Source: Shimia thalassica (GTDB taxonomy: Bacteria; Pseudomonadota; Alphaproteobacteria; Rhodobacterales; Rhodobacteraceae). From it: a DNA stretch of 64,000 nt. The translations under genes and the position numbers were made by a program. Every line of letters starts with the position of its first letter. Positions within the stretch are counted from its first letter, which is position 1. Where the stretch lies: contig NZ_CYTW01000001.1 of NCBI RefSeq assembly GCF_001458215.1, positions 1,984,001 through 2,048,000 on the forward strand, in the 5' to 3' direction. Positions 1-64,000 of this stretch are shown here, in pieces. The notes beneath the pieces were generated by a model that was not told where the DNA came from, did not search any database, and was given only the letters and a program-made list of their open reading frames with translations.

Positions 1-248
1 CGCACATTCAGCGGCCCGTCGTGATGATGGTAAATGGCGCGCTGCTCGGTTCCGTTCGCAAGACAGGAATCCAGCGCTTCGGTCAGTCCGGGCTGGCGGA
101 ACACCAGAACAAAGGGGCTGGTTTCGTCAGCCTTGGGATTAAGCGTCAAAGCCCCTTCATTTGCGGCAATGATACGTTTGTTCGATCCAACAAAGACCGA
201 CGGCATCGGGATGCCATGTACAAAGGATTTTGCAAGTGTCGCGCTCAT
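1..248 (-). CDS. PAS-domain sensor protein, 5' part only (probably PhoR-type histidine kinase)
   Basis: The reading frame starts at an ATG at 248 and runs off the left edge, so only the first 82 residues are visible. They contain a typical PAS-domain opening (PMPSVFVGSNKRIIAANEGA), in which a short hydrophobic strand is followed by 'I.AAN'. This start is characteristic of the cytoplasmic PAS domain of PhoR-like phosphate-sensing histidine kinases in Rhodobacterales, but the kinase core lies outside the window. It is transcribed away from the carbonic anhydrase/gmk cluster, with a 158-base AT-rich gap upstream. The PAS assignment comes from the sequence. The PhoR role is an inference, and another PAS kinase is possible. 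Confidence 0.55.
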   Translation of the reverse strand, partial: MSATLAKSFVHGIPMPSVFVGSNKRIIAANEGALTLNPKADETSPFVLVFRQPGLTEALDSCLANGTEQRAIYHHHDGPLNV

Positions 249-406
249 GGGTCAGGTCCGCCATTCAGATCACGGCCAGAGTTTCCGAGCCAAACAGATT
301 TGTAAACGGGGCAAAGCAAAAGTTTCACCCAGTTGTTACAATTCAATAAGCAGCTTTATAAACAAGATGTTACAAGTTAAACATCATGTTTTCTTGCAAC
401 TTTCCT

Positions 407-928
407 TTACAGGGCGACAAGACCGGCCCGAAAACGGCGCATGTTTTGCTGATAATGCAGCGCACTTCCACGCAGCCCGTTGATGGCCGCCTCGTCCAGC
501 GTGCGCACGACTTTGCCCGGTGCGCCCATGACAAGAGATCCATCCGGAATGACCTTGCCTTCGGTGACAAGCGCCCCTGCCCCGATCAGACAATTCTTGC
601 CGATCTTTGCCCCGTTCAGGACGGTTGCGCCCATTCCGATCAGGCTGTTTTCACCGATGGTGCACCCGTGCAGCATCGCCTTGTGTCCGATGGTACATCC
701 CTCACCAATTGTTAAGGGACATCCGGGATCGGTGTGCATGACCGTGTTTTCCTGCACGTTTGATCCCTTGCCGATCACGATGGTTTCATTGTCACCACGA
801 ATGGTGCATCCGAACCAGACCGACGCACCTTCTTCAATGCGGACATTGCCAATGACATTGGCGTCCGGTGCAACCCAGCTGTCTTCTGCAATGTCGGGGG
901 AAACCCCATCCAGTTGATAAATCGGCAT
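407..928 (-). CDS. gamma-class carbonic anhydrase family protein
   Basis: This 173-residue protein has the repeated hexapeptide pattern of a left-handed beta-helix ([20 protein letters not shown] and following turns). Three histidines at 65, 82 and 87 have the spacing of the zinc ligands of gamma-carbonic anhydrases (His, then His-x4-His). The family includes YrdA, PaaY and CaiE-like proteins, which form trimers with metal between subunits. Many members have weak or unproven CO2 hydratase activity. The start codon overlaps the stop of gmk by one base, so the two genes are translationally coupled. The substrate is not certain from sequence alone. Confidence 0.85.
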
Positions 929-1578
929 CAGGACATCTCCTCAAATTCCGCATGCAGGGTGCGCACGTGTTCTTGCAACATGGGTTGCTGTTCGCGGCGC
1001 ATCCGTTCCGCTGTGATGATGGTTTTCAATTCCTTTTCAGTGGCATCAAGATCATCATTCACCAGCACATAGTCATATGCGCCCCAGTGGCTGATCTCGT
1101 CCCAGCTTTTGAGCATCCGCTTGGAAATCACCTCTTCGCTGTCTTGGGCGCGCGACACAAGACGTCGATGCAGCTCCGTGATCGAGGGCGGCAGAATAAA
1201 GATCGACAGCGCGTGTTTGCCAAGGTTTGAATTGCGGATTTGCTGTTCGCCCTGCCAATCGACATCAAACAGAACGTCATTGCCGCTTTCGATCACCTTT
1301 TGCACAGGAGCCTGAGGCGATCCGTAAAAGTTGCCAAAAACGTGCGCGTGTTCCAGCATTTCACCGTTGGCGGCCATGCGTTTGAATTCATCTTCCGACA
1401 AAAAGTAGTATTCGCGGCCATGTTCTTCGCCGGTGCGCGGCGCACGGGTGGTTGCGGATACGGAAAAGCTGAGGCCCGGATCCCACTCCATCAAGCGTCG
1501 GGCCAGTGTCGATTTCCCTGCGCCGGACGGGGACGACAGGATCACAAGAAGGCCGCGGCGGTTGCTCATATCAGTCAT
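928..1578 (-). CDS. gmk: guanylate kinase
   Basis: Guanylate kinase phosphorylates GMP to GDP with ATP in the cytoplasm. The 216-residue protein has the P-loop [10 protein letters not shown] at about residues 15-24. The GMP-binding segment ([21 protein letters not shown]) follows, and the length is normal for the family. An internal Met at residue 4 could also be the start. The gene lies three bases after the yicC stop and overlaps the carbonic anhydrase start, giving a yicC-gmk-gammaCA operon. The yicC-gmk pairing is common in alphaproteobacteria. Confidence 0.96.
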
Positions 1579-1581
1579 GTT

Positions 1582-2472
1582 TCATTCCACGTTTTGAACT
1601 TGTTCGCGCATCTGGTCGATCACCGCCTTGAGGTCCAGACCAATCCGCGTCAATTCTGCATTCTGTGACTTTGAGCACAACGTATTGGCCTCGCGGTTGA
1701 ATTCCTGCATGAGGAAATCCAGCTTGCGCCCGACGGGGCTTCCGGCGGAAAGAAGATCGCGCGCGGCATCGATATGGGCGCGCAACCGGTCCAGTTCCTC
1801 GGTGATGTCCTGTTTGACGGCAATGATCGCCAGCTCCTGTGCGATACGGCCTTCGTCCATGTCATCTGTGTTGTCCATGACCTTGGCCAGATTGCGCCGC
1901 AGCGCCGCAGCCGTTTCGTCGCGGCGGGCCTCAAGCACCTCTGCAGCAGCATCCGTCAGGTCCGCAATCGTGTTCAACTGGTCCTTCAGAACCGAATCGA
2001 GCGCCTCGCCCTCGGCACGGCGCATTTGCAGGAAAGCGTCCAGAAGGTCCGGCAAATCGGCCAGTATCGCCTCGCGCAGCGCCTTGGTATCCGTTTCGAT
2101 GCTGGCCGTATCCAGCACGCCGCGCAGCCCGAGAACATCACTGGCTGTAGACGGCGCAAGGGACAGCCCCCGGTCCATGGCCTGTGCTTCGATTTCGGTC
2201 ATGGCATCCAGAACAGCCGACAACTGCGCACTGTTCAAAGCCAGCGATTCACCCTCGTCGTCCCGCGACACCCGCAACGAGATGCTGACCGATCCGCGTG
2301 CCATCGCTTTGCCAAGGATCGCCCGCATGGCGGGTTCGAGACCTTCAATCCAGTCGGGAACGCGCAAGCGCAAATCCAGACCTTTGGCGTTCACGCCGCG
2401 CATGTCCATGGCCCAGGTAAACCCTTGCGCCATTCCTTTTTGCACAGCAAATCCCGTCATTGATTGCAGCAA
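1582..2472 (-). CDS. YicC/YloC family endoribonuclease
   Basis: The N-terminus carries the family hallmark QSMTGFA, and the C-terminus has the conserved segment that in E. coli YicC includes 'EFNREANTLCSKS'. YicC-like proteins are RNases implicated in small-RNA and mRNA turnover. I chose a TTG start at 2472 because a strong AAGGAG lies seven bases upstream and the protein then begins M-LQSMTGFA, as in relatives. A GTG at 2502 is in frame, but it would place the Shine-Dalgarno sequence inside the gene. This gives 296 residues, close to the usual size. It is first in the operon with gmk. Confidence 0.9.
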   Translation of the reverse strand: MLQSMTGFAVQKGMAQGFTWAMDMRGVNAKGLDLRLRVPDWIEGLEPAMRAILGKAMARGSVSISLRVSRDDEGESLALNSAQLSAVLDAMTEIEAQAMDRGLSLAPSTASDVLGLRGVLDTASIETDTKALREAILADLPDLLDAFLQMRRAEGEALDSVLKDQLNTIADLTDAAAEVLEARRDETAAALRRNLAKVMDNTDDMDEGRIAQELAIIAVKQDITEELDRLRAHIDAARDLLSAGSPVGRKLDFLMQEFNREANTLCSKSQNAELTRIGLDLKAVIDQMREQVQNVE

Positions 2473-2646
2473 AGGGTCTCTCCTTTTTTGTTGTTGTGAC
2501 ACCTAAAGCCATACCACCCTTTGGCGCAAGCGGTTGACAGCAAGACAGCGTTGGAAGTTAACCAATTCCTTCGATTTTTCACCGCATTTCTCGAAAAGCT
2601 GACATAGATTGTTAAGGGAAAATTAGTGTTTTGAAAGGTGAAGGAC

Positions 2647-3267
2647 ATGTGGTCGATCGGTGGCTCCAAGACAGATGCAGGGAAATCCGTTCCGAACAGA
2701 CAAACCGATCCACATATGTTGGCGATCGAAGAGTATTGGGAGTCCCTGCGCAACACACGCTGTGTGCCGTCCCGCGCAGAGGTGGACCCGCGCAGTATGC
2801 AAAAATCTTTGGGACAGGCCTTTATCCTTGAGCGGATCGCACCGGGCATGGCCCGCTTTCGGGTTGCGGGGCATCTGGTGAGCGATCTGATGGGTGTCGA
2901 TGTCCGTGGCATGCCCCTGAGCGCGCTGATCACACCGGACTCGCGTGACGGGTTTCGCGATGTTCTCGAGCAGGTGTTTCGCGGACCGGCCAAAGCCACG
3001 CTGCAACTTGCTTCTGAAACGGGACTGGGCCGCCCTTCCCTAAGTGCCGAAATGCTATTGCTGCCCCTAAGCGGTCATCGTGGTGACGTATCGCGTGTGC
3101 TGGGTGGCGTGTCCTTCACCGGACAGATCGGCGCGCGGCCGCACCGGCTGGGCCTGAAAGGAAGCTTTCTGCGTCAGTTGAAACGCCCTGTCGGTGCCTT
3201 TCATGAAGGGACCAAAGAACAATCCCGCCCGACACAGGTGTCTTATCTGCGGGTTGTCGAGGCCTGA
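2647..3267 (+). CDS. PAS domain-containing protein (PAS_5-like)
   Basis: This soluble protein of about 206 residues matches the short PAS proteins widespread in Rhodobacterales. It has an N-terminal 'IEEYWESLR' helix, then 'VPSRAEVDPRSM..L..AFILERI..GMARFRVAGHLVSDLMGVDVRGMPLS', which is the PAS_5 signature, and a variable basic C-terminus. There is no output domain, so it may work as a partner or co-sensor. I placed the start at ATG 2647 because GAAAGG lies nine bases upstream; a GTG at 2638 is also in frame. The gene is divergent from yicC and convergent with the DAHP synthase gene across a shared terminator. Its function is unknown. Confidence 0.75.
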   Translation: MWSIGGSKTDAGKSVPNRQTDPHMLAIEEYWESLRNTRCVPSRAEVDPRSMQKSLGQAFILERIAPGMARFRVAGHLVSDLMGVDVRGMPLSALITPDSRDGFRDVLEQVFRGPAKATLQLASETGLGRPSLSAEMLLLPLSGHRGDVSRVLGGVSFTGQIGARPHRLGLKGSFLRQLKRPVGAFHEGTKEQSRPTQVSYLRVVEA

Positions 3268-3276
3268 CTCTACGAA

Positions 3277-3310
3277 AAAGGCGCGGCCCTTTATGGACCG
3301 CGCCTTTCTT
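3277..3310. terminator. bidirectional rho-independent terminator
   Basis: The arms AAAGGCGCGG and CCGCGCCTTT enclose a short loop. A-rich sequence lies on one side and T-rich on the other, between the convergent PAS gene and the DAHP synthase gene. Confidence 0.8.
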
Positions 3311-3327
3311 ACAATTTCAAGAACCGC

Positions 3328-4695
3328 TTAGACGGCTTCGGCTTGGCGCGTTTCACGCAAAGACGACAGCTCTTCGGCGACAAGGAATGCCAACTCGAGA
3401 GACTGAGATGCATTCAAACGCGGATCACAGGCTGTGTGATACCGATCTGACAGATCCTCTTCGGTCACTGCACGGACACCACCGGTACATTCTGTAACGT
3501 CCTGACCGGTCATCTCGAAATGCACGCCACCCGGAACAGTGCCTTCGGCCTTGTGAACGCCAAAGAACTCGCGGACTTCGCGCAGAACGCTGTCAAACGG
3601 ACGGGTTTTATAACCCGTGGCCGACTTGATCGTGTTGCCGTGCATCGGATCACAGGTCCACAGCACGTTTGCGCCTTCTTCCTGAACGGCTTTCACCAGA
3701 CGAGGCAGGTGTTCGCCAACACTGCCCGCACCAAAGCGCGCGATCAATGTCAGGCGCCCGGCTTCGTTTTCAGGGTTCAGTTTCGCCATCAGCACTTTGA
3801 GGTCTTCTGCTGTCGTGGTGGGACCACACTTCAGACCAATCGGGTTGAGGACACCGCTGCAATACTCTACGTGGGCGCCATCGGGCTGACGGGTACGGTC
3901 ACCAATCCAGATCATGTGACCCGAGCCGGCCAGCCATTTGCCGGATGTCGAATCCAGACGTGTCAGCGCCTCTTCATACTCCAGAAGCAAGCCTTCGTGG
4001 CTGGTATAGAAATCAACCGTGCGCAGTGCGCTGGATGTGGCCGAGCTGACGCCGGCGGCCTTCATGAAATCAAGCGCGTTGCTGATACGGTTGGCCATAT
4101 CGCGATATTTCGTGGCCTTTTCACCTTCGGTAAAGCCAAGCGTCCACGAGTGTACCTGATGAACGTCAGCGTAACCGCCTGTTGAAAATGCGCGCAACAG
4201 GTTCAGCGTTGCAGCCGCCTGCGTATAGGCTTGCAGCATTTTCTTGGGGTCGGGAATGCGCGAGGCTGATGTGAAGTCCAGCTCGTTGATGATGTCACCG
4301 CGATAGCTGGGCAATTCGATACCATCCACGGTTTCGGTCGGTGCCGAACGTGGTTTCGCGAACTGGCCCGCCATGCGTCCGACTTTGACAACCGGCACCT
4401 TGGCGCCATAGGTCAAAACCATCGCCATTTGCAGCATCACTTTGAACGTGTCGCGGATGCCATCTGCGGAAAACTGTTCAAAGCTCTCGGCGCAATCGCC
4501 CCCTTGCAACAAAAATGCTTCGCCGCGCGAGGCGGCACCGAGTTGTTCCTTCAGGCGGCGCGCCTCACCGGCAAAGACGAGTGGCGGATAACTGGCCAAC
4601 TGGGCCTCCACGGCCTTCAGTGCGTCCTCATCCGTATAATCAGGCATCTGGATCCGCGGTTTGTTCCGCCAGCCAGATTTTACCCATTCTGCCAT
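3328..4695 (-). CDS. aroG: class II 3-deoxy-7-phosphoheptulonate (DAHP) synthase
   Basis: The enzyme condenses phosphoenolpyruvate and erythrose 4-phosphate, the first step of the shikimate pathway. The 455-residue protein is a plant/class II type. It has GGDCAESF near residue 66, [11 protein letters not shown] near 107, the KCGP segment and DPMHGNT, all conserved active-site regions. Class II enzymes need a divalent metal bound by Cys, His, Glu and Asp. The Cys of GGDCAE is present. The gene is monocistronic, divergent from the GlxA-type regulator across a 270-base gap with a perfect palindrome. Confidence 0.96.
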
Positions 4696-4782
4696 TGTCT
4701 TAACTCCGGTAAAAAATGTTCAGGCCCTCTCTATACAAAAGGTCTTGAGCAAGGGCCATAACTGAATTAATGCGCCATTCAT

Positions 4783-4803
4783 CAAACTTGAAATTCAAGT
4801 TTG
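4783..4803. promoter_or_regulatory. perfect 10+1+10 palindrome, candidate operator
   Basis: Arms CAAACTTGAA and TTCAAGTTTG flank one central A. The site lies 88 bases upstream of the DAHP synthase start and 163 bases upstream of the GlxA-type gene. There is no T-tract, so a protein-binding site is more likely than a terminator. The arm style resembles MarR/LacI-type operators, but the factor is not known. Confidence 0.5.
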
Positions 4804-4965
4804 TTCGTCGTGTTTGGAACAGTTCAATGTTGCGGACCCGTCAGAACCAAGTTGTCCTTCAACTTCCGACCGAAACGCTTTGGGGCCTTGACCTGTGATG
4901 GTCATCTGGCGCTAACATTGAAACACTTGGCGAAAATCGCCCCTCCACTTTGAGGATAACCCAGC

Positions 4966-5970
4966 ATGTCACAGCTGAAACGTCTCAGTGCAAGCCTTGA
5001 AAATGGTGCCAAACCGCGCCGCTTTATCTTTGTTTTGCTTGATAATTTCACGCTTTTGTCTTTTGCGTCGGCATTGGACTGTTTGCGATTGGCCAATCGA
5101 CACACAGACACCCCCTTGTACGAGTGGCACTTGATTGGAGAAGGCGGTGAAACTGCGAAATGCTCGACAGACACCGAGTTTTCGCTTCAAAGCGATCTGA
5201 TCGATTTGCACCGTGATGATACGGTTATCCTGTGCGGCGGTCTGGACATTTTGAACGTCACCTCCAAGCGGTTGCTGAACTGGCTGCGACGAGAGGCCCG
5301 CAAAGGTGTGCGCATCGGTGGGCTTTGTACCGCCGCCTATCCGATGGCCAAGGCGGGGCTTCTGGATGGAAAGCGGGCAACGATTCACTGGGAAAACCAG
5401 GACAGCTTTTCCGAGGAATTCCCCGAGGTCGAGCTGAGCAAATCCGTCTTTGTCATCGACGGGAACCGCATGACCACTGCGGGTGGCACGTCTTCGATCG
5501 ATATGTTCTTGCAGATCATCGCGAATGACCACGGTGAGGAACTGGCCAATTGGGTTGCGGATCAACAGATCTATTCGTCGATCCGCACGGATCAGGACAC
5601 ACAGCGTCTGTCGGTGCCCACACGGATCGGTGTGCGACACCCGAAACTCAGCCAGGTGATCCAGATGATGGAAGCCAATATTGAAGAGCCGATCAGCCCT
5701 TCAATTCTGGCCAAGGATGTGGGCATGTCCACTCGACAGCTGGAACGCCTGTTCCGGCGTTATCTCAATCGCTCGCCCAAACGCTATTACATGGAATTGC
5801 GTCTGCAAAAGGCGCGCAACCTGTTGATGCAAACCGATATGAGCGTGATCAACGTGGCTCTGGCCTGCGGATTTGCCTCGCCGTCGCATTTCTCAAAGTG
5901 CTATCGCGCCCATTACGACACGACCCCGTATCGTGAACGCGGCACCCAAGCGGCCCGCCTGTCGATCTAG
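4966..5970 (+). CDS. GlxA family transcriptional regulator (DJ-1/PfpI-like domain + AraC HTH)
   Basis: This 334-residue protein has an N-terminal DJ-1/PfpI-like domain (about residues 18-190) with the nucleophile-elbow-like GLCTAAYPMAKAGLL. A C-terminal AraC-type double helix-turn-helix follows (about 225-325; 'ISPSILAKDVGMSTRQLERLFRRYL' and 'VINVALACGFASPSHFSKCYR'). The group includes GbdR, CdhR and ArgR of Pseudomonas, which respond to glycine betaine, carnitine or arginine. Similarity to GbdR-like members suggests a quaternary amine or amino-acid effector, but no target operon is adjacent. An AGGATAACCCAGC leader precedes the ATG. The gene ends at a strong shared terminator. Confidence 0.88.
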   Translation: MSQLKRLSASLENGAKPRRFIFVLLDNFTLLSFASALDCLRLANRHTDTPLYEWHLIGEGGETAKCSTDTEFSLQSDLIDLHRDDTVILCGGLDILNVTSKRLLNWLRREARKGVRIGGLCTAAYPMAKAGLLDGKRATIHWENQDSFSEEFPEVELSKSVFVIDGNRMTTAGGTSSIDMFLQIIANDHGEELANWVADQQIYSSIRTDQDTQRLSVPTRIGVRHPKLSQVIQMMEANIEEPISPSILAKDVGMSTRQLERLFRRYLNRSPKRYYMELRLQKARNLLMQTDMSVINVALACGFASPSHFSKCYRAHYDTTPYRERGTQAARLSI

Positions 5971-6014
5971 AGCTTGCGCTTTTTGGCCAACGGCACGCCG
6001 ACCGAAAACAAAAA

Positions 6015-6044
6015 TGGGCCTTGCGACACCCGCCGCAAGGCCCA
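6015..6044. terminator. bidirectional terminator hairpin
   Basis: Perfect 11-base arms TGGGCCTTGCG / CGCAAGGCCCA enclose an 8-base loop, with A-rich sequence before and T-rich after. It sits between the convergent GlxA-type gene and the small secreted protein gene. Confidence 0.8.
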
Positions 6045-6067
6045 ATTCATTTCGACCGTCGAGGCCT

Positions 6068-6505
6068 TTAAAACAGCATGTTCAGCGCATGGAAATCCGC
6101 GTCAAAGCGGAAATTCAACAAACGCGGGCGGTTGTTCACGGTGTGCATCAGCAGATAGACATAGAGATACTGCTCGTCGTTCCAGTACCCGATGATTTCC
6201 TGCCGAAAACCGTTTTTGTGAATTTCAGAGCGGATCAGGGCAACGTCCGTAAAATCGGTTTTGTAGAGCACGCGCATTTTTGTATCGAGCGCGGCCAGCT
6301 CCTTGTTGTCGGGCTGGCCCAGTGATTCAAACATGCGGATCGCATCCCCCAGCCTGCGCTGTTTGATCAAGGCGTCCATTTCTTCGCGGGCTTCATTATA
6401 GGTTTCGCGCGGACCAATCTTTGTCTCTTCCTGCGCGGTGGCGGCCATCGGTGCCAACGCCGCAAAAACGACAAGGGAGGAAACTTTGAAAAGTGTTTTG
6501 ATCAT
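6068..6505 (-). CDS. small secreted protein of unknown function
   Basis: This 145-residue protein has a clear Sec signal peptide (MIKTLFKVSSLVVFAALAPMAATAQ, cleavage after ATA-Q or nearby). A charged helical stretch follows (ETYNEAREEMDALIKQRRLGDAIRMFESLG), then a mixed C-terminal half rich in aromatic residues (YWNDEQYLYVYLLMHTVNN). I recognise no domain. The periplasmic location is inferred from the signal peptide. It lies 57 bases downstream of the PQQ-type dehydrogenase on the same strand, so co-transcription is possible, but nothing links the two functions. Confidence 0.75.
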   Translation of the reverse strand: MIKTLFKVSSLVVFAALAPMAATAQEETKIGPRETYNEAREEMDALIKQRRLGDAIRMFESLGQPDNKELAALDTKMRVLYKTDFTDVALIRSEIHKNGFRQEIIGYWNDEQYLYVYLLMHTVNNRPRLLNFRFDADFHALNMLF

Positions 6506-6562
6506 TGGAAGCCCTTTCTGGCAGTTGGATCAAGTTTGGCCTTGTAAAACGGTCAAGGTCAA

Positions 6563-7663
6563 TCAATCCCTTGGGGAAATCCGAAAAATTGCTCCCTGAT
6601 CTTCTGCTATAAACCAGATTGCGCCGTCTGGCGCTTCCCGGATGTCACGCACACGGGCGGTTTCATCACTTTTCAACCGCTCCCGCTCGCTCAGCTTTGA
6701 TCCCGAGAGCCTTGAAATAAAATCAAACTTCAGGCTTCCAACAAACATATGTCCCCGCCATTCCGGCCACAGCTTGCCGGAATAAATCATCAAACCAGAC
6801 GGCGCGATGGACGGGTCCCAGAAGAACTTGGGCTGTTCCAACCCGGATTTAGATGTGCCTTCCCCGATTTTTGCGCCCGAATAATGCGTGCCATAGGAAA
6901 TCACCGGCCAGCCATAATTGCGCCCTGCACGAATGCGGTTCACCTCGTCGCCTCCTTTCGCGCCGTGCTCAACCGCCCACAGGTTGCCGTTTCGGTCCAA
7001 GGCCGCGCCTTGCGGATTGCGATGCCCATAGGACCAGATCTCTGGTTGGGCAGCGGCATTAGACACAAAAGGATTATCCGCCGGAACAGCACCGGTTCGG
7101 GTGATGCGGATGATGCTTCCGTTATGGCGCCCAAGATCCTGCGCTGACGGCCGATCCCCACGTTCGCCCAAAGTCACAAACAGGGTGCCATCCCGCGCCT
7201 CGACAATCCGGCTTCCGAAGTGGCGCCCGCCCTTTGACCCCGGTGCCATCTCGAAAATCTGACGCACATCCGACAGGCGGTTTGAATTGGCCTTCAAAGT
7301 GGCCCGCGCCACCGCCGTGCCTGCGCCGCCGCCTTGTTTCTTACTGTAGGACAGGAACAGTTCGCGCCGGTTTTCAAAATCGCGGGGCACCATAACATCC
7401 AGAAGTCCGCCCTGGTTTTGCACAGCGACATTTGGCAAGCCTTTGATCTGGTGCTTCTTTCCCTGAGGGGTGACTTGCCACAGCTTGCCTTCACGTTCGG
7501 TCACAAGGAAACTACCGTCTGGCAAAAAAGCCAAGGCCCAAGGCGTGCGAAATCCGACAGCCATCTTTGTGAGGGTCAACGCCCCCTTCTGTGAGGAAAT
7601 CACTTGCGCCTGCACCACCACAGGCAGAAGCCACACGCATATTACCAAAAGAAGACGCAGCAT
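6563..7663 (-). CDS. PQQ-dependent sugar dehydrogenase (GSDH/YliI family)
   Basis: This secreted six-bladed beta-propeller of about 366 residues belongs to the soluble aldose sugar dehydrogenase family. Landmarks are FRTPWALAFLPDGSFLVTEREGKLW, 'GSRIVEARDGTLFVTLGERGD', 'YGHRNPQGAALD' and 'WAVEHGAKGGDEVN'. The His and Arg/Lys residues in these segments bind PQQ or act as catalytic base in relatives. I chose the ATG at 7663 (MLRLLLVICVWLLPVVVQA) because GGAG lies eight bases upstream and a signal peptide follows directly. An upstream in-frame ATG would bury that signal. The gene is divergent from the amino-acid binding protein gene. The real sugar substrate is unknown. Confidence 0.85.
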   Translation of the reverse strand: MLRLLLVICVWLLPVVVQAQVISSQKGALTLTKMAVGFRTPWALAFLPDGSFLVTEREGKLWQVTPQGKKHQIKGLPNVAVQNQGGLLDVMVPRDFENRRELFLSYSKKQGGGAGTAVARATLKANSNRLSDVRQIFEMAPGSKGGRHFGSRIVEARDGTLFVTLGERGDRPSAQDLGRHNGSIIRITRTGAVPADNPFVSNAAAQPEIWSYGHRNPQGAALDRNGNLWAVEHGAKGGDEVNRIRAGRNYGWPVISYGTHYSGAKIGEGTSKSGLEQPKFFWDPSIAPSGLMIYSGKLWPEWRGHMFVGSLKFDFISRLSGSKLSERERLKSDETARVRDIREAPDGAIWFIAEDQGAIFRISPRD

Positions 7664-7705
7664 TCGAATATCTCCAACAAGTATCAGGTCACAAGGCAGC
7701 AAGAG

Positions 7706-7726
7706 TTTGCACATATATAGTGCAAA
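7706..7726. promoter_or_regulatory. NtrC-like palindrome upstream of amino-acid transporter
   Basis: Perfect arms TTTGCAC and GTGCAAA are separated by ATATATA. The core TGCAC-N7-GTGCA has the geometry of the NtrC binding consensus. It lies about 106 bases upstream of the binding-protein start and 43 bases upstream of the divergent dehydrogenase start. No clear sigma-54 promoter is visible. In Rhodobacter capsulatus NtrC is known to act with the housekeeping sigma factor, so this does not exclude NtrC. Confidence 0.5.
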
Positions 7727-7831
7727 CAAAGGCTAAATCCTTGTCTATCCCCCTTTTCATTCGAAAATTTGCGGCATAGGCTCGTGACCGGTAATCAAGA
7801 TATCCAATAAATCCAAATAGGGAGTGGACTT

Positions 7832-9016
7832 ATGAAAAAACTGCTGATGGCATCTGCTGCCGCGGCCCTGATGACGGGCGCCGCCTCGGCTGAAGACATT
7901 AAAATGGGCGTGATTCTGGGCTTTACCGGCCCGATCGAATCTCTGACCCCTGCAATGGCTGCTGGCGCCGAAGTCGCCATGGCCGAAGTCACCGCAAGCG
8001 GCAAACTGATGGGTGGCGCGTCTGTTACTCCGGTACGTGCGGATTCGACCTGCATCGATGCGGGCGCTGCAACAGCTGCCGCCGAACGCCTGATCACCGC
8101 AGAAGGTGTCAAAGGTATCATGGGCGCTGACTGTTCGGGTGTGACCGGTGCGGTTCTGGCCAACGTCGCCGTGCCAAACGGCATGGTCATGATTTCGCCT
8201 TCCGCAACATCGCCTGCTCTTTCGGATGCAGAAGACAACGGCATGTTCTTCCGCACCGCCCCATCGGATGCCCGTCAGGGTCAGGTTCTGGCCACTGTTC
8301 TGCTTGAGCGCGGATTCAAATCGGCGGCTTTGACCTATACCAACAACGACTATGGTAAAGGTCTCGCAGACAGCATCTCGGCAGCCTTCAAGGCAGGCGG
8401 CGGTGAAATCACTGCAACCACAGCGCACGAAGACGGCAAAGCTGACTACTCGGCAGAAGTTGCGGCACTGGCATCGGCTGGTGGCGACATCCTGATCGTG
8501 GCCGGTTACGTTGACCAAGGTGGCCCCGGCGTGATCCGCGCAGCACTGGACACAGGCGCGTTCGAAACCTTTGCTCTGCCTGACGGTATGATCGGCACCG
8601 CGCTGGAAACCAACTTTGGCGACGAAATCGAAGGGTCGATCGGCACGGTACCAGGCAGTGAAGCTGCTGATCCGTCGAAAGTTCTCGAAGCTGTTGCAGC
8701 GACCGGTGCAGATGCATCCGGCCCCTACATCGGCGAAAGCTATGACGCTGCTGCATTGATCATGCTGGCAATGCAGGCTGCCGGATCGACCGATCCCAAG
8801 GCTTATTCTGCCAAGATCATGGACGTTGCAAACGCACCGGGTGAACCGATTGCTGCGGGCGAGCTGGACAAAGCTCTCGAAATCCTCGCGGGTGGCGGCG
8901 AAATCGACTATGTCGGCGCGACAGCTGTTGAGCTGATCGGTGGCGGTGAAGCCTCTGGTGGATACCGTGAAATCGAGATCAAAGGTGGTAAGATGACCAC
9001 TGCCCAATATCGCTAA
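7832..9016 (+). CDS. branched-chain/hydrophobic amino-acid ABC transporter substrate-binding protein
   Basis: This 394-residue periplasmic protein has a standard signal peptide (MKKLLMASAAAALMTGAASA-ED). It has the Leu/Ile/Val-binding fold: an opening IKMGVILGFTGPIESLTPAMAAG, then 'ADSTCIDAGAATAAAERLI' and 'IGESYDAAALIMLAMQAA'. It should deliver amino acids to the LivHM permease and LivGF ATPases encoded just downstream. GGGAG lies seven bases before the ATG. A strong terminator between this gene and livG explains how it can be made in excess over the membrane components. Exact ligand specificity cannot be read from the sequence; amide or other polar amino acids are possible. Confidence 0.92.
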   Translation: MKKLLMASAAAALMTGAASAEDIKMGVILGFTGPIESLTPAMAAGAEVAMAEVTASGKLMGGASVTPVRADSTCIDAGAATAAAERLITAEGVKGIMGADCSGVTGAVLANVAVPNGMVMISPSATSPALSDAEDNGMFFRTAPSDARQGQVLATVLLERGFKSAALTYTNNDYGKGLADSISAAFKAGGGEITATTAHEDGKADYSAEVAALASAGGDILIVAGYVDQGGPGVIRAALDTGAFETFALPDGMIGTALETNFGDEIEGSIGTVPGSEAADPSKVLEAVAATGADASGPYIGESYDAAALIMLAMQAAGSTDPKAYSAKIMDVANAPGEPIAAGELDKALEILAGGGEIDYVGATAVELIGGGEASGGYREIEIKGGKMTTAQYR

Positions 9017-9044
9017 GACCTGTTAAAAGGTTGGCTTAATATCG

Positions 9045-9074
9045 AACAGCCCGGACATGTTCCGGGCTGTTTCA
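9045..9074 (+). terminator. intra-operon terminator after binding-protein gene
   Basis: Perfect 11-base arms AACAGCCCGGA / TCCGGGCTGTT have a 5-base loop and a short T run. It sits 28 bases after the binding-protein stop and before livG, and probably allows partial read-through. Confidence 0.8.
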
Positions 9075-9115
9075 AATTTCTGTAAGGCGCAACGAACGCC
9101 AACGGGGGAAGACAT

Positions 9116-9898
9116 ATGATCGTCGTAGAAGACGTTCACAAGCATTTTGGCGGCTTTCGGGCTGTTGATGGTGCGACGCTCAAGATCGAACCGGGTTCGA
9201 TCACCGGCTTGATCGGTCCAAACGGGGCCGGAAAAACCACACTTTTCAATGTGATCGCAGGTGTTCTGAATCCTACGTCAGGCAAAGTGCTTATGGCGGG
9301 TGAAGACATCACGGGATTGCCGCCGCACGAATTGTTCCACAAGGGATTGCTGCGCACGTTCCAGATTGCGCATGAGTTCAGCTCGATGACATGCCGCGAG
9401 AACCTGATGATGGTGCCGGGCACGCAGTCGGGTGAAACGCTGTGGAACACATGGTTTGGCCGCAAGCGAATCGCGGACGAGGAACGCGCATTGCGCGCCA
9501 AGGCGGACGAGGTTCTGGAGTTTCTGACCATCTCGCATATCGCCGACCTGAAGGCGGGCGAAGTCTCGGGGGGCCAGAAAAAGCTGCTGGAACTCGGGCG
9601 CACCATGATGGTTGATGCCAAGATCGTGTTTCTGGACGAGGTGGGCGCCGGTGTGAACCGTACCCTGCTTTATACCATTGCGGATGCCATCAAGCGCCTG
9701 AACGAAGAGCGCGGATACACGTTTGTTGTCATTGAACACGATATGGAGTTCATCGGCCGCATCTGTAATCCCGTGATCTGTATGGCCGAAGGCAAGGTTC
9801 TTGCCGAGGGTACGCTGGACGAGATCAAGGCGAACGAACAGGTGATCGAGGCCTATCTGGGCACCGGCCTTAAGAACAAAGAGATGATGGAAGCATGA
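9116..9898 (+). CDS. livG: branched-chain amino-acid ABC transporter ATP-binding protein LivG
   Basis: This 260-residue ABC ATPase has Walker A GPNGAGKT (near residue 33), signature VSGGQKKLLELGR, Walker B KIVFLDEVGAGVN and an H-loop in VVIEHDMEFI. It belongs to the LivG branch, which energises uptake together with LivF. One visible oddity is that the D-loop after Walker B reads EVGAGVN rather than the usual EPxAGxN. The stop overlaps the start of a small secreted protein gene by four bases (ATGA), so that small gene is coupled to it. Confidence 0.93.
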   Translation: MIVVEDVHKHFGGFRAVDGATLKIEPGSITGLIGPNGAGKTTLFNVIAGVLNPTSGKVLMAGEDITGLPPHELFHKGLLRTFQIAHEFSSMTCRENLMMVPGTQSGETLWNTWFGRKRIADEERALRAKADEVLEFLTISHIADLKAGEVSGGQKKLLELGRTMMVDAKIVFLDEVGAGVNRTLLYTIADAIKRLNEERGYTFVVIEHDMEFIGRICNPVICMAEGKVLAEGTLDEIKANEQVIEAYLGTGLKNKEMMEA

Positions 9899-10110
9899 TC
9901 GCGCGTTTTGCTTTTGCCGCGATGGGTCTTTCGGTTTTGACGACCCTGCCCGTTCACGCCGATAACCCTGTGGTGAAATGCGATTGCGACCGGATCGGTG
10001 ATCCAAACCGGGCATGTCAGGACGCGGGTCTTGCTGTTCGGGCGGAAAACACCGTTGGCGGCCGGTATCTTGCGTCATTTCAACATCTTGGAACCTACAG
10101 CGCCACCTGA
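9895..10110 (+). CDS. small secreted Cys-containing protein inside the liv operon
   Basis: This 71-residue protein has a signal peptide (MIARFAFAAMGLSVLTTLPVHA-DN). The mature part is short, with three cysteines (KCDCDRIGDPNRACQDAG), including a CxC. The start overlaps the livG stop by four bases, and livF follows after 73 bases, so it is an integral part of the transport operon. I do not recognise the family. A periplasmic accessory of the transporter is an inference from position only. Confidence 0.6.
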   Translation: MIARFAFAAMGLSVLTTLPVHADNPVVKCDCDRIGDPNRACQDAGLAVRAENTVGGRYLASFQHLGTYSAT

Positions 10111-10183
10111 GCGCGTCACGGTTTCCTGTTTCAGACAAAGGCATTTGCCGGGCCTCAACCGGCAACAGAAGGGACAAAAGACG

Positions 10184-10891
10184 ATGAGCTTTCTGATCGG
10201 ACAGAACATGACCGGCGGCTACGGAAAAGGGCCGGACATTCTGCATGACTGCACGATTGAAGTCGACAAAGGCGAGATCGCCGTCATTGTCGGCCCGAAC
10301 GGTGCCGGAAAATCGACGGCAATGAAGGCTGTTTTCGGAATGTTGAACGTGCATTCTGGAACGGTATTTCTGGATGGGGAGGATATCACCCATCTGACGC
10401 CACAGGCGCGCGTGCAAAAGGGCATGGGCTTTGTGCCCCAGACCCACAACATTTTCACGTCGATGTCGGTGGAAGAAAACCTCGAGATGGGGGCGTTCAT
10501 CCGTAAGGACGACATTTCCGAGACCATGGAGCAGGTCTATGAACTGTTCCCGATCCTCAAGGAAAAGCGCAACCAACACGCAGGCGAATTGTCCGGCGGG
10601 CAGCGCCAGCAGGTCGCTGTGGGCCGCGCGTTGATGACCAAGCCGAAGCTGTTGATGCTGGACGAGCCCACCGCAGGCGTGTCGCCCATCGTAATGGATG
10701 AGCTGTTCGACCGCATCATCGAGGTCAGCCGCACCGGCCTGCCCATTCTGATGGTGGAACAGAACGCCAAGCAAGCCCTTGAAATCGCGGACAAGGGCTA
10801 TGTTCTGGTGCAAGGCGCCAATGCCTATTCCGGCTCGGGCAAAGAACTTCTGGCCGACCCGGAAGTGCGCAAATCGTTCCTGGGTGGGTAA
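10184..10891 (+). CDS. livF: branched-chain amino-acid ABC transporter ATP-binding protein LivF
   Basis: This 235-residue ABC ATPase has Walker A GPNGAGKST, Q-loop 'GFVPQTHNIF', signature LSGGQRQQVAVGRA, Walker B KLLMLDEPTAGVSP and H-loop 'MVEQNAKQAL', all LivF-like. The ATG at 10184 is preferred because it has an AGAAGGG upstream and matches the normal start (MSFLIGQNMTGGYG). The frame stays open further upstream, but that part is not LivF-like. It pairs with LivG to power the permease. A 55-residue secreted protein gene starts three bases after its stop. Confidence 0.93.
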   Translation: MSFLIGQNMTGGYGKGPDILHDCTIEVDKGEIAVIVGPNGAGKSTAMKAVFGMLNVHSGTVFLDGEDITHLTPQARVQKGMGFVPQTHNIFTSMSVEENLEMGAFIRKDDISETMEQVYELFPILKEKRNQHAGELSGGQRQQVAVGRALMTKPKLLMLDEPTAGVSPIVMDELFDRIIEVSRTGLPILMVEQNAKQALEIADKGYVLVQGANAYSGSGKELLADPEVRKSFLGG

Positions 10892-10894
10892 CAC

Positions 10895-11062
10895 ATGATC
10901 CGTTGGGTTGCAGCTTTGACACTTTTGGCGACGCCGGCCTTGGCTGGTGGCCCGAAGTGCCTCACTGAAAAGACCTTCACCATCACGTCGGACAACTGCG
11001 TTGCGACTGAGGGCAAGGATCCGAATGTGTATGGCGAGACCTGTGTCGAAGGTGACACCTAA
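10895..11062 (+). CDS. second small secreted Cys-containing protein in the liv operon
   Basis: This 55-residue frame begins at ATG 10895, right after the livF stop, and ends with TAA at 11060-11062. It has a compact signal peptide (MIRWVAALTLLATPALA-GG). The mature peptide of about 38 residues has three cysteines (PKCLTEKTFTI, DNCVATEG, GETCVEG). It lies between livF and livH on the same strand. It is not clearly similar to the other small secreted protein at 9895-10110. Its function is unknown. The signal peptide and its tight position in the operon support a real gene. Confidence 0.6.
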   Translation: MIRWVAALTLLATPALAGGPKCLTEKTFTITSDNCVATEGKDPNVYGETCVEGDT

Positions 11063-11102
11063 TGAATGACAAAAAGAATATCGAAACGAGAGACGTGACC
11101 TG

Positions 11103-12113
11103 ATGGACTTTCTGAATGGCCTTGTGGCCCTCTCAAACTTTGTGCTGATCCCAGCGGTCGCCTACGGAAGCCAGCTGGCTTTGGGCGCGCTCGGGGTGAC
11201 GCTTATCTATGGCATCCTGCGGTTCTCGAACTTTGCCCATGGCGACACCATGGCGTTCGGGGCAATGGTGACAGTGCTGGTAACATGGTGGTTGCAGGGC
11301 ATGGGCGTGAGCTTTGGCCCGCTGCCGACCGCCCTGCTCGCCCTGCCCTTTGGCATTCTCGGCACCATAGGGCTGGTGTTGTTAACCGACAGTGTCGTCT
11401 ATCGGTTTTATCGAGAACAAAAGGCCAAACCCGTGATCCTTGTGATTGTGTCTATGGGTGTGATGTTCATCATGAACGGCCTTGTGCGCTTTATCATCGG
11501 GCCCAACGATCAAAAATTCGCGGATGGTGAACGTTTCATTATCTCCGTGCGTGAATTCAAGGCTATGACCGGTCTGCGCGAAGGTCTGGCGATCAAGACC
11601 ACACAAGGTCTGACAGTTGTTGTTGCCGTCATCTGTGTGGCGGCGCTGTTCTGGTTCCTGAACCGCACGCGCACGGGGAAATCCATGCGCGCCTATTCCG
11701 ACAACGAGGATCTGGCGCTGTTGTCCGGCATCAATCCCGAGCGCGTCGTGATGTACACATGGATGATCGTGGCGGCACTCGCGACGATTGCGGGCGTGCT
11801 CTATGGTCTGGATAAAACCTTCAAACCGTTTGTTTATTTCCAGCTTTTGCTGCCGATCTTTGCATCCGCCATTGTCGGGGGGCTGGGCAATCCGCTGGGC
11901 GCGATTGCTGGCGGTTTCATCATCGCCTTTTCGGAAGTGACAATCACATATGCGTGGAAAAAGGTTCTGACCTATTGGTTGCCCGAGCCGCTTGAACCCT
12001 CCAGCCTCGTGCAACTGTTGTCCACAGACTATAAATTCGCGGTCAGCTTTGTCATTCTGATCGTCGTGCTTTTGTTTAAGCCAACCGGCATCTTCAAAGG
12101 AAAATCGGTATGA
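11103..12113 (+). CDS. livH: branched-chain amino-acid ABC transporter permease LivH
   Basis: This 336-residue inner-membrane permease has about eight hydrophobic segments. It contains the LivH hallmark 'LALGALGVTLIYGILRFSNFAHGD' near the N-terminus and the cytoplasmic coupling motif 'GKSMRAYSDNEDLALLSGINPERV'. A glycine-rich 'ASAIVGGLGNPLGAIAGG' segment precedes the last helices. It forms the channel together with LivM, whose start overlaps the livH stop by four bases. Confidence 0.93.
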   Translation: MDFLNGLVALSNFVLIPAVAYGSQLALGALGVTLIYGILRFSNFAHGDTMAFGAMVTVLVTWWLQGMGVSFGPLPTALLALPFGILGTIGLVLLTDSVVYRFYREQKAKPVILVIVSMGVMFIMNGLVRFIIGPNDQKFADGERFIISVREFKAMTGLREGLAIKTTQGLTVVVAVICVAALFWFLNRTRTGKSMRAYSDNEDLALLSGINPERVVMYTWMIVAALATIAGVLYGLDKTFKPFVYFQLLLPIFASAIVGGLGNPLGAIAGGFIIAFSEVTITYAWKKVLTYWLPEPLEPSSLVQLLSTDYKFAVSFVILIVVLLFKPTGIFKGKSV

Positions 12114-13411
12114 ACGATACAGTGAAAAATTCGCTGCTGTTCGCAGCTGTTGCGGCGCTGATTGTTGGCACCGGTTTCATGCAATCGTGGAATTCGGCGC
12201 TTGGATTGCTGAACATGGGATTGATCTCGGCCATCATGGCGTTGGGGGTGAACCTTCAGTGGGGCTTTGCCGGGTTGTTCAACGTCGGTGTGATGGGGTT
12301 TGTCGCGCTGGGTGGTCTGGCGGTTGTAATGACCTCGATGCCCCCCGTGACCGAAGCATGGGCCGCGGGTGGCCTGCGTGTCATGGCTGCGTTGGCCTTT
12401 GGGGCCGCAACGATTGTCGCGACGGTCTTTGCCTATAAACGTCTTGCAGGCAGAGCACGCACCGTGGCCGTTCTGGCCATTTTGATCGGTGGCTTCTTTA
12501 TCTACCGTGCGCTGTTTGATCCCGCTGTCGAGGCGATTGAGGCAATCAATCCGGCCGCCACGGGATATCTCGGCGGTCTTGGCCTGCCGGTTCTGCTGGC
12601 TTGGGTCATGGGCGGTTTGCTGGCTGCGGGTGTTGCCTGGCTGATTGGGAAAACCGCACTGGGCCTTCGGTCGGATTACCTTGCCATTGCGACCTTGGGT
12701 ATTGCGGAAATCATCATTGCGGTGATGAAAAACGAAGACTGGCTGGCGCGAGGCGTGAAAAACGTCAATGGCCTGCCCCGCCCCGTGCCCAAAGAGATCG
12801 ACCTGCAAGAAACCGAAAGCTTTGTGCAGGCTGCGCAAAATCTGGGGATGGATCCGGTCACGGCCTCGTCCCTCTATGTAAAAGCGGGCTATTCGCTTTT
12901 GTTCGCAGCGGTTCTGATCTTGATCCTTGTGGCGTCGCAACTGGCCTTGAAAAGCCCTTGGGGCCGCATGATGCGCGCCATCCGCGACAATGAAGTTGCC
13001 GCCGAGGCGATGGGCAAAAACGTCACCCGCCGCCACTTGCAGATCTTTGTTCTTGGCTCGGCTGTCTGCGGCATCGCGGGCGCGATGATGACCACGCTGG
13101 ACGGGCAGCTGACACCGGGCACGTATAACCCTTTGCGCTTTACCTTCCTGATCTGGGTGATGGTGATTGTGGGTGGATCCGGAAACAACCTTGGCGCCGT
13201 TCTTGGTGGTTTCCTGATCTGGTGGCTCTGGATTCAGGTGGAACCGATCGGCCTCTGGACCATGGAACTGATCACAAGCGGTATGGCAGATGACAGCGCC
13301 CTGCGTGCCCATCTTCTTGATAGTGCGGCGCATATGCGTCTTATGACGATGGGGATTATTCTTCTGCTTGTTCTACGTTTCAGCCCCAGAGGGTTGATAC
13401 CGGAAAAATAG
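12110..13411 (+). CDS. livM: branched-chain amino-acid ABC transporter permease LivM
   Basis: This 433-residue polytopic permease partners LivH. The LivM family features are visible: 'GLINMGLISAIMALGVNLQWGFAGLFNVGVMGF' near the start, 'RSDYLAIATLGIAEII' in the middle and the coupling motif 'GRMMRAIRDNEVAAEAMGKNVTRRHL'. The C-terminus ends with 'LVLRFSPRGLIPEK', typical of the family. The start overlaps the livH stop (ATGA). It is the last gene of the operon, followed after about 100 bases by a very strong terminator. Confidence 0.93.
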   Translation: MNDTVKNSLLFAAVAALIVGTGFMQSWNSALGLLNMGLISAIMALGVNLQWGFAGLFNVGVMGFVALGGLAVVMTSMPPVTEAWAAGGLRVMAALAFGAATIVATVFAYKRLAGRARTVAVLAILIGGFFIYRALFDPAVEAIEAINPAATGYLGGLGLPVLLAWVMGGLLAAGVAWLIGKTALGLRSDYLAIATLGIAEIIIAVMKNEDWLARGVKNVNGLPRPVPKEIDLQETESFVQAAQNLGMDPVTASSLYVKAGYSLLFAAVLILILVASQLALKSPWGRMMRAIRDNEVAAEAMGKNVTRRHLQIFVLGSAVCGIAGAMMTTLDGQLTPGTYNPLRFTFLIWVMVIVGGSGNNLGAVLGGFLIWWLWIQVEPIGLWTMELITSGMADDSALRAHLLDSAAHMRLMTMGIILLLVLRFSPRGLIPEK

Positions 13412-13512
13412 GAATGCACTTTGGAGGGTGAAAAAGGCCGTTCATCACAGCCAGTCCTCTAGGCGGAAGTGTTGCAAAACGAGAAACATCACGCAGCACG
13501 ACCGGCGCATCC

Positions 13513-13558
13513 AAACAAAAACACCCCCCGCAGATTTCTGAGGGGGGTGTTTTTGTTT
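13513..13558 (+). terminator. strong terminator of the liv operon
   Basis: Perfect 17-base arms (AAACAAAAACACCCCCC and its complement) have a 12-base loop and end in a T-rich arm. It lies about 100 bases after livM. The A-rich opposite side could also terminate the convergent orphan gene. Confidence 0.85.
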
Positions 13559-13678
13559 CGGAACGGCGGCTTTGCGGGACAAAGCACCATTTCGCTGCGA
13601 GTGCGCCAAGGTCTGCTTCCGTGAGTACTAGTAATGACATGGTCGACTTTAGAACTGTAACTTCGAAGTTACGAAAAT

Positions 13679-15175
13679 TTAGATTTCGCATCGATCGGTG
13701 ATTGCAAAAAGGTGACTCTCACCCACGGCCAAAACCGAGGCCGGTTCATTTAGGACACCCACAAATCCTGTAATTCGTTCCGCTGAATTGACTTCGGCGA
13801 ATTCCAGCATATCTGGCGAAACATAGATTTTGCCCGAACGACGATCGTTAACAACGTAAGTCTGCCAAGCATCTACGTAGTAGATCGTGACTTGGTGTCG
13901 CCAAGGGTTCTCAGTAGGAAAGCGATTAATGCGTGTAACGGACAGATCTACATCTAGCAAAAAGATACCATTCTCAGACTGGATGAGATGCAGTGGCCCT
14001 AACGTGCGAATGAAAGGGAAATTGCCAATAATATCGTAGCGAAGTGGCTCAATATCTTCGAAGTTTGCACCGTCGAAAATCGCAATCCCTTCTTCAGAGC
14101 GAACAAGTGCGGGCATGTCGCCAGCTAGGATTGTGACATCCGGTCGATAGAATGTTTTTGTGCCAGAGATTTCGTACGGCGGCTGCAAGTCTAAAATAAC
14201 TTGCGCCGTAGTTTGGTTTGGTCCCAGCGAGAAGGCTTTTGGAAGAACTGGTTGAACCACGACTTTCCAAAACCCAAACCGCGTTTCAACAATTGGCTGA
14301 ACCAGCTGGCCACTCCACCCAATCCAGGTTTCACTAGATGGATGGTAGTGCCAGTCGCCTCTGGGAGCGCTTCCTGCAAAAGTCAGGCCTTGGGGTGAAA
14401 TCCGAAAAATCAGTGGCTCGAAAGCGGAGTTGTTAGGAAATACTCTGACCAACCCATTGCTTATCTGAATTCTTGCGTCGCGAAGGTCACTGAAGATCCG
14501 CTGCCCTTCCGGCAGATCAATCTCAATTCGTCTCCACATTCCGCCAAAAACGCGAAACCAAACCGAACTGCTTTCAGCAGGGGTCGCACGATGCGGCCCG
14601 GTCAGTGCCATGACACCATTAGCTTCTGGTATGGTCCGGATGGATTTAGTTGGATCTTCATTGAAGATGGGCAGCTTTGCGTCTTTGTACATAACACCAC
14701 CGCTTAAACGAATGGCGGCCCCTGCCGATGTTTGCCGCACGTAAAGTTCACCAGAACCCTGATCAAAGAACGCGTTGTAGTAACCCTTTGTTTCTTCGAT
14801 TGGCCGCCAACTGGAAGCGCCATGCGGAATATAGAACACCACCCTTGGCCTTGATCCGAGGCCGTAAGCGTCGTGTTTTGGGGAAATTCGGATTCCTTGC
14901 TCGAATGCGCCCCCCCAGACATGCGGGAAATCACTTTCGATACGTTTCAGGTTGTTCCCGTCAAATTCATAGAGCTCATGCCGATTGAACGCGTTAACAA
15001 CCAGTCCAGCATACCCAGGAAGACCCCTTGGGCGCGTAGCTATGCGGTAAGGTTGTTCGACCTCGACTCTTAGAGTTGGTTCACTCCCAGCAACAGGCAC
15101 CATACAATATTCTGCTGCGAAAGTGGTATTTGCACAGAGCACAATAACGAAGGCCAGAATTGGTTGGAGGTACAT
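13679..15175 (-). CDS. orphan secreted protein, possible beta-propeller
   Basis: This is a protein of about 498 residues with a signal peptide (MYLQPILAFVIVLCANTTFA-AEYC). The ATG at 15175 is chosen because AGGA lies just upstream and the signal peptide begins there; the frame is open further up without one. The mature protein is rich in short beta-strand-like stretches with recurring aromatic residues and no recognised domain. One Cys lies at each end of the mature chain (AEYC and DRCEI), which could staple the first and last strands of a propeller; this is an inference. Base composition is clearly lower in G+C than in the neighbours, with many A/T-ending codons, which suggests acquisition by transfer. 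It lies alone between the liv operon and the HerA-like gene. Confidence 0.7.
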   Translation of the reverse strand: MYLQPILAFVIVLCANTTFAAEYCMVPVAGSEPTLRVEVEQPYRIATRPRGLPGYAGLVVNAFNRHELYEFDGNNLKRIESDFPHVWGGAFEQGIRISPKHDAYGLGSRPRVVFYIPHGASSWRPIEETKGYYNAFFDQGSGELYVRQTSAGAAIRLSGGVMYKDAKLPIFNEDPTKSIRTIPEANGVMALTGPHRATPAESSSVWFRVFGGMWRRIEIDLPEGQRIFSDLRDARIQISNGLVRVFPNNSAFEPLIFRISPQGLTFAGSAPRGDWHYHPSSETWIGWSGQLVQPIVETRFGFWKVVVQPVLPKAFSLGPNQTTAQVILDLQPPYEISGTKTFYRPDVTILAGDMPALVRSEEGIAIFDGANFEDIEPLRYDIIGNFPFIRTLGPLHLIQSENGIFLLDVDLSVTRINRFPTENPWRHQVTIYYVDAWQTYVVNDRRSGKIYVSPDMLEFAEVNSAERITGFVGVLNEPASVLAVGESHLFAITDRCEI

Positions 15176-15399
15176 GCTCGATCCTAGAGTGATGTTGATA
15201 GTACGATGCCAGCCGGTCAAATGAATTTCAATGTTGGTTTTGTACAGAAAAGCCGACCTCCATGCGTCCCGCAGCATCAATGAGAATTGGCTCAAACCTG
15301 ACATTGACACACGGCCAAGTTCAAACGCACCTCTGCCGAGAGACTTACATCAGAGCGGCCTTTCTTTGTTCATTCTCATTTAGAAGATGACACCGGCGT

Positions 15400-16941
15400 T
15401 CAGCGGCCTTTGAAGAGGCTGCCCAGAATGCCACGCACAAGTTTGCGGCCCGTGGTGCCAGACAGTTCTTTCATGACCATTTTCCCCATGGCCTCACCAA
15501 AGCTGTCTTGCTTGCGTGTGGTGCGTGACGTCGATCGTGTCACACGGGTGCCACTATAACGCCGCCCGGCGTTGAACTCGCGCTCGTGCGCCGGCATGTC
15601 TTCTTCCTGCGCTTCCAGAGCCTCGGCATCTGTTGCCGCTTTCTCGGCACGCTGTTTCAGGATTTCATAGGCCGACCGCCGGTCTTTCAACGTTTCGTAT
15701 TTGCCTGCCACAGGCGATGTATTGATCACCTGCTTGCGGTCCGAGGGATCAATGGGTCCCAGTTTGGACGATGGCGGACGAACGAGTGTGCGCTCGACAA
15801 TGCCGGGCACGCCCTTTTTCATGAGCATCGACGTGACGGCTTCGCCGACGCCGACCTCGCGAATGGCGTCCTCGGTCGAGAACCTCGGGTTATCGCGATA
15901 GGTTTCCGCCGCCAGCCGCAGCTGTTTGCGGTCCCGCGCGGTAAAGGCCCGCAAGGCGTGCTGAATGCGGTTGCCCAGCTGGCCCAGAATGTCTTCAGGA
16001 ATGTCAGAGGGGTTTTGCGAGATGAAATAGACGCCAACCCCTTTGGAGCGGATCAGACGCGCCACTTGTTCAACCTTGTCCACCAGAGCCTTTGGCGCAT
16101 CTTCAAACAGCAGATGCGCTTCGTCGAAAAAGAACACCAGTTTCGGCTTGTCCGGATCTCCCACTTCGGGCAGTTCCTCGAACAATTCCGAAAGCAACCA
16201 CAGCAGGAACGTCGCATAGAGACGTGGCGAGCCCATCAGCTTGTCCGCGGCAAGGATGTTGATCCGTCCCCGCCCGTCCGCGTCGGTCATCATAATATCG
16301 GTCAATTCCAGAGCGGGTTCGCCAAACAGCTTTGCACCACCCTGGTTTTCCAGAATAAGCAAGCGACGCTGGATCGCCCCCACCGATGCAACAGAGATGG
16401 CCCCGTAGCGCAGCGCGAGGTCTTTGCGGTTCTCGCCAACCCAGACAAGAAGCGCCTGCAGGTCTTTGAGGTCCAGCAACGGCAACCCCTGCTCATCCGC
16501 AAGACGGAACGCAATGTTCAGGATGCCTTCCTGTGCTTCGGAGAGTTCCAGAAGTCGCGCCAGCAACAAAGGCCCCATCTCGGCGACGGTGGTGCGCACC
16601 GGATGCCCCTGCTCGCCAAGCAGATCCCAGAACGTGACGGGAAATGCCTCGTATCCGTAATCATCAAACCCGATTTTGGCAGCACGGTCGGAAAATGCCT
16701 GATGAAGCTTGAAGGTTTCGCTTCCAGCGGCGGCAATTCCAGAAAGATCGCCTTTTACGTCCGACAGAAACACCGGCACGCCCGCTTTGGAGAAGCCTTC
16801 CGCCAGAATCTGAAGTGTCACGGACTTGCCCGTGCCGGTCGCACCGGCAACCAAACCATGTCGGTTGGCATACTTTAGTGTCAGACCCTGTTTGACGGCA
16901 TAGTTTTCGCCGCCCCCGCCAATAAATACCGAATCTTCCAA
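15400..16941 (-). CDS. HerA-like P-loop ATPase (DUF853/YjgR family)
   Basis: This cytoplasmic ATPase of about 513 residues belongs to the FtsK/HerA superfamily, YjgR branch. Visible motifs are Walker A GATGTGKSVT (near residue 38), 'VFLSDVKGDLSG', a Walker B-like 'LVFFFDEAHLLF' and the sensor region 'GVGVYFISQNPSDIPEDILGQLGNRIQHALRAF'. The C-terminal tail is basic and glycine-rich (RGILGSLFKGR). The cellular role of YjgR is poorly known; DNA translocation is presumed from relatives. I prefer the TTG at 16941 because GGGGA lies six bases before it. A GTG at 16956 is in frame but has no ribosome site. Confidence 0.85.
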   Translation of the reverse strand: MEDSVFIGGGGENYAVKQGLTLKYANRHGLVAGATGTGKSVTLQILAEGFSKAGVPVFLSDVKGDLSGIAAAGSETFKLHQAFSDRAAKIGFDDYGYEAFPVTFWDLLGEQGHPVRTTVAEMGPLLLARLLELSEAQEGILNIAFRLADEQGLPLLDLKDLQALLVWVGENRKDLALRYGAISVASVGAIQRRLLILENQGGAKLFGEPALELTDIMMTDADGRGRINILAADKLMGSPRLYATFLLWLLSELFEELPEVGDPDKPKLVFFFDEAHLLFEDAPKALVDKVEQVARLIRSKGVGVYFISQNPSDIPEDILGQLGNRIQHALRAFTARDRKQLRLAAETYRDNPRFSTEDAIREVGVGEAVTSMLMKKGVPGIVERTLVRPPSSKLGPIDPSDRKQVINTSPVAGKYETLKDRRSAYEILKQRAEKAATDAEALEAQEEDMPAHEREFNAGRRYSGTRVTRSTSRTTRKQDSFGEAMGKMVMKELSGTTGRKLVRGILGSLFKGR

Positions 16942-16999
16942 GACACATCCCCACACTGAAATTCTATTTTACCAAAATACAATCTTAACGAATTTGCGC

Positions 17000-17088
17000 C
17001 ACATTGAATCCATCCGAAACACCAAATTGGCTTTCGGATTGTTTCCTCCCTGTTGAACTGAGCCACGCAAATATTGCGTGGCTTTTTT
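17000..17088 (+). ncRNA. candidate small RNA with CU-rich anti-SD segment
   Basis: A stem (ATCCGAAA...TTTCGGAT) is followed by the single-stranded CU-rich segment TTTCCTCCCT. A textbook terminator comes next: arms AGCCACGCAA / TTGCGTGGCT, a 3-base loop and then seven T. No + strand gene lies upstream, so the terminator implies its own transcript. A CCUCC-type motif that can pair with Shine-Dalgarno sequences is a feature of known Rhodobacter small RNAs. The 5' end is not defined, because I see no clear promoter. Coordinates are approximate. Confidence 0.4.
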
Positions 17089-17125
17089 TGTGCAATATCA
17101 AACCGAAGAACATCGTTTTTTACTG

Positions 17126-17154
17126 TTGACGGGTCGCTTTTTTATTCGTAGCGT
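17126..17154 (+). promoter_or_regulatory. predicted sigma-70 promoter for the second candidate small RNA
   Basis: TTGACG and TAGCGT are separated by 17 bases. Transcription would start near 17161, giving a transcript of about 68 bases to the terminator at 17200-17228. Confidence 0.45.
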
Positions 17155-17160
17155 TCCCTC

Positions 17161-17228
17161 AATGAATAAGTCGGCCAGTCCGACGGGGAGTGAATATGGA
17201 AAAGAGGCCTTAGGGCCTCTTTTCTTAT
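17161..17228 (+). ncRNA. candidate short terminated transcript (sRNA or leader)
   Basis: Downstream of the predicted promoter lies a small stem (GTCGG/CCGAC). GGGGAG and ATG follow, opening a five-codon frame (MEKRP then TAG) that runs into a strong terminator (AAAAGAGGCC / GGCCTCTTTT, 4-base loop). It could be an independent small RNA, or a leader whose tiny frame overlaps the terminator, as in attenuation. The next gene downstream is ialB, 140 bases further on. Confidence 0.4.
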
Positions 17229-17245
17229 TTTGGGCTTGATTCAGA

Positions 17246-17262
17246 GGTGACCTTAGGTCACC
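17246..17262. promoter_or_regulatory. perfect 7+3+7 palindrome upstream of ialB-like gene
   Basis: GGTGACC-TTA-GGTCACC. A T-run follows only after 11 bases, so it is not a standard terminator. An operator or mRNA hairpin is possible. Like the preceding terminator, it has CCTTAGG at its centre. Confidence 0.4.
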
Positions 17263-17368
17263 CTGCGGCGATTTTTTGCCTTGTTGGAAAATAGCCGCCC
17301 GTTTGCCCTGACATTGCTGCCAACGCATGTTAAGCGAATATCGACACAACAAACTGGCGGTTTGATTC

Positions 17369-17968
17369 ATGAAAAACAAAGCAATCTATCTGGCAACTCT
17401 GGCATTCCTTGCAACGTCTGTTCCCGCTCTGTCGCAGGGCGTCGGTTCGCTTTCCGACGGGTCGTTGGCGATGGGTGAAACTGTCAACAACAATGCACCT
17501 GCCCAAAGCTCTGGACCTACGGATGACGTGACAAACGACACCTATGGCGACTGGAGCCTGCAATGCGCAAAAACGGGTCCCGAACCACGTCCTTGCCGCA
17601 TGTACCAGCTTTTGAAAGATGCCTCGGGTACTGCAGTAGCAGAAGTCACGGCCTATCGTCTGCCTGACGGCTCACCAGCGGCGGCTGGCGCAACATTCGT
17701 CGTGCCTCTGGAAACGTTGCTGACCTCGCAGTTGACGGTGACCATCGATGGCACAACAACAAAGCGCTATCCCTTTGCCTTCTGTAACACCATTGGCTGT
17801 TTCGCACGCATCGGTCTGACCGCAGAAGAAGTCGAGGCTTATAAAGCCGGCACAAACGTGGCGCTTACGATTTTCCCGGCGCGGTCCCCGAACCAGCCCG
17901 TGAACGTCAGCATGTCTTTGCGCGGCTTTACCGCAGCGTATGACAAATCCACGGCTGTTGCGAACTGA
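17369..17968 (+). CDS. invasion-associated locus B (IalB) family protein
   Basis: This 199-residue exported protein has a signal peptide (MKNKAIYLATLAFLATSVPALS-QG). The IalB-like core 'YGDWSLQCAKTGPEPRPCRMYQLLKD' is followed by 'FAFCNTIGCFARIGLTAEEVEAYKAG'. The four conserved cysteines (LQC, RPC, AFC, GC) probably form two disulfides in the periplasm. Named after a Bartonella factor, the family is universal in free-living Rhodobacterales and its function there is unknown. A low-complexity linker (residues 25-55) separates the signal peptide from the core. It ends at a terminator shared with the convergent synthase operon. Confidence 0.88.
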   Translation: MKNKAIYLATLAFLATSVPALSQGVGSLSDGSLAMGETVNNNAPAQSSGPTDDVTNDTYGDWSLQCAKTGPEPRPCRMYQLLKDASGTAVAEVTAYRLPDGSPAAAGATFVVPLETLLTSQLTVTIDGTTTKRYPFAFCNTIGCFARIGLTAEEVEAYKAGTNVALTIFPARSPNQPVNVSMSLRGFTAAYDKSTAVAN

Positions 17969-17994
17969 TCCCCAAAAATATCTCTGAATGAATC

Positions 17995-18026
17995 AAAAAC
18001 GCCTGCGAGATGTCGCAGGCGTTTTT
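17995..18026. terminator. bidirectional terminator
   Basis: Perfect 14-base arms AAAAACGCCTGCGA / TCGCAGGCGTTTTT have a 4-base loop. It lies between the convergent ialB-like gene and the beta-ketoacyl-ACP synthase gene. Confidence 0.88.
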
Positions 18027-18045
18027 CGTTGGTCATCCTGTTGCT

Positions 18046-19254
18046 TTAGACTTTGCGCAGGGCAATCACGGCGTTCAATCCCCCAAAGGCAAAGGCGTTA
18101 GACAGAACCGCATCCACCTTTGCATCGCGCGCTTCGTTCGGAACAACGTCCAGCGCGCATTCGGGGTCGTGTTCCTCATAGCCAATCGTGGGCGCAATGA
18201 CGCCTTCGCGCAGCGCCATGATACCGGCAAGCAGTTCCACAGCCCCCGTTCCGCCAATCAAGTGCCCGTGCATGGACTTGGTCGAGGAAATCATAAGGTT
18301 GTCGGCATGCGCGCCAAACACATCCGCAACCGCGGCGCATTCCGTTTTGTCATTGGCCGCCGTGCCCGTGCCATGCGCATTGATATAGCCCACATCGGAA
18401 GGGTTCAGTTTGGCATCTGCCAAAGCCCCCGCAATTGCCCGCGACGCCCCTTGTTTGGACGGCATCACAATATCTGCGGCATCCGAACTCATCGCAAAAC
18501 CGGCCACTTCGGCCAGAATTTCGGCCCCACGCGCACGCGCATGGTCATATTCCTCGAACACGAAAATACCCGCGCCTTCGCCCTGAACCATACCGTTTCG
18601 GTTGGCCGAAAACGGACGACAGGCGTCTTTTGACATGACACGCAGCCCTTCCCACGCCTTGACCCCGCCAAAGCACAACATGGATTCCGATCCGCCCGTG
18701 ATCATCACGGGCGCCATGCCGGATTTCACCATCTGAAAGGCCTGTGCCATTGCGTGGTTTGAAGACGCACAGGCCGAGGCCACGGTAAAGGACGGCCCTT
18801 TGAGGTTGAATTCCATGCTGACGTGGCTGGCCGCAGCGTTGTTCATCAGCTTTGGCACGACAAACGGGTGTACTCGGTTTTTGCCGTCTTCATAGACCGT
18901 GCGATAATTGGCATCCAACGTGGTCATACCACCGCCGGAGTTTCCCAGAACAACACCGGATTTCGCTGACAGATCGCCATGAAACTCGAGACCGGATTGG
19001 GCGATGGCTTCGCGCGCGGCAACCAGCGTGAACTGGGTAAACCGGTCATAGAGTGACATCTGTTGACGATTGAACAGGCCCTCGGTTTCAAACCCGCGGA
19101 CCTGTGCCCCGATTTTCACGGCAAGACGGTCCACGTCCTGCATGTCCAGCGGACCAATACCACAACGCCCTTCACGGAATGCGTCCAGCGTGTCGGCCAC
19201 ATTATGACCCAGAGCGTTAATAGTTCCCGCACCTGTGATGACGACGCGTTTCAT
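18046..19254 (-). CDS. beta-ketoacyl-ACP synthase (FabF-like)
   Basis: This condensing enzyme of about 402 residues elongates acyl chains on ACP. The Cys-His-His triad is visible: VASACASSNHAMA (nucleophile Cys), NAHGTGTAANDKTE and STKSMHGHLIGGTGAVE. The start MKRVVITGAG at 19254 is standard for the family; the frame continues upstream without FabF similarity. It is downstream of a dedicated ACP and an LpxD-type acyltransferase, which suggests a specialised acyl chain for the envelope rather than bulk fatty-acid synthesis (inference). Bulk FabF is normally encoded next to acpP elsewhere. Terminates at 18026. Confidence 0.9.
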   Translation of the reverse strand: MKRVVITGAGTINALGHNVADTLDAFREGRCGIGPLDMQDVDRLAVKIGAQVRGFETEGLFNRQQMSLYDRFTQFTLVAAREAIAQSGLEFHGDLSAKSGVVLGNSGGGMTTLDANYRTVYEDGKNRVHPFVVPKLMNNAAASHVSMEFNLKGPSFTVASACASSNHAMAQAFQMVKSGMAPVMITGGSESMLCFGGVKAWEGLRVMSKDACRPFSANRNGMVQGEGAGIFVFEEYDHARARGAEILAEVAGFAMSSDAADIVMPSKQGASRAIAGALADAKLNPSDVGYINAHGTGTAANDKTECAAVADVFGAHADNLMISSTKSMHGHLIGGTGAVELLAGIMALREGVIAPTIGYEEHDPECALDVVPNEARDAKVDAVLSNAFAFGGLNAVIALRKV

Positions 19255-19276
19255 TCGGTCCTCCGTCCGAGCTGAC

Positions 19277-19537
19277 TTAGCTCTTTTGTTCCGCGACAAG
19301 CTTTTCAATACCGGCAATGATCGATGCCACAGAAGAGATGTCAAAATCGCTTTGCTGTGGCTCGTTGGCATTAAAAGGCACGGAAATATCAAAGGCTTCT
19401 TCGATCGCAAAAATGCTCTCGACAAGACCAAGGCTGTCGATGCCCAGATCTTCCAATGTGCTTTCGAGGGTAACATCCGAAGGTTCCAGAACGGCCTGTT
19501 CGGCGATAATCCCGATTACCTGGTCCTTGATGCTCAT
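19277..19537 (-). CDS. acyl carrier protein (specialised, non-AcpP)
   Basis: This 86-residue ACP has the phosphopantetheine attachment site at Ser35 in LGIDSLGLVESIFAIEE. It differs from the standard AcpP pattern (GADSLDTVELVMALEE) and is longer at the C-terminus, more like the dedicated ACPs used for special lipids such as rhizobial AcpXL. It sits between lpxD-like and fabF-like genes with short gaps on both sides, so the three are almost certainly one unit. The partner specificity is an inference from this context. Confidence 0.9.
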   Translation of the reverse strand: MSIKDQVIGIIAEQAVLEPSDVTLESTLEDLGIDSLGLVESIFAIEEAFDISVPFNANEPQQSDFDISSVASIIAGIEKLVAEQKS

Positions 19538-19570
19538 TGTCGTCTTCCTTTCGCCATGTCTGGCAGTGAT

Positions 19571-20662
19571 TTAGTCATTGGAGTCCGTCTTTGAAATAGC
19601 TGCCTTCAAGGCGGACACATCTTCGAACAGACGCGGCAGGCGTCTGAGGCCCTTATACATCTCCAAGTGTGTCTCCATTTTGACAGCCGGATATCCAAGC
19701 ACCACACGACCAGCCGGCACTTTGGACATCATCTTGGTCCCGCCCCCTGCAATCACATTGTCGCCCACGGTAATATTGTCTGACACGCCACATTGGCCCC
19801 CAAACACAACGTTTTTGCCGATTTTGGTTGATCCGGCGATACCCACCTGCCCCGCAAGCAGGGTGTTGTCGCCGATTTCCACGTTGTGCGCGATGTGCAC
19901 GAGGTTATCCATTTTCACGCCATTGCCGATAACCGTGTCACGTATGGTGCCGCAATCGATACAGGAATTGGCGCCGATCTCGACATCGTCCCCGATTGTG
20001 ACAGACCCCAAGCTGTGAATGCGGGCCCATGTCTGGGATTTGATGTCGCCCTGATCCCCCAGGGTTTCCCGTGCGGCTTCGACACCGGATTTTTCAGGCG
20101 TTACAAAGGAAAACCCGTCCGAGGCTATCCGCACACCGGGTTGCGCAATAAACCGGTCACCGATGGTTGCACGCGCGCCAATGGACACCTGCTCACGCAG
20201 GAAACAATCGGCCCCCAGCGTCGCATCCGCGCCCACACTGCAATTGGGGCCAACAATGCTGTTTGCGCCAATACGTGCACGGGCACCAACCATCGCAAAC
20301 GGGCCGATGCTAACGTTTTCACCAATCTCGGCGGTTGGATCCACCACCGCCATCGCATGGATGCCTGATCCAAAGTGTTGGCCCGGATCCATGATCCGCG
20401 ACAGTCCCGACAAGGCAAACCGGCCTCGGCTGGACACGATTGCACCAGCCAGCCCCATGCCTTCCCAGTCAGCCCCTTCCCAAAGCATCGCGGCGCGCGC
20501 CTTGCCTGCCGCGAGACCCGCAGCAAATTTGGGATTGGTGAGCAGCGCCAGATCATCCGGCCCGGCCGATGCGGGCTCGGCCACGCGGGCCACAATAAGA
20601 GAGGTGTCCCCGAGAGCGGTTGCTCCGATGGCATCTGCGATCTGCTGAAGTGTATAGGCCAT
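19571..20662 (-). CDS. lpxD: LpxD-like UDP-3-O-acylglucosamine N-acyltransferase
   Basis: LpxD transfers a 3-hydroxyacyl chain from ACP to the 2-amino group of UDP-3-O-acylglucosamine in lipid A synthesis. The 363-residue protein has the N-terminal uridine-binding-like domain ([19 protein letters not shown]), then left-handed beta-helix repeats, then '[27 protein letters not shown]', which holds the catalytic His. The start at 20662 fits homologues. The usual housekeeping lpxD lies in the bamA-fabZ-lpxA cluster, so this copy next to an ACP and a synthase may be a paralogue; I cannot check that here. It lies 25 bases downstream of the L,D-transpeptidase gene. Confidence 0.85.
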
Positions 20663-20687
20663 GCAATCCCCGCTTTTTGCGGGAGTT

Positions 20688-22301
20688 TTACCCCTGCACT
20701 GCGTCCAGCGCCACCCCTTCGTTGGCCATCGCCTTCCATATCTTGGCGTCACGTCCATAGATATCACGACGATAGTTCATATGACCTTTGGCATCACTGA
20801 ACGCGGTACGATAGATAATGTGAACCGGAATGTCCTGAATGAGATCGACGGTGGTTTCGCGACCGGTTTTTAACCGCGTCTGAAAATACTCTTTGGGGTT
20901 GTCGACCTGTCGCGCCAAAAGCGCGTAGGCAAAATCAAACGGCTGGTGCAGGCGAATACATCCATGGCTATAGGCGCGCACTTCGCGCGAAAACAGGTTT
21001 TTCGCAGGCGTATCATGCAGATAGATGTTGTACTTGTTCGGGAACATAAACTTTACAAGACCCAGAGCATTCCGGCTTCCGGGGGCCTGCTTGATGTCGA
21101 ACGGAAAGTTGCGTGCCGTGAACTGGCTGAAATTGACGTTCCCGCGATTCACCACCTGACCACGTGAATTCACCAGTTTCAGATAGCTGACAGCGTTGGG
21201 ATTACGCTTGAGCATGGGCAGGTATTCTTTGGTTGCAATCGAGCGCGGCACATTCCACGTCGGATTGATCACCATATGCTCCATCACATCGGAAAACTCC
21301 GGACTGCGACGGTCGCTCTGGTTTTTCCCGACGACCGAGCGTGTCTCGAAGGTGACCGCATCGTGATCGATAATCCGCGCGGTGAAATCTGTCAGGTTTA
21401 CAAGCACATGGCGTTCGCCACGTTCCTTGTTCAACCACCGCTCACGCTCCATCGCGACCATGATCGACTTCAGGCGCTCTTGCGGCGGGCGGTTGATTTC
21501 GGCAATTGTGCCCGAACCCGCAACGCCATCCGCCTCGAGACCATTGGCAAGCTGGAATGCCTGCACCGCTTTTTGCATCTCTGTATCAAAGGTAATGGCA
21601 GCACTTCGTTCGAGGTATCCCAGCGTAATCAACCGGTTACGAAGCGCAACTACGGCTTTTCCGGAATCTCCGGGTTTGAGCTTTTTGGCCTGAACTGTGG
21701 GGCCCCAGCCACCCAGATCAATGACATGCTCCAGCCGCTTCTTTTCTTTCATCAAGCCGACATATTGCGACGTGGTTGGTGGCAACGTCTTGATAAAGGC
21801 CGAAGGATCACTGTCGAGGAAGGTCTCGAGGTTTTCACGGCGATCCCGAACCGGCGCTTTGCGTTTGATGTCATTATCCAGCGATGACGGTTTGAACATC
21901 CCGCTCTGGACGTCTTTGGCATAGGTGAGGAAAGCGTCGCTCATGGCGACTTCGGCAAGACCCAACTCTCGCGGCGTGTCCGCATCCCCGAGCTGGGCAT
22001 ACAAAGCATCAAAGTTATACCGTTTGACTGGCAACCCGTGTTGATCCGCATCCCGCAAGGCCCGCAATAGTGCCGACCGCCGCTCGACGCCAATCGGCGA
22101 ATCCACGGTCCAGACCGGTTGAAACCCGTTTTCGCGGTAAAAGGCAGACAACGCATCATCGCGTGATGCGGCCTCGGCAACAGCCTGTTTGAAAGCAGTC
22201 ACCTGTGCCTGTGCTGGCGACGCCGCAATCACGCCTGTACTCAAAACAGCCAGACCCGATACCATCGCATACCGATAAAATTTGCGAGCAAAACCAACCA
22301 T
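20688..22301 (-). CDS. L,D-transpeptidase family protein (YcbB/LdtD-like)
   Basis: This 537-residue periplasmic enzyme forms 3-3 cross-links in peptidoglycan. It has a signal peptide (ending SPAQAQ), an N-terminal scaffold domain ('[12 protein letters not shown]'), a peptidoglycan-binding domain (about 205-270, '[23 protein letters not shown]') and a YkuD catalytic domain with the active-site Cys in [11 protein letters not shown]. The size and domain order match E. coli LdtD. It is the first gene of a likely operon with the lpxD, acp and synthase genes, and is divergent from a DUF882 peptidase gene. Confidence 0.92.
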
Positions 22302-22618
22302 TCACGCGTTCCTCAAATTTCTTTTGTCTCGTTAACCAGATTTTTCGAAAATATGACAATCATGTCCATTCACAATGTTTCGAGGTGATGAAGGAGATGA
22401 AGACGTGATGCAAGGGGAACGCAGTTTTGGGCCAGAAAGCCACAAAATACGCGATTGCGCAAATTTTCGCCTAAAATGCTTGATTGTGGTTTCTGCGCCG
22501 AAATGAACGCTTGGTTGGTGATTCCGAATATGTAATAACGTCCTTGCATCTGGGGATGTTTTTACAATGCCACGTAACATCGTGGCGGCAGGTAAGCGAC
22601 GGGACAGGCGCTGAAACT
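22302..22618. other. 317-base divergent promoter region, no gene seen
   Basis: This is the intergenic space between the divergent L,D-transpeptidase and DUF882 genes. It is A/T-richer than the surroundings. The frame of the DUF882 gene stays open upstream, but that part has no signal peptide or family similarity. I see no RNA gene or terminator. Confidence 0.5.
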
Positions 22619-23188
22619 ATGACTGATACAAGCTCGCTGAGCATGACAAGGCGCGGCCTTTTGCGCGCATTCGCAGCAACAACTGTTGCAGCAGCACCCA
22701 CCTTCTCAAGTGCGGCCGGGTTCCTACGCGGCTCTGGCGACATACGACGCATTCGTATGTATTCGGGGCGCACGGGCGAACGGCTGGACACGATCTACTG
22801 GATCGAAGGTCAATATATCAAAGACGCGGTGAAAGAGATTAACCTGTTTATGCGTGACTGGCGCACGGACGGCGTGAAATCCATTGATCTGCGCACAGTC
22901 GATATTATGGCGGCGTCACACAATCTTCTGGATGTGAACGAACCCTACACTCTTCTGTCGGGCTATCGCAGCCCGCAAACCAACGCCATGTTGCGCTCTC
23001 GCTCGCGTGGTGTTGCCAAGAATTCCCTGCACATGAAGGGCCAAGCGGCCGATCTTCGTTTGTCGTCTCGCTCTGTCGGTCAGATGGCACGTGCGGCTTC
23101 GGCCTGTGCTGCTGGCGGCGTGGGCCGCTACTCGCGGTCGAACTTTGTGCACATGGATTGCGGCGTTGTCCGCACCTGGGGCGGCTAA
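22619..23188 (+). CDS. DUF882 family (YcbK-like, M15-type) exported peptidase
   Basis: This 189-residue protein has a twin-arginine signal (TRRGLLRAFAATTVAAAPTF), so it is probably exported folded by Tat. The DUF882 core resembles peptidase M15: 'YTLLSGYRSPQTNAMLRSRSRGVAKNSLHMKGQAADLRL' carries the HxxxxxxxD metal-ligand pattern, and 'FVHMDCGVVRTWGG' supplies the last His. Relatives are zinc peptidases or binding proteins acting on peptidoglycan stem peptides. The divergent position next to an L,D-transpeptidase fits a joint role in cell-wall remodelling (in E. coli ycbB and ycbK are also neighbours). Confidence 0.88.
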   Translation: MTDTSSLSMTRRGLLRAFAATTVAAAPTFSSAAGFLRGSGDIRRIRMYSGRTGERLDTIYWIEGQYIKDAVKEINLFMRDWRTDGVKSIDLRTVDIMAASHNLLDVNEPYTLLSGYRSPQTNAMLRSRSRGVAKNSLHMKGQAADLRLSSRSVGQMARAASACAAGGVGRYSRSNFVHMDCGVVRTWGG

Positions 23189-23208
23189 CCCGCCTCTTTA
23201 CCGAGAAT

Positions 23209-23249
23209 AAAGAAACCGGCTTTGACAGGATCATAGCCGGTTTTCTTTT
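23209..23249 (+). terminator. terminator after DUF882 gene
   Basis: Arms AAAGAAACCGGCT and AGCCGGTTTTCTTT with a 13-base loop and T-rich tail, 20 bases after the stop codon. Confidence 0.8.
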
Positions 23250-23277
23250 GTCTGTTTGCACACATCTTGCACGAAAA

Positions 23278-23302
23278 AAGGCGCAGACCCCATCTGCGCC
23301 TT
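23278..23302 (-). terminator. terminator of the octaheme cytochrome/cytochrome b operon
   Basis: Arms AAGGCGCAGA / TCTGCGCCTT with a 5-base loop, followed on the - strand by TTTT. It lies 25 bases beyond the cytochrome b stop. Confidence 0.82.
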
Positions 23303-23326
23303 CATCGATCCTTTTCGCCGATCCCC

Positions 23327-23986
23327 TCAGGATACGGGTTTCAGGCGATCCGGTTCATTACTTTCCAGATAGGCCTCCTGCTCGGGAGTGAGATCAATCT
23401 GGTCATAGCCCGTCACCATCGGTTTCACATGCTCTTTGAACCCGTGCCCCACGGTGAGCAGATAAACATGCACCACGATGAACGCGCCAATCACATAGGC
23501 TGACAGAAGATGAAGGTTGGCGATCAGGGTAATGGCCACAACCGAGTCGCCCGACGACCAGAGATTATAGGTCAGATAGAGCAATCCCGTGATCCAGATG
23601 GCCGGAAAAATGAACCACTTCAACACAAAGTAAGTCGCGGCCTGAAGTGGATTGTGTTTGCGCCAGAACATTTTTTCGTAGGGATGTTCTTCGCCCTGGA
23701 ATACGCCATAGGCATAATAACGTGCCATCGACAGCATCCCTTCGATCTTTGGGATAAACTGCTTCCAGGTGCCCGTCGTGAACAGCCAGAAGGTTGCGAA
23801 TATCCAAAGCGCCAACAAGCCCAGAGCCGCCAAAGTGTGAAGCATCACGGCTGGACCAAAGGGAATCGCGTCATGCACCCCGTTCAGCCCCATCCCCGTG
23901 ATCATCAAGATCAGGATCAAGAGAACCTGCATCCAGTGCCAAAGGCGTTCAAACAGCGGATAAACTTTTACAATACGTTTAGCCAT
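23327..23986 (-). CDS. cytochrome b/b6-domain membrane protein (NiFe-hydrogenase cyt b type)
   Basis: This membrane protein of about 219 residues has four hydrophobic segments and histidines placed for b-heme ligation: 'RLWHWMQVLLILILMITG', 'AVMLHTLAALGLLALW', 'LIANLHLLSAYVIGAFIVVHVYLLTVGHGFKEH'. It belongs to the di-heme cytochrome b group that links the quinone pool to periplasmic oxidoreductases. I chose the ATG at 23986 because GGAG lies six bases upstream. The gene then overlaps the end of the octaheme cytochrome gene by eight bases, so they are coupled. It should pass electrons between quinol and the octaheme protein (inference). Confidence 0.87.
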   Translation of the reverse strand: MAKRIVKVYPLFERLWHWMQVLLILILMITGMGLNGVHDAIPFGPAVMLHTLAALGLLALWIFATFWLFTTGTWKQFIPKIEGMLSMARYYAYGVFQGEEHPYEKMFWRKHNPLQAATYFVLKWFIFPAIWITGLLYLTYNLWSSGDSVVAITLIANLHLLSAYVIGAFIVVHVYLLTVGHGFKEHVKPMVTGYDQIDLTPEQEAYLESNEPDRLKPVS

Positions 23987-25592
23987 GATGGTCTCCATTT
24001 GAAGTTCGCGAGAAGATCCGCAGCACTGCGTGGCCCATCACGCCAAAGAAGGACATCAGCACAATCACCTTGCCCAACAGACCAACCCAGCCGTTCGGGT
24101 CTGTGCCGGGCATGAACACGCCTGCTACATCGACAAGCCGCCCGTTTTCCTGATGGCATTCGGCGCATTCAACTGCGTTTTCCGCGGGCGCCACCATGTG
24201 GGTGATCGGCCAGTACATATATGTGTCGACAAAATCGAACTCACCGGAATAGGGCTGGTTCGCGGCCTTCATACCGGCATCAATTGCCTTGCCCCAGTCA
24301 AAGTTGGTCCAGAACGCCGTGTCTGTCGTGGGGCCCCACACATGTGTGTAAACAAGGTTTTCATTCACCTTATCATAGGCTTGCCGCCCTTCCATTCGCT
24401 TGAACGGCCAGATGCGCGATGTCCCGTCCGCCCGGTCGCCATGGATGACGTTCACCTCAACGGTTTTGGTCGGATCAATCTTGCGGTCAATCGTGGTGTA
24501 TTCGACCTGCCCATCAAACCAGGCATAATAAGGCGTTGCGTCTTCCTGATAATCAAAGTCGCCCTTGGTAGACATATATGTGTGCAGATGCTGGCCGGTT
24601 GAGGAGACGTAGTTGTCTTCCTTGATCGGTTTGCCATCCTCGTCCAAACGGCCCGCTGTGGACCAATCCCAGAATGATTTTGTCGGGACGCCACCACGCG
24701 CAAATTCAGGGATGTGACAGCTTTGGCAGGCCAAAGTGTCGGAATGATCGTTCAGCTTCAAACCTTTGATATTGGCAGGGTGCGGTTCATTCCCATGACA
24801 GGATTGGCAGGATGCGGCATGACGCTCTTCGCCGGGTTTGCCCGTGCCATGCGGATCAGACGCCAGCACATTATAGCGCGATCCCGCCCATTGGTGGCGA
24901 TCACTGACATGGCAATCGGAACAGACCATGTTCTCGCCTTCAGGCGACATATGGACATCCACATCCAAAGATGGCTCGTACAAAACAGAAGACAGGTCAC
25001 CATGTTTGACGTTGTCACCGCCGCCGCCATAAAAGTGACAATTGCCACAGTTGTCACGATCCGGCATGCCCACACTCTGGGCTGCCTTGGTCAGATCAAC
25101 GGCCCATGCTTTGGCGCCGGTAATGGTTTTACCCTTGGCTTCCAAGGGCGGGTGCCCTGCCGCTGTGGCCAGTTTCGTGTATTGATCAGACGTATCGTGG
25201 CACACCAGACAATCCTTGGCGGTTGCCGCCTGCGGTGGCGGTTGGCTCATGTCTTCCCAGCCATAGCCCGCGTGACATGAGGTGCACCGTGGTTCGTTTC
25301 CGGCAACACTTCCGCAAAAGGCGTTGATCACGTTTTTCTTGCCCAAAACCTGACCGGTTTCGGGGTGTTCATATTCCCATGTGAAGTGAATGGAATGCAT
25401 GAACTGATTGTCTGCCTCTGTGTGGCAGGACAGGCAGGCCTCGGTCACTTCGGGGCCCGATTTGAAGTCCTTCTGAAGGATCGGAAACTTCGAATGGTCA
25501 GCTGTCGATGAACCGGTACTTTCTTCGGCCACGGCCAAACCCGCCACACCCAAAGCAAGGACAACACCGGTCAGGGTCCTTTTCAAAATCAT
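23979..25592 (-). CDS. octaheme c-type cytochrome, tetrathionate reductase (OTR) family
   Basis: This 537-residue protein has a signal peptide and exactly eight CxxCH heme sites (starting at residues 53, 103, 128, 182, 224, 262, 289 and 476). The long non-heme stretch before the eighth and the C-terminal membrane anchor (about 502-527) fit the octaheme tetrathionate reductase family. The Shewanella enzyme reduces tetrathionate and, in vitro, nitrite and hydroxylamine, so the true substrate of this family is open. No site is CxxCK. A strong GGGAGGAG precedes the ATG. The gene is co-transcribed with cytochrome b and divergent from the fused dehalogenase across a shared FNR-type site. Confidence 0.9.
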   Translation of the reverse strand: MILKRTLTGVVLALGVAGLAVAEESTGSSTADHSKFPILQKDFKSGPEVTEACLSCHTEADNQFMHSIHFTWEYEHPETGQVLGKKNVINAFCGSVAGNEPRCTSCHAGYGWEDMSQPPPQAATAKDCLVCHDTSDQYTKLATAAGHPPLEAKGKTITGAKAWAVDLTKAAQSVGMPDRDNCGNCHFYGGGGDNVKHGDLSSVLYEPSLDVDVHMSPEGENMVCSDCHVSDRHQWAGSRYNVLASDPHGTGKPGEERHAASCQSCHGNEPHPANIKGLKLNDHSDTLACQSCHIPEFARGGVPTKSFWDWSTAGRLDEDGKPIKEDNYVSSTGQHLHTYMSTKGDFDYQEDATPYYAWFDGQVEYTTIDRKIDPTKTVEVNVIHGDRADGTSRIWPFKRMEGRQAYDKVNENLVYTHVWGPTTDTAFWTNFDWGKAIDAGMKAANQPYSGEFDFVDTYMYWPITHMVAPAENAVECAECHQENGRLVDVAGVFMPGTDPNGWVGLLGKVIVLMSFFGVMGHAVLRIFSRTSNGDHHG

Positions 25593-25665
25593 ACTGACTC
25601 CTCCCGTGAGAAGAACAAATGGAATGCGCGTTTCCTGAAACTAAAAAGGCAAGCGGGATGCATCT

Positions 25666-25679
25666 TTGACATATATCAA
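25666..25679. promoter_or_regulatory. FNR/Dnr-type palindrome between divergent redox genes
   Basis: TTGAC-ATAT-ATCAA matches the FNR/CRP-family consensus TTGAT-N4-ATCAA at nine of ten arm positions. It lies 73 bases upstream of the octaheme cytochrome start and 105 bases upstream of the dehalogenase start, in AT-rich DNA, so one site could serve both promoters. FnrL (oxygen) or NnrR/Dnr-type (NO) factors are candidates. Confidence 0.7.
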
Positions 25680-25784
25680 ACTTAAAATATATAAAAATTG
25701 GGATATTTAATTTCGCGCGCCACTTCTGCGAATGGCTTTTCAAAACAAGATAACATGTTTAGGATTTCCACAGGGAGAAACGGC

Positions 25785-28700
25785 ATGACACAACTATTCT
25801 CAGACAAGACGCGCCCCGTTCATTTGGGGCCCTATCCATTAGAGCGCCTTGCCCGTCTGAGTGAGCCCCCGTTGTCTGCGCCGCCCCCTATGAACAGGCT
25901 GGATTTCCATCGCCTTGAAACACCCCATTCGCTTGTTAACGCGATGGGTGAGTATCAGGCGATGATGGATGCCATACGCGAAGGCCTTGTCAATTCGGTG
26001 ACGTCGGAAATTCCGCAAGACAAAACGGAAAGGTCCAATCATCTCAAGGCCTTCGGATACTTTAATGATGCTTCCATGGTTGGCATTGGCACGCTTGAAA
26101 AGGGCATGCATCTGGCCGCCGCCCTGCGCAATCCGGATATTGACCGTCTCGCAAAAGACCTGCGTACCCGTCAGACAAAAACACTGGCTGCTGGCATCGA
26201 TATGATCATGGCGGACCTCAAAGAATCTGTCGAGGCCACGCCGACAAACATCGACAGCCACACCCATGTGATCGTTTATCTTTACGAGCATAACCGCACA
26301 CCGGACATGTCCGAACCCGGTGCCGAATGGCTTGAGGATGCGCAGGACCACCGTGCGTGCCTGCGTGCCACGGAAACATCATGTGTGATCGCCAACTATC
26401 TCAGATTGCTGGGATATTCGGCGCGTTCTCATTCCAGAACAACCAGCGATATTGACCTGAACAAAGCGGCCGTTGCGGCGGGGCTGGCCTATGTTGAAAA
26501 TGGGCAGCTGGTCGCCCCCTATCTTGGCACGGGGTTCGGTGTTGCAGCGGTGACAACCGATATGGCGCTGGCCACCGATGCGGCGTTGTCACCCGAACAA
26601 CCCTATCTGAAAACCCATGGCCCCACATGGTGGGTGGGCAAGCATTCCGCCAAAAGCGCACTGAACCGCGATCCCTATCGCAAGCGTCGTTATGTAGATG
26701 GCGCACAGTCCTTTGAGCGTCTGAAACGCGTGGATACCCCCACCACCTATATAGACGAGCCGAACGTCGCACGCGTGCCAAAGCGCGCGGACATGTTCGC
26801 CCGTGCCCAGTTCGGGGATATGGGAAAGATCAACCAAAAGAACGCAACGGGCGGATACTATGTTCGCAAATCTGCGCCCTCGATGGCGCAGCGGCGCGCA
26901 CTTGGGGCGTTTGTGCTTTTGCAGGATGGTGATCCCTCGCAAGGGCCCCGTCCGGATGATGCCCGCCGAAATGCGGAAAACGTCAAGGCAGCCAGCTATT
27001 TTCTGGGGGTGGATGCTGTCGGGATTTCGCGCTGTCCGGATTGGGCATGGTACAGCCATGATGCGGCGGGCGCAGAGATAAATCCCCCCCATGATCAGGC
27101 CATTTCCATGATCATCGATCAGGGGTTCGAAACCATGGAAGGCGCAAGCGGAGACGACTGGATTTCCGTTGCCCAGTCCATGCGCGCCTATTTGCGGTTT
27201 TCACTGTTGGGCGGCGTCATTGCCAAACAGATCCGCAATCTCGGGTACAAGGCCAAAGCCCATAGCGTGATGGACGGTGAAGTGCTTCAGCCCCCGCTTT
27301 TGCTGCTTTCCGGTCTGGGCGAAGTCAGCCGCATCGGTGAGGTCATTCTGAACCCTTATCTTGGCCCGCGTTTGAAATCCGGTGTCGTGACCACCGACAT
27401 GCCAATGGCCCATGACAAGCCGATTGATTTCGGTCTTCAGACGTTTTGTGAAAGCTGCAACAAATGCGCCCGCGAGTGCCCCTCGGGCGCCATCACGGCC
27501 GGTCCGAAACTGATGTTTAACGGGTATGAAATCTGGAAGTCGGACAGCCAGAAATGCGCCACCTATCGCATTGGAACCGAAGGCGGCGCCATGTGCGGCC
27601 GGTGCATGAAAACCTGCCCATGGAACCTTGAAGGACTGTTTTCCGAGGCACCTGCCCGCTGGGCCGCAATGCACATTCCGTCAGCCGCGCCAATCTTGGC
27701 CAAATGGGATGACAAGCTCAAACACGGAAGTCTGAACCCCGTCAAAAAGTGGTGGTGGGACCTCGAGATACAATCTGACGGCCACTATGCCCCGACGGAC
27801 AAACCCGTGAACGCGCGGGATCTTCAACCTGATCTGGACCTGAAATACGAAGACCAGACCCTCGCGGTTTATCCCGCCCCGATTGCCCCGCATCCCTGGC
27901 CTTATCCTTTCCCGATGGACCGCGAAGCCGGTATTCGCGCCTATGAGGCGATGATCCCAGCCGATCGATACAAAGCCGCGCTGGCCGCCGGAGACCGCAG
28001 CCATGTCCATGTCTACAAAAACGACGGCGACGCCCCCGTTTTGCGTGTCGAAGTGGCCAAGGTTGATAAAATGACATCTGGGGTCACAAAATACGAATTC
28101 CGCGCTCTGGATGGCAAAGACCTTCCCAAGTGGAGCGCAGGCGCGCACCTTGATATCCTCGTGGCACCGGAATTCCTGCGCCAGTATTCCATGTCCGGCA
28201 ATCCATCCGACACCAGCCGTTATCAAATTGGTGTCTTGCGCGAAGACGCGGGCCGGGGTGGATCGAAACTGATGCACCGGATCTTCAATGAGGGCCGCAA
28301 GGTCTTTATTTCAAAGCCAATTAACCATTTCGAGCTGGTTGAAGATGCCACCAAGACCTTTCTGATGGGCGGCGGTATCGGTATCACCCCGATGATTGCC
28401 TTTGCGCATCGCCTGCATGCGCTTGGGGCTGATTTTGAGTTTCATTATTCGGCCAGCGTCAAGGATGACGCGGGATTTCTGGAAGACCTTCCAAACATGC
28501 CGTGGGCCGACAGGGTGCATCTGCATTTTTCCGATCAGGGATCGCGTGCAGATCTTGACCAAGTGTTGTCAGGATATCAAACCGGTTGGCATGTCTATAC
28601 CTGTGGCCCCGACAGATATATGGACGGCGTTATGGACGCCGCGACCCGACAAGGGTTTCCCGAAGAGGCACGGCATCTGGAGTATTTCAGCGTGCCCGAG

Positions 28701-28982
28701 CAACCCGACTATGAAAACCACGCCTTTACACTTCGGCTAAAGGACGGTCGGGAACTCATTGTTCCGGAAGAGAAAACCGCCAGTGATGTATTGTTGGAGA
28801 ACGGCATTCATGTGGATGTAAAATGTTCCGACGGCATCTGTGGGGTCTGCAAATGTCAGGTTCTTTCAGGCGAAGTAGAGCACCGCGATTTTGTTCTCTC
28901 CGAGAAACAGCGCCAGTCGTCCATGATCCTGTGTCAGTCGCGCGCGGCAGAACCCGAAGGTATCCTTGAAATCAACCTGTGA
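25785..28982 (+). CDS. self-sufficient reductive dehalogenase: RdhA fused to flavin reductase and [2Fe-2S] ferredoxin
   Basis: This 1065-residue cytoplasmic protein lacks a Tat signal. Residues ~1-700 form a corrinoid-type reductive dehalogenase module with two [4Fe-4S] motifs: CESCNKCARECP (Cys 555, 558, 561, 565) and the RdhA-typical CX12CX2CX3CP (Cys 591, 604, 607, 611). Residues ~735-960 form a phthalate-dioxygenase-reductase-like unit with a flavin-binding RQYSMSG and NAD(P)-binding MGGGIGITPM. The last ~90 residues are a plant-type ferredoxin (CSDGICGVC...ILC). This architecture matches the catabolic NAD(P)H-driven dehalogenases BhbA and NpRdhA, which act on halophenols. Tyr423 lies where the NpRdhA proton donor (Tyr426) is expected, unverified by alignment. 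A GGGAG precedes the ATG. The substrate is unknown; brominated phenols are plausible in the sea. Confidence 0.9.
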   Translation: MTQLFSDKTRPVHLGPYPLERLARLSEPPLSAPPPMNRLDFHRLETPHSLVNAMGEYQAMMDAIREGLVNSVTSEIPQDKTERSNHLKAFGYFNDASMVGIGTLEKGMHLAAALRNPDIDRLAKDLRTRQTKTLAAGIDMIMADLKESVEATPTNIDSHTHVIVYLYEHNRTPDMSEPGAEWLEDAQDHRACLRATETSCVIANYLRLLGYSARSHSRTTSDIDLNKAAVAAGLAYVENGQLVAPYLGTGFGVAAVTTDMALATDAALSPEQPYLKTHGPTWWVGKHSAKSALNRDPYRKRRYVDGAQSFERLKRVDTPTTYIDEPNVARVPKRADMFARAQFGDMGKINQKNATGGYYVRKSAPSMAQRRALGAFVLLQDGDPSQGPRPDDARRNAENVKAASYFLGVDAVGISRCPDWAWYSHDAAGAEINPPHDQAISMIIDQGFETMEGASGDDWISVAQSMRAYLRFSLLGGVIAKQIRNLGYKAKAHSVMDGEVLQPPLLLLSGLGEVSRIGEVILNPYLGPRLKSGVVTTDMPMAHDKPIDFGLQTFCESCNKCARECPSGAITAGPKLMFNGYEIWKSDSQKCATYRIGTEGGAMCGRCMKTCPWNLEGLFSEAPARWAAMHIPSAAPILAKWDDKLKHGSLNPVKKWWWDLEIQSDGHYAPTDKPVNARDLQPDLDLKYEDQTLAVYPAPIAPHPWPYPFPMDREAGIRAYEAMIPADRYKAALAAGDRSHVHVYKNDGDAPVLRVEVAKVDKMTSGVTKYEFRALDGKDLPKWSAGAHLDILVAPEFLRQYSMSGNPSDTSRYQIGVLREDAGRGGSKLMHRIFNEGRKVFISKPINHFELVEDATKTFLMGGGIGITPMIAFAHRLHALGADFEFHYSASVKDDAGFLEDLPNMPWADRVHLHFSDQGSRADLDQVLSGYQTGWHVYTCGPDRYMDGVMDAATRQGFPEEARHLEYFSVPEQPDYENHAFTLRLKDGRELIVPEEKTASDVLLENGIHVDVKCSDGICGVCKCQVLSGEVEHRDFVLSEKQRQSSMILCQSRAAEPEGILEINL

Positions 28983-29032
28983 GTGATCCGGAACACACAT
29001 GAAAGTGTCATAAACCCTTTGGAGTCAGAGTC

Positions 29033-30346
29033 TTACCGTCCGATCACAATGTCCGCGCGCAGACCTCCAAGCGTTTCACTTGTGCCTAAGCGCAAGACAC
29101 CGCCATGGGCACGGGCCACATCGGCGGCAATGGCAAGCCCGAGCCCCACACCCGTGCCCTTGTTTTGGTTGCGCGCCGGATCAAGGCGCGTGAACGGTTT
29201 TTGCGCTTCTTCTCTGGCGTCTTCGGGAATGCCCGGACCGTCGTCTTCTACCCGGATACGCAGGTATTTGTCTGTCATCACGACGGACACCTCGGCCTTT
29301 GAGCCATAGCGCACTGCATTGCCGATAATGTTCTCGATCGCACGACGCACGCCCACCACCCGAAAAGACGCAACCCCGCTTCCTTCACAGGACACCAGTG
29401 TCACATCATGGCCTGAACGGGCGCTGTCCTGCACAATGCGTTCAACAAGCGCAAAAGGATCAACCTCTTCCGGATCGCCTTCTTTGGCATCACGGGCAAA
29501 GCTCAGGAACACATCCAGAAGGCGTTCCATTTCATCAACGTCCTGAAGCAGCAATTCCGCCTCTTCTTCCTCGATCAGGGAAAGGCCCAGCTTGAGCCGC
29601 GTCAATGGCGTGCGCAGGTCATGACTCACGCCGGACAGCATCATCGTGCGCTGTTCAATCTGGCGTTCGATCCGCGATCGCATGTCCAGAAACGCATTCC
29701 CCGCGGCGCGCACTTCGATGGCACCATTGGGAGAATAAGGAATGTTGCGCCCCTTACCAAAAGCCTCGGCCGCAGTCGACAAACGTGTGATGGGCCGCAG
29801 CTGGTTGCGCAGATAGAAGTAGGCGATCAAGGTCATCAAACCGCCAAAAAATACCATACTCACCAACAGCTGATGCGGATTTGATGCAGACACACGCCGA
29901 CGGTCGAACTGGACTTTGAGCAACCCAAGGTCACTGTCTACAAAAACGTTCACAAAATCATTGTCGGGCAGATCAATCCCGCGATACCCCGGAATACGGG
30001 TTGTAAAAATGCGGTCGATCACGATGCCCGAGAAATCATACCATCTGCGTCGGTCCTCGATCGCAGAGTCATCCTGATAGGAAATGCCCGCATTCAACAC
30101 ATCGGACAAAAACGCCAGATCGGACGCGCGCTCGGTCGTGTCATCGGCAAGGTTCACAGTTTCCACGATCAGGTTGATTTCACGCGCCGCCGCGTTGGAC
30201 ATTTGCCGTGTGACACCTTCAAAATGGCGCTGAATAAACGCCACGGACACAACAAGTTGCAGCGTGATCACAGGCAGGATCAGGATCAAAGCAGCACGCC
30301 CATAAAGGCTGCGAGGCATATAGTGTTTGAGCCAACGGAAAGTCAT
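29033..30346 (-). CDS. EnvZ-like sensor histidine kinase
   Basis: This 437-residue inner-membrane kinase has a first membrane segment near residues 15-38 and a periplasmic domain of about 120 residues. A second segment near 160-180, a HAMP linker, a dimerisation domain with the phospho-acceptor His in SGVSHDLRTPLTRLKL and an ATPase domain with N-box (ENIIGNAVRYGS), 'DDGPGIP' and 'GTGVGLGLAIAADV' complete it. The start MTFRWLKHYMPRSLYGR matches relatives; the frame is open much further upstream but overlaps the divergent hydrolase gene. No response regulator gene lies beside it, so its partner must be encoded elsewhere. Its signal is unknown. Confidence 0.9.
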   Translation of the reverse strand: MTFRWLKHYMPRSLYGRAALILILPVITLQLVVSVAFIQRHFEGVTRQMSNAAAREINLIVETVNLADDTTERASDLAFLSDVLNAGISYQDDSAIEDRRRWYDFSGIVIDRIFTTRIPGYRGIDLPDNDFVNVFVDSDLGLLKVQFDRRRVSASNPHQLLVSMVFFGGLMTLIAYFYLRNQLRPITRLSTAAEAFGKGRNIPYSPNGAIEVRAAGNAFLDMRSRIERQIEQRTMMLSGVSHDLRTPLTRLKLGLSLIEEEEAELLLQDVDEMERLLDVFLSFARDAKEGDPEEVDPFALVERIVQDSARSGHDVTLVSCEGSGVASFRVVGVRRAIENIIGNAVRYGSKAEVSVVMTDKYLRIRVEDDGPGIPEDAREEAQKPFTRLDPARNQNKGTGVGLGLAIAADVARAHGGVLRLGTSETLGGLRADIVIGR

Positions 30347-30385
30347 GGCTAAACCATGCAGTGACACAGACCAGAAGGAAAGCCC

Positions 30386-31300
30386 ATGGACCCCGAAATT
30401 CTTGCCTTTGATCCCGCTCCCGGTGTCGCGGAAGAAGTGGAGCCGGGGCTGCGCCGCATCTTGGCGCCGAACCCCTCGCCGATGACGTTTCGCGGCACCA
30501 ACACCTTTGTTCTGGGCACAACAGGACTGGCCGTGATCGATCCCGGCCCCGACAATGATGCCCATCTCGAGGCCATTCTGGCGGCCGTGGCCGATGACCA
30601 GCACATCAGCCATATCATCGTGACTCATGCCCATCTGGATCACTCTCCTCTTGCTGCGAAGCTGTCGGAAGCGACCGGTGCAAAAATCTGGGCCTTTGGC
30701 GATGCCTTTTCTGGCAGAAGTGCGGTCATGGACGATCTTGCCAGTCAGGGCTTTGCCGGTGGCGGAGAAGGCGTCGACATGCATTTTCACGCGGATCACA
30801 CGGTCGCCGACGCAGATGTCATTACGGGCGATGGCTGGACGCTCGAGGTGCTGCATACGCCGGGCCACTTTGGCAACCATATTGCGCTTGCATGGGGGGA
30901 TGTTTGTCTGACGGGTGACCATGTGATGGGGTGGGCCAGCTCGCTTGTAAGCCCCCCTGACGGGGACCTGACAGACTTTATGGCATCCTGCGAAAAGTTG
31001 CAGTCGCGCACGTGGCGGGTGTTTCATGCTGGACACGGCGCCCCCATTGAAGACCCCGCAGGGCGTCTCGCCTGGCTTGTCGCCCACCGCAAAGGGCGCG
31101 AGGCCGAAATCCTGCAAACGCTGGCCCAAGGCCCGTCGCGCGCCTATGATTTGGCCTGCCGCATCTATACCGAAACACCACCTGCCCTGATCGGCGCTGC
31201 CACACGAAACGTGTTTGCGCATCTGGTGGACCTGACCGGTCGAGGTCTGGTCAAACCGGCACAAACCCTTGAATCAGAAGCCGTTTTTGAACTTGTGTGA
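30386..31300 (+). CDS. MBL-fold metallo-hydrolase (LACTB2-like)
   Basis: This 304-residue soluble hydrolase has the dinuclear metal motif THAHLDHS near residue 85. Further metal ligands lie in 'LHTPGHFGNH', 'CLTGDHVMGW' and 'VFHAGHGAP'. A C-terminal helical or winged region ('RAYDLACRIYTETPPALIGAATRNVFAHLVDL') is typical of the LACTB2/RNase-like branch of beta-lactamase-fold proteins. Human LACTB2 is an RNase, but bacterial members act on varied substrates, so the reaction is undetermined. The gene is divergent from the kinase gene and is followed by a tRNA gene. Confidence 0.85.
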   Translation: MDPEILAFDPAPGVAEEVEPGLRRILAPNPSPMTFRGTNTFVLGTTGLAVIDPGPDNDAHLEAILAAVADDQHISHIIVTHAHLDHSPLAAKLSEATGAKIWAFGDAFSGRSAVMDDLASQGFAGGGEGVDMHFHADHTVADADVITGDGWTLEVLHTPGHFGNHIALAWGDVCLTGDHVMGWASSLVSPPDGDLTDFMASCEKLQSRTWRVFHAGHGAPIEDPAGRLAWLVAHRKGREAEILQTLAQGPSRAYDLACRIYTETPPALIGAATRNVFAHLVDLTGRGLVKPAQTLESEAVFELV

Positions 31301-31339
31301 AAAAGTTGTTCTAAAACGAAAAAAATGTGACGCCCCCTC

Positions 31340-31368
31340 TGGACGTCGCAAATCTGGTTAGCTATACG
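31340..31368 (+). promoter_or_regulatory. predicted promoter of tRNA-Asn
   Basis: TGGACG and TATACG are spaced 17 bases apart, with the -10 box ending 11 bases before the first tRNA base. Confidence 0.5.
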
Positions 31369-31379
31369 GTGCCTCGTGT

Positions 31380-31454
31380 TCCGGCGTAGCTCAGCGGTAG
31401 AGCAGTTGACTGTTAATCAATTTGTCGTAGGTTCGATCCCTACCGCCGGAGCCA
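31380..31454 (+). tRNA. tRNA-Asn (GUU)
   Basis: The acceptor stem TCCGGCG pairs perfectly with CGCCGGA. The D-loop (GCTCAGCGGTAGAGC), anticodon loop CTGTTAA (anticodon GTT), T-loop GTTCGATCC and an encoded CCA end are all present. The discriminator base is G. A terminator follows directly. Confidence 0.96.
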
Positions 31455-31456
31455 TG

Positions 31457-31493
31457 AAAAGCCTCTAACCCCAACGGGTTGGAGGCTTTTTTG
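31457..31493 (+). terminator. terminator after tRNA-Asn
   Basis: AAAAGCCTC and GAGGCTTTTTT arms, extended inward by AACCC / GGGTT with a mismatch, are followed by a T-run. Confidence 0.8.
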
Positions 31494-31719
31494 GTTTTTG
31501 ACCACCTTGCAAGTGCACGACATGTTGAGGTCTCGCCAAGTTTCCCGAGATCTGTGGTGAACTGGGTGACGCTGGCATGAGATCTTGGCGACCGCAGCCT
31601 GATCGGCGCCCTTCGGCAGGACGCCCTGGAGCCTGAACAAACGGAAAAGCCGGCTTTGGGACAAAATGCGTGTCGAGGAGATTTCACTCCTCAACCACAG
31701 GCCATTTCGTCGTAAAGGT

Positions 31720-32466
31720 TTATTTTTTGTCCTTGTCTTTGCGTGCTGATTTAAAGCCCCAGATGAGGCATCCAAAATACACCAGCGTGAGCAGAGCAAG
31801 GGTTGTCCAGAGGTAGGTCAGCAACGCCGCCACCAACAAAACGCCCCCCAGCAAATAGAACTTGGCACTCTCCTGCCCGACCGAAATGTTGCGGAAGGCA
31901 TAGGTTGGAATGCGGCTGATCATCAGAAGGCCAATCAGCCCGACATAGACCGAAACAGCCAGCGGCGACACAGGCGACATATCGGTCACCGCAAAGGACA
32001 CGACCATCGGGAACATCACAAGGACGGCACCAGCAGGCGAAGGAACACCCACAAAAAAGTCATGCGCGCCACCTTCGGATTCCATCCGGCTGCTGACATT
32101 GAAACGGGCCAGCCGCAGAACGCAGCACACGGAGTAACACAGCACCGCAATCCATCCGGCGCGCGAGTCTCCGAGAGACCAGCTGTGCAGCACCAACACA
32201 GGTGCCACGCCGAAGTTCAGGAAGTCCGCCAGAGAATCAAGTTCCGCACCAATCGCCGAGGTGCTTTTCATCATCCGCGCCAAACGACCATCCAGACCGT
32301 CAAGAACACAGGCTGCCAGAATAAGCTTCACAGCCATTTCATAGTTCGCTTCGTACCCGAACCGAATAGCAGTCAGGCCTGCGCAAATCGCCGAGATCGT
32401 CAGCAGATTTGGCAGCAGTTGAATGATATCAACGCCTTTTTTCTTTGGGGAAGCGGGCTCGGTCAC
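31720..32466 (-). CDS. pssA: CDP-diacylglycerol--serine O-phosphatidyltransferase
   Basis: PssA makes phosphatidylserine from CDP-diacylglycerol and serine in the inner membrane. The 248-residue protein has about eight hydrophobic segments. The complete CDP-alcohol phosphotransferase motif is visible: LDGLDGRLARMMKSTSAIG, then AELDSLADF (DG-x2-AR-x8-G-x3-D-x3-D). It lies four bases downstream of psd, which converts its product to phosphatidylethanolamine, so the two genes form a pathway operon. A terminator-free stretch of about 225 bases separates it from the tRNA terminator. Confidence 0.93.
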   Translation of the reverse strand: MTEPASPKKKGVDIIQLLPNLLTISAICAGLTAIRFGYEANYEMAVKLILAACVLDGLDGRLARMMKSTSAIGAELDSLADFLNFGVAPVLVLHSWSLGDSRAGWIAVLCYSVCCVLRLARFNVSSRMESEGGAHDFFVGVPSPAGAVLVMFPMVVSFAVTDMSPVSPLAVSVYVGLIGLLMISRIPTYAFRNISVGQESAKFYLLGGVLLVAALLTYLWTTLALLTLVYFGCLIWGFKSARKDKDKK

Positions 32467-32469
32467 GGC

Positions 32470-33162
32470 TTAATGGGTCCGGGCCGCACGGGCCGGCTCG
32501 TTCGAAGTTAGATCTGCCAGTACGGTTTCGCCAGAAATCATTGTTTGTCCCAAAGTGACCAAAGGCTGCACGCCATCAGGCAGGTATACATCCAGACGCG
32601 ATCCAAAGCGAATCAAACCAAACCGCTCGCCCGTGAGCAACCGGTCGTTGGTCGACGAAAAGCAGACAATCCGGCGCGCAACGAGGCCCGCGATCTGGAC
32701 AACCGCGATCTGGCGACCGTCCTCCATTTCAATGCACAAGCTGTTGCGTTCGTTATCGGCGCTGGCCTTGTCCAGGGACGCATTGAAGAATTTGCCGGGA
32801 CGATAGGCGATCGCCTTGAGCGTGCCGCCAATCGGGGCGCGGTTCACGTGACAGTTAAAGACGCTCATAAACACGCTGACACGGGTCAGGGCTTCGTCGG
32901 ACATGCCGAGTTCTGCCGGTGGAACGGCCTTTTCAATCAAAGACACAACCCCGTCGGCCGGGCTCACGATCAGGCCTTCCCGATTGGGCGTGGCGCGCAC
33001 CGGATCCCGGAAGAAATAGTAGCACCAGACCGTCAGCCCCACGCCGATCCATCCCAGGATCGAGGACAAAAGGAAAAGAACCGCCGTGATCGCAGCAAAA
33101 ATGGCGACAAATTTGCGCCCCTCTGGATGCATCGGTTTGATGAATGTGTCGCGCATTTTCAT
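32470..33162 (-). CDS. psd: phosphatidylserine decarboxylase proenzyme (short form)
   Basis: The enzyme decarboxylates phosphatidylserine to phosphatidylethanolamine and carries a pyruvoyl group made by self-cleavage. The 230-residue protein is the short (PSD-A) type. It has an N-terminal hydrophobic region (residues 18-50) and the cleavage site at Gly187-Ser188 in [13 protein letters not shown]. '[11 protein letters not shown]' is a conserved active-site region. It is first in the psd-pssA operon. Confidence 0.93.
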
Positions 33163-33452
33163 GGTAAGGATATCGTCTTGTTAGGATACGACATCCCTGC
33201 CCTAACAACTGTGTAAACGCAATATGACAATAGAGATTGTCGCCACAAAACGCATGTTCACAAGGCGCCTACACGGGAATTTGCGCGGTTAGCGGGGCCT
33301 GTATGCCTGATGATGGCCGGAATCTCGTATCCATCGACCTAGATACAAGCCTGCGTGACCAGCGCGATGTAATGCCATCAGCACCACGGACATGGAAAAT
33401 CCCAGCTGCCCTTTACCGCACACCACGTAATCAAATGCAGGCGAGCCTCACT
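33163..33452. other. intergenic stretch, no gene supported
   Basis: This is the divergent region between psd and the AhpD-like gene. A frame of 74 codons (33237-33461) is open on the + strand, but it has no ribosome site and no recognisable similarity, so I do not call it. Its 3' end runs into the paired operators. Confidence 0.4.
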
Positions 33453-33493
33453 TTTGAGTGATCGCTCAAATATATTATTGAGTGACCACTCAA
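33453..33493. promoter_or_regulatory. pair of TetR-type operators upstream of the AhpD-like gene
   Basis: There are two near-perfect palindromes, TTTGAGTGA/TCGCTCAAA (33453-33470) and TTGAGTGA/CCACTCAA (33478-33493). They have the same half-site, centres 24 bases apart and a TATATTAT box between them that could be the -10 element. A TetR-family gene 1.3 kb downstream is the obvious candidate regulator. Confidence 0.7.
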
Positions 33494-33595
33494 ATTGACC
33501 TATCTCAAGGCCAGAAGAGAACGAACCTCCTCTTCCGTGTCAGACCTGATTGGACTGACTTGTCGCAAATACACACCTGCCCGAAAGGTATCATC

Positions 33596-34168
33596 ATGGC
33601 CGACTTTACCATCCACACGATCGAAACCGCCCCCGATGCAAGCAAACCCATGCTTGAAACGTCCCTCAAGAATAACGGCCGCATTCCCGGTCTTCACGGC
33701 ACCATGGCAGAAGCACCTGCGTTGATGGCGGCCTATAATTTTGCCCATCAGCAATTTATGGAAACAAGCCTGACCAACGAAGAGAAAACCGTCGTTTGGC
33801 AAACCGTCAATGTCGAGCAGAACTGCCACTATTGCGTTCCGGCCCACACGGGCATTGCAAAGATGATGAAGATTGACGACGCGATCACAAACGCGCTGCG
33901 TGATGAGACCCCTTTGCCAACAGCAAAGCTGGAAGCCTTGCGCGATTTCACGCTTTTGATGGTGCGCAATCGCGGCTTTGTGGATGATGCGGACACCCAA
34001 GCGTTTCTGGACGCAGGATTTGATCAACGCAACATCCTCGAAATCATTCTGGGTGTGTCTCAAAAAGTCATGTCAAACTACACCAACCACTTTGCCCGCA
34101 CGCCGGTCGACAAGGTTTTCGAGACCTTTGCCTGGGAGAAAAAGCAGGCCAATCTGGCCGCTGAATAA
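33596..34168 (+). CDS. carboxymuconolactone decarboxylase/AhpD-like protein
   Basis: This 190-residue protein belongs to the AhpD/CMD superfamily. The redox motif EQNCHYCVPAH (Cys77, Cys80, His84) matches the AhpD active site (E...CxxC..H), so peroxidase or disulfide-reductase activity is more likely than ring-lactone decarboxylation. I chose ATG 33596 because AAGG lies seven bases upstream; the frame is open earlier through the operators. It sits directly behind a double TetR operator and ahead of a membrane protein and the TetR gene, suggesting an inducible redox or electrophile-stress unit (inference). Confidence 0.85.
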   Translation: MADFTIHTIETAPDASKPMLETSLKNNGRIPGLHGTMAEAPALMAAYNFAHQQFMETSLTNEEKTVVWQTVNVEQNCHYCVPAHTGIAKMMKIDDAITNALRDETPLPTAKLEALRDFTLLMVRNRGFVDDADTQAFLDAGFDQRNILEIILGVSQKVMSNYTNHFARTPVDKVFETFAWEKKQANLAAE

Positions 34169-34176
34169 AACGCTTT

Positions 34177-34207
34177 TGACCCGGCCCTGCGCCGGGTCAT
34201 CTTTTTT
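34177..34207 (+). terminator. terminator after AhpD-like gene
   Basis: TGACCCGGC / GCCGGGTCA arms with a 5-base loop and TCTTTTTT. It lies before the membrane protein gene, so expression of the downstream genes would depend on read-through or their own promoter. Confidence 0.82.
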
Positions 34208-34221
34208 AAGGGAGATTTACG

Positions 34222-34632
34222 ATGACACAGCCACAAAACCCCAGCCTGCTCGCCGAGATCACGGCATCCTTTCGCGCCCTACCCACATGGGTGATCGCGT
34301 GGGTGTTTCTTATTCTCGCGCCGGTGAATGCTGCCAGCCTTGCGTTTCTGGGCCAGCCTTCAGGCGCCTATGTCGCCATGTTTGCGATTGGGGGTGGAGT
34401 TATCAGTCTCGCCATTGCCATCAAAAGTCGCGGTTTGACGCGGCTTGTTTCTGCAGGGCATATCATCGCCTGGACGCCGCTTCTTTTGTGGCTGGTTCTT
34501 GCCCCGCCGCCCGCAGAGGGCGCCTATGACACCTATCTGACCATCCTGATCGTCGTGAATGCCATTTCGCTGGCCTTTGACGCCAACGATGCGCGTCTTT
34601 GGCTGCGCGGTGATCGCAGCGTCTATGCTTAA
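34222..34632 (+). CDS. small membrane protein of unknown function (four TM segments)
   Basis: This 136-residue protein has four predicted membrane helices (about residues 22-42, 47-66, 75-95, 104-120) and a short polar C-terminus (NDARLWLRGDRSVYA). I recognise no motif. AAGGGAG lies nine bases before the ATG, so translation is well supported. It lies between the AhpD-like gene and the TetR gene on the same strand and may belong to the same regulon. Confidence 0.75.
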   Translation: MTQPQNPSLLAEITASFRALPTWVIAWVFLILAPVNAASLAFLGQPSGAYVAMFAIGGGVISLAIAIKSRGLTRLVSAGHIIAWTPLLLWLVLAPPPAEGAYDTYLTILIVVNAISLAFDANDARLWLRGDRSVYA

Positions 34633-34791
34633 GGGCAAAGCGCCCTTCCCCCAAAAGCAAAAAGTCAGAGCAATTCCTGCGAATTTGAACCTGCCCCTCG
34701 GGTGCGGTGAACATGGCCTTGCCTTTGGGGACCGCAAGGTGGAAAATTGCCCCTCAAATCTTTGCCAATCGATAACCTGAAAGACTGCACA

Positions 34792-35385
34792 ATGGCCCGC
34801 GCCGCTTCTTATGATCGTGACACCGCCCTTGATGCGGCTTTGTCCCTGTTTTGGGACAAGGGATACCACGCGACGTCGTTGAAAGATCTTGAAGCGTCTT
34901 TGAAGATGAAACCGGGCAGCATCTATGCGGCGTTCTCAAGCAAGGAAAACTTGTACCTTCTTGCTTTGGACAGGTATTTCAACACCTCTCGTGATCAGGT
35001 GCGCGCGCAGATGGCTCTGGCGGACACGCCTCTTGATGGCCTTGCGGACCACTTTCGCTCTTATGCTAACCTTGCACCTGATGCGACCGCCCGACAGGCC
35101 TGTATGCTGACAAAAACACTGGTGGATACGCAAAAGACCGATCCGGTTCTGGCGCGTCAAACCACCAAATACCTGTCTGAAATCCGCGACGAATTTGCGG
35201 GCATCTTTGAACAGGCCAAACAACAAGGCCAGCTGCCGGCGGACGCTGATCCCAATCGCCTTGCCCGCAGGTTTCAGGCAAATGTGACGGCGCTCCGGAT
35301 CGAGATGCATCAAGGCTCGCCGCAGAATGAAATTGCAGATCTTGCCGAAGATATGGCGCAAGAAGTTGAACGCCTTAAGGTGTAA
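34792..35385 (+). CDS. TetR/AcrR family transcriptional regulator
   Basis: This 197-residue repressor-type protein has the N-terminal TetR helix-turn-helix (residues ~8-55: 'ALDAALSLFWDKGYHATSLKDLEASLKMKPGSIYAAFSSKENLYLLAL'). An all-helical ligand-binding domain follows. The start MARAASYDRD fits relatives. It probably binds the paired TTGAGTGA palindromes upstream of the AhpD-like gene 1.3 kb away; no copy of that site lies upstream of its own gene. The ligand is unknown. Similar TetR proteins often sense electrophiles or aldehydes. Confidence 0.88.
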   Translation: MARAASYDRDTALDAALSLFWDKGYHATSLKDLEASLKMKPGSIYAAFSSKENLYLLALDRYFNTSRDQVRAQMALADTPLDGLADHFRSYANLAPDATARQACMLTKTLVDTQKTDPVLARQTTKYLSEIRDEFAGIFEQAKQQGQLPADADPNRLARRFQANVTALRIEMHQGSPQNEIADLAEDMAQEVERLKV

Positions 35386-35686
35386 GTGATCGTTTGCAGA
35401 CTAGCAGCGGCAGGATTGGTGCCGTTCTAAACTTCTGAAACGCCACAAAATTTTGAAATAAATATTAACTTTCAAAACCTTACGCTCCTATCCTAAAAGT
35501 AAAACCCAACTCCATCTGAGCCCGCGAATTTGCATCCGTTTGGGCAGGTTTTCTTTTGGTGCTTCGGCATGAAATCGGCATGAAAATTCCCTGTCACTGG
35601 CATCAGACTGCCTTGGGGTTTTGATCTGGTAGGTTTGAACCGCCCTACAATGCGGTGCATCCAAACCAAAAGGACAGGAGCAGAAA
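35386..35686. other. 301-base AT-rich intergenic region
   Basis: There is no gene here. The first half is AT-rich. An 11-base tandem repeat lies at 35564-35585. A possible promoter (TTGATC, 19 bases, TACAAT) ends about 35 bases before the small proline-rich protein gene. Confidence 0.45.
35564..35585. repeat. 11-base tandem direct repeat, possible regulator site
   Basis: Two adjacent copies of TCGGCATGAAA lie 102 bases upstream of the 40-residue frame. One-turn direct repeats are typical of response-regulator boxes, but the factor is unknown. Confidence 0.4.
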
Positions 35687-35809
35687 ATGCCCTTTGCAAC
35701 ACAGGCACCGCCCCCACCAAAACCATCCCCGCAAGCCCCTGCAGGGAAAGGCAAACCGTCGCCCCAAGAGGCAAGCAAACCGCTCTTTAGTGATTGGGCG
35801 ATGATTTAG
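35687..35809 (+). CDS. small proline-rich protein, 40 residues
   Basis: The frame MPFATQAPPPPKPSPQAPAG... runs to TAG at 35807-35809 and ends in the hydrophobic LFSDWAMI. AGGAG lies six bases before the ATG, which is the main evidence for translation. A proline/alanine/lysine-rich disordered body with a short aromatic C-terminal tail suggests a peptide that docks on a partner. It has no signal peptide or membrane segment. The family is unknown to me. Confidence 0.5.
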   Translation: MPFATQAPPPPKPSPQAPAGKGKPSPQEASKPLFSDWAMI

Positions 35810-35874
35810 ACCATCTGGTCTATTTCATTGGAACAGAGGAAGCGTTTTGTCGCGTAACGCCCTGTTTCAAAACA

Positions 35875-35904
35875 AAAGCCGCCCCGAATAATCGAAGCGG
35901 CTTT
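35875..35904 (-). terminator. terminator of ndk
   Basis: AAAGCCGC / GCGGCTTT arms with a 14-base loop and a TTTTGTTTT tail on the - strand, 25 bases after the ndk stop. Confidence 0.75.
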
Positions 35905-35928
35905 GTATTTTCGAGTGTCGAGAGTGGC

Positions 35929-36351
35929 TTAACCCACCAGCTCCAGACCCGAGAAGAAGTATGCGATCTCAACAGCTGCGGTTTCGGGAGCGTCCGAACC
36001 GTGAACCGAGTTTTCGCCAACCGATTCCGCGAATTCTGCGCGGATGGTGCCGGCTGCAGCGTCGGCTGGGTTGGTTGCGCCCATAACTTCGCGGTTTTTC
36101 GCGATGGCGTTTTCGCCTTCCAGAACCTGAGCGACGATAGGCTCGGACGCCATGAATTCGCACAGTTCGTCATAGAAAGGACGCTCGGCGTGCACAGCGT
36201 AGAAAACGCCAGCTTGCGCTTTGGTCAGGTGAATGCGCTTTTGAGCAACGATGCGCAGGCCAGCTTCTTCGAATTTGGCGTTGATTGCGCCAGTCAGGTT
36301 GCGGCGAGTTGCATCGGGTTTGATGATCGAGAACGTGCGTTCCAGAGCCAT
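35929..36351 (-). CDS. ndk: nucleoside diphosphate kinase
   Basis: Ndk moves the gamma phosphate from ATP to other NDPs through a phospho-histidine. The 140-residue protein has the active-site His117 in [13 protein letters not shown] and the standard KPDATRR start region. Size and motifs are fully conserved. AAAGGAG precedes the ATG. It is monocistronic and divergent from the ABC-F gene. Confidence 0.97.
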
Positions 36352-36481
36352 GGTTTTTCTCCTTTGAGGGGGTCAGGCACCCTGCCCGTCCCAGCGTTCG
36401 AATTGGCGCCCCGATAGCACGGGATGGGCCACTTGAAAAGCGATGATTGACGTTGGTCTCTTGTTCCGTCACACGGTGCCT

Positions 36482-38329
36482 ATGCTCAAGATATCAGACA
36501 TCAACTATTCCGTCGAAGGCCGCCCCCTTTTTGAAGAGGCTAGTGCCACCATTCCTCCGGGTCACAAGGTTGGCCTGATTGGTCGTAACGGCGCGGGAAA
36601 AACCACGCTGTTTCGCCTGATCCGTGGCGAGCTTTCGCTTGAAGGTGGTACAATCACGCTGCCCCAGCGGGCCCGCATCGGCGGTGTGGCACAGGAAGTG
36701 CCCAGCAACGAGGTGTCGTTGATCGATACGGTTTTGGCCGCAGACACGGAACGGGCGGCCTTGATGGCCGAATCTGAAACCGCAACCGATTCCAACCGGA
36801 TTGCGGAAATTCAAACACGGCTGGCCGATATTGATGCCTGGAGCGCCGAAGCGCGTGCGGGATCGATTCTCAAAGGTCTGGGGTTTGATCACGCGGAACA
36901 GCAAATGCCCTGTTCGGCCTTTTCCGGCGGCTGGCGGATGCGTGTCGCGCTGGCGGCGGTTCTGTTTGCACAGCCTGATTATCTCTTGTTGGACGAACCG
37001 ACCAACTATCTCGATCTGGAAGGCGCGCTTTGGCTTGAGAACTATCTCGTCAAATATCCGCACACAGTTCTGATCATCAGCCACGACCGGGAATTGTTGA
37101 ACCGGTCTGTAACGGCCATTCTGCACCTCGATGAGCGCAAGCTGACCTATTATTCCGGTCCCTACGACCAGTTCGCGCGCCAACGCGCCGAACAACGCGC
37201 TGTTCAGGCCGCAGCCGCCAAGAAACAACAGGCACAACGCGAGCATTTGCAAGCGTTTGTGGATCGCTTCAAGGCCAAAGCCAGCAAGGCCAAACAGGCG
37301 CAAAGCCGTGTTAAAATGCTTGAGAAGATGACACCGATCACCGCGCCCGAAGATGCGGCGCGCGTGGTGTTCACCTTCCCGACACCTGAAGAATTGTCCC
37401 CGCCCATTATCGCAATGGAGGGTGGCTCGACCGGCTACGGCGACACAGTCGTGTTGAAGAACCTCAATCTGCGCATCGACCAAGACGACCGCATCGCACT
37501 TCTGGGCAAAAACGGCCAAGGTAAATCCACCTTGGCGAAACTGCTGTCGGGCCGGCTTGATCCCATGGGCGGCAAGTTCACCACCTCGACCAAGCTGCGG
37601 ATCGGATTCTTTGCACAGCATCAGGTGGATGAGCTTTATGTTGACGAAACACCGATCCAGCACCTGATGCGCGAACGCCCCGGCGAAGGGCAATCCCGCC
37701 TGCGGGCCCGTTTGGCCGGTTTCGGTCTGGGCGCGGCTCAGGCCGAAACCGAGGTCGGACGCCTGTCCGGTGGTCAAAAGGCGCGTTTGTCGCTGTTGCT
37801 GGCCACGTTGGATGCGCCGCATCTTCTGATCCTCGATGAGCCGACCAACCACCTTGATATCGAAAGCCGCGAAGCCCTGGTTGAAGCGCTGACCGCCTAT
37901 ACCGGTGCGGTGATTCTGGTGAGCCACGACATGCACTTGCTCACCTTGGTCGCGGATCGGCTCTGGCTGGTGAAAGACGGCACGGTGCAACCATATGAAG
38001 AAGACCTGCAAGCCTATCGCAGCCTGCTGTTGACGTCAGACAAACCGTCCGGCAAATCCAAGCCGAAACCGGTGCGCAAACAGGCCACGCGCGATGAACT
38101 TCTGGCGCTCAAGGCCAATGTTCGCAAATGCGAGCAACGGGTCGAAAAACTCAATGAAATGAGTGACAAGCTGGCGAAAAAGCTGGCAGATCCAGCCTTG
38201 TACGAAGACGGCAAACTGGGCGAGATGGAAGTCTGGCAACGCAAATACGGCGAAGTGCGAGAAGCACAGGACCGCGCCGAAGACATGTGGATGGCCGCGC
38301 TGGAAAAGCTTGAAAAAGCCAAGGTTTGA
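36482..38329 (+). CDS. ABC-F family ATPase (Uup/YheS-like)
   Basis: This 615-residue protein has two fused ABC domains and no membrane segments, as in ABC-F translation factors. First domain: GRNGAGKT, FSGGWRMR, LLLDEPTNYLD. Second domain: GKNGQGKS, LSGGQKAR, LILDEPTNHLD. A charged interdomain linker (~230-290) and a C-terminal coiled coil (~525-612) complete it. ABC-F proteins bind the ribosome and relieve stalls or act in ribosome quality control. The coiled-coil end favours the Uup/YheS group. The start MLKISDINYSVEG fits the family. It lies 16 bases before marC. Confidence 0.93.
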   Translation: MLKISDINYSVEGRPLFEEASATIPPGHKVGLIGRNGAGKTTLFRLIRGELSLEGGTITLPQRARIGGVAQEVPSNEVSLIDTVLAADTERAALMAESETATDSNRIAEIQTRLADIDAWSAEARAGSILKGLGFDHAEQQMPCSAFSGGWRMRVALAAVLFAQPDYLLLDEPTNYLDLEGALWLENYLVKYPHTVLIISHDRELLNRSVTAILHLDERKLTYYSGPYDQFARQRAEQRAVQAAAAKKQQAQREHLQAFVDRFKAKASKAKQAQSRVKMLEKMTPITAPEDAARVVFTFPTPEELSPPIIAMEGGSTGYGDTVVLKNLNLRIDQDDRIALLGKNGQGKSTLAKLLSGRLDPMGGKFTTSTKLRIGFFAQHQVDELYVDETPIQHLMRERPGEGQSRLRARLAGFGLGAAQAETEVGRLSGGQKARLSLLLATLDAPHLLILDEPTNHLDIESREALVEALTAYTGAVILVSHDMHLLTLVADRLWLVKDGTVQPYEEDLQAYRSLLLTSDKPSGKSKPKPVRKQATRDELLALKANVRKCEQRVEKLNEMSDKLAKKLADPALYEDGKLGEMEVWQRKYGEVREAQDRAEDMWMAALEKLEKAKV

Positions 38330-38345
38330 TGGGTAGCGTCACTTT

Positions 38346-38963
38346 ATGGACAGTGCATCCCTTATCACGGCCTTTGTCACCCTCTTTGTGATCATCGATC
38401 CATTGGGGCTGACGCCCCTGTTTGTGGCGTTAACCCACGAAATGGCGCCCGCAAAGCGGCGTTCGGTGGCTCTTCGGGCCTGTCTGGTCGCCTTTTTTAT
38501 CCTGTCGTTGTTCGCATTCTTTGGCGAAGCTGTCCTTGGGTTTGTCGGTATTTCAATGCCGGCGTTTCGCATTGCGGGCGGCATTCTGTTGCTGCTGACC
38601 GCGCTGGACATGTTGTTTGAACGGCGCACCAAACGGCGCGAGGATCAGGCCGACGAGGACGACAATGACGACCCATCAGTGTTTCCACTGGCGATTCCGC
38701 TGATTGCGGGTCCGGGATCAATTGCGACCGTCATTTTGCTGTCGAGCCAGTATTCCGGTATTCCCAACACTTTTCTCGTGTTGGGGGTTGCTCTGGCTGT
38801 GCTGGGTGCGGTTCTTGGGATGTTCATGATGGGCGGTGTGCTGGCCCGTATTCTTGGCAAAACGGGAATCAATGTCGCAACCCGTCTTCTCGGGATGCTG
38901 TTGGCCGCGCTGTCGGTTCAGTTCGTTCTGGAAGGTCTGCGCGATTTTGGCCTGATGGGCTAA
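38346..38963 (+). CDS. MarC family inner-membrane protein
   Basis: This 205-residue protein has six hydrophobic segments and the family start 'LITAFVTLFVIIDPLGLTPLFVALTHEM'. The segment 'PLAIPLIAGPGSIATVILLSS' is the second half of the internal repeat. MarC proteins resemble NAAT-type transporters. Their substrate is not established, and the early link to antibiotic resistance was withdrawn. A charged acidic loop (RREDQADEDDNDDPS) lies mid-protein. It follows the ABC-F gene closely. Confidence 0.9.
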   Translation: MDSASLITAFVTLFVIIDPLGLTPLFVALTHEMAPAKRRSVALRACLVAFFILSLFAFFGEAVLGFVGISMPAFRIAGGILLLLTALDMLFERRTKRREDQADEDDNDDPSVFPLAIPLIAGPGSIATVILLSSQYSGIPNTFLVLGVALAVLGAVLGMFMMGGVLARILGKTGINVATRLLGMLLAALSVQFVLEGLRDFGLMG

Positions 38964-39021
38964 GACCTCTTCTTATTGGAGCACCTCTGCCCTATATCAA
39001 TGCCAGCAAAACGAGGTAAAC

Positions 39022-39603
39022 ATGAACGGCGATCAGATTGGTGAAATGACCTATTTGGTGGTGTTGGGGGCTGCAGTTGTGTTCTGGTTTGTGACCAGCC
39101 ATCGACAGTCCTTTGGCAAAACCATCCAGCAACTTCTTGCGTGGGTCCTGATCGGTCTGGGAGTGGTTGCGGCCTATGGCATGTGGGACGACATCCGCAG
39201 CACGGTGACACCCACAGCGGCCTCGTTTGAAAGCGAAGGCGCCATAGAAATCCCGCGCGGCATGGATGGTCACTATCACATGACGGTCGAGGTCAACGGC
39301 GCACCAATCAGCTTTATCGTGGACACCGGCGCAAGCCAGATTGTTCTGAATAAAACAGACGCACGGCGGATTGGCCTCGATCCCGAAGCCTTGCCCTATT
39401 TCGGGCGCGCGATGACGGCAAATGGAGAAGTGCGCACTGCACCGGTCAAACTCGATGAACTGCGTGTTGGCGGTATCGTCGATCGCAATGTTGCCGCGCA
39501 GGTCAATGAAGGTGAGCTGAGCAAATCATTGCTGGGCATGTCCTATCTTCAAAGGTTCGAACAGGTCACTATTGCCGGCAACAAACTGATCCTGAAAAGA
39601 TAA
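39022..39603 (+). CDS. retropepsin-like aspartic protease (TIGR02281 family)
   Basis: This 193-residue membrane-anchored protein has two hydrophobic segments (residues ~8-25 and 37-56). A retropepsin-like domain follows with the catalytic motif FIVDTGASQIVLN (Asp101) and 'LLGMSYLQRFEQVTIAGNKLIL' near the end. Such clan AA proteases work as homodimers, each chain supplying one Asp, in the periplasm or at the membrane. The natural substrate is unknown. It is convergent with holC. Confidence 0.9.
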   Translation: MNGDQIGEMTYLVVLGAAVVFWFVTSHRQSFGKTIQQLLAWVLIGLGVVAAYGMWDDIRSTVTPTAASFESEGAIEIPRGMDGHYHMTVEVNGAPISFIVDTGASQIVLNKTDARRIGLDPEALPYFGRAMTANGEVRTAPVKLDELRVGGIVDRNVAAQVNEGELSKSLLGMSYLQRFEQVTIAGNKLILKR

Positions 39604-39634
39604 CGGGCTGGCACGATCAGGTTAGGTGCAGGTT

Positions 39635-40105
39635 TTAAGGCTCTGCTTTTTCGGCTTTTTTGGCCCAACCCCCATCTTCTTCTGACCAATATTGCGCCGC
39701 GCACCCTGCGTCTGTGAGAGTCTTCCACTGAACACGGGCCTGCGCCACGGCATCCATATCGTGACCATCAAACAGGATACAGACCCGGTCACTTGCCCGC
39801 ACTTCATCCGATGAAATCGATGCGCCATCAATCGTCATCAGACATCCGGCCTGATTTCCGTTTTCGGTTTCATGGTGGCTGAGCAGAACCGGCTGGTCGG
39901 CATCATGCGGCCCGCCGGCCTGACCATGGGGCAGAAAACTCTCGTCCCCTTGCAACCACAGCTTCTGGTCCAGCCAATCCATACGTTCAGGAGAGCGGCC
40001 CCGCACCAAAACACGCCACCCCGCACCACGCGCCTTGCCGATCAGCATCGGCAACGTGATGTCCAGAGGATGACGTGTCAGGTGATAGAAAAAGGCCGCG
40101 CCCAA
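39635..40105 (-). CDS. holC: DNA polymerase III chi subunit
   Basis: HolC links SSB to the clamp loader through the psi subunit. The 156-residue protein has the chi opening 'FFYHLTRHPLDITLPMLIGKARGAGWRVLVRGRSPERMDWLDQKLW' and 'FLPHGQAGGPHDADQPVLLS', typical for the family. The start is a TTG at 40105, directly behind the pepA stop, with GAGGCGG upstream. pepA-holC order is conserved in proteobacteria. The C-terminal 15 residues (GGWAKKAEKAEP) are charged and likely disordered. Confidence 0.92.
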   Translation of the reverse strand: MGAAFFYHLTRHPLDITLPMLIGKARGAGWRVLVRGRSPERMDWLDQKLWLQGDESFLPHGQAGGPHDADQPVLLSHHETENGNQAGCLMTIDGASISSDEVRASDRVCILFDGHDMDAVAQARVQWKTLTDAGCAAQYWSEEDGGWAKKAEKAEP

Positions 40106-40106
40106 T

Positions 40107-41597
40107 TTATTCCGCCTCGGTTACGGTCTCGAATTTATCGGCCACCAGACGATCAAGCGCCATCACACCCCACCCTGTGGCACCGGATGGCGCATAGGCG
40201 GTTTCGGCTTTGACGCTGGCCACACCAGCGATATCGAGGTGAATCCAAGGCATGTCATCTGGCACAAACCGGTGCAGGAATTCTGCCGCAGTGATTGAGC
40301 CCGCAGGACGGCCACCTGTGTTCTTCATATCCGCAACGCGTGACTTGATCAGGTTGTCATAGGCTTTTGCCAACGGCATGCGCCATGCGCCCTCACCTTC
40401 GGTTTTGGCCGCTTTCAGGAACGCATTGCAGAAAGCATCATTGTTCGAGAAGACGCCTGCGTTTTCGTGGCCCAGACCAATGATGATGGCCCCGGTCAAG
40501 GTGGCAAGATCCACCATGGCCGCCGGTTTGAAACGCTCTTGGGCATAATGCAGCACATCGCACAGCACCAAACGCCCTTCGGCATCGGTGTTGATAACCT
40601 CGATGGTGTCACCTTTCATCGAGGTCACAACATCGCCCGGACGCGTGGCTTTGCCCGACGGCATGTTTTCAACAAGCCCGACAAGGCCCACAACATTGGC
40701 AGGTGCCTTGCGCAGGGCAAGTGCGCGCATCACGCCGGACACAACGCCAGCGCCGCCCATGTCCATGGTCATATCTTCCATGCCAGCCGCCGGTTTGAGC
40801 GAAATCCCGCCCGTGTCAAAGACAACACCTTTGCCGATCAATGCCAAAGGTGCGGCGTCTTTTTCGCCGCCACTCCATTGCATCACGACAACCTTTGAAG
40901 GGCTTTCCGAGCCTTCTCCGACAGAGAGAAGCGCGCCCATGCCAAGATCTTTCAGCTTTTCTTCTTCGATCACTTCCACATCGAGACCAAGGTCAACCAT
41001 ATCGGCAAGACGGTTGGCAAACTCGGTTGTGGTCAAGACGTTTGCGGGCTCGTTGGTGAGGTCACGCGTAAAGAAAACGCCTTCTGCAATTGCCAGCAAC
41101 GGCAACGCTTTTTGGGTAACGTCCTCAGGTTTTGACACCATGAAACGCACCGCGCGGTCGTCTTCTTTGGCAGGGCCACTGCGATGGTCTTCAAATTCAT
41201 AGTCCCGCAGCGCGCATCCAAAGGCGATCTGGGCGGCGTGACGATGTGGGCCAGCGCAAACCAGCATCGGTTTTGCCTTGCGCAGACGCCCAAGCCCGAC
41301 ACCTGCTTTGCGGGCCTCGACCGCTGTTACATTCCGCGCCAGAAACATGACATCAAGCGCTTCGGCCGCCATACCCGCTGGATAGGCGATGGTGACGATG
41401 TCTCCGGGTTTGGATTCTTCAGCTTTGGCCTCGATCACACGTTTGACGGCCCCGCGTGACAAACGGTTTGCGCGCCGCGCCGCGGTATCCATACGCCCGT
41501 CGGGGGTAATGATAATGGCCACGCGCCCTTCTGTGGTCGCAAGGACATCAATATCGGTGTCTTCAAATGTCACGGAAACGGGTTTGACCACGTTCAA
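40107..41597 (-). CDS. pepA: leucyl aminopeptidase (M17)
   Basis: This 496-residue cytosolic zinc/manganese aminopeptidase removes N-terminal residues. The M17 active site is present: 'GKGVVFDTGGISLKPAAGMEDMTMDMGGA' with the catalytic Lys and metal Asp, and the signature NTDAEGRLVLCD. The normal hexamer-forming length fits. In E. coli PepA also binds DNA, which cannot be inferred here. Divergent from lptF, and it overlaps the putative holC ribosome site downstream, so pepA-holC is one unit. Confidence 0.95.
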   Translation of the reverse strand: MNVVKPVSVTFEDTDIDVLATTEGRVAIIITPDGRMDTAARRANRLSRGAVKRVIEAKAEESKPGDIVTIAYPAGMAAEALDVMFLARNVTAVEARKAGVGLGRLRKAKPMLVCAGPHRHAAQIAFGCALRDYEFEDHRSGPAKEDDRAVRFMVSKPEDVTQKALPLLAIAEGVFFTRDLTNEPANVLTTTEFANRLADMVDLGLDVEVIEEEKLKDLGMGALLSVGEGSESPSKVVVMQWSGGEKDAAPLALIGKGVVFDTGGISLKPAAGMEDMTMDMGGAGVVSGVMRALALRKAPANVVGLVGLVENMPSGKATRPGDVVTSMKGDTIEVINTDAEGRLVLCDVLHYAQERFKPAAMVDLATLTGAIIIGLGHENAGVFSNNDAFCNAFLKAAKTEGEGAWRMPLAKAYDNLIKSRVADMKNTGGRPAGSITAAEFLHRFVPDDMPWIHLDIAGVASVKAETAYAPSGATGWGVMALDRLVADKFETVTEAE

Positions 41598-41720
41598 TAC
41601 TCCTCTTTGTTGCTTCGAGTCCTAGCGTGCTGCTGACAAGTTGACCAGATAGCAGTTTTCCCCGCTGCGCAATTCAACTAAAGTCACGTCAAAACAAGCA
41701 GAATTCGGGGGCCGACTATT

Positions 41721-42842
41721 GTGAGCAGATTCGACAGATATGTACTGTCGCAGCTTCTGGTCCTTTTTGGATTCTTCGCGCTTATTCTGATTGCCGTCTA
41801 TTGGGTGAATAGCGCTGTAGAGCTTTTGGACCTGCTGATTGCGAACGGCCAATCCACGGCGGTTTTCCTTGAGTTTACCGCGCTGAGCCTTCCCGGCATC
41901 ATCCGGCACGTCATCCCGTTTTCGACGTTTGCGGCCACTGTTTATGTCATCAACCGGCTGAGCAGCGAAAGCGAGCTGACCGTGATGCAGGCCACCGGTT
42001 TCAGCCCGTGGCGGCTGGCGCGGCCCGTCGTTTTATTCGGCATCATCATCTTTAGCATGATGTCGATTCTTACGCATTATCTGGTGCCGACCTCTTTGCT
42101 ACAGTTCAACATCCGCCAGACCGAGGTCAGCCAGAACATTACCGCGCGGTTGCTCACCGAAGGTGAATTCCTGCATCCGGCCGATGACATCACGTTCTAT
42201 ATCCGCGAGATTTCGCCATCCGGTGTTTTGAAAGATGTCTATATTTCCGACAGGCGCGGCAGCAGCGAAATCACTACCTATACAGCGGCCGAAGCCTATC
42301 TTGTGAACGACGAAGGCGGGGCCAAACTGGTAATGGTAGATGGTCTATCGCAAATTCTGGTTCAGCCCGGCGGACGTTTGTTCACCACAAACTTCTCTGA
42401 CTTTACCTATGATATCAGCAGCCTGATCAAAAAGCCCACAACCGTACGTCAATCGATCGGGTTCATGTCCACAAAAGACCTTTTGACCCGAAGCGACGAG
42501 ATTTCTGCCGAATTGAACGTGCGGCGGGGCCAGATCATGGAAGAGGCGCATTCGCGGTTTGGCCAACCTCTGACAAGTGCGCTGGCCGCTTTGGTCGCTT
42601 TTGGCACCCTGCTTGTGGGCGGGTACAGCCGTTTTGGTATTTGGCGACAGGTTGTTCTTGCCTTTGTACTGCTGATTTCGCTCGAAATTGTGCGCAGTGC
42701 GATTTTGGATCCGGTCAGATCAAATGGTGATCTTTGGCCGTTGATCTATTTGCCGGCTGCACTCGGATTTATCATGGCGCTAATCTTGTTAACCCTGTCG
42801 GCCTATCCGCTGAACCTGCGAAAAAGGATGGCCACGTCATGA
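41721..42842 (+). CDS. lptF: LPS export ABC transporter permease LptF
   Basis: LptF is one of two permeases that, with LptB, extract LPS from the inner membrane. The 373-residue protein starts at GTG 41721 (MSRFDRYVLSQLLVLFGFFAL). It has three N-terminal and three C-terminal membrane segments and a periplasmic jelly-roll domain between them. The stop overlaps lptG by four bases. It heads the lptF-lptG-lptD-surA-pdxA-rsmA operon. Confidence 0.93.
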   Translation: MSRFDRYVLSQLLVLFGFFALILIAVYWVNSAVELLDLLIANGQSTAVFLEFTALSLPGIIRHVIPFSTFAATVYVINRLSSESELTVMQATGFSPWRLARPVVLFGIIIFSMMSILTHYLVPTSLLQFNIRQTEVSQNITARLLTEGEFLHPADDITFYIREISPSGVLKDVYISDRRGSSEITTYTAAEAYLVNDEGGAKLVMVDGLSQILVQPGGRLFTTNFSDFTYDISSLIKKPTTVRQSIGFMSTKDLLTRSDEISAELNVRRGQIMEEAHSRFGQPLTSALAALVAFGTLLVGGYSRFGIWRQVVLAFVLLISLEIVRSAILDPVRSNGDLWPLIYLPAALGFIMALILLTLSAYPLNLRKRMATS

Positions 42843-43936
42843 CGATCCATTTCTATTTCGCACGCAAGTTTCTTTGGGTCTTTTTCGGTATCTTCGCATT
42901 GTTCTTTGCGCTGATCGAACTTGTGGACCTGATGGAACATGTCCGGCATTTCGATGTGGAAAAGATCGGCTTTGATCAGGTGTTGCGCCTGACACTGTTG
43001 AATGCGCCCGCGGCGATGTACCAGATCCTGCCGCTGTTGGTCATCCTGTCGACGGTGGCCTTGTTCCAAAGTCTGGCAAGATCAAGCGAGCTGGTTGTGG
43101 TGCGGGCCTCTGGCAGGTCTGCCCTGATCTCTCTTTTGTCGCCCATAACTGTCACTTTCCTTATGGGTGTTCTGGCGGTCACGATGGTCAATCCGATTGT
43201 GGCTATAACCTCGACCCGCTTCAGCGAGTTGAAGGAATCTTTTGATTCCGGAGGGAAGAGTGCGCTTTCTATCTCGGCTGAGGGGCTTTGGCTGCGCCAA
43301 GGCAGTGAACGCGGACAGGCCGTGATCCATGCGGATCGCACCAACCCTGATGCCTCGTATTTCTATGATCTCACGATTGTGCTTTATGCCAAAGACGGCG
43401 GCCCCGTCACCCGGATCGAGGCCGAAGCGGCCGCGTTGAACGAAGGCGCATGGGAACTTTACAACGCCAAAGCCTGGCCCCTGCATGCAGGTCTGAACCC
43501 CGAAGAAAACTCGAAACACCACGATGTTCTCAGGGTTGAAAGCAGCCTGACCAAGGACCGGATACGTGACAGTTTCGGATCACCGTCGGCCATTTCCGTC
43601 TGGGATCTGCCCCAGTTCATTGATGATCTGGAAGAGGCTGGTTTTTCGGCACGCCGGCACGAAGTCTGGTTGCAGATGGAACTGGCCCAGCCTTTGTTTC
43701 TTGTGGCCATGATGTTGATATCGGCCTCATTCACCATGCGGCACACACGTGCGGGCAAAACCGGCGTGGCTGTTCTGGCGGCGGTCATGACGGGATTTGG
43801 CATGTATTACGTGCGAAACTTTGCCCAGATTCTTGGTGAAAATGGACAGATTCCCGTGGCTCTGGCAGCCTGGGCACCCCCAATCGCAAGTGTGATGTTG
43901 GCACTGGGACTTTTGTTGCATATGGAAGACGGATGA
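42839..43936 (+). CDS. lptG: LPS export ABC transporter permease LptG
   Basis: This 365-residue partner of LptF has the same 3+3 membrane topology and a periplasmic beta-jelly-roll (about 110-255) that receives LPS. The start MTIHFYFARKFLWVFFG at 42839 overlaps the lptF stop (ATGA), and the stop overlaps the lptD start the same way. Continuous overlaps show strict co-expression of inner-membrane and outer-membrane parts of the LPS bridge. Confidence 0.93.
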   Translation: MTIHFYFARKFLWVFFGIFALFFALIELVDLMEHVRHFDVEKIGFDQVLRLTLLNAPAAMYQILPLLVILSTVALFQSLARSSELVVVRASGRSALISLLSPITVTFLMGVLAVTMVNPIVAITSTRFSELKESFDSGGKSALSISAEGLWLRQGSERGQAVIHADRTNPDASYFYDLTIVLYAKDGGPVTRIEAEAAALNEGAWELYNAKAWPLHAGLNPEENSKHHDVLRVESSLTKDRIRDSFGSPSAISVWDLPQFIDDLEEAGFSARRHEVWLQMELAQPLFLVAMMLISASFTMRHTRAGKTGVAVLAAVMTGFGMYYVRNFAQILGENGQIPVALAAWAPPIASVMLALGLLLHMEDG

Positions 43937-46116
43937 CGCCTCTGTTTCGAATTCTCTGTTTTGCAGCCTTCGGCGCGACCGCGACACCTGTTGCGGCACA
44001 ACAGATTCCGAACACAGGGTCGGTACAGGAAAACGTGGTGCTGGTCGCAGACAGCGTTTCTGTCAGCAACGACAACCGTCTAATTGCCAAGGGAAATGTC
44101 GAAGCCCTTCAAGGCGACGTGCGCGTTCGCGCCAAACAAATCGAATACGACGGCAATCTGGGCATTGTGCGGGTCACCGGCCCTATTCACCTTTCACAAG
44201 GTGATCACACCCAGATCGTTGCCAGCTATGGCGAGCTGGACACCGATTTTAGAAACGGCCTTTTGAAAAGTGCCCGGGTTGTTCTGAACCAGCAGCTTCA
44301 GATGGCCACAAATCAGCTCGACCGCGTGGACGACCGGTACAACGTTTTGACCAAGACCACGGTCAGCTCTTGCCGCGTTTGCGATCAGGAATATGATTCC
44401 CCGCCGCTCTGGCAAATTCGCGCCCAAAGGGTGGTTCACGATCAGCTTGAACGTCAGATCTATTTTGATCACGCACAGGTGCGTGTTCTGGATGTGCCGA
44501 TTTTCTATTTTCCGCAGCTTCGGTTGCCGGATCCCACACTGGACCGGGCAAAAGGGTTTCTGATTCCGGAAATCAACCAGAACAGCCTTTTGGGGTTCGG
44601 GGCCAAGGTGCCCTACTTCTTTCCGATCGGAGATGACAAAGACCTCACGCTGACGCCTTATCTCGCGCAAAACACCCGGACGATGGAATTCAGGTACCGT
44701 CAGGCCTTTCGCAAGGGGGGCATCGAATTCAACGGTGCGGTGTCGGATGACGATGTGAACACGGACCAACCGCGGTTCTATCTGTTCGGTGAAGGCAACT
44801 TTGATCTGGCACGCGACTACAAGTTGACGTTTGACATCAAAGCAACCTCCGACGACGCCTATCTGCTCGACTATGACTATTCCGACGAGGACCGTCTGGA
44901 GAGCGATATCACGGTGCGCCGCGTCAAACGGGACGAGAATACGCGATTTGCGTTGATCCATTATGAATCCCTGCGCGCCACGGAAGATAACGATACCATC
45001 CCAACCATTATCGCGGTGGCCGAAACCGAGCGCCGGTTCTTTCCCACGGCGATTGGCGGTGAAGGACGTTGGTCCGTGCAGACCCAGCACCACCACCGCA
45101 CATCAAACCTTGATTACGATAGCGGCGATTCCGACTCGATTGTGGACGGGCGCGATGTCACGCGGGCTTCGGCGAATTTGTGGTGGCGGCGCAATTGGAC
45201 GATGAACAGCGGCCTGCGTGCCGGTGTGACAACCCAACTGGCATTTGATGCCTTCCAGACCGACGATGACGCCACGCGCGATGGTTTTGAAAGCCAGTTC
45301 ACCCCGACAATTCAGGCTGATCTGCGCTATCCCTTGAGCAAAGTCACCCCCAAAGGGGTCTCTTACGTGATCGAACCGGTGGCCATGATCGGCTATAGCG
45401 GAGGCGATACGCTTAACGTGGCCAACGACGAAAGTTCGCGTGTTGAATTCGACGAGGGCAACCTTCTGTCCCTGTCGCGGTTCCCTTCGGGGGATCGTCG
45501 CGAGCGTGGCGCACAGGCCGCAATTGGTCTGAACTGGTCACGCATCGATCCGAACGGATGGCAGGGAAAACTGACATTTGGTCAGGTTTATCAGGCAGAT
45601 GTCCACTCTGATTTCACGACAAGTTCCGGCCTGTCCCAATCGCCTTCCGATATTTTGTTGGCCGGACAGTTCCGCAACAAAAGCGGCCTGACATTGACCG
45701 CACGCGGGTTGTTTGACGGGTTCCACGGCGTGAACAAGGCCTCGGCCCACGCTTCGTGGAGCAATGACAAGTTGTGGCTCGAAGGCAGCTATGTCTGGCT
45801 GGGTGTTGATCCTGACGAGGACCGGACCGAAACAGTGGCCGAATGGACCATCGACAGCCGCTATCGTCTGAGCCGTCACTGGACCGGACTTCTTGACTGG
45901 CGATATGATGTGTCCAGTGAACAATCGGCAGAGGCTGGCGTCGGTCTGGAATACCAGAACGAATGTGTCCGGATCGGCCTGACGCTCTCTCGCAGCTATA
46001 TAACCACTTCAAATGTCGAACCGAGCACAGATGTGGGCCTGACAATTTCTTTCCTTGGATTTAGTGTCAACGCCAAGGACAAGAGCTATCACCGCACGTG
46101 CAACAACGCAGGGTAA
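43933..46116 (+). CDS. lptD: LPS-assembly outer-membrane protein LptD
   Basis: LptD forms the outer-membrane channel that inserts LPS at the cell surface. The 727-residue precursor has a signal peptide (ending VAAQQ) and an N-terminal OstA jelly roll ('VSNDNRLIAKGNVEALQGDVRVRAKQIEYDG'). A long C-terminal beta-barrel follows ('GFLIPEINQNSLLGFGAKVPYFFPI'). A cysteine pair (SSCRVCDQ, ~153 and 156) and later Cys near the end (ECVRIGL, RTCNNAG) could form the disulfides needed for assembly. It overlaps lptG and lies seven bases before surA. Confidence 0.95.
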   Translation: MTPLFRILCFAAFGATATPVAAQQIPNTGSVQENVVLVADSVSVSNDNRLIAKGNVEALQGDVRVRAKQIEYDGNLGIVRVTGPIHLSQGDHTQIVASYGELDTDFRNGLLKSARVVLNQQLQMATNQLDRVDDRYNVLTKTTVSSCRVCDQEYDSPPLWQIRAQRVVHDQLERQIYFDHAQVRVLDVPIFYFPQLRLPDPTLDRAKGFLIPEINQNSLLGFGAKVPYFFPIGDDKDLTLTPYLAQNTRTMEFRYRQAFRKGGIEFNGAVSDDDVNTDQPRFYLFGEGNFDLARDYKLTFDIKATSDDAYLLDYDYSDEDRLESDITVRRVKRDENTRFALIHYESLRATEDNDTIPTIIAVAETERRFFPTAIGGEGRWSVQTQHHHRTSNLDYDSGDSDSIVDGRDVTRASANLWWRRNWTMNSGLRAGVTTQLAFDAFQTDDDATRDGFESQFTPTIQADLRYPLSKVTPKGVSYVIEPVAMIGYSGGDTLNVANDESSRVEFDEGNLLSLSRFPSGDRRERGAQAAIGLNWSRIDPNGWQGKLTFGQVYQADVHSDFTTSSGLSQSPSDILLAGQFRNKSGLTLTARGLFDGFHGVNKASAHASWSNDKLWLEGSYVWLGVDPDEDRTETVAEWTIDSRYRLSRHWTGLLDWRYDVSSEQSAEAGVGLEYQNECVRIGLTLSRSYITTSNVEPSTDVGLTISFLGFSVNAKDKSYHRTCNNAG

Positions 46117-46123
46117 CTGAATT

Positions 46124-47353
46124 ATGATTTCACACCGCCTTTTCGCCCGCCTCACGACCGCCGTGGCGCTTTGTGCGTCTCTGGCCGGACCTGTGGCGTC
46201 GCAAAGTGGGTTTTCGCCTGCCGTGATTGTGAACGACCGCGTTGTCACCTACTTCGAGATCGACCAGCGCGCTCTTTTGCTGAACATCATGAATCGCCCC
46301 GGCAACGTGGACAAGCTCGCCAAAGAGCAATTGATCGAAGAACGCCTTCAGCTTGAAGCCGCTGAAATCAACGGGATTTTCCCAAGCGAAGAAGGTGTGG
46401 AAGCCGGCATTCAGGACTTTGCCCGCCGGGTCAACATGAAGCCCGAAGACATGCTCAAGGCGCTGGAAAAAGACGGCCTCTACGAAGCAACCTTGCGCGA
46501 CTTCCTCTATGCCCAGATTGCGTGGCGCGGCGTGATCCAGACGCGCTATGGCTCGCAAGCCAATATTTCGGAAGAAGAAATTGACCGCGCCATCGCCTCC
46601 AACAGCGGATCGGGCGGGATCAACGTTCTTCTGTCGGAAATCGTCATTCCGGTTACTCCACAAACCATCAGTCAGGTTCAGTCCCTGTCCCTGCAGATCA
46701 GTGAACTGACATCGGTCAGTGAATTTGCAGAAGCGGCGCGTCAGTATTCCGGTTCACGCACCAAAGATAACGACGGGCGCATCGACTGGATGTCGATCAC
46801 GCGTCTGCCGCCGGAACTGCGCCCCCAGATCATGGCGTTGAAGCCGGGCGAAGTGACCGCGCCTGTAAGCCTGCCCAATGCGGTTGCTCTGTTCCAGCTG
46901 CGCTCGATGCGCGAAACCGGTCGCCGCACACCGAATTACTCTGCGGTTGATTACGCCGCCCTGTCATTGCCGGGTGGCCGCAGCGAGCAAAACATAAGCC
47001 TTATCAAAAAGATCGTGGACGATCTTGATACTTGCGACGACCTTTATGGTGCCGCCAAGGATATGCCGCGTGAAAACCTTGTGCGCGAAGCTGTTGCGCC
47101 CGGTGAAGTGCCACGCGACTATGGTGTCGAGCTTGCCAAGCTGGACAAAAACGAAGTGTCCACAAATGTGCAGCGCCGCAGCGCCAGTGGCGAACCGATT
47201 ATGGTTCTGCTCATGATGTGCGGTCGCACCGTGGATCTGGGTGAAGAGGTCTCGCGTGAAGACGTCGCCAACTCTTTGCGCAACCAGCGACTTCAATCCT
47301 ATGCCAACGGGTATATGTCTCAGCTGCGCGCAGAAGCGCGGATCGTCGAATAA
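46124..47353 (+). CDS. surA: periplasmic chaperone/peptidyl-prolyl isomerase SurA-like
   Basis: This 409-residue exported chaperone helps outer-membrane proteins such as LptD to fold. It has a signal peptide (ending GPVAS-QS) and the SurA N-terminal domain ('AVIVNDRVVTYFEIDQRALLLNIM'). One parvulin-like domain (about 160-260, 'EFAEAARQYSGSRTKDNDGRIDWMSITRLPPEL') follows. A second region (~275-400) is degenerate. The placement between lptD and pdxA is the classic proteobacterial order. It ends one base before the pdxA start. Confidence 0.9.
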   Translation: MISHRLFARLTTAVALCASLAGPVASQSGFSPAVIVNDRVVTYFEIDQRALLLNIMNRPGNVDKLAKEQLIEERLQLEAAEINGIFPSEEGVEAGIQDFARRVNMKPEDMLKALEKDGLYEATLRDFLYAQIAWRGVIQTRYGSQANISEEEIDRAIASNSGSGGINVLLSEIVIPVTPQTISQVQSLSLQISELTSVSEFAEAARQYSGSRTKDNDGRIDWMSITRLPPELRPQIMALKPGEVTAPVSLPNAVALFQLRSMRETGRRTPNYSAVDYAALSLPGGRSEQNISLIKKIVDDLDTCDDLYGAAKDMPRENLVREAVAPGEVPRDYGVELAKLDKNEVSTNVQRRSASGEPIMVLLMMCGRTVDLGEEVSREDVANSLRNQRLQSYANGYMSQLRAEARIVE

Positions 47354-47354
47354 A

Positions 47355-48338
47355 ATGACGGCTCCCATCGCGCTCAGCTGTGGAGAACCGGCAGGGATCG
47401 GTCTTGAACTGGCTGTGCGGGCGTGGGAACAGCTCAAGGGAGACGTGCCCTTCTTTTTGATCGCAGATCCGCGACATGTTCCCAAGACCGTGCCGGTTGT
47501 GGAACTTTCAGATCCTCGTGACGCTGTTCAAGCGTGCCGTGACGCCCTGCCCGTTTTGCCGCTCGCCTTTGGTGGGCAGGCCATTGCGGGTCAACCTGAT
47601 CCCGCAAATGCCGAAGGTGTTATGGAGGCCATTGCACTGGGCGCCCGTCTGGCAATGGACGGAACTGCCAGCGCCCTGTGCACAGCCCCGATCCATAAAA
47701 AGGCATTGAAGGACGGAACATCGTTTCCGTGGCCCGGTCATACCGAATATCTGGCCCATCTGGCGGGTGTCGAAAACGTTGTGATGATGCTTGCCAGCGA
47801 ACAGTTGCGGGTTGTACCGACAACCATTCACATCGCACTTGCCGACGTTCCCCAAATCCTGACGGCCCAGTTGCTGCGCAAAACTCTGGAAATCACCCGC
47901 GACGGCCTGCGCAACCAGTTTGGCATCGAAGACCCGCGCATTGCCGTTGCGGGGCTGAACCCCCATGCCGGCGAAGGTGGTGCGATGGGACACGAAGACA
48001 TGACCGTGATCGCGCCCGTCGTTGAAGAGTTGCTATCACAGGGATGGGCCTTGTCCGGCCCCCTGCCCGCCGACACCATGTTTCATGCGGCGGCGCGCGC
48101 CAAATATGATGCCGCAGTTTGTATGTACCATGATCAGGCGCTGATCCCGATCAAGACACTGGATTTCGATCGCGGGGTCAATGTGACGCTGGGGCTGCCG
48201 TTTATTCGGACCTCTCCGGATCATGGCACCGCTTTCGACATTGCCGGCAAAGGCATTGCCACACCGACAAGCCTGATCGAGGCGCTCAGAATGGCGCAGC
48301 GTATGGCGGCGTCGCGGTCGGATCACAAAGAACACTAA
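47355..48338 (+). CDS. pdxA: 4-hydroxythreonine-4-phosphate dehydrogenase
   Basis: PdxA oxidises 4-phosphohydroxy-L-threonine in pyridoxal 5'-phosphate synthesis. The 327-residue protein begins ALSCGEPAGIGLEL and holds the metal-site histidines in 'FPWPGHTEYLAHLAG', 'AGLNPHAGEGGAMG' and 'CMYHDQALIPIKTL'. All signature segments are present at normal length. The ATG at 47355 follows the surA stop by one base. Confidence 0.95.
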   Translation: MTAPIALSCGEPAGIGLELAVRAWEQLKGDVPFFLIADPRHVPKTVPVVELSDPRDAVQACRDALPVLPLAFGGQAIAGQPDPANAEGVMEAIALGARLAMDGTASALCTAPIHKKALKDGTSFPWPGHTEYLAHLAGVENVVMMLASEQLRVVPTTIHIALADVPQILTAQLLRKTLEITRDGLRNQFGIEDPRIAVAGLNPHAGEGGAMGHEDMTVIAPVVEELLSQGWALSGPLPADTMFHAAARAKYDAAVCMYHDQALIPIKTLDFDRGVNVTLGLPFIRTSPDHGTAFDIAGKGIATPTSLIEALRMAQRMAASRSDHKEH

Positions 48339-48350
48339 GAAAGAAGACAC

Positions 48351-49193
48351 ATGAGCGCGATTGATAACCTGCCCCCCTTGCGAGACGTCATCGCCGAACA
48401 TGGGCTGTCTGCGCGCAAATCGCTGGGGCAGAACTTTTTGCTGGATCTGAACCTGACGGCCAAAATCGCCCGACAGGCCGGAGACCTGCGCGAATGTGAT
48501 GTGCTTGAGATCGGTCCGGGCCCTGGCGGATTGACACGCGGGTTGCTGTCCGAAGGCGCCCGCAAGGTTCTTGCCATCGAAAAAGACACGCGCTGTATGC
48601 CGGTGCTGGAACAAATCAGCGCGGCCTATCCCGGCCAGCTCGAGGTGATTAACGGTGATGCGCTCGAGATTAATCCGCTTGCCCATCTGACACCGCCCAT
48701 CCGTATCGCGGCCAATCTGCCTTATAATGTCGGTACGGAATTGCTGGTGCGCTGGCTCACCCCGAAAGAGTGGCCTCCCTTTTGGCAAAGCCTGACACTT
48801 ATGTTCCAACGCGAGGTCGCAGAGCGGATCGTGGCGCAACCGGGGTCAAAAGCCTATGGGCGGCTGGCCATTCTGGCACAGTGGCGCGCGGATGCGAAAA
48901 TTGTGATGCACCTGCCACCGGGCGCATTTACGCCGCCTCCCAAAGTCAGCAGTGCGGTTGTGCACCTCGCGGCTCTGCCCGAACCGAAATTCGAGGCCGA
49001 CGCCTCAACCCTGAGCCACGTGGTGGCAAAAGCCTTTAACCAGCGCCGCAAAATGTTGCGCGCTGCCCTGAAGGGAACGGCACCGGATCTCGAAGATCGG
49101 TTGCTTGCGGCGGGCATTCAACCCACCGAACGGGCAGAACAGGTGTCACTTGAACAGTTCTGCGCCTTGGCCAGAGAAATCAAAAAAGCCTGA
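48351..49193 (+). CDS. rsmA: 16S rRNA (adenine1518/1519-N6)-dimethyltransferase
   Basis: RsmA (KsgA) dimethylates two adenines in helix 45 of 16S rRNA late in 30S assembly. The 280-residue protein has SLGQNFLLD, the SAM-binding [14 protein letters not shown] and the catalytic NLPYNVG. The C-terminal domain ('[19 protein letters not shown]') is standard. It is last in the lpt-surA-pdxA operon and ends at a strong terminator. AAGAAAG precedes the ATG. Confidence 0.96.
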
Positions 49194-49201
49194 TCCTAAA
49201 G

Positions 49202-49232
49202 AAAAGACCCGAAGCGTTGCTTCGGGTCTTTT
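49202..49232. terminator. bidirectional terminator after rsmA
   Basis: Perfect 14-base arms AAAAGACCCGAAGC / GCTTCGGGTCTTTT with a 3-base loop. It is shared by the lptFGD-surA-pdxA-rsmA operon and the convergent DUF4167 gene. Confidence 0.9.
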
Positions 49233-49235
49233 GAT

Positions 49236-49838
49236 TTATTCTGCTGCTTCCGGTTTGTCAGAAGGCGCCTCTGCGGCTGGCTCGGCCGCGGCAGGTTCCG
49301 CCGCCTTGGGCTCTTTCTTCGGAGCAGGCTTGCGACGTGGCTTTCGCGGTGGCTTTGGCTTGGTTTCCGCCTTTGCCTCTGGTGTCTCAACCAGACCGGA
49401 TTCTGCGCTTTCTTCCACGATTTCAATCACATCAGGCTGTGGTGCATCAGACGGGTCTTCGACCTTGGCTGGTGCATCGGAAGCGGTGTTTGCTTCGCGT
49501 TCCTGACGCTCAATGCGTTCCTGACGCTCGCGATCGCGCTCGGCCTGACGTTCGCGGTTCTGACGCTCGTGTTCTTCACGGCGTGCATCCTGCTCGCGTT
49601 GAGCCTCGGCAAGCATGCGCAGATAGTGTTCTGCGTGCTGTTGGAAATTTTCGGTTGCAACACGGTCATTTGCAAGCTGCGCATCACGTGCGAGCTGATT
49701 ATACTTGTCAATAATCTGCTGGGGTGTGCCACGCACTTTGCCCTCGGGGCCCGAGCTGTCAAACACACGGTTGACGACGTTACCTGAGGGACGGTTGCGA
49801 TTGTTCTTGTTCCGCGAACGGGATTTAGAAGATCTCAT
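49236..49838 (-). CDS. DUF4167 domain-containing protein
   Basis: This 200-residue protein has the alphaproteobacterial DUF4167 domain at residues ~1-75 (very basic start RSSKSRSRNKNNRNRPSGN, then 'VFDSSGPEGKVRGTPQQIIDKYNQLARDA'). A long helical Glu/Arg-rich stretch (~75-120) and a Lys/Pro/Ala/Glu low-complexity tail follow. The basic N-terminus suggests RNA binding, but the function is unknown. It lies on the same strand as prmC and prfA, 216 bases downstream, a position often seen in this group. Confidence 0.88.
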   Translation of the reverse strand: MRSSKSRSRNKNNRNRPSGNVVNRVFDSSGPEGKVRGTPQQIIDKYNQLARDAQLANDRVATENFQQHAEHYLRMLAEAQREQDARREEHERQNRERQAERDRERQERIERQEREANTASDAPAKVEDPSDAPQPDVIEIVEESAESGLVETPEAKAETKPKPPRKPRRKPAPKKEPKAAEPAAAEPAAEAPSDKPEAAE

Positions 49839-50054
49839 TTTTCTTGCTGTCCAGCCTTGGTCAGAAAATCAATCGATAAACCCGTTTCGCGCCCCTTGCG
49901 CTCAAAACCCGGGTACCGACTTTTTGGCTTGGTGTCCTGCGGGACCGGCGTATGCACCATCTTCGCAAGGACACTTATTGAGTAATCGGGTATGGCATCG
50001 CACACAAGAGGTTAAGTCGAAAATAGGTGGAATTTCGCGCTTTTTTCGAAAGAT

Positions 50055-50888
50055 CTATGCGATTGTAGCAGAAACAACGCGATCCCTGCCATCCAGATCG
50101 GTGTGAATCTGAACATGGCTCAGACCTGCCTCGCGGAAAATAGCGAGCACATCCGGCCCCTGTTTCCAGCCAATTTCGACAAGCAACCTGCCCTGTGGGG
50201 CCAGATGATGATGCGCGTCTTCACCTATTTTAACATAGGGAGAAAGCCCATCGCCACCGGGTGTCAGGGCCAGATGCGGGTCATGTTGCAAGACCTCGGG
50301 CGACAGGTCCAACATCTCGATTTCGGAAATATAGGGCGGGTTGGACAGGATCAGATCAAACTGCCCTTCGACCCCTTTGAACCAGTCGGCCTGCTGGAGC
50401 GTCAACCGGTCAGACACGCCGTGTGTCTCGGCATTCTCCTGCGCGACGGCCAAAGCTGCTGGGCTGATGTCTGTCGCAACCGCAACTGCCGCAGGGCGTT
50501 CGGCAAGCAGGGTCACGGGCAAAATACCCGACCCCGTCCCAAGATCCAGAATCCGGCGGGGGGAAGGCCCGGCCAGCACCTCGGCGATCAGGGTTTCTGT
50601 TTCCGGGCGCGGGTCAAGAACATCCGACGTGACCAGAAAATCGCGTCCCCAAAACTGGCGTTTCCCGATAATCTTGGACACCGGCATATTCTGTGTTCGG
50701 CGAATGAGCGCGTTTTCATAGGCATGAAACTGTTCGTCCCTCACCGGCATGTCCGGTTCAAGGGAAATGTGACCGGTGGGTATGCCCATGACATGCGCCA
50801 GCAAAATACGGGCGTCCCGTTCCGGTCCTTCGATATTGGCACCCCTCAGTTGGGCAATTCCTTTGCGAAGCGCATCACGCAGGATCAC
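50055..50888 (-). CDS. prmC: release factor glutamine methyltransferase
   Basis: PrmC methylates the Gln of the GGQ motif in release factors. The 277-residue protein has an N-terminal helical domain, the SAM-binding '[16 protein letters not shown]' and the catalytic NPPYISE. Its start overlaps the prfA stop by four bases, so enzyme and substrate are translationally coupled, as in many bacteria. Confidence 0.95.
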
Positions 50889-51940
50889 CCTTCCATCTCC
50901 GCAAGCAGACGCGCCTGATCATCTGCCGTCAGGGCATCCACAATCTCGTCCAGATCGCCCCCCATAATCGCATCCAGCTTGTAGAGCGTCAGGTTGATCC
51001 GGTGATCCGTCATCCTGCCCTGCGGAAAATTATAGGTGCGAATGCGTTCCGAGCGGTCACCTGATCCGACCTGGCTTTTGCGGGCCTCCGAGCGCTGGCT
51101 GTCGATCCGCTGCCGCTCCTGATCAAACAGCCGTGTTTTCAGAACCTGCATGGCAATTTCGCGGTTACGGTGCTGGGATTTCTCCGAACTGGTCACGACA
51201 ATGCCCGAGGGAATATGCGTGATCCGCACGGCGGAATCCGTGGTGTTGACGTGCTGACCACCCGCACCAGACGACCGCATCGTATCAATCCGGATGTCAT
51301 TGGCGTCAATCTGGATATCGACATCTTCCGCTTCGGGCAAAACCGCGACAGTGGCCGCCGATGTATGAATACGCCCGCCGCTTTCGGTTTCTGGAACACG
51401 CTGAACACGGTGCACGCCGGATTCGTACTTTAGCCGCGCAAAGACGTTTTCGCCTTTGACATGCGCCACCACTTCCTTGATGCCACCCAGTTCCGTTTGC
51501 TGTTCTTCAATGATCTCAAACTTCCAGCCGCGCGCCTCGGAATAGCGTTGATACATGCGCAACAGGTCACCCGCAAAAAGCGCCGCTTCGTCACCGCCGG
51601 TACCCGGACGGATTTCCACCATGGCGGGCCGCGTGTCGGCCGCATCTTTAGGAATCAGCGCCAACTGAAGCTCTTTTTCGGCCGCAGGAAGCCGCTCTTT
51701 CAACAAAGGCAGTTCTTCTTCGGCAAGTTCCCGCATATCGGGATCGTCAAGCATCATCTCGGCGTCGTCCAAATCGGACAGCAGCTGACGATAGGCCGCG
51801 ATCTGCTCGATAACGGGTCTAAGATCCGAATATTCCTTGGCAAGGCGGGCAATATCCTCGCCCGCTGTGCCATCCGACATCTGCGCCTCAAGAAACTCGA
51901 AACGCTGTTTGATTTGCTCTAATCGCTCAATAGGAACCAT
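50885..51940 (-). CDS. prfA: peptide chain release factor 1
   Basis: RF1 terminates translation at UAA and UAG. The 351-residue protein has the peptidyl-hydrolysis motif GGQ at residues 227-229 ([13 protein letters not shown]). The codon-recognition PxT-type motif lies in [15 protein letters not shown]. The length is slightly shorter than in E. coli. It is first in the prfA-prmC pair and divergent from the small secreted protein gene. Confidence 0.97.
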
Positions 51941-52002
51941 GAGGTTAAGTGGGACAATCCGCAGACTTGGTCAAGGGGGCTGAATGGTGTAAGATTCCAA
52001 AC

Positions 52003-52329
52003 ATGCGAAGAATTATGATGATCCTTGGTTTGGTCGGGGCCAGTGCCCCCGCGCTGGCCGACTATAACCTGAATGGCAAAGTGATTGATTGCTATTGCAC
52101 CGACAAGCAAGGCGGGCGCGTCGAGCTGGGCGAAATGATCTGTTTGCAAGTGGACGGGCGCATGTTCATGGCCCAGTGCCAGATGTCGCTGAACGTGCCG
52201 ATGTGGCGCGAAATCTCCGAAGGTTGCCTGTCATCCAACCTTGTGGCGCCTTCAATAGGCGACCAAAGCGTCAATCCAGCCATCCACTCTGGCGGCGTTG
52301 ACGCCAAAGTCGCGCCGCCCAAATCGTGA
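52003..52329 (+). CDS. small secreted Cys-rich protein (CxC type), unknown function
   Basis: This protein of about 108 residues has a signal peptide (MRRIMMILGLVGASAPALA-DY). The conserved-looking core 'NLNGKVIDCYCTDKQGGRVELGEMICLQVDGRMFMAQCQMSLNVPMWREISEGC' has five cysteines. I know similar short proteins from roseobacters but no function. A GTG further upstream (51949) is in frame but would disrupt the signal peptide. The 3' end overlaps the convergent DUF1499 gene by 78 bases. Confidence 0.75.
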   Translation: MRRIMMILGLVGASAPALADYNLNGKVIDCYCTDKQGGRVELGEMICLQVDGRMFMAQCQMSLNVPMWREISEGCLSSNLVAPSIGDQSVNPAIHSGGVDAKVAPPKS

Positions 52330-52656
52330 TCGCGCATAGATCAGCAGATCCTCCCCGACCTGCATCGCCGTTGTGTAATCAGGATAGCCGACAAGGCGCG
52401 ACCGGCTGACAAATGTAATCATGCCGCTCTCGCTTGATCCGGCGAAGATTTCTGTGCGCGGCTCTGTCAGGGCGATGGTTTCCAGTTTTTTCAACCCGCC
52501 ACCGCCGGTCAACACCCGTCGCGTTGCACCGTTTCGAAAGGTTTTGTCGGCTTCGACTTTCGGGGTGACATGCCAGACTTCGGGATCACTTGGCGCAAGG
52601 CGGACATAGGCCAGCACCCCAAGCATCGCAATTGCGATCAACCAGATAAAGATCAT
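52252..52656 (-). CDS. DUF1499 domain-containing protein
   Basis: This 134-residue membrane-anchored protein has an N-terminal hydrophobic segment (MIFIWLIAIAMLGVLAYVRL). The DUF1499 core follows, with 'MITFVSRSRLVGYPDYTTAMQV' and 'LLIYARSRFGRRDFGVNAARVDGWIDAL', which match the family. The ATG at 52656 has AAGGG six bases upstream. Its function is unknown. The last 78 bases overlap the end of the convergent secreted protein gene. Confidence 0.85.
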   Translation of the reverse strand: MIFIWLIAIAMLGVLAYVRLAPSDPEVWHVTPKVEADKTFRNGATRRVLTGGGGLKKLETIALTEPRTEIFAGSSESGMITFVSRSRLVGYPDYTTAMQVGEDLLIYARSRFGRRDFGVNAARVDGWIDALVAY

Positions 52657-52784
52657 AGGTTTCCCTTTCAAAGTTCTCACCCCAGACCTCGCACAACAAA
52701 AACATCAAAATTCTGTTCGACGGGGCCGAGCCCTAAATAATTTCAGGCATTAAAAACGTGTTGTCGTCAATTTCCAAGCCCCAC

Positions 52785-52828
52785 CGGTGAGATTTGCCCA
52801 AATTTGCATCTCTCACCGATGTGCCTTT
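52785..52828. terminator. hairpin with T-run downstream of speB
   Basis: CGGTGAGA / TCTCACCG arms have an 18-base loop. The run of eight T lies on the + strand, ten bases after the stem, so it is a weak terminator by standard rules. Confidence 0.4.
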
Positions 52829-52839
52829 TTTTTTGAGGG

Positions 52840-53805
52840 TCACCCTTTGCGGCGCGTTGCCCCCCAAATCTGAAGCAGTTCTGTTGCAACATGCGCGCCC
52901 GCAATTGCGGTTGCACCTGTTGTGTCAAAAGGAGGCGAAACCTCGACCACATCGCCACCAACCATGTTGATGCCGGCCAGATCACGCAGGATAATCGCGG
53001 CCTGACCACTGCTCAGGCCACCCCAGACAGGTGTCCCCGTGCCGGGCGCAAATGCCGGATCAAGACAATCGATATCAAACGTTACATATGTCGGATGTGA
53101 CCCAAGAATGGATTTGATCTTTTCCACAACCGCTGCCGGTCCGGTTTCGTGTACTTCGCGTGCATCTATGATGTTCACCCCCAAAGGATCTTCATTCACG
53201 GTGCGAATGCCCACCTGAACCGAGCGCGCAGGATCCACGAGACCCATTTTCACGGCCTTGTAAAACATGGTGCCGTGGTCGATCCGCTCCATATCATCAT
53301 CCGCCCAGGTGTCGGTATGGGCATCAAATTGCAACAAGGACAGCGGCCCGTATTTTTCGGCGTAGGCCTTGAGGATCGGGAAAGTCACATAATGGTCGCC
53401 CCCCAGTGCAAGGCTCGCCGCGCCCGCTTTCAGGATGCCGCGAATGTGGTTTGTCAGGGCATCGGGAAAATCCGAGACTTTGGCATAGTCAAAAGCAACA
53501 TCGCCGTAGTCGACAATGCTAAACTCATCCAGAACGCAATAATCCCAGCCATAAGGCGGATCAAAGGCCTGAAGCGTGCTTGCCTCTCGGATGGCGCGTG
53601 GCCCCAAACGTGTGCCCGGACGATTGGTGACAGCCTGATCAAATGGCACGCCGGTCACGGCGATATCGACATCTGTCAGATCTTTTGAATACCTTCTGCG
53701 CAGAAACGATGTCGCGCCGCCAAAGGTGTTTTCAAAGCTGCACCCCCGCATATCCTTACGGGTGAAGGCCTCGTCCACCTGATTTTTTGCATCTTCCAGC
53801 GCCAT
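52840..53805 (-). CDS. speB: agmatinase
   Basis: Agmatinase hydrolyses agmatine to putrescine and urea. The 321-residue ureohydrolase has the manganese-ligand motifs LALGGDHYVT, FDAHTDTW and TFDIDCLDPAFAPGTGTP in order. The close relative guanidinobutyrase has the same motifs, so the substrate is inferred from overall similarity. GGAGAG-like sequence precedes the ATG only weakly. It is upstream of the DUF1499 gene on the same strand but separated from it by 183 bases. Confidence 0.9.
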   Translation of the reverse strand: MALEDAKNQVDEAFTRKDMRGCSFENTFGGATSFLRRRYSKDLTDVDIAVTGVPFDQAVTNRPGTRLGPRAIREASTLQAFDPPYGWDYCVLDEFSIVDYGDVAFDYAKVSDFPDALTNHIRGILKAGAASLALGGDHYVTFPILKAYAEKYGPLSLLQFDAHTDTWADDDMERIDHGTMFYKAVKMGLVDPARSVQVGIRTVNEDPLGVNIIDAREVHETGPAAVVEKIKSILGSHPTYVTFDIDCLDPAFAPGTGTPVWGGLSSGQAAIILRDLAGINMVGGDVVEVSPPFDTTGATAIAGAHVATELLQIWGATRRKG

Positions 53806-53950
53806 GACACTCTCACTTTATCGGTCAAGAAATAATTTGATCAAATTCTGATCTACAGACATCTGTTGGTCAAGCCCCAACGCAACATTGAACCACGCCC
53901 CCTGCCCGATCACGTGGGCACGGGGCGATCTGCAGCAGTAATGAGCGGCC

Positions 53951-55111
53951 TTAAACCGGCTGGGCGGTTTCGACCAGCCGCGCAAAGAACGAGGCGCCGA
54001 CAGGTGAGACGTCATCGTTAAAGTTATAGTTGGGATTGTGCAGCCCTGCGCCGGGTCCCTGACCGACAAACAAATAGGCACCGGGACGCGCATTCAGCAT
54101 ATAAGCGAAATCTTCCGCGCCCATTTCTTTGCCCTGATTGTCCTCAACCGCATCCTCTCCAGAAATCTCGCGGGCGACACTGGCGGCAAAGGCAACTTTG
54201 TCAGCATTGTTGACCGTCGCCGGATAGCCTTTTTCATAGCGCAGCGTGGCTTCGACATCAAAGCTGGCGGCCTGACCCGCAACAATCTGCTGCATCCGGC
54301 GGATGATCATATCCTGAACCTCTGGTTCAAATGTGCGCACGGTTCCATTTAAATAGGCCGTATCGGGGATCACATTGTCGGTGCTGCCCGTATGGATTTG
54401 TGTGACCGACACAACCGCCTCTTGGCGCGCATCGTGGTTGCGGCTCAAAATGGTTTGAAGGGCCTGTGCAATTGATACAGCGGCAACCACCGGATCGCTT
54501 GTTTCATGCGGATAGGCCCCGTGCCCGCCGCGCCCTTGAATGTCGATATGAAACTCGTCCACCGCAGCCATGATCGGGCCGGGAGTCGTATAGAAATGCC
54601 CCAATTCGATGTCCGGCACGTTATGCAGGGCAAAGACCTGGTCGATGCCGAAGGTGTCCATGATGCCTTCTTCCACCATCACGCCGGCGCCACCGCCGCC
54701 TTCTTCTGCGGGTTGAAAGATCAACGCAACACGCCCTGAAAACCTGCGTGTTTCGGCAAGGTACTTGGCCGCGCCCAACAACATGGTTGTGTGCCCGTCA
54801 TGTCCGCAGGCATGCATTGCCCCCTCAACCGTCGACGCATAGTCGAGGCCGGTGGTCTCTGGCATCGGCAGCGCATCCATATCGGCCCGCAACCCGATTG
54901 TGCCCCCCTCGCCCTGACCGTTGATGATGGCGACCAGACCCGAGGTGGCGATGCCTTCGTGAATTTCATCCACGCCAAACTCGCGCAGCCGCTCGGCCAC
55001 GAAAGCCGCCGTTTCATGACAGTCGAATTCCAGTTCGGGATGCGCATGCAAGTGGCGGCGCCAGGTTTTCATCTCATCTGCATAGGCTGCAATGCTGTTC
55101 AGGACCGGCAT
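53951..55111 (-). CDS. M20 family amidohydrolase/aminoacylase
   Basis: This cytosolic metallo-hydrolase of about 386 residues belongs to the hippurate hydrolase/aminoacylase group. Metal and catalytic motifs are visible: HPELEFDCHETA, 'GLRADMDALPM', the Cys/His ligands in HACGHDGHTTM, and PAEEGGGGAGVMVEEG with the catalytic Glu pair. A dimerisation lid domain spans about 180-290. The ATG at 55111 is supported by AAGGAG eight bases upstream. It lies 145 bases upstream of speB on the same strand. Substrate (N-acyl amino acid or amino-acid amide) is not determined. Confidence 0.92.
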   Translation of the reverse strand: MPVLNSIAAYADEMKTWRRHLHAHPELEFDCHETAAFVAERLREFGVDEIHEGIATSGLVAIINGQGEGGTIGLRADMDALPMPETTGLDYASTVEGAMHACGHDGHTTMLLGAAKYLAETRRFSGRVALIFQPAEEGGGGAGVMVEEGIMDTFGIDQVFALHNVPDIELGHFYTTPGPIMAAVDEFHIDIQGRGGHGAYPHETSDPVVAAVSIAQALQTILSRNHDARQEAVVSVTQIHTGSTDNVIPDTAYLNGTVRTFEPEVQDMIIRRMQQIVAGQAASFDVEATLRYEKGYPATVNNADKVAFAASVAREISGEDAVEDNQGKEMGAEDFAYMLNARPGAYLFVGQGPGAGLHNPNYNFNDDVSPVGASFFARLVETAQPV

Positions 55112-55175
55112 GGGCTGGACTCCTTGTTCACGTTCATCTGATATGCATCTGAACACTGCCGCGAAGGGAACTGCA

Positions 55176-56003
55176 ATGGCCGAAAACCCACTTATTCTTG
55201 ACCCCAAGGGTGGCATGCCCCGTCTTCTGGAAATCATGCGCCGTCTTCGGGACCCGGAAACCGGATGCCCGTGGGATATTGAACAGGATTTCGCAACCAT
55301 CGCCCCTTATACCATCGAAGAAGCCTATGAAGTCGCGGATGCGATCGAACGCGAGGCGTGGGACGAACTAAAGGGTGAATTGGGGGATCTTTTGTTCCAA
55401 TCGGTTTTCCATGCCCAGATGGCACAGGAACGTGGTCTGTTTTCCTTTGATGAGGTCGCCGACACCATGTCGGACAAAATGGTGGCCCGCCACCCCCATG
55501 TGTTTGGCGACGAAAACCGAGACAAGTCGGCAGAACAACAAACGCGGGACTGGGAAACGATCAAGGCCGCAGAACGTGCGGGAAAACAGCAAAAAGGTAC
55601 GCTGGACGGGGTCGCGGTCGGGCTGCCGGCGCTGTTGCGGGCGGTCAAGCTTCAGAAACGCGCGGCGCGTGTCGGGTTTGACTGGCCTGATGTGTCTCAG
55701 GTTATCGACAAAATCGTCGAGGAAGCCGGTGAACTGGTCGAAGCCCGCGATACGCTGACCCAAAGCGAAGTCGAAGAGGAATTTGGCGATCTGCTGTTCG
55801 TCATGGCAAATCTGGCCCGCCATATGAATGTCGACCCCGAAGCGGCGCTGCGCGGCACAAACCAGAAATTCATCCGGCGGTTTGAGGGAATCGAAGCCAG
55901 ACTGGCAGCGGAAGGCAAAACGCCCGCGCAAGCCGACCTCGAGGAAATGGATGCGCTTTGGAATGCGATCAAGGTGGAAGAAAAATCTGGAAACAGTACC
56001 TGA
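55176..56003 (+). CDS. mazG: nucleoside triphosphate pyrophosphohydrolase
   Basis: MazG hydrolyses NTPs to NMP and pyrophosphate, and in E. coli affects ppGpp. The 275-residue protein has two MazG domains. The first (about 30-110) has ETGCPWDIEQDF and 'EEAYEVADAIEREAWDELKGELGDLL'. The second (about 165-240) has 'VEEAGELVEARDT' and 'EEEFGDLLFVMANLARH', with the metal-binding EExxE/ExxD patterns. The ATG at 55176 has GAAGGG upstream. It is divergent from the M20 gene. Its stop codon forms part of the iron-rhodo-type box of the next gene. Confidence 0.94.
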   Translation: MAENPLILDPKGGMPRLLEIMRRLRDPETGCPWDIEQDFATIAPYTIEEAYEVADAIEREAWDELKGELGDLLFQSVFHAQMAQERGLFSFDEVADTMSDKMVARHPHVFGDENRDKSAEQQTRDWETIKAAERAGKQQKGTLDGVAVGLPALLRAVKLQKRAARVGFDWPDVSQVIDKIVEEAGELVEARDTLTQSEVEEEFGDLLFVMANLARHMNVDPEAALRGTNQKFIRRFEGIEARLAAEGKTPAQADLEEMDALWNAIKVEEKSGNST

Positions 56004-56015
56004 ACAATTTATTCA
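56001..56015. promoter_or_regulatory. candidate iron-rhodo box (TGA-N9-TCA)
   Basis: TGA-ACAATTTAT-TCA matches the minimal RirA-type iron-rhodo box. It overlaps the mazG stop and lies immediately upstream of the predicted promoter of the iron-binding protein gene. The motif is short, so chance is possible; the iron function of the gene raises its weight. Confidence 0.45.
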
Positions 56016-56019
56016 GGTA

Positions 56020-56048
56020 TTGACCCAATAAAATTACTCAGGTATTTG
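56020..56048 (+). promoter_or_regulatory. predicted promoter of the iron-binding protein gene
   Basis: TTGACC and TATTTG are spaced exactly 17 bases apart. A direct repeat (TCAGGTATT) at 56013-56021 and 56038-56046, 25 bases apart, overlaps both boxes. Confidence 0.5.
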
Positions 56049-56084
56049 CCTCATCAACTGAAATAGTGAAAATGAGACAGACCA

Positions 56085-57098
56085 GTGTTTTCAAAATTCA
56101 AATCCGCCTTCCTTGCTACTACGGCTCTTGCAGTTGCGACACCGGTTCTGGCCGAAGAAGTAAACGTCTATTCCTATCGTCAGCCCGAGCTGATCAAACC
56201 TCTGACTGACGCCTTCACGGAAGAAACAGGAATTGAAGTCAACGTTGCCTATCTGAAAAAGGGCATGATCGAACGGATGACCGCAGAAGGCACACGTTCG
56301 CCTGCGGATCTGGTTCTGACCGTCGACATTTCGCGCCTGTCTGCCGTTGTCGAAGCCGGTCTGACACAGCCCGTTGAAAGCGATGTCCTCAAGGCGAACG
56401 TTCCCAGCCTGTATCACGATCCCGACGGAGAATGGTGGGGTTTGACGACACGTGCCCGTATCGTCTATGCCTCGAAGGACCGTGTTCAAGAAGGTGAAGT
56501 CACCACCTATGAAGACCTTGCTGATCCCAAGTGGAAAGGCCGTATTTGCACGCGTTCCGGCACCAATGCCTATAACGTCGCGCTGACATCCGCGGTCATC
56601 CACCACCTTGGTGAAGACGGCGCAAAAGCATGGCTTGAAGGTGTTAAAGACAATCTTGCCCGCAAACCTCAAGGCAACGACCGCGCACAGGTCAAGGCCA
56701 TCTGGGCCGGCGAATGTGACATCGCCATCGGCAACACCTATTACATGGGCAAAATGCTGAACGACGACGAGCAAAAAGAATGGGCTGAAAGCGTCAATGT
56801 CGTGTTCCCGACATTTGAAGGTGCCGGAACCCATGTCAACATTTCGGGTGTTGCGATGGCCAAACATGCGCCCCACCCCGAGGCCGCTTTGAAGATGATG
56901 GAATTCCTGACATCGCCCAAGGCGCAGGAAGTCTATGCAAAGGCCAACTTTGAATATCCCATCGCGCCCGGCTCGGAAGCTGACGCATTGGTTCAAAGCT
57001 GGGGTGACTTTACAGCCGACGATGTGAACCTGATGACACTGGCGGAAAAGCGCTCGATGGCGCTTAAGCTGACAGAAGAAGTCGACTTTGACGGCTAA
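56085..57098 (+). CDS. iron(III) ABC transporter substrate-binding protein (FbpA/FutA-like)
   Basis: This 337-residue periplasmic ferric-iron binding protein has a signal peptide (ending TPVLA-EE). The FbpA fold is seen in 'VNVYSYRQPELIKPLTDAFTEETGIEVNVAYLKKGMIERMTAEG' and 'GRICTRSGTNAYNVALTSAVI'. The tyrosine pair 'GNTYYMGKM' provides iron ligands. The GTG at 56085 is the only start that leaves the signal peptide intact. No permease or ATPase gene follows, so the rest of the transporter is elsewhere. A likely iron-responsive promoter lies upstream and a terminator follows 27 bases after the stop. Confidence 0.93.
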   Translation: MFSKFKSAFLATTALAVATPVLAEEVNVYSYRQPELIKPLTDAFTEETGIEVNVAYLKKGMIERMTAEGTRSPADLVLTVDISRLSAVVEAGLTQPVESDVLKANVPSLYHDPDGEWWGLTTRARIVYASKDRVQEGEVTTYEDLADPKWKGRICTRSGTNAYNVALTSAVIHHLGEDGAKAWLEGVKDNLARKPQGNDRAQVKAIWAGECDIAIGNTYYMGKMLNDDEQKEWAESVNVVFPTFEGAGTHVNISGVAMAKHAPHPEAALKMMEFLTSPKAQEVYAKANFEYPIAPGSEADALVQSWGDFTADDVNLMTLAEKRSMALKLTEEVDFDG

Positions 57099-57124
57099 GC
57101 GTCTGTGCTAAATTGAATTCTGAG

Positions 57125-57152
57125 ATGGCGCCCTGTTCGGAGCGCCATTTTT
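57125..57152 (+). terminator. terminator after iron-binding protein gene
   Basis: ATGGCGC / GCGCCAT arms, extended by CC/GG inside, are followed by TTTTT. Confidence 0.8.
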
Positions 57153-57187
57153 CGTTTGGCGGCTTGTGTGATTAACTTGAGCGTTTT

Positions 57188-57204
57188 GCGAGGCTCTGCC
57201 TCGC
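57188..57204. repeat. short GC-rich hairpin, possible dispersed repeat
   Basis: GCGAGGC-TCT-GCCTCGC is followed by CTCCGGGATATTTGAGGCC. That combination resembles a common dispersed intergenic element of Rhodobacteraceae genomes, but no second copy lies in this window. Confidence 0.35.
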
Positions 57205-57325
57205 GCTCCGGGATATTTGAGGCCAGAAGAAGACGCCATGCGGAAATTTGCCGAGGGGCGTAGACAAGCCTTTCGGACTGTGACCAAAGTCAGGGAAAAC
57301 CACAGGACAGGAAAGGCTCGGCAGC

Positions 57326-58267
57326 ATGGCGCCACGCAAGATCATAATCGACACGGACCCCGGTCAGGACGATGCTGTTGCAATCCTTTTGGCACTGGCC
57401 AGTCCGGATGAGATCGACGTTGTCGGAATTACCGCGGTTGCCGGCAATGTGCCGCTTCCCCTGACGCAGAAAAATGCGCGTATTGTTTGTGAGTTGGCAG
57501 GCAAACCGGACGTAAAGGTTTTTGCCGGGTGTGATCGCCCCTTGGGGCGTGATCTTGTCACGGCGGAACATGTGCACGGGAAATCGGGACTGGACGGGCC
57601 TGATCTGCCGGATCCGACGATGCCCTTGCAGGATCAGCATGCGGTGGACTTCATCATTGAGACTCTGCGCGCCCATCCCCCGAAAACCATTACACTGTGC
57701 CCCTTGGGGCCGCTGACCAATGTGGCGATGGCGTTTGAAAAAGCCCCCGACATTGTCGACCGTGTGCAGGAAATTGTTTTGATGGGGGGCGCCTATTTCG
57801 AAGTAGGCAACATCACCCCAGCGGCAGAGTTCAACATTTATGTTGACCCGCAGGCTGCGCATATTGTGTTTTCCGCTGGTGCGCCAATTGTTGTGATGCC
57901 GCTGGATGTGACGCACAAGGCGCTGGTCACACAGCCGCGCAACGACGCCTTTCGCGCCCTTGGCACTCCGGTCGGGATTGCCGTCGCCGAGATGACCGAT
58001 TTCTTTGAGCGGTTTGACAAAGAGAAGTACGGCAGCAGCGGCGCGCCTTTGCATGACCCTTGCGTGACGGCCTATTTGTTGCGCCCCGATCTGTTTCAGG
58101 GGCGCAATGTCAACGTAATGATCGAAACGCGTTCGGAACTGACTTTGGGCATGACTGTCGCGGATTGGTGGGGGGTGACGGATCGTGCGCCCAACGCCCT
58201 GTTTATCGGGGATGTTGATGCGGATGGGTTCTTTGATTTGCTGACCGAGCGGCTGGGCCGGTTATGA
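57326..58267 (+). CDS. nucleoside hydrolase (IUNH family)
   Basis: This 313-residue enzyme cleaves the N-glycosidic bond of ribonucleosides. The calcium-binding signature DTDPGQDDAVAI is at residues ~9-20, and further ligands lie in 'LGPLTNVAMAF', 'MGGAYFEVGNITPAAEFNIYVDPQAA' and 'LHDPCVTAYLL'. Whether it prefers purine or pyrimidine nucleosides cannot be told. Its stop overlaps the start of the GNAT gene by four bases, so the downstream genes are coupled to it. Confidence 0.93.
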   Translation: MAPRKIIIDTDPGQDDAVAILLALASPDEIDVVGITAVAGNVPLPLTQKNARIVCELAGKPDVKVFAGCDRPLGRDLVTAEHVHGKSGLDGPDLPDPTMPLQDQHAVDFIIETLRAHPPKTITLCPLGPLTNVAMAFEKAPDIVDRVQEIVLMGGAYFEVGNITPAAEFNIYVDPQAAHIVFSAGAPIVVMPLDVTHKALVTQPRNDAFRALGTPVGIAVAEMTDFFERFDKEKYGSSGAPLHDPCVTAYLLRPDLFQGRNVNVMIETRSELTLGMTVADWWGVTDRAPNALFIGDVDADGFFDLLTERLGRL

Positions 58268-58713
58268 GCGCCGCCCTGCATCTGGCGCGGGCCGAAAATA
58301 TTGAAAAGCTGCTGCCATTGGTGGCGGCCTTTCATGCCGAGGAAGGCATTTCTCAAGAAGATGCCACACGTCGCGCGGCATTGATGCCCCTTCTGGAGGG
58401 ATCGCCCTTGGGGGCGGTCTATCTTATTGGTCCGACGCGGGCACCGATCGGATATATTGTCGTGACCTTTGGCTGGTCTATCGAGTTTGGCGGGATGGAT
58501 TCCTTTGTGGACGAATTGTTCATCCGTCCGGCGGTGCGCGGTCGTGGCATTGCGACCGAAGTTCTGATTGCGTTGCCCAAAGCCCTGTCCGAGGCCGGTG
58601 TGCGGGCCGTGCATCTTGAGGTGGACCGAGACAATGACGTGGGACACCGCCTATATACCAAAACTGGTTTTCAGGGCCGCGACCGATATATGTTGATGAC
58701 ACGCAAACTTTAG
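58264..58713 (+). CDS. GNAT family N-acetyltransferase
   Basis: This 149-residue acetyltransferase has the GNAT acetyl-CoA motif 'DELFIRPAVRGRGIATEVL' (R/Q-x-x-G-x-G/A form) around residues 85-103 and a C-terminal 'NDVGHRLYTKTGFQGRDRYMLM', typical of the fold. The acceptor is unknown. It overlaps the nucleoside hydrolase gene by four bases and lies nine bases before selO, forming a three-gene unit. Confidence 0.9.
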   Translation: MSAALHLARAENIEKLLPLVAAFHAEEGISQEDATRRAALMPLLEGSPLGAVYLIGPTRAPIGYIVVTFGWSIEFGGMDSFVDELFIRPAVRGRGIATEVLIALPKALSEAGVRAVHLEVDRDNDVGHRLYTKTGFQGRDRYMLMTRKL

Positions 58714-58722
58714 GTGCGGCAC

Positions 58723-60129
58723 ATGGCTTTGCAGATCCCTTTTGAGAACACCTATGTCCGGCTGCCGGATCGACTGTTCACCCGCACCCATCCGGTACCG
58801 GTCAAGGCGCCAGAACTATTGGCGTTCAATCATCCGCTTGCCCGTGATCTCGGCATCTCGGGAGACGATGACATAGAAGAGCTGGCACGCGTTTTCGGGG
58901 GTAACGAAATCCCTGATGGGGCAGATCCGCTGGCCCAGCTTTATGCGGCGCATCAGTTTGGCCACTGGAACCCTCAGTTGGGGGATGGCCGGGCCGTTCT
59001 TCTGGGCGAGGTCAAGGGGCGCGATCTTCAGCTCAAAGGCTCGGGGCGCACACCTTATTCGCGAAATGGTGATGGGCGCGCCTGGGTTGGTCCCGTGCTG
59101 CGGGAATTTGTCGTAAGTGAAGCCATGCATGCGCTTGGCATTCCGACCACGCGTGCCCTTGCCGCGGTGGCCACAGGCGAAACGATCCAACGCGAGACCA
59201 CCCTGCCCGGCGCTGTGCTGACCCGTGTGGCCAGCAGCCATATCCGCGTTGGCACCTTTCAGGCGTTAGCGGCCAGACAAGATCAAGCCGGGTTGCAGGC
59301 CCTGTTCGACTATGCCTGTGAGCGGCATTATCCGGACGTGTCCGATCCGCTTGGATTTCTCAAGGCGGTTATCGCGCGTCAGGCCAGTCTGGTCAGCCAA
59401 TGGATGTCGGTCGGATTTATCCATGGGGTTATGAACACGGACAACTGTGCAATTTCCGGCGAAACCATTGATTACGGCCCCTGCGCCTTTATGGATGCCT
59501 ATCATCCGATGACGGTGTTTTCGTCGATTGATCGCACGGGTCGCTATGCCTATGCGGCGCAGGCGGACATTATCGTGTGGAACATGGCACAGCTGGCGAC
59601 AGCTCTTGTACTGCTGATGCCTGACAGTGATCTGGCCGTGGAAGAGTTCACCAAAGCCATTCACGCCATGCCCGATCTTTTGCAAGAACTTTGGTCGCAA
59701 ACCCTTTTGCGTAAAATCGGCATTCGCAACGCCCGGAAAGGTGACAGCGAACTCAGTGCCTCTTTGTTGCAGATGATGACCGATCAGGGCGCGGATTTCA
59801 CAAATACCTTTGCCGCCCTTGGCACCGACACGGCCCAGGACCAGTTTGTCGACCGTGACGCGTTTGAAAGCTGGGCGCGCACCTGGCGCAACCGGATCGA
59901 GGGCGAAGACGACCCCTATGGCGTGATGCGCGCAACAAATCCGGTTCTGATCCCGCGCAACCACCGGATTGAGCAGATGATTCAGGCCGCCGTGACGGGG
60001 GACATGGCGCCCTTCAGCCGCTTGATGCAGGCCTTGTCAGCGCCGTTTGATGACACTTCGGAGTTTGCCGATCTGCGTCGGCCCCCACTGGAAAATGAAC
60101 GGGTGCGTGCCACGTTCTGTGGCACCTAA
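58723..60129 (+). CDS. selO: protein adenylyltransferase SelO
   Basis: SelO (YdiU/UPF0061) is a pseudokinase-fold enzyme that transfers AMP to Ser, Thr or Tyr of target proteins. The 468-residue protein has the family segments 'QFGHWNPQLGDGRAVLLGE', 'LKGSGRTPYSRNGDGRAWVGPVLREFVVSEAM' and 'HGVMNTDNCAISGETIDYGPCAFMD'. The C-terminus ends FCGT, so the Cys that is redox-active (or selenocysteine in animals) is kept. The ATG at 58723 has AGGTG upstream; a GTG nine bases earlier is weaker. Confidence 0.94.
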   Translation: MALQIPFENTYVRLPDRLFTRTHPVPVKAPELLAFNHPLARDLGISGDDDIEELARVFGGNEIPDGADPLAQLYAAHQFGHWNPQLGDGRAVLLGEVKGRDLQLKGSGRTPYSRNGDGRAWVGPVLREFVVSEAMHALGIPTTRALAAVATGETIQRETTLPGAVLTRVASSHIRVGTFQALAARQDQAGLQALFDYACERHYPDVSDPLGFLKAVIARQASLVSQWMSVGFIHGVMNTDNCAISGETIDYGPCAFMDAYHPMTVFSSIDRTGRYAYAAQADIIVWNMAQLATALVLLMPDSDLAVEEFTKAIHAMPDLLQELWSQTLLRKIGIRNARKGDSELSASLLQMMTDQGADFTNTFAALGTDTAQDQFVDRDAFESWARTWRNRIEGEDDPYGVMRATNPVLIPRNHRIEQMIQAAVTGDMAPFSRLMQALSAPFDDTSEFADLRRPPLENERVRATFCGT

Positions 60130-60164
60130 GGCGAGGCCCTTTAATACCTTCAGTGGCTGGCGGG

Positions 60165-61040
60165 CTATTTGCGATTGATCAGGGTCAGACCCAAGGCCAC
60201 AAGCCCTAGTGCGGCCCAGATCGACAGGCTGACCTGTTCGCCCAGCAACCACCAGCCCAGAAAGACGCTGAAGACGGGTGACAGAAAGCTGAAAGAGGCA
60301 ACGCTTGACGCCGGATAGATCGACATCAGCCAGAACCAGAACAAATAGGCAATTGCCGCCACACCGATGGATTGGAACAAAAGACCAGCAAAATGAACCA
60401 GTTGCGGGTCTCGAGTGAGCGGTCCGAACAGGGGCGCAACCGCAATGAGTGCAATGCTCGACACAATCAGTTGCCACATCAACTGCGTTTCCGGCTTTTC
60501 CTTGGCCAGCGGCGTCACACGCACCACAAGCGCAATCCCCGCCCAGGCAAGGGCCGCAACAAAGGCCAGAACATCCCCCAAAATTGATGCGCTTCCACCC
60601 TGTCTGTCGGCAAGGGCAATTCCAACGCCAATCATCGCAAGGATCAGACCAATCACCCGTGTCTTGGTCAGCCGTTCGCCGGGCAAAATGAAATGGGCGA
60701 CCAACGCCAGCCAAACCGGCATTGAATAGAAAATGACACTGGCCCGCGACACGGTTGTCAGATCAAGAGACAGGTATAAGCATACGAATTCTATTGTAAA
60801 AAGCGCGCCAGACAAAATGCCGGCCCAGACAACCGGCCTTGTGCGTGTGAAGGGTTTGGACCGCCACATCATCCAGATGGCAACCACCACCAGACCGATG
60901 ATCGAGCGCACGCCCGCGGCAAAAACCGGAGAGAACCCTCCGTTGGTGACCTTTATGACCACCTGATTGAAGGCCAGCACCCCTGCAAAGAGAACAAGCG
61001 CCGTGACCCCGAAGGTATCGATATGTGATTTGCGTTCCAT
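60165..61040 (-). CDS. DMT superfamily (EamA) transporter
   Basis: This inner-membrane protein of about 291 residues has ten membrane segments in two EamA repeats. Examples are 'FGVTALVLFAGVLAFNQVVIKVTNGGFSPVFAAGVRS' at the start and 'AYLFWFWLMSIYPASSVASFSFLSPVFSVFLGWWLLGE' in the second repeat. Members export metabolites such as amino acids; the substrate is unknown. The start MERKSHIDTFG at 61040 is the family-like one. It is divergent from the EEP-family gene and convergent with selO. Confidence 0.9.
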   Translation of the reverse strand: MERKSHIDTFGVTALVLFAGVLAFNQVVIKVTNGGFSPVFAAGVRSIIGLVVVAIWMMWRSKPFTRTRPVVWAGILSGALFTIEFVCLYLSLDLTTVSRASVIFYSMPVWLALVAHFILPGERLTKTRVIGLILAMIGVGIALADRQGGSASILGDVLAFVAALAWAGIALVVRVTPLAKEKPETQLMWQLIVSSIALIAVAPLFGPLTRDPQLVHFAGLLFQSIGVAAIAYLFWFWLMSIYPASSVASFSFLSPVFSVFLGWWLLGEQVSLSIWAALGLVALGLTLINRK

Positions 61041-61168
61041 TCCCGCAGTCGCGCGCCGAACTGCCCTAAAGTCAAGCACTTACAAAAGGAACGTTGCGTA
61101 GCGACATAACAACCTCTGGCAATGCGTGAAGGTGCGTGTCATCACATGGGTTCAAACGGAAAGAACCT

Positions 61169-61864
61169 ATGTCTGACACGCTGCGTATCGCGACCTATAA
61201 TTTGCAAAAATGCGTTGGGCTCGACATGCGCCGTCGACCGGATCGATCCCTTCAGGTGATCAACGCGCTGAAAGCGGACATCGTGATCCTGCAGGAAGCG
61301 GACAAACGCCTGCCACCGCGCCCCGCTGCCTTGCCGCACGATATTCTGAACCATCATGGGTGGCATATTCTGCCCTTTGGACAAGTGGGCGGCTCGCTCG
61401 GGTGGCATGGCAATGCCATGCTGGTCAAAGGCTCTGTTACGATGACAGACAGCCAAAAACTCGACCTGCCGGGTTTGGAACCCCGAGGGGCGATTTGTGC
61501 GGAACTCGAAACCCCGATCGGACCATTGCGTATTATCGGCACCCACCTTGGCCTGATCCGGCGATACCGGCTGATGCAACTGTCCCTTTTGACACGGCAC
61601 ATGCGCGACAAAGGTGGCATGCCCACGGTTCTTGCCGGTGATTTCAACGAATGGGGATCAAAAACGGCGCTTGATGCCGCGACACCCGGTGTCACTTTCG
61701 CCGACACAGGTCACAGTTTTCCGGCACCTCGTCCGATCGCCGCACTGGACGCCTTCGCGCTGAGCAAAGGGATCAAGGTCACCGACACCCAAGTGCACCG
61801 CGAACGGCCCGCACATATTGCGTCAGACCACCTTCCCGTCTGGATTGATATTCAACGCACCTGA
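61169..61864 (+). CDS. endonuclease/exonuclease/phosphatase (EEP) family hydrolase
   Basis: This 231-residue metal-dependent hydrolase has the EEP-fold motifs in order: ATYNLQKCVGLD, 'DIVILQEAD', 'RIIGTHLGLIRRYRL', 'VLAGDFNEWG' and the final catalytic 'ASDHLPVWIDI'. These supply the Asn, Glu, Asp, Asn and His of the DNase I-like active site. There is no signal peptide. The substrate (phosphodiester in nucleic acid or phospholipid) is not determined. The ATG at 61169 has GGAAAG upstream. Confidence 0.9.
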   Translation: MSDTLRIATYNLQKCVGLDMRRRPDRSLQVINALKADIVILQEADKRLPPRPAALPHDILNHHGWHILPFGQVGGSLGWHGNAMLVKGSVTMTDSQKLDLPGLEPRGAICAELETPIGPLRIIGTHLGLIRRYRLMQLSLLTRHMRDKGGMPTVLAGDFNEWGSKTALDAATPGVTFADTGHSFPAPRPIAALDAFALSKGIKVTDTQVHRERPAHIASDHLPVWIDIQRT

Positions 61865-61928
61865 TGGTTGAGCCAGCTGGCATGCCCATGCTAGGCCAAC
61901 TGCAAATATCTGAATTAGGACAGTTTTC

Positions 61929-63203
61929 ATGCATTTCCTTCAAATCACATCATTTCTGATTGTGATGGCCGGCGTCTTTGGCGCGATCAATTATCTTTAT
62001 CTGCGTCTGCCGTCCGCGATTGGTATCCTTGTGGTCGCCTTGCTGGCCAGTTTTGCCCTCTTGGGGATTGATTTTGTAGCCCCCCAGTTCGGCATTGCCG
62101 ACACCGCGCGCAACATGGTCAACGATATCGACTTTTCCGATGCCCTGCTCGAAGGCATGTTGGGGCTGTTGCTGTTTGCCGGTGCACTTCATGTCAAACT
62201 GGCCGATCTCAAGGCCCAGTGGATTCCCGTCGCGTTGATGGCCACAATCGGCATTGGGCTTTCAACTACCATCGTCGGTTTCGGGTTTAGCTGGATCACG
62301 GGCATGCCATTGATGATTGCGCTGGTGTTCGGGGCGTTGATCTCTCCGACAGACCCGGTTGCGGTTCTGGGTGTGCTGCGCGAGGCAAACCTGCGCAAAT
62401 CGCTGGAGACCAAAATTGCCGGTGAAAGCCTGTTCAACGACGGCGTGGGCTATGTTGTGTTTCTCGTGCTGTCGGGCATTGCCTTTGCGGGGATGGGTCA
62501 TGGCGATGCGCATGGCGCGGTAGACCACGGAGCGTCTGAACTGGATGATGCGGCACTTCTGTTTGTACAAGAGGCCGTTGGCGGCGCGGTTCTCGGGCTG
62601 GTTTTGGGGTGGATCACCTTCCGCGTGATGCGCCAGATCGATGATTATCCGCTTGAAGTTTTGCTGACACTCGGATTGGCCTTTGGCGGATACGAACTGG
62701 CCGTGGCGCTGCATGTTTCGGCCCCGATCATGGCGGTTTGTGCCGGTCTTCTCATCGGTGACATCGGCACAAAACACGGAATGAGCGAACAGACACGGGA
62801 ATACGTCGATGCCTTTTGGAAGCTGGTTGATGAAATCCTGAACGCGGTCCTGTTTTTGTTGATCGGGTTCGAGGTCTTTGCCGTCGCGTTTGATATGGAA
62901 TATCTGGTCTCGGGTGTGCTCGCGATTGGTCTTGCGCTGTTTGCGCGACTGGTGGCCGTGGCAGTGCCCATCCTGATCCTGAAACCCTTCCGCAGCTTTG
63001 GGCCGGGTGTCATTCCGATCATGACATGGGGTGGTCTCAAAGGCGGGATTTCTGTTGCTCTGGCGCTGTCTCTGCCAGACAATGAATGGAAACCCCTGAT
63101 CCTGACGGCCACGTATATTGTCGTTATTTTCTCAATCATCGTACAGGGCCTGACAATTGCGCCGCTTGCGGGCAAACTGGGCCGCGAACCGGAGCTGATG
63201 TAA
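61929..63203 (+). CDS. cation:proton antiporter (CPA1/NhaP-type)
   Basis: This 424-residue inner-membrane Na+/H+ antiporter has about 12-13 membrane segments. The CPA1 ion-site motifs are clear: 'GALISPTDPVAVLGVLRE' and 'AGESLFNDGVGYVVFLVLSGI' with the transport Asp (FNDG). 'MTWGGLKGGISVALALSLP' matches the conserved late segment. A His/Asp-rich loop (GHGDAHGAVDHGASELDD) interrupts the middle and could sense metal or pH. The stop overlaps the phzF-like start by one base (TAATG). Confidence 0.92.
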   Translation: MHFLQITSFLIVMAGVFGAINYLYLRLPSAIGILVVALLASFALLGIDFVAPQFGIADTARNMVNDIDFSDALLEGMLGLLLFAGALHVKLADLKAQWIPVALMATIGIGLSTTIVGFGFSWITGMPLMIALVFGALISPTDPVAVLGVLREANLRKSLETKIAGESLFNDGVGYVVFLVLSGIAFAGMGHGDAHGAVDHGASELDDAALLFVQEAVGGAVLGLVLGWITFRVMRQIDDYPLEVLLTLGLAFGGYELAVALHVSAPIMAVCAGLLIGDIGTKHGMSEQTREYVDAFWKLVDEILNAVLFLLIGFEVFAVAFDMEYLVSGVLAIGLALFARLVAVAVPILILKPFRSFGPGVIPIMTWGGLKGGISVALALSLPDNEWKPLILTATYIVVIFSIIVQGLTIAPLAGKLGREPELM

Positions 63204-64000
63204 TGACCGAGTATGCTGTTTATGACGTGTTCACCGACAAACCCTTTGGTGGCAATCAGTTAGCTGTCTTTCCTGATGCAACCCACCTGCCCGAGGACGA
63301 TCTGCAAAACATCGCCAAAGAGTTCAACTTTTCCGAGGTGACGTTTGTCTATCCGCCTGAAAACGGCGATCACACGGCCAAGGTGCGCATTTTCACACCC
63401 ACCATGGAAGTGCCCTTTGCAGGGCATCCGACCATCGGCACAACCGTGGCGCTGGCAGATACGGGACATGGGCCGGATATGGTTCTGGAACTCGGGGTTG
63501 GCCCGCTGGCCTGTCGCGCCTATGACGGCAGTGCCCAGTTCACAACCGAGGTCGCGCTGGAACGGCTGGCCTCTCCTGCGCCGGAACTGGTGGCGCGTGC
63601 CTTGGGCATCTCTGCCGACGCGATCCTGACACAGGCCCACGCACCCGTTATGGCAACGCTGGGCCTTGCCTTTACGATCACTGAGCTTGACTGCAAAGAC
63701 ACCCTGTCTGCGTTGCAAACCGATGTGGCCGCCTTTCGCGAAGGGGCCAAGGCCCATCCGGCAGGATTGGATTTTGCGCAGTTCGCCTATGTTCGCGAAG
63801 GCGACGTTGTGCATGCGCGAATGTTCGCGCCGCTCGACAACATCCCCGAAGATCCGGCAACAGGCAGTGCCTGCGCGACTTTGGGTGCCTTGCTTGCGGA
63901 TATTGAAGGAAACGATGTCACCCTGCGCATTCATCAAGGGGACGATATGGGCCGGTCCAGCGTGATCGGTGTCACGACCCTCGACGGGGCTGTCACAATC
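63203..64000 (+). CDS. PhzF family isomerase-like protein (3' end missing)
   Basis: The frame runs from ATG 63203 to the right edge without a stop, showing 266 residues. The PhzF diaminopimelate-epimerase fold is recognised by 'VYDVFTDKPFGGNQLAVFPDA', the catalytic Glu in EFNFSEVTFVYPP, 'TPTMEVPFAGHPTIGTTVALA' and DPATGSACATLGALLA. Family length is about 280-300, so only a few residues are missing. Most members outside phenazine producers have unknown substrates. The one-base overlap with the antiporter stop indicates co-transcription. Confidence 0.9.
   Translation, partial: MTEYAVYDVFTDKPFGGNQLAVFPDATHLPEDDLQNIAKEFNFSEVTFVYPPENGDHTAKVRIFTPTMEVPFAGHPTIGTTVALADTGHGPDMVLELGVGPLACRAYDGSAQFTTEVALERLASPAPELVARALGISADAILTQAHAPVMATLGLAFTITELDCKDTLSALQTDVAAFREGAKAHPAGLDFAQFAYVREGDVVHARMFAPLDNIPEDPATGSACATLGALLADIEGNDVTLRIHQGDDMGRSSVIGVTTLDGAVTI

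Follow-up and report, generated by a model that had tools for sequence, protein, structure and literature searches.

Reductive dehalogenases (RDases) of the fused type have already been described, and publications cover both their biochemistry and their occurrence across the Roseobacter clade (PMC10463259, PMC13101508). According to PMC10463259, purified JtRdhA of Jhaorihella thermophila (WP_104007082) couples NADPH to the debromination and deiodination of ortho-halophenols; the chloro compounds tested in that work were not turned over, and its authors left the bromo/iodo versus chloro preference open for the class as a whole. The same source reports that JtRdhA works in air, that it keeps the NpRdhA active-site residues F291, S422, M423, Y426, K488 and R552, and that an insertion specific to the fused enzymes folds over the active site. 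Ros_A3X954 of Roseobacter sp. MED193 debrominates 2,6-dibromophenol and was oxygen-sensitive in its authors' hands (PMC13101508); as these two reports describe them, the characterised catabolic RDases differ in oxygen tolerance, JtRdhA being active in air and the unfused Ros_A3X954 not. Putative bhbA homologues are described as widely distributed in the Roseobacter clade (PMC13101508), and a prevalence of 7.8% has been given for RDase genes in Alphaproteobacteria (PMC6299228).

We analysed a 64,000-nucleotide stretch of the Shimia thalassica genome (the whole of it is called the window below) that carries a gene of this type, here rdhA; among open-licence PMC papers we noticed none on the window protein or its natural substrate. 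Judged from its sequence, the product is in all likelihood a cytoplasmic, self-sufficient, catabolic-type RDase acting on ortho-bromo- and iodophenols with NAD(P)H, a B12-dependent single-chain enzyme that would very probably remove bromine or iodine from compounds resembling phenol.

The rdhA gene and the domains of its product

The features discussed here and below are the following, in window coordinates:

23327-25592, minus strand: octaheme tetrathionate-reductase-family cytochrome c (eight CxxCH, TIGR04315 592 bits) and cytochrome b561
25772..25777, plus strand: Shine-Dalgarno-like AGGGAG, seven bases 5' of the ATG (from the sequence)
25785..28982, plus strand: rdhA-PDOR fusion gene, 1065 aa, ATG start, intact chain (ORF and translation, family and structure-sequence searches)
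26025..26579, plus strand: vestigial duplicate of the cobalamin-binding core, about residues 81-265 (second, weaker in-frame TIGR02486 match, E 9.8e-11)
26100..26255, plus strand: segment of about 52 residues (106-157), about 10 in NpRdhA (structure-sequence alignment)
27090..27713, plus strand: catalytic RdhA core, about residues 436-643 (TIGR02486 match)
27189..27191, plus strand: Tyr469, equivalent to NpRdhA Tyr426, proton donor by homology (97/97 rows)
27375..27377, plus strand: Lys531, equivalent to NpRdhA Lys488 (97/97 rows)
27447..27620, plus strand: two [4Fe-4S] motifs, Cys555/558/561/565 and Cys591/604/607/611 (Fer4-type Pfam matches, alignment)
27567..27569, plus strand: Arg595, equivalent to NpRdhA Arg552 (97/97 rows)
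28038..28970, plus strand: phthalate-dioxygenase-reductase-like flavin/NAD(P)H/[2Fe-2S] module, residues 752-1062 (2PIA, E 3.4e-47)
28746..28946, plus strand: C-terminal [2Fe-2S] ferredoxin domain Fer2, residues 988-1054 (Pfam)

An in-frame TTG upstream of the ATG would give a reading of 1094 aa, and the 1065 aa ATG form is preferred because AGGGAG precedes the ATG and because two homologues, BhbA (L093) and the Ruegeria sp. TM1040 protein (L094), are annotated as starting at the same place. A promoter and terminator scan found four promoter-like sites, against 2.3 (sd 1.4) in shuffled sequence, and four terminator-like sites, against 4.4; neither count was used as evidence.

The family, domain order and cluster ligands of the product are clear, as are its active-site residues. 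It scores 201 bits against the RDH model TIGR02486 (cut-off 160.35) in two stretches; in the genome search one stretch scored 160.7 bits, and the window rdhA was the only gene in its genome to pass the cut-off. The Dehalogenase family PF13486 had no match in the genome, and the control for that search matched nowhere either, so no weight was given to this result. Among solved structures the nearest in sequence is NpRdhA (4RAS; best stretch residues 158-740, E 6.6e-158), and those nearest to the C-terminal third are of cytochrome P450 fusions and of phthalate dioxygenase reductase (2PIA); the E values of 4RAS and 2PIA exclude chance similarity. The N-terminal duplicate is also visible in an alignment of residues 7-265 with the second half of the NpRdhA piece, which holds the core (25% identity, E 2e-17). 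Several flavin/NAD reductase models, for example BenC, match the C-terminal part below their cut-offs, and the flavin of this module is FMN by homology. An AlphaFold2 model, for which 20 close homologues were used, was of poor quality, with a mean pLDDT of 55.7.

Conservation was read from an alignment of 97 rows, which comprise the window protein, 91 loci (L002-L092; L001 is the window itself and was left out), NpRdhA residues 112-702 and four plasmid loci. Some loci are the same gene twice by coordinates (for example L003 and L019), so that the rows do not count as independent. All eight [4Fe-4S] cysteines, which a sequence-only reading of this DNA had placed at just these residues, are invariant in 97 of 97 rows. 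The C-terminal [2Fe-2S] domain that it had recognised in the 1065-residue chain is borne out by the Fer2 match and by Cys1014/1019/1022/1050, which are present in 96 of the 97 rows, that is, in every row covering that part. It had also seen no Tat signal, and the twin-arginine motif RRxF is indeed absent from the first 60 residues of the window protein and of all 97 rows, a count that concerns the motif only, most rows starting at the tblastn match and the fragmentary NpRdhA row being uninformative. Together the domain, cluster and alignment evidence upholds its central proposal, namely that a roseobacter here encodes a BhbA-type cytoplasmic RdhA with its own NAD(P)H reductase in the same chain. 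Counted with both ends, segment 106-157 is 54 residues long in 94 of the 96 fused rows and 53 in two, and it is probably the insertion that PMC10463259 describes for the fused enzymes.

Active site and proposed reaction

By alignment, the six NpRdhA residues named above correspond to F338, S465, M466, Y469, K531 and R595 of the window protein, which are identical in 97 of 97 rows. The sequence-only reading had asked whether the catalytic Tyr and Lys might be missing; Y469 and K531 are the predicted equivalents and both are present. Its own choice of pocket tyrosine, Tyr423, has to be corrected, since the counterpart of NpRdhA Tyr426 is Tyr469; Tyr423, though invariant in 20 aligned sequences, does not correspond to the catalytic tyrosine.

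By analogy with JtRdhA and NpRdhA, from which the cofactors, electron path and halogen preference of the window enzyme are inferred, NAD(P)H would reduce the FMN of the C-terminal reductase by hydride transfer, and electrons would then travel one by one, by way of the [2Fe-2S] domain and both [4Fe-4S] clusters, to base-off cob(II)alamin. Once reduced, the cobalt would take the halogen of an ortho-bromo- or iodophenol, and a proton would come, by homology, from Tyr469 aided by Lys531 and Arg595. We favour a dehalogenase because of the RDH score above cut-off, the full-length BhbA match, the NpRdhA E value, the six residues and the PDR-type module, and also because of a QueG score far below cut-off, a separate QueG in the genome, the presence of CobN and the kinetics of JtRdhA. 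The broader earlier claim that the organism can remove halogens is best narrowed to ortho-bromo- and iodophenolics, given that JtRdhA was inactive on the chlorinated compounds tested in PMC10463259; the bias towards bromo- and iodophenolics over chlorophenolics comes from that enzyme and may not carry over to this one.

Spread, neighbours and possible role

Relatives of rdhA are common. In genome contigs, 577 of 582 candidate stretches encode one, and the best 80 of the 577, which were kept, are 71-81% identical; the closest homologue among these 80 is that of Shimia biformata (81%), which by coordinates is a genome (G269) placed in another genus group. At E <= 1e-100, 36 of 100 genomes (the window's own included) have a match, nearly full length in 33 and over the RdhA part only in G057, G060 and G066. 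The gene is present in 22 of 25 genomes of the window's own genus group, its own included, to which Shimia abyssi, S. gijangensis and Shimia sp. Alg240-R146 belong by shared coordinates; in a wider draw of 295 family genomes, almost one per genus, 112 carry a match at E <= 1e-200, in a few cases with only part of the query covered. These counts point to B12-dependent, non-respiratory dehalogenation as a trait common among roseobacters. Two copies carry an in-frame stop and are decaying or misassembled: the sole match of one genome (G333:C1) and the second copy of another (G258:C12). Of 696 plasmid records with a match, 8 span 80% or more of the query. Five of these, at 69-71%, come from Ruegeria, Tritonibacter (two), Yoonia and Jannaschia, and the others are from Aminobacter (57%), Nitratireductor (49%) and the BhbA plasmid (48.5%).

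The neighbour comparison took in 79 of the 80 loci L013-L092 (the best 80 of 577 relatives), with script-called ORFs, some short loci, and names resting on one scanned representative per cluster. Within 400 bp upstream the commonest neighbours are a divergent LysR gene and a divergent LuxR-type regulator gene (7/69 each), followed by a co-directional FAA-hydrolase gene and a LamB/YcsF gene (4/69 each); within 400 bp downstream the commonest is a molybdopterin-dehydrogenase FAD-subunit gene (8/76). No neighbour cluster occurs in more than 11 of 79 loci over the whole flanks (about 8 kb), so no operon is generally conserved around rdhA. Five Shimia loci (L016, L019, L026, L027 and L038) have the co-directional FAA-hydrolase-family gene upstream, in four cases no more than 400 bp away, which may hint at a ring-cleavage route among them. 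The FAD-subunit gene lies downstream and co-directional in ten loci, mostly of Ruegeria (L014, L015, L021, L023, L024, L045, L060, L064, L079 and L091), in eight of them within 400 bp. In the window itself the neighbours named by family are the octaheme cytochrome, the cytochrome b561 and a histidine kinase.

An active dehalogenase could serve detoxification or salvage of brominated aromatics and not growth, which is compatible with the assignment above and which we regard as a real possibility, if somewhat the less probable one. It fits the scarcity of shared neighbours just given and the window, where no catabolic genes are linked to rdhA, in contrast to the genes for BhbA and for the Nitratireductor sp. 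OM-1 homologue, which have protocatechuate dioxygenase genes within about 5 kb (OM-1 also pobA). It fits, too, the genome, in which pobA was not found above cut-off (best E 1.2e-7, in a genome rated 100% complete), as it was not in three others of 26 rdhA carriers; a route from 4-hydroxybenzoate to protocatechuate via PobA is for that reason not supported here. With pobA in 22 of 26 carriers and 9 of 10 non-carriers (36 family genomes, own included), rdhA and pobA are not associated. Against a role limited to detoxification, JtRdhA enabled E. coli W to grow on 3-bromo-4-hydroxyphenylacetate (PMC10463259), some rdhA loci do have FAA-hydrolase, molybdopterin-dehydrogenase or transport-type neighbours, and catabolic genes may lie elsewhere in the genome, which has hmgA; the latter occurs in 35 of the 36 family genomes, own included, and is therefore uninformative on linkage with rdhA. 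Only as a speculation, and an improbable one, do we suggest that the roseobacter fused enzyme is a widespread, stand-alone housekeeping debrominase rather than a growth gene, salvaging or detoxifying brominated (or iodinated) aromatics, perhaps bromotyrosines entering the homogentisate route.

The cell may make its own B12, since its genome encodes a CobN cobaltochelatase above the curated cut-off (1577 versus 1235 bits). A link between rdhA and cobalamin synthesis was considered and not adopted: within the genus it looked promising, since the three genomes of 25 that have no rdhA match have no CobN match either, and in the wider draw the CobN/Mg-chelatase Pfam family is found in 253 of 295 genomes and rdhA in 112, which we do not take as linkage. 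At least five rdhA carriers (G029, G033, G051, G109 and G166) have no CobN/Mg-chelatase match. The three genus genomes without rdhA and CobN matches (G006, G020 and G022), which are perhaps one sub-lineage, have the octaheme cytochrome.

Cytochrome genes, QueG and the characterised enzymes

The octaheme and cytochrome b genes at 23327-25592 are divergent to rdhA, with 192 bp from their start to the rdhA ATG, an arrangement that might speak for a respiratory dehalogenase or for one wired to these cytochromes. We hold this to be very unlikely: the rdhA product has no twin-arginine motif and carries its own fused reductase, and the octaheme genes occur in 8 of 60 genomes searched (own included) and adjoin rdhA in the window's own genome only. 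In two other carriers (G001 and G031) the octaheme gene and rdhA are on different contigs, the remaining five have no rdhA match (E <= 1e-100), and of the neighbours called at 75 rdhA loci none corresponds to the cytochrome genes. A functional link between rdhA and the divergent octaheme cytochrome was accordingly dropped, adjacency elsewhere not having been found among the 60 genomes and 75 loci.

Least probable of all, and barely credible to us, is that the fold performs another B12-dependent reduction, QueG-like on epoxyqueuosine, and does not dehalogenate: RdhA and QueG do form one class of cobalamin enzymes (PMC10463259) and the window protein has a weak QueG stretch, but this scores 23.7 bits where the cut-off is 200, the same genome has a true QueG of its own at 432 bits, the best match between the two proteins is 74 residues at 23% (E 0.002), and the six named NpRdhA residues are kept. 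The sequence-only reading had likewise asked whether the protein would group with QueG, and the scores fall on the RdhA side (RDH 201 versus 160 bits, QueG 24 versus 200). A tree that includes QueG, Ros_A3X954 and NpRdhA is illustrative only, the first two branches being very long and the third long.

Among the characterised enzymes, Ros_A3X954 is, like the window protein, a roseobacter RDase without a Tat signal (PMC13101508). Its printed motifs fall in a short, unfused MED193 gene (L098), whereas the window gene is fused; over 250 positions the product of L098 and the window protein share 31% identity. MED193 carries two RDase genes, this one and a fused one (L062), and equating Ros_A3X954 with L062 (72% identical) was rejected on the position of the printed motifs. 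NpRdhA (Nitratireductor pacificus, PDB 4RAS) has an RdhA module about 43% identical to that of the window protein and the six named residues in common, and has about 10 residues where the window protein has segment 106-157. The sequence-only reading had given BhbA and NpRdhA the same architecture as the window protein; this stands for BhbA, which is alike over its full length (49% identical), and not for NpRdhA, which by its clade placement in Fisher et al. 2023 (PMC10463259) has no fused reductase domain.

BhbA itself (Comamonas sp. 7D-2 plasmid pBHB, WP_015585978, L093) is 49.3% identical over 1061 aligned positions (48.5-49.3% across comparisons) and keeps the named active-site and cluster residues; its gene is on a plasmid typed conjugative, beside protocatechuate 4,5-dioxygenase genes, and no such genes adjoin the window rdhA. 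JtRdhA, by its description in PMC10463259, resembles the window protein in coming from a marine bacterium and in its lack of a Tat signal, two [4Fe-4S] clusters, duplicated cobalamin domain, fused PDOR-like domain and active-site residues. The window gene is thus one more well-formed member of a family for which there is direct biochemistry.
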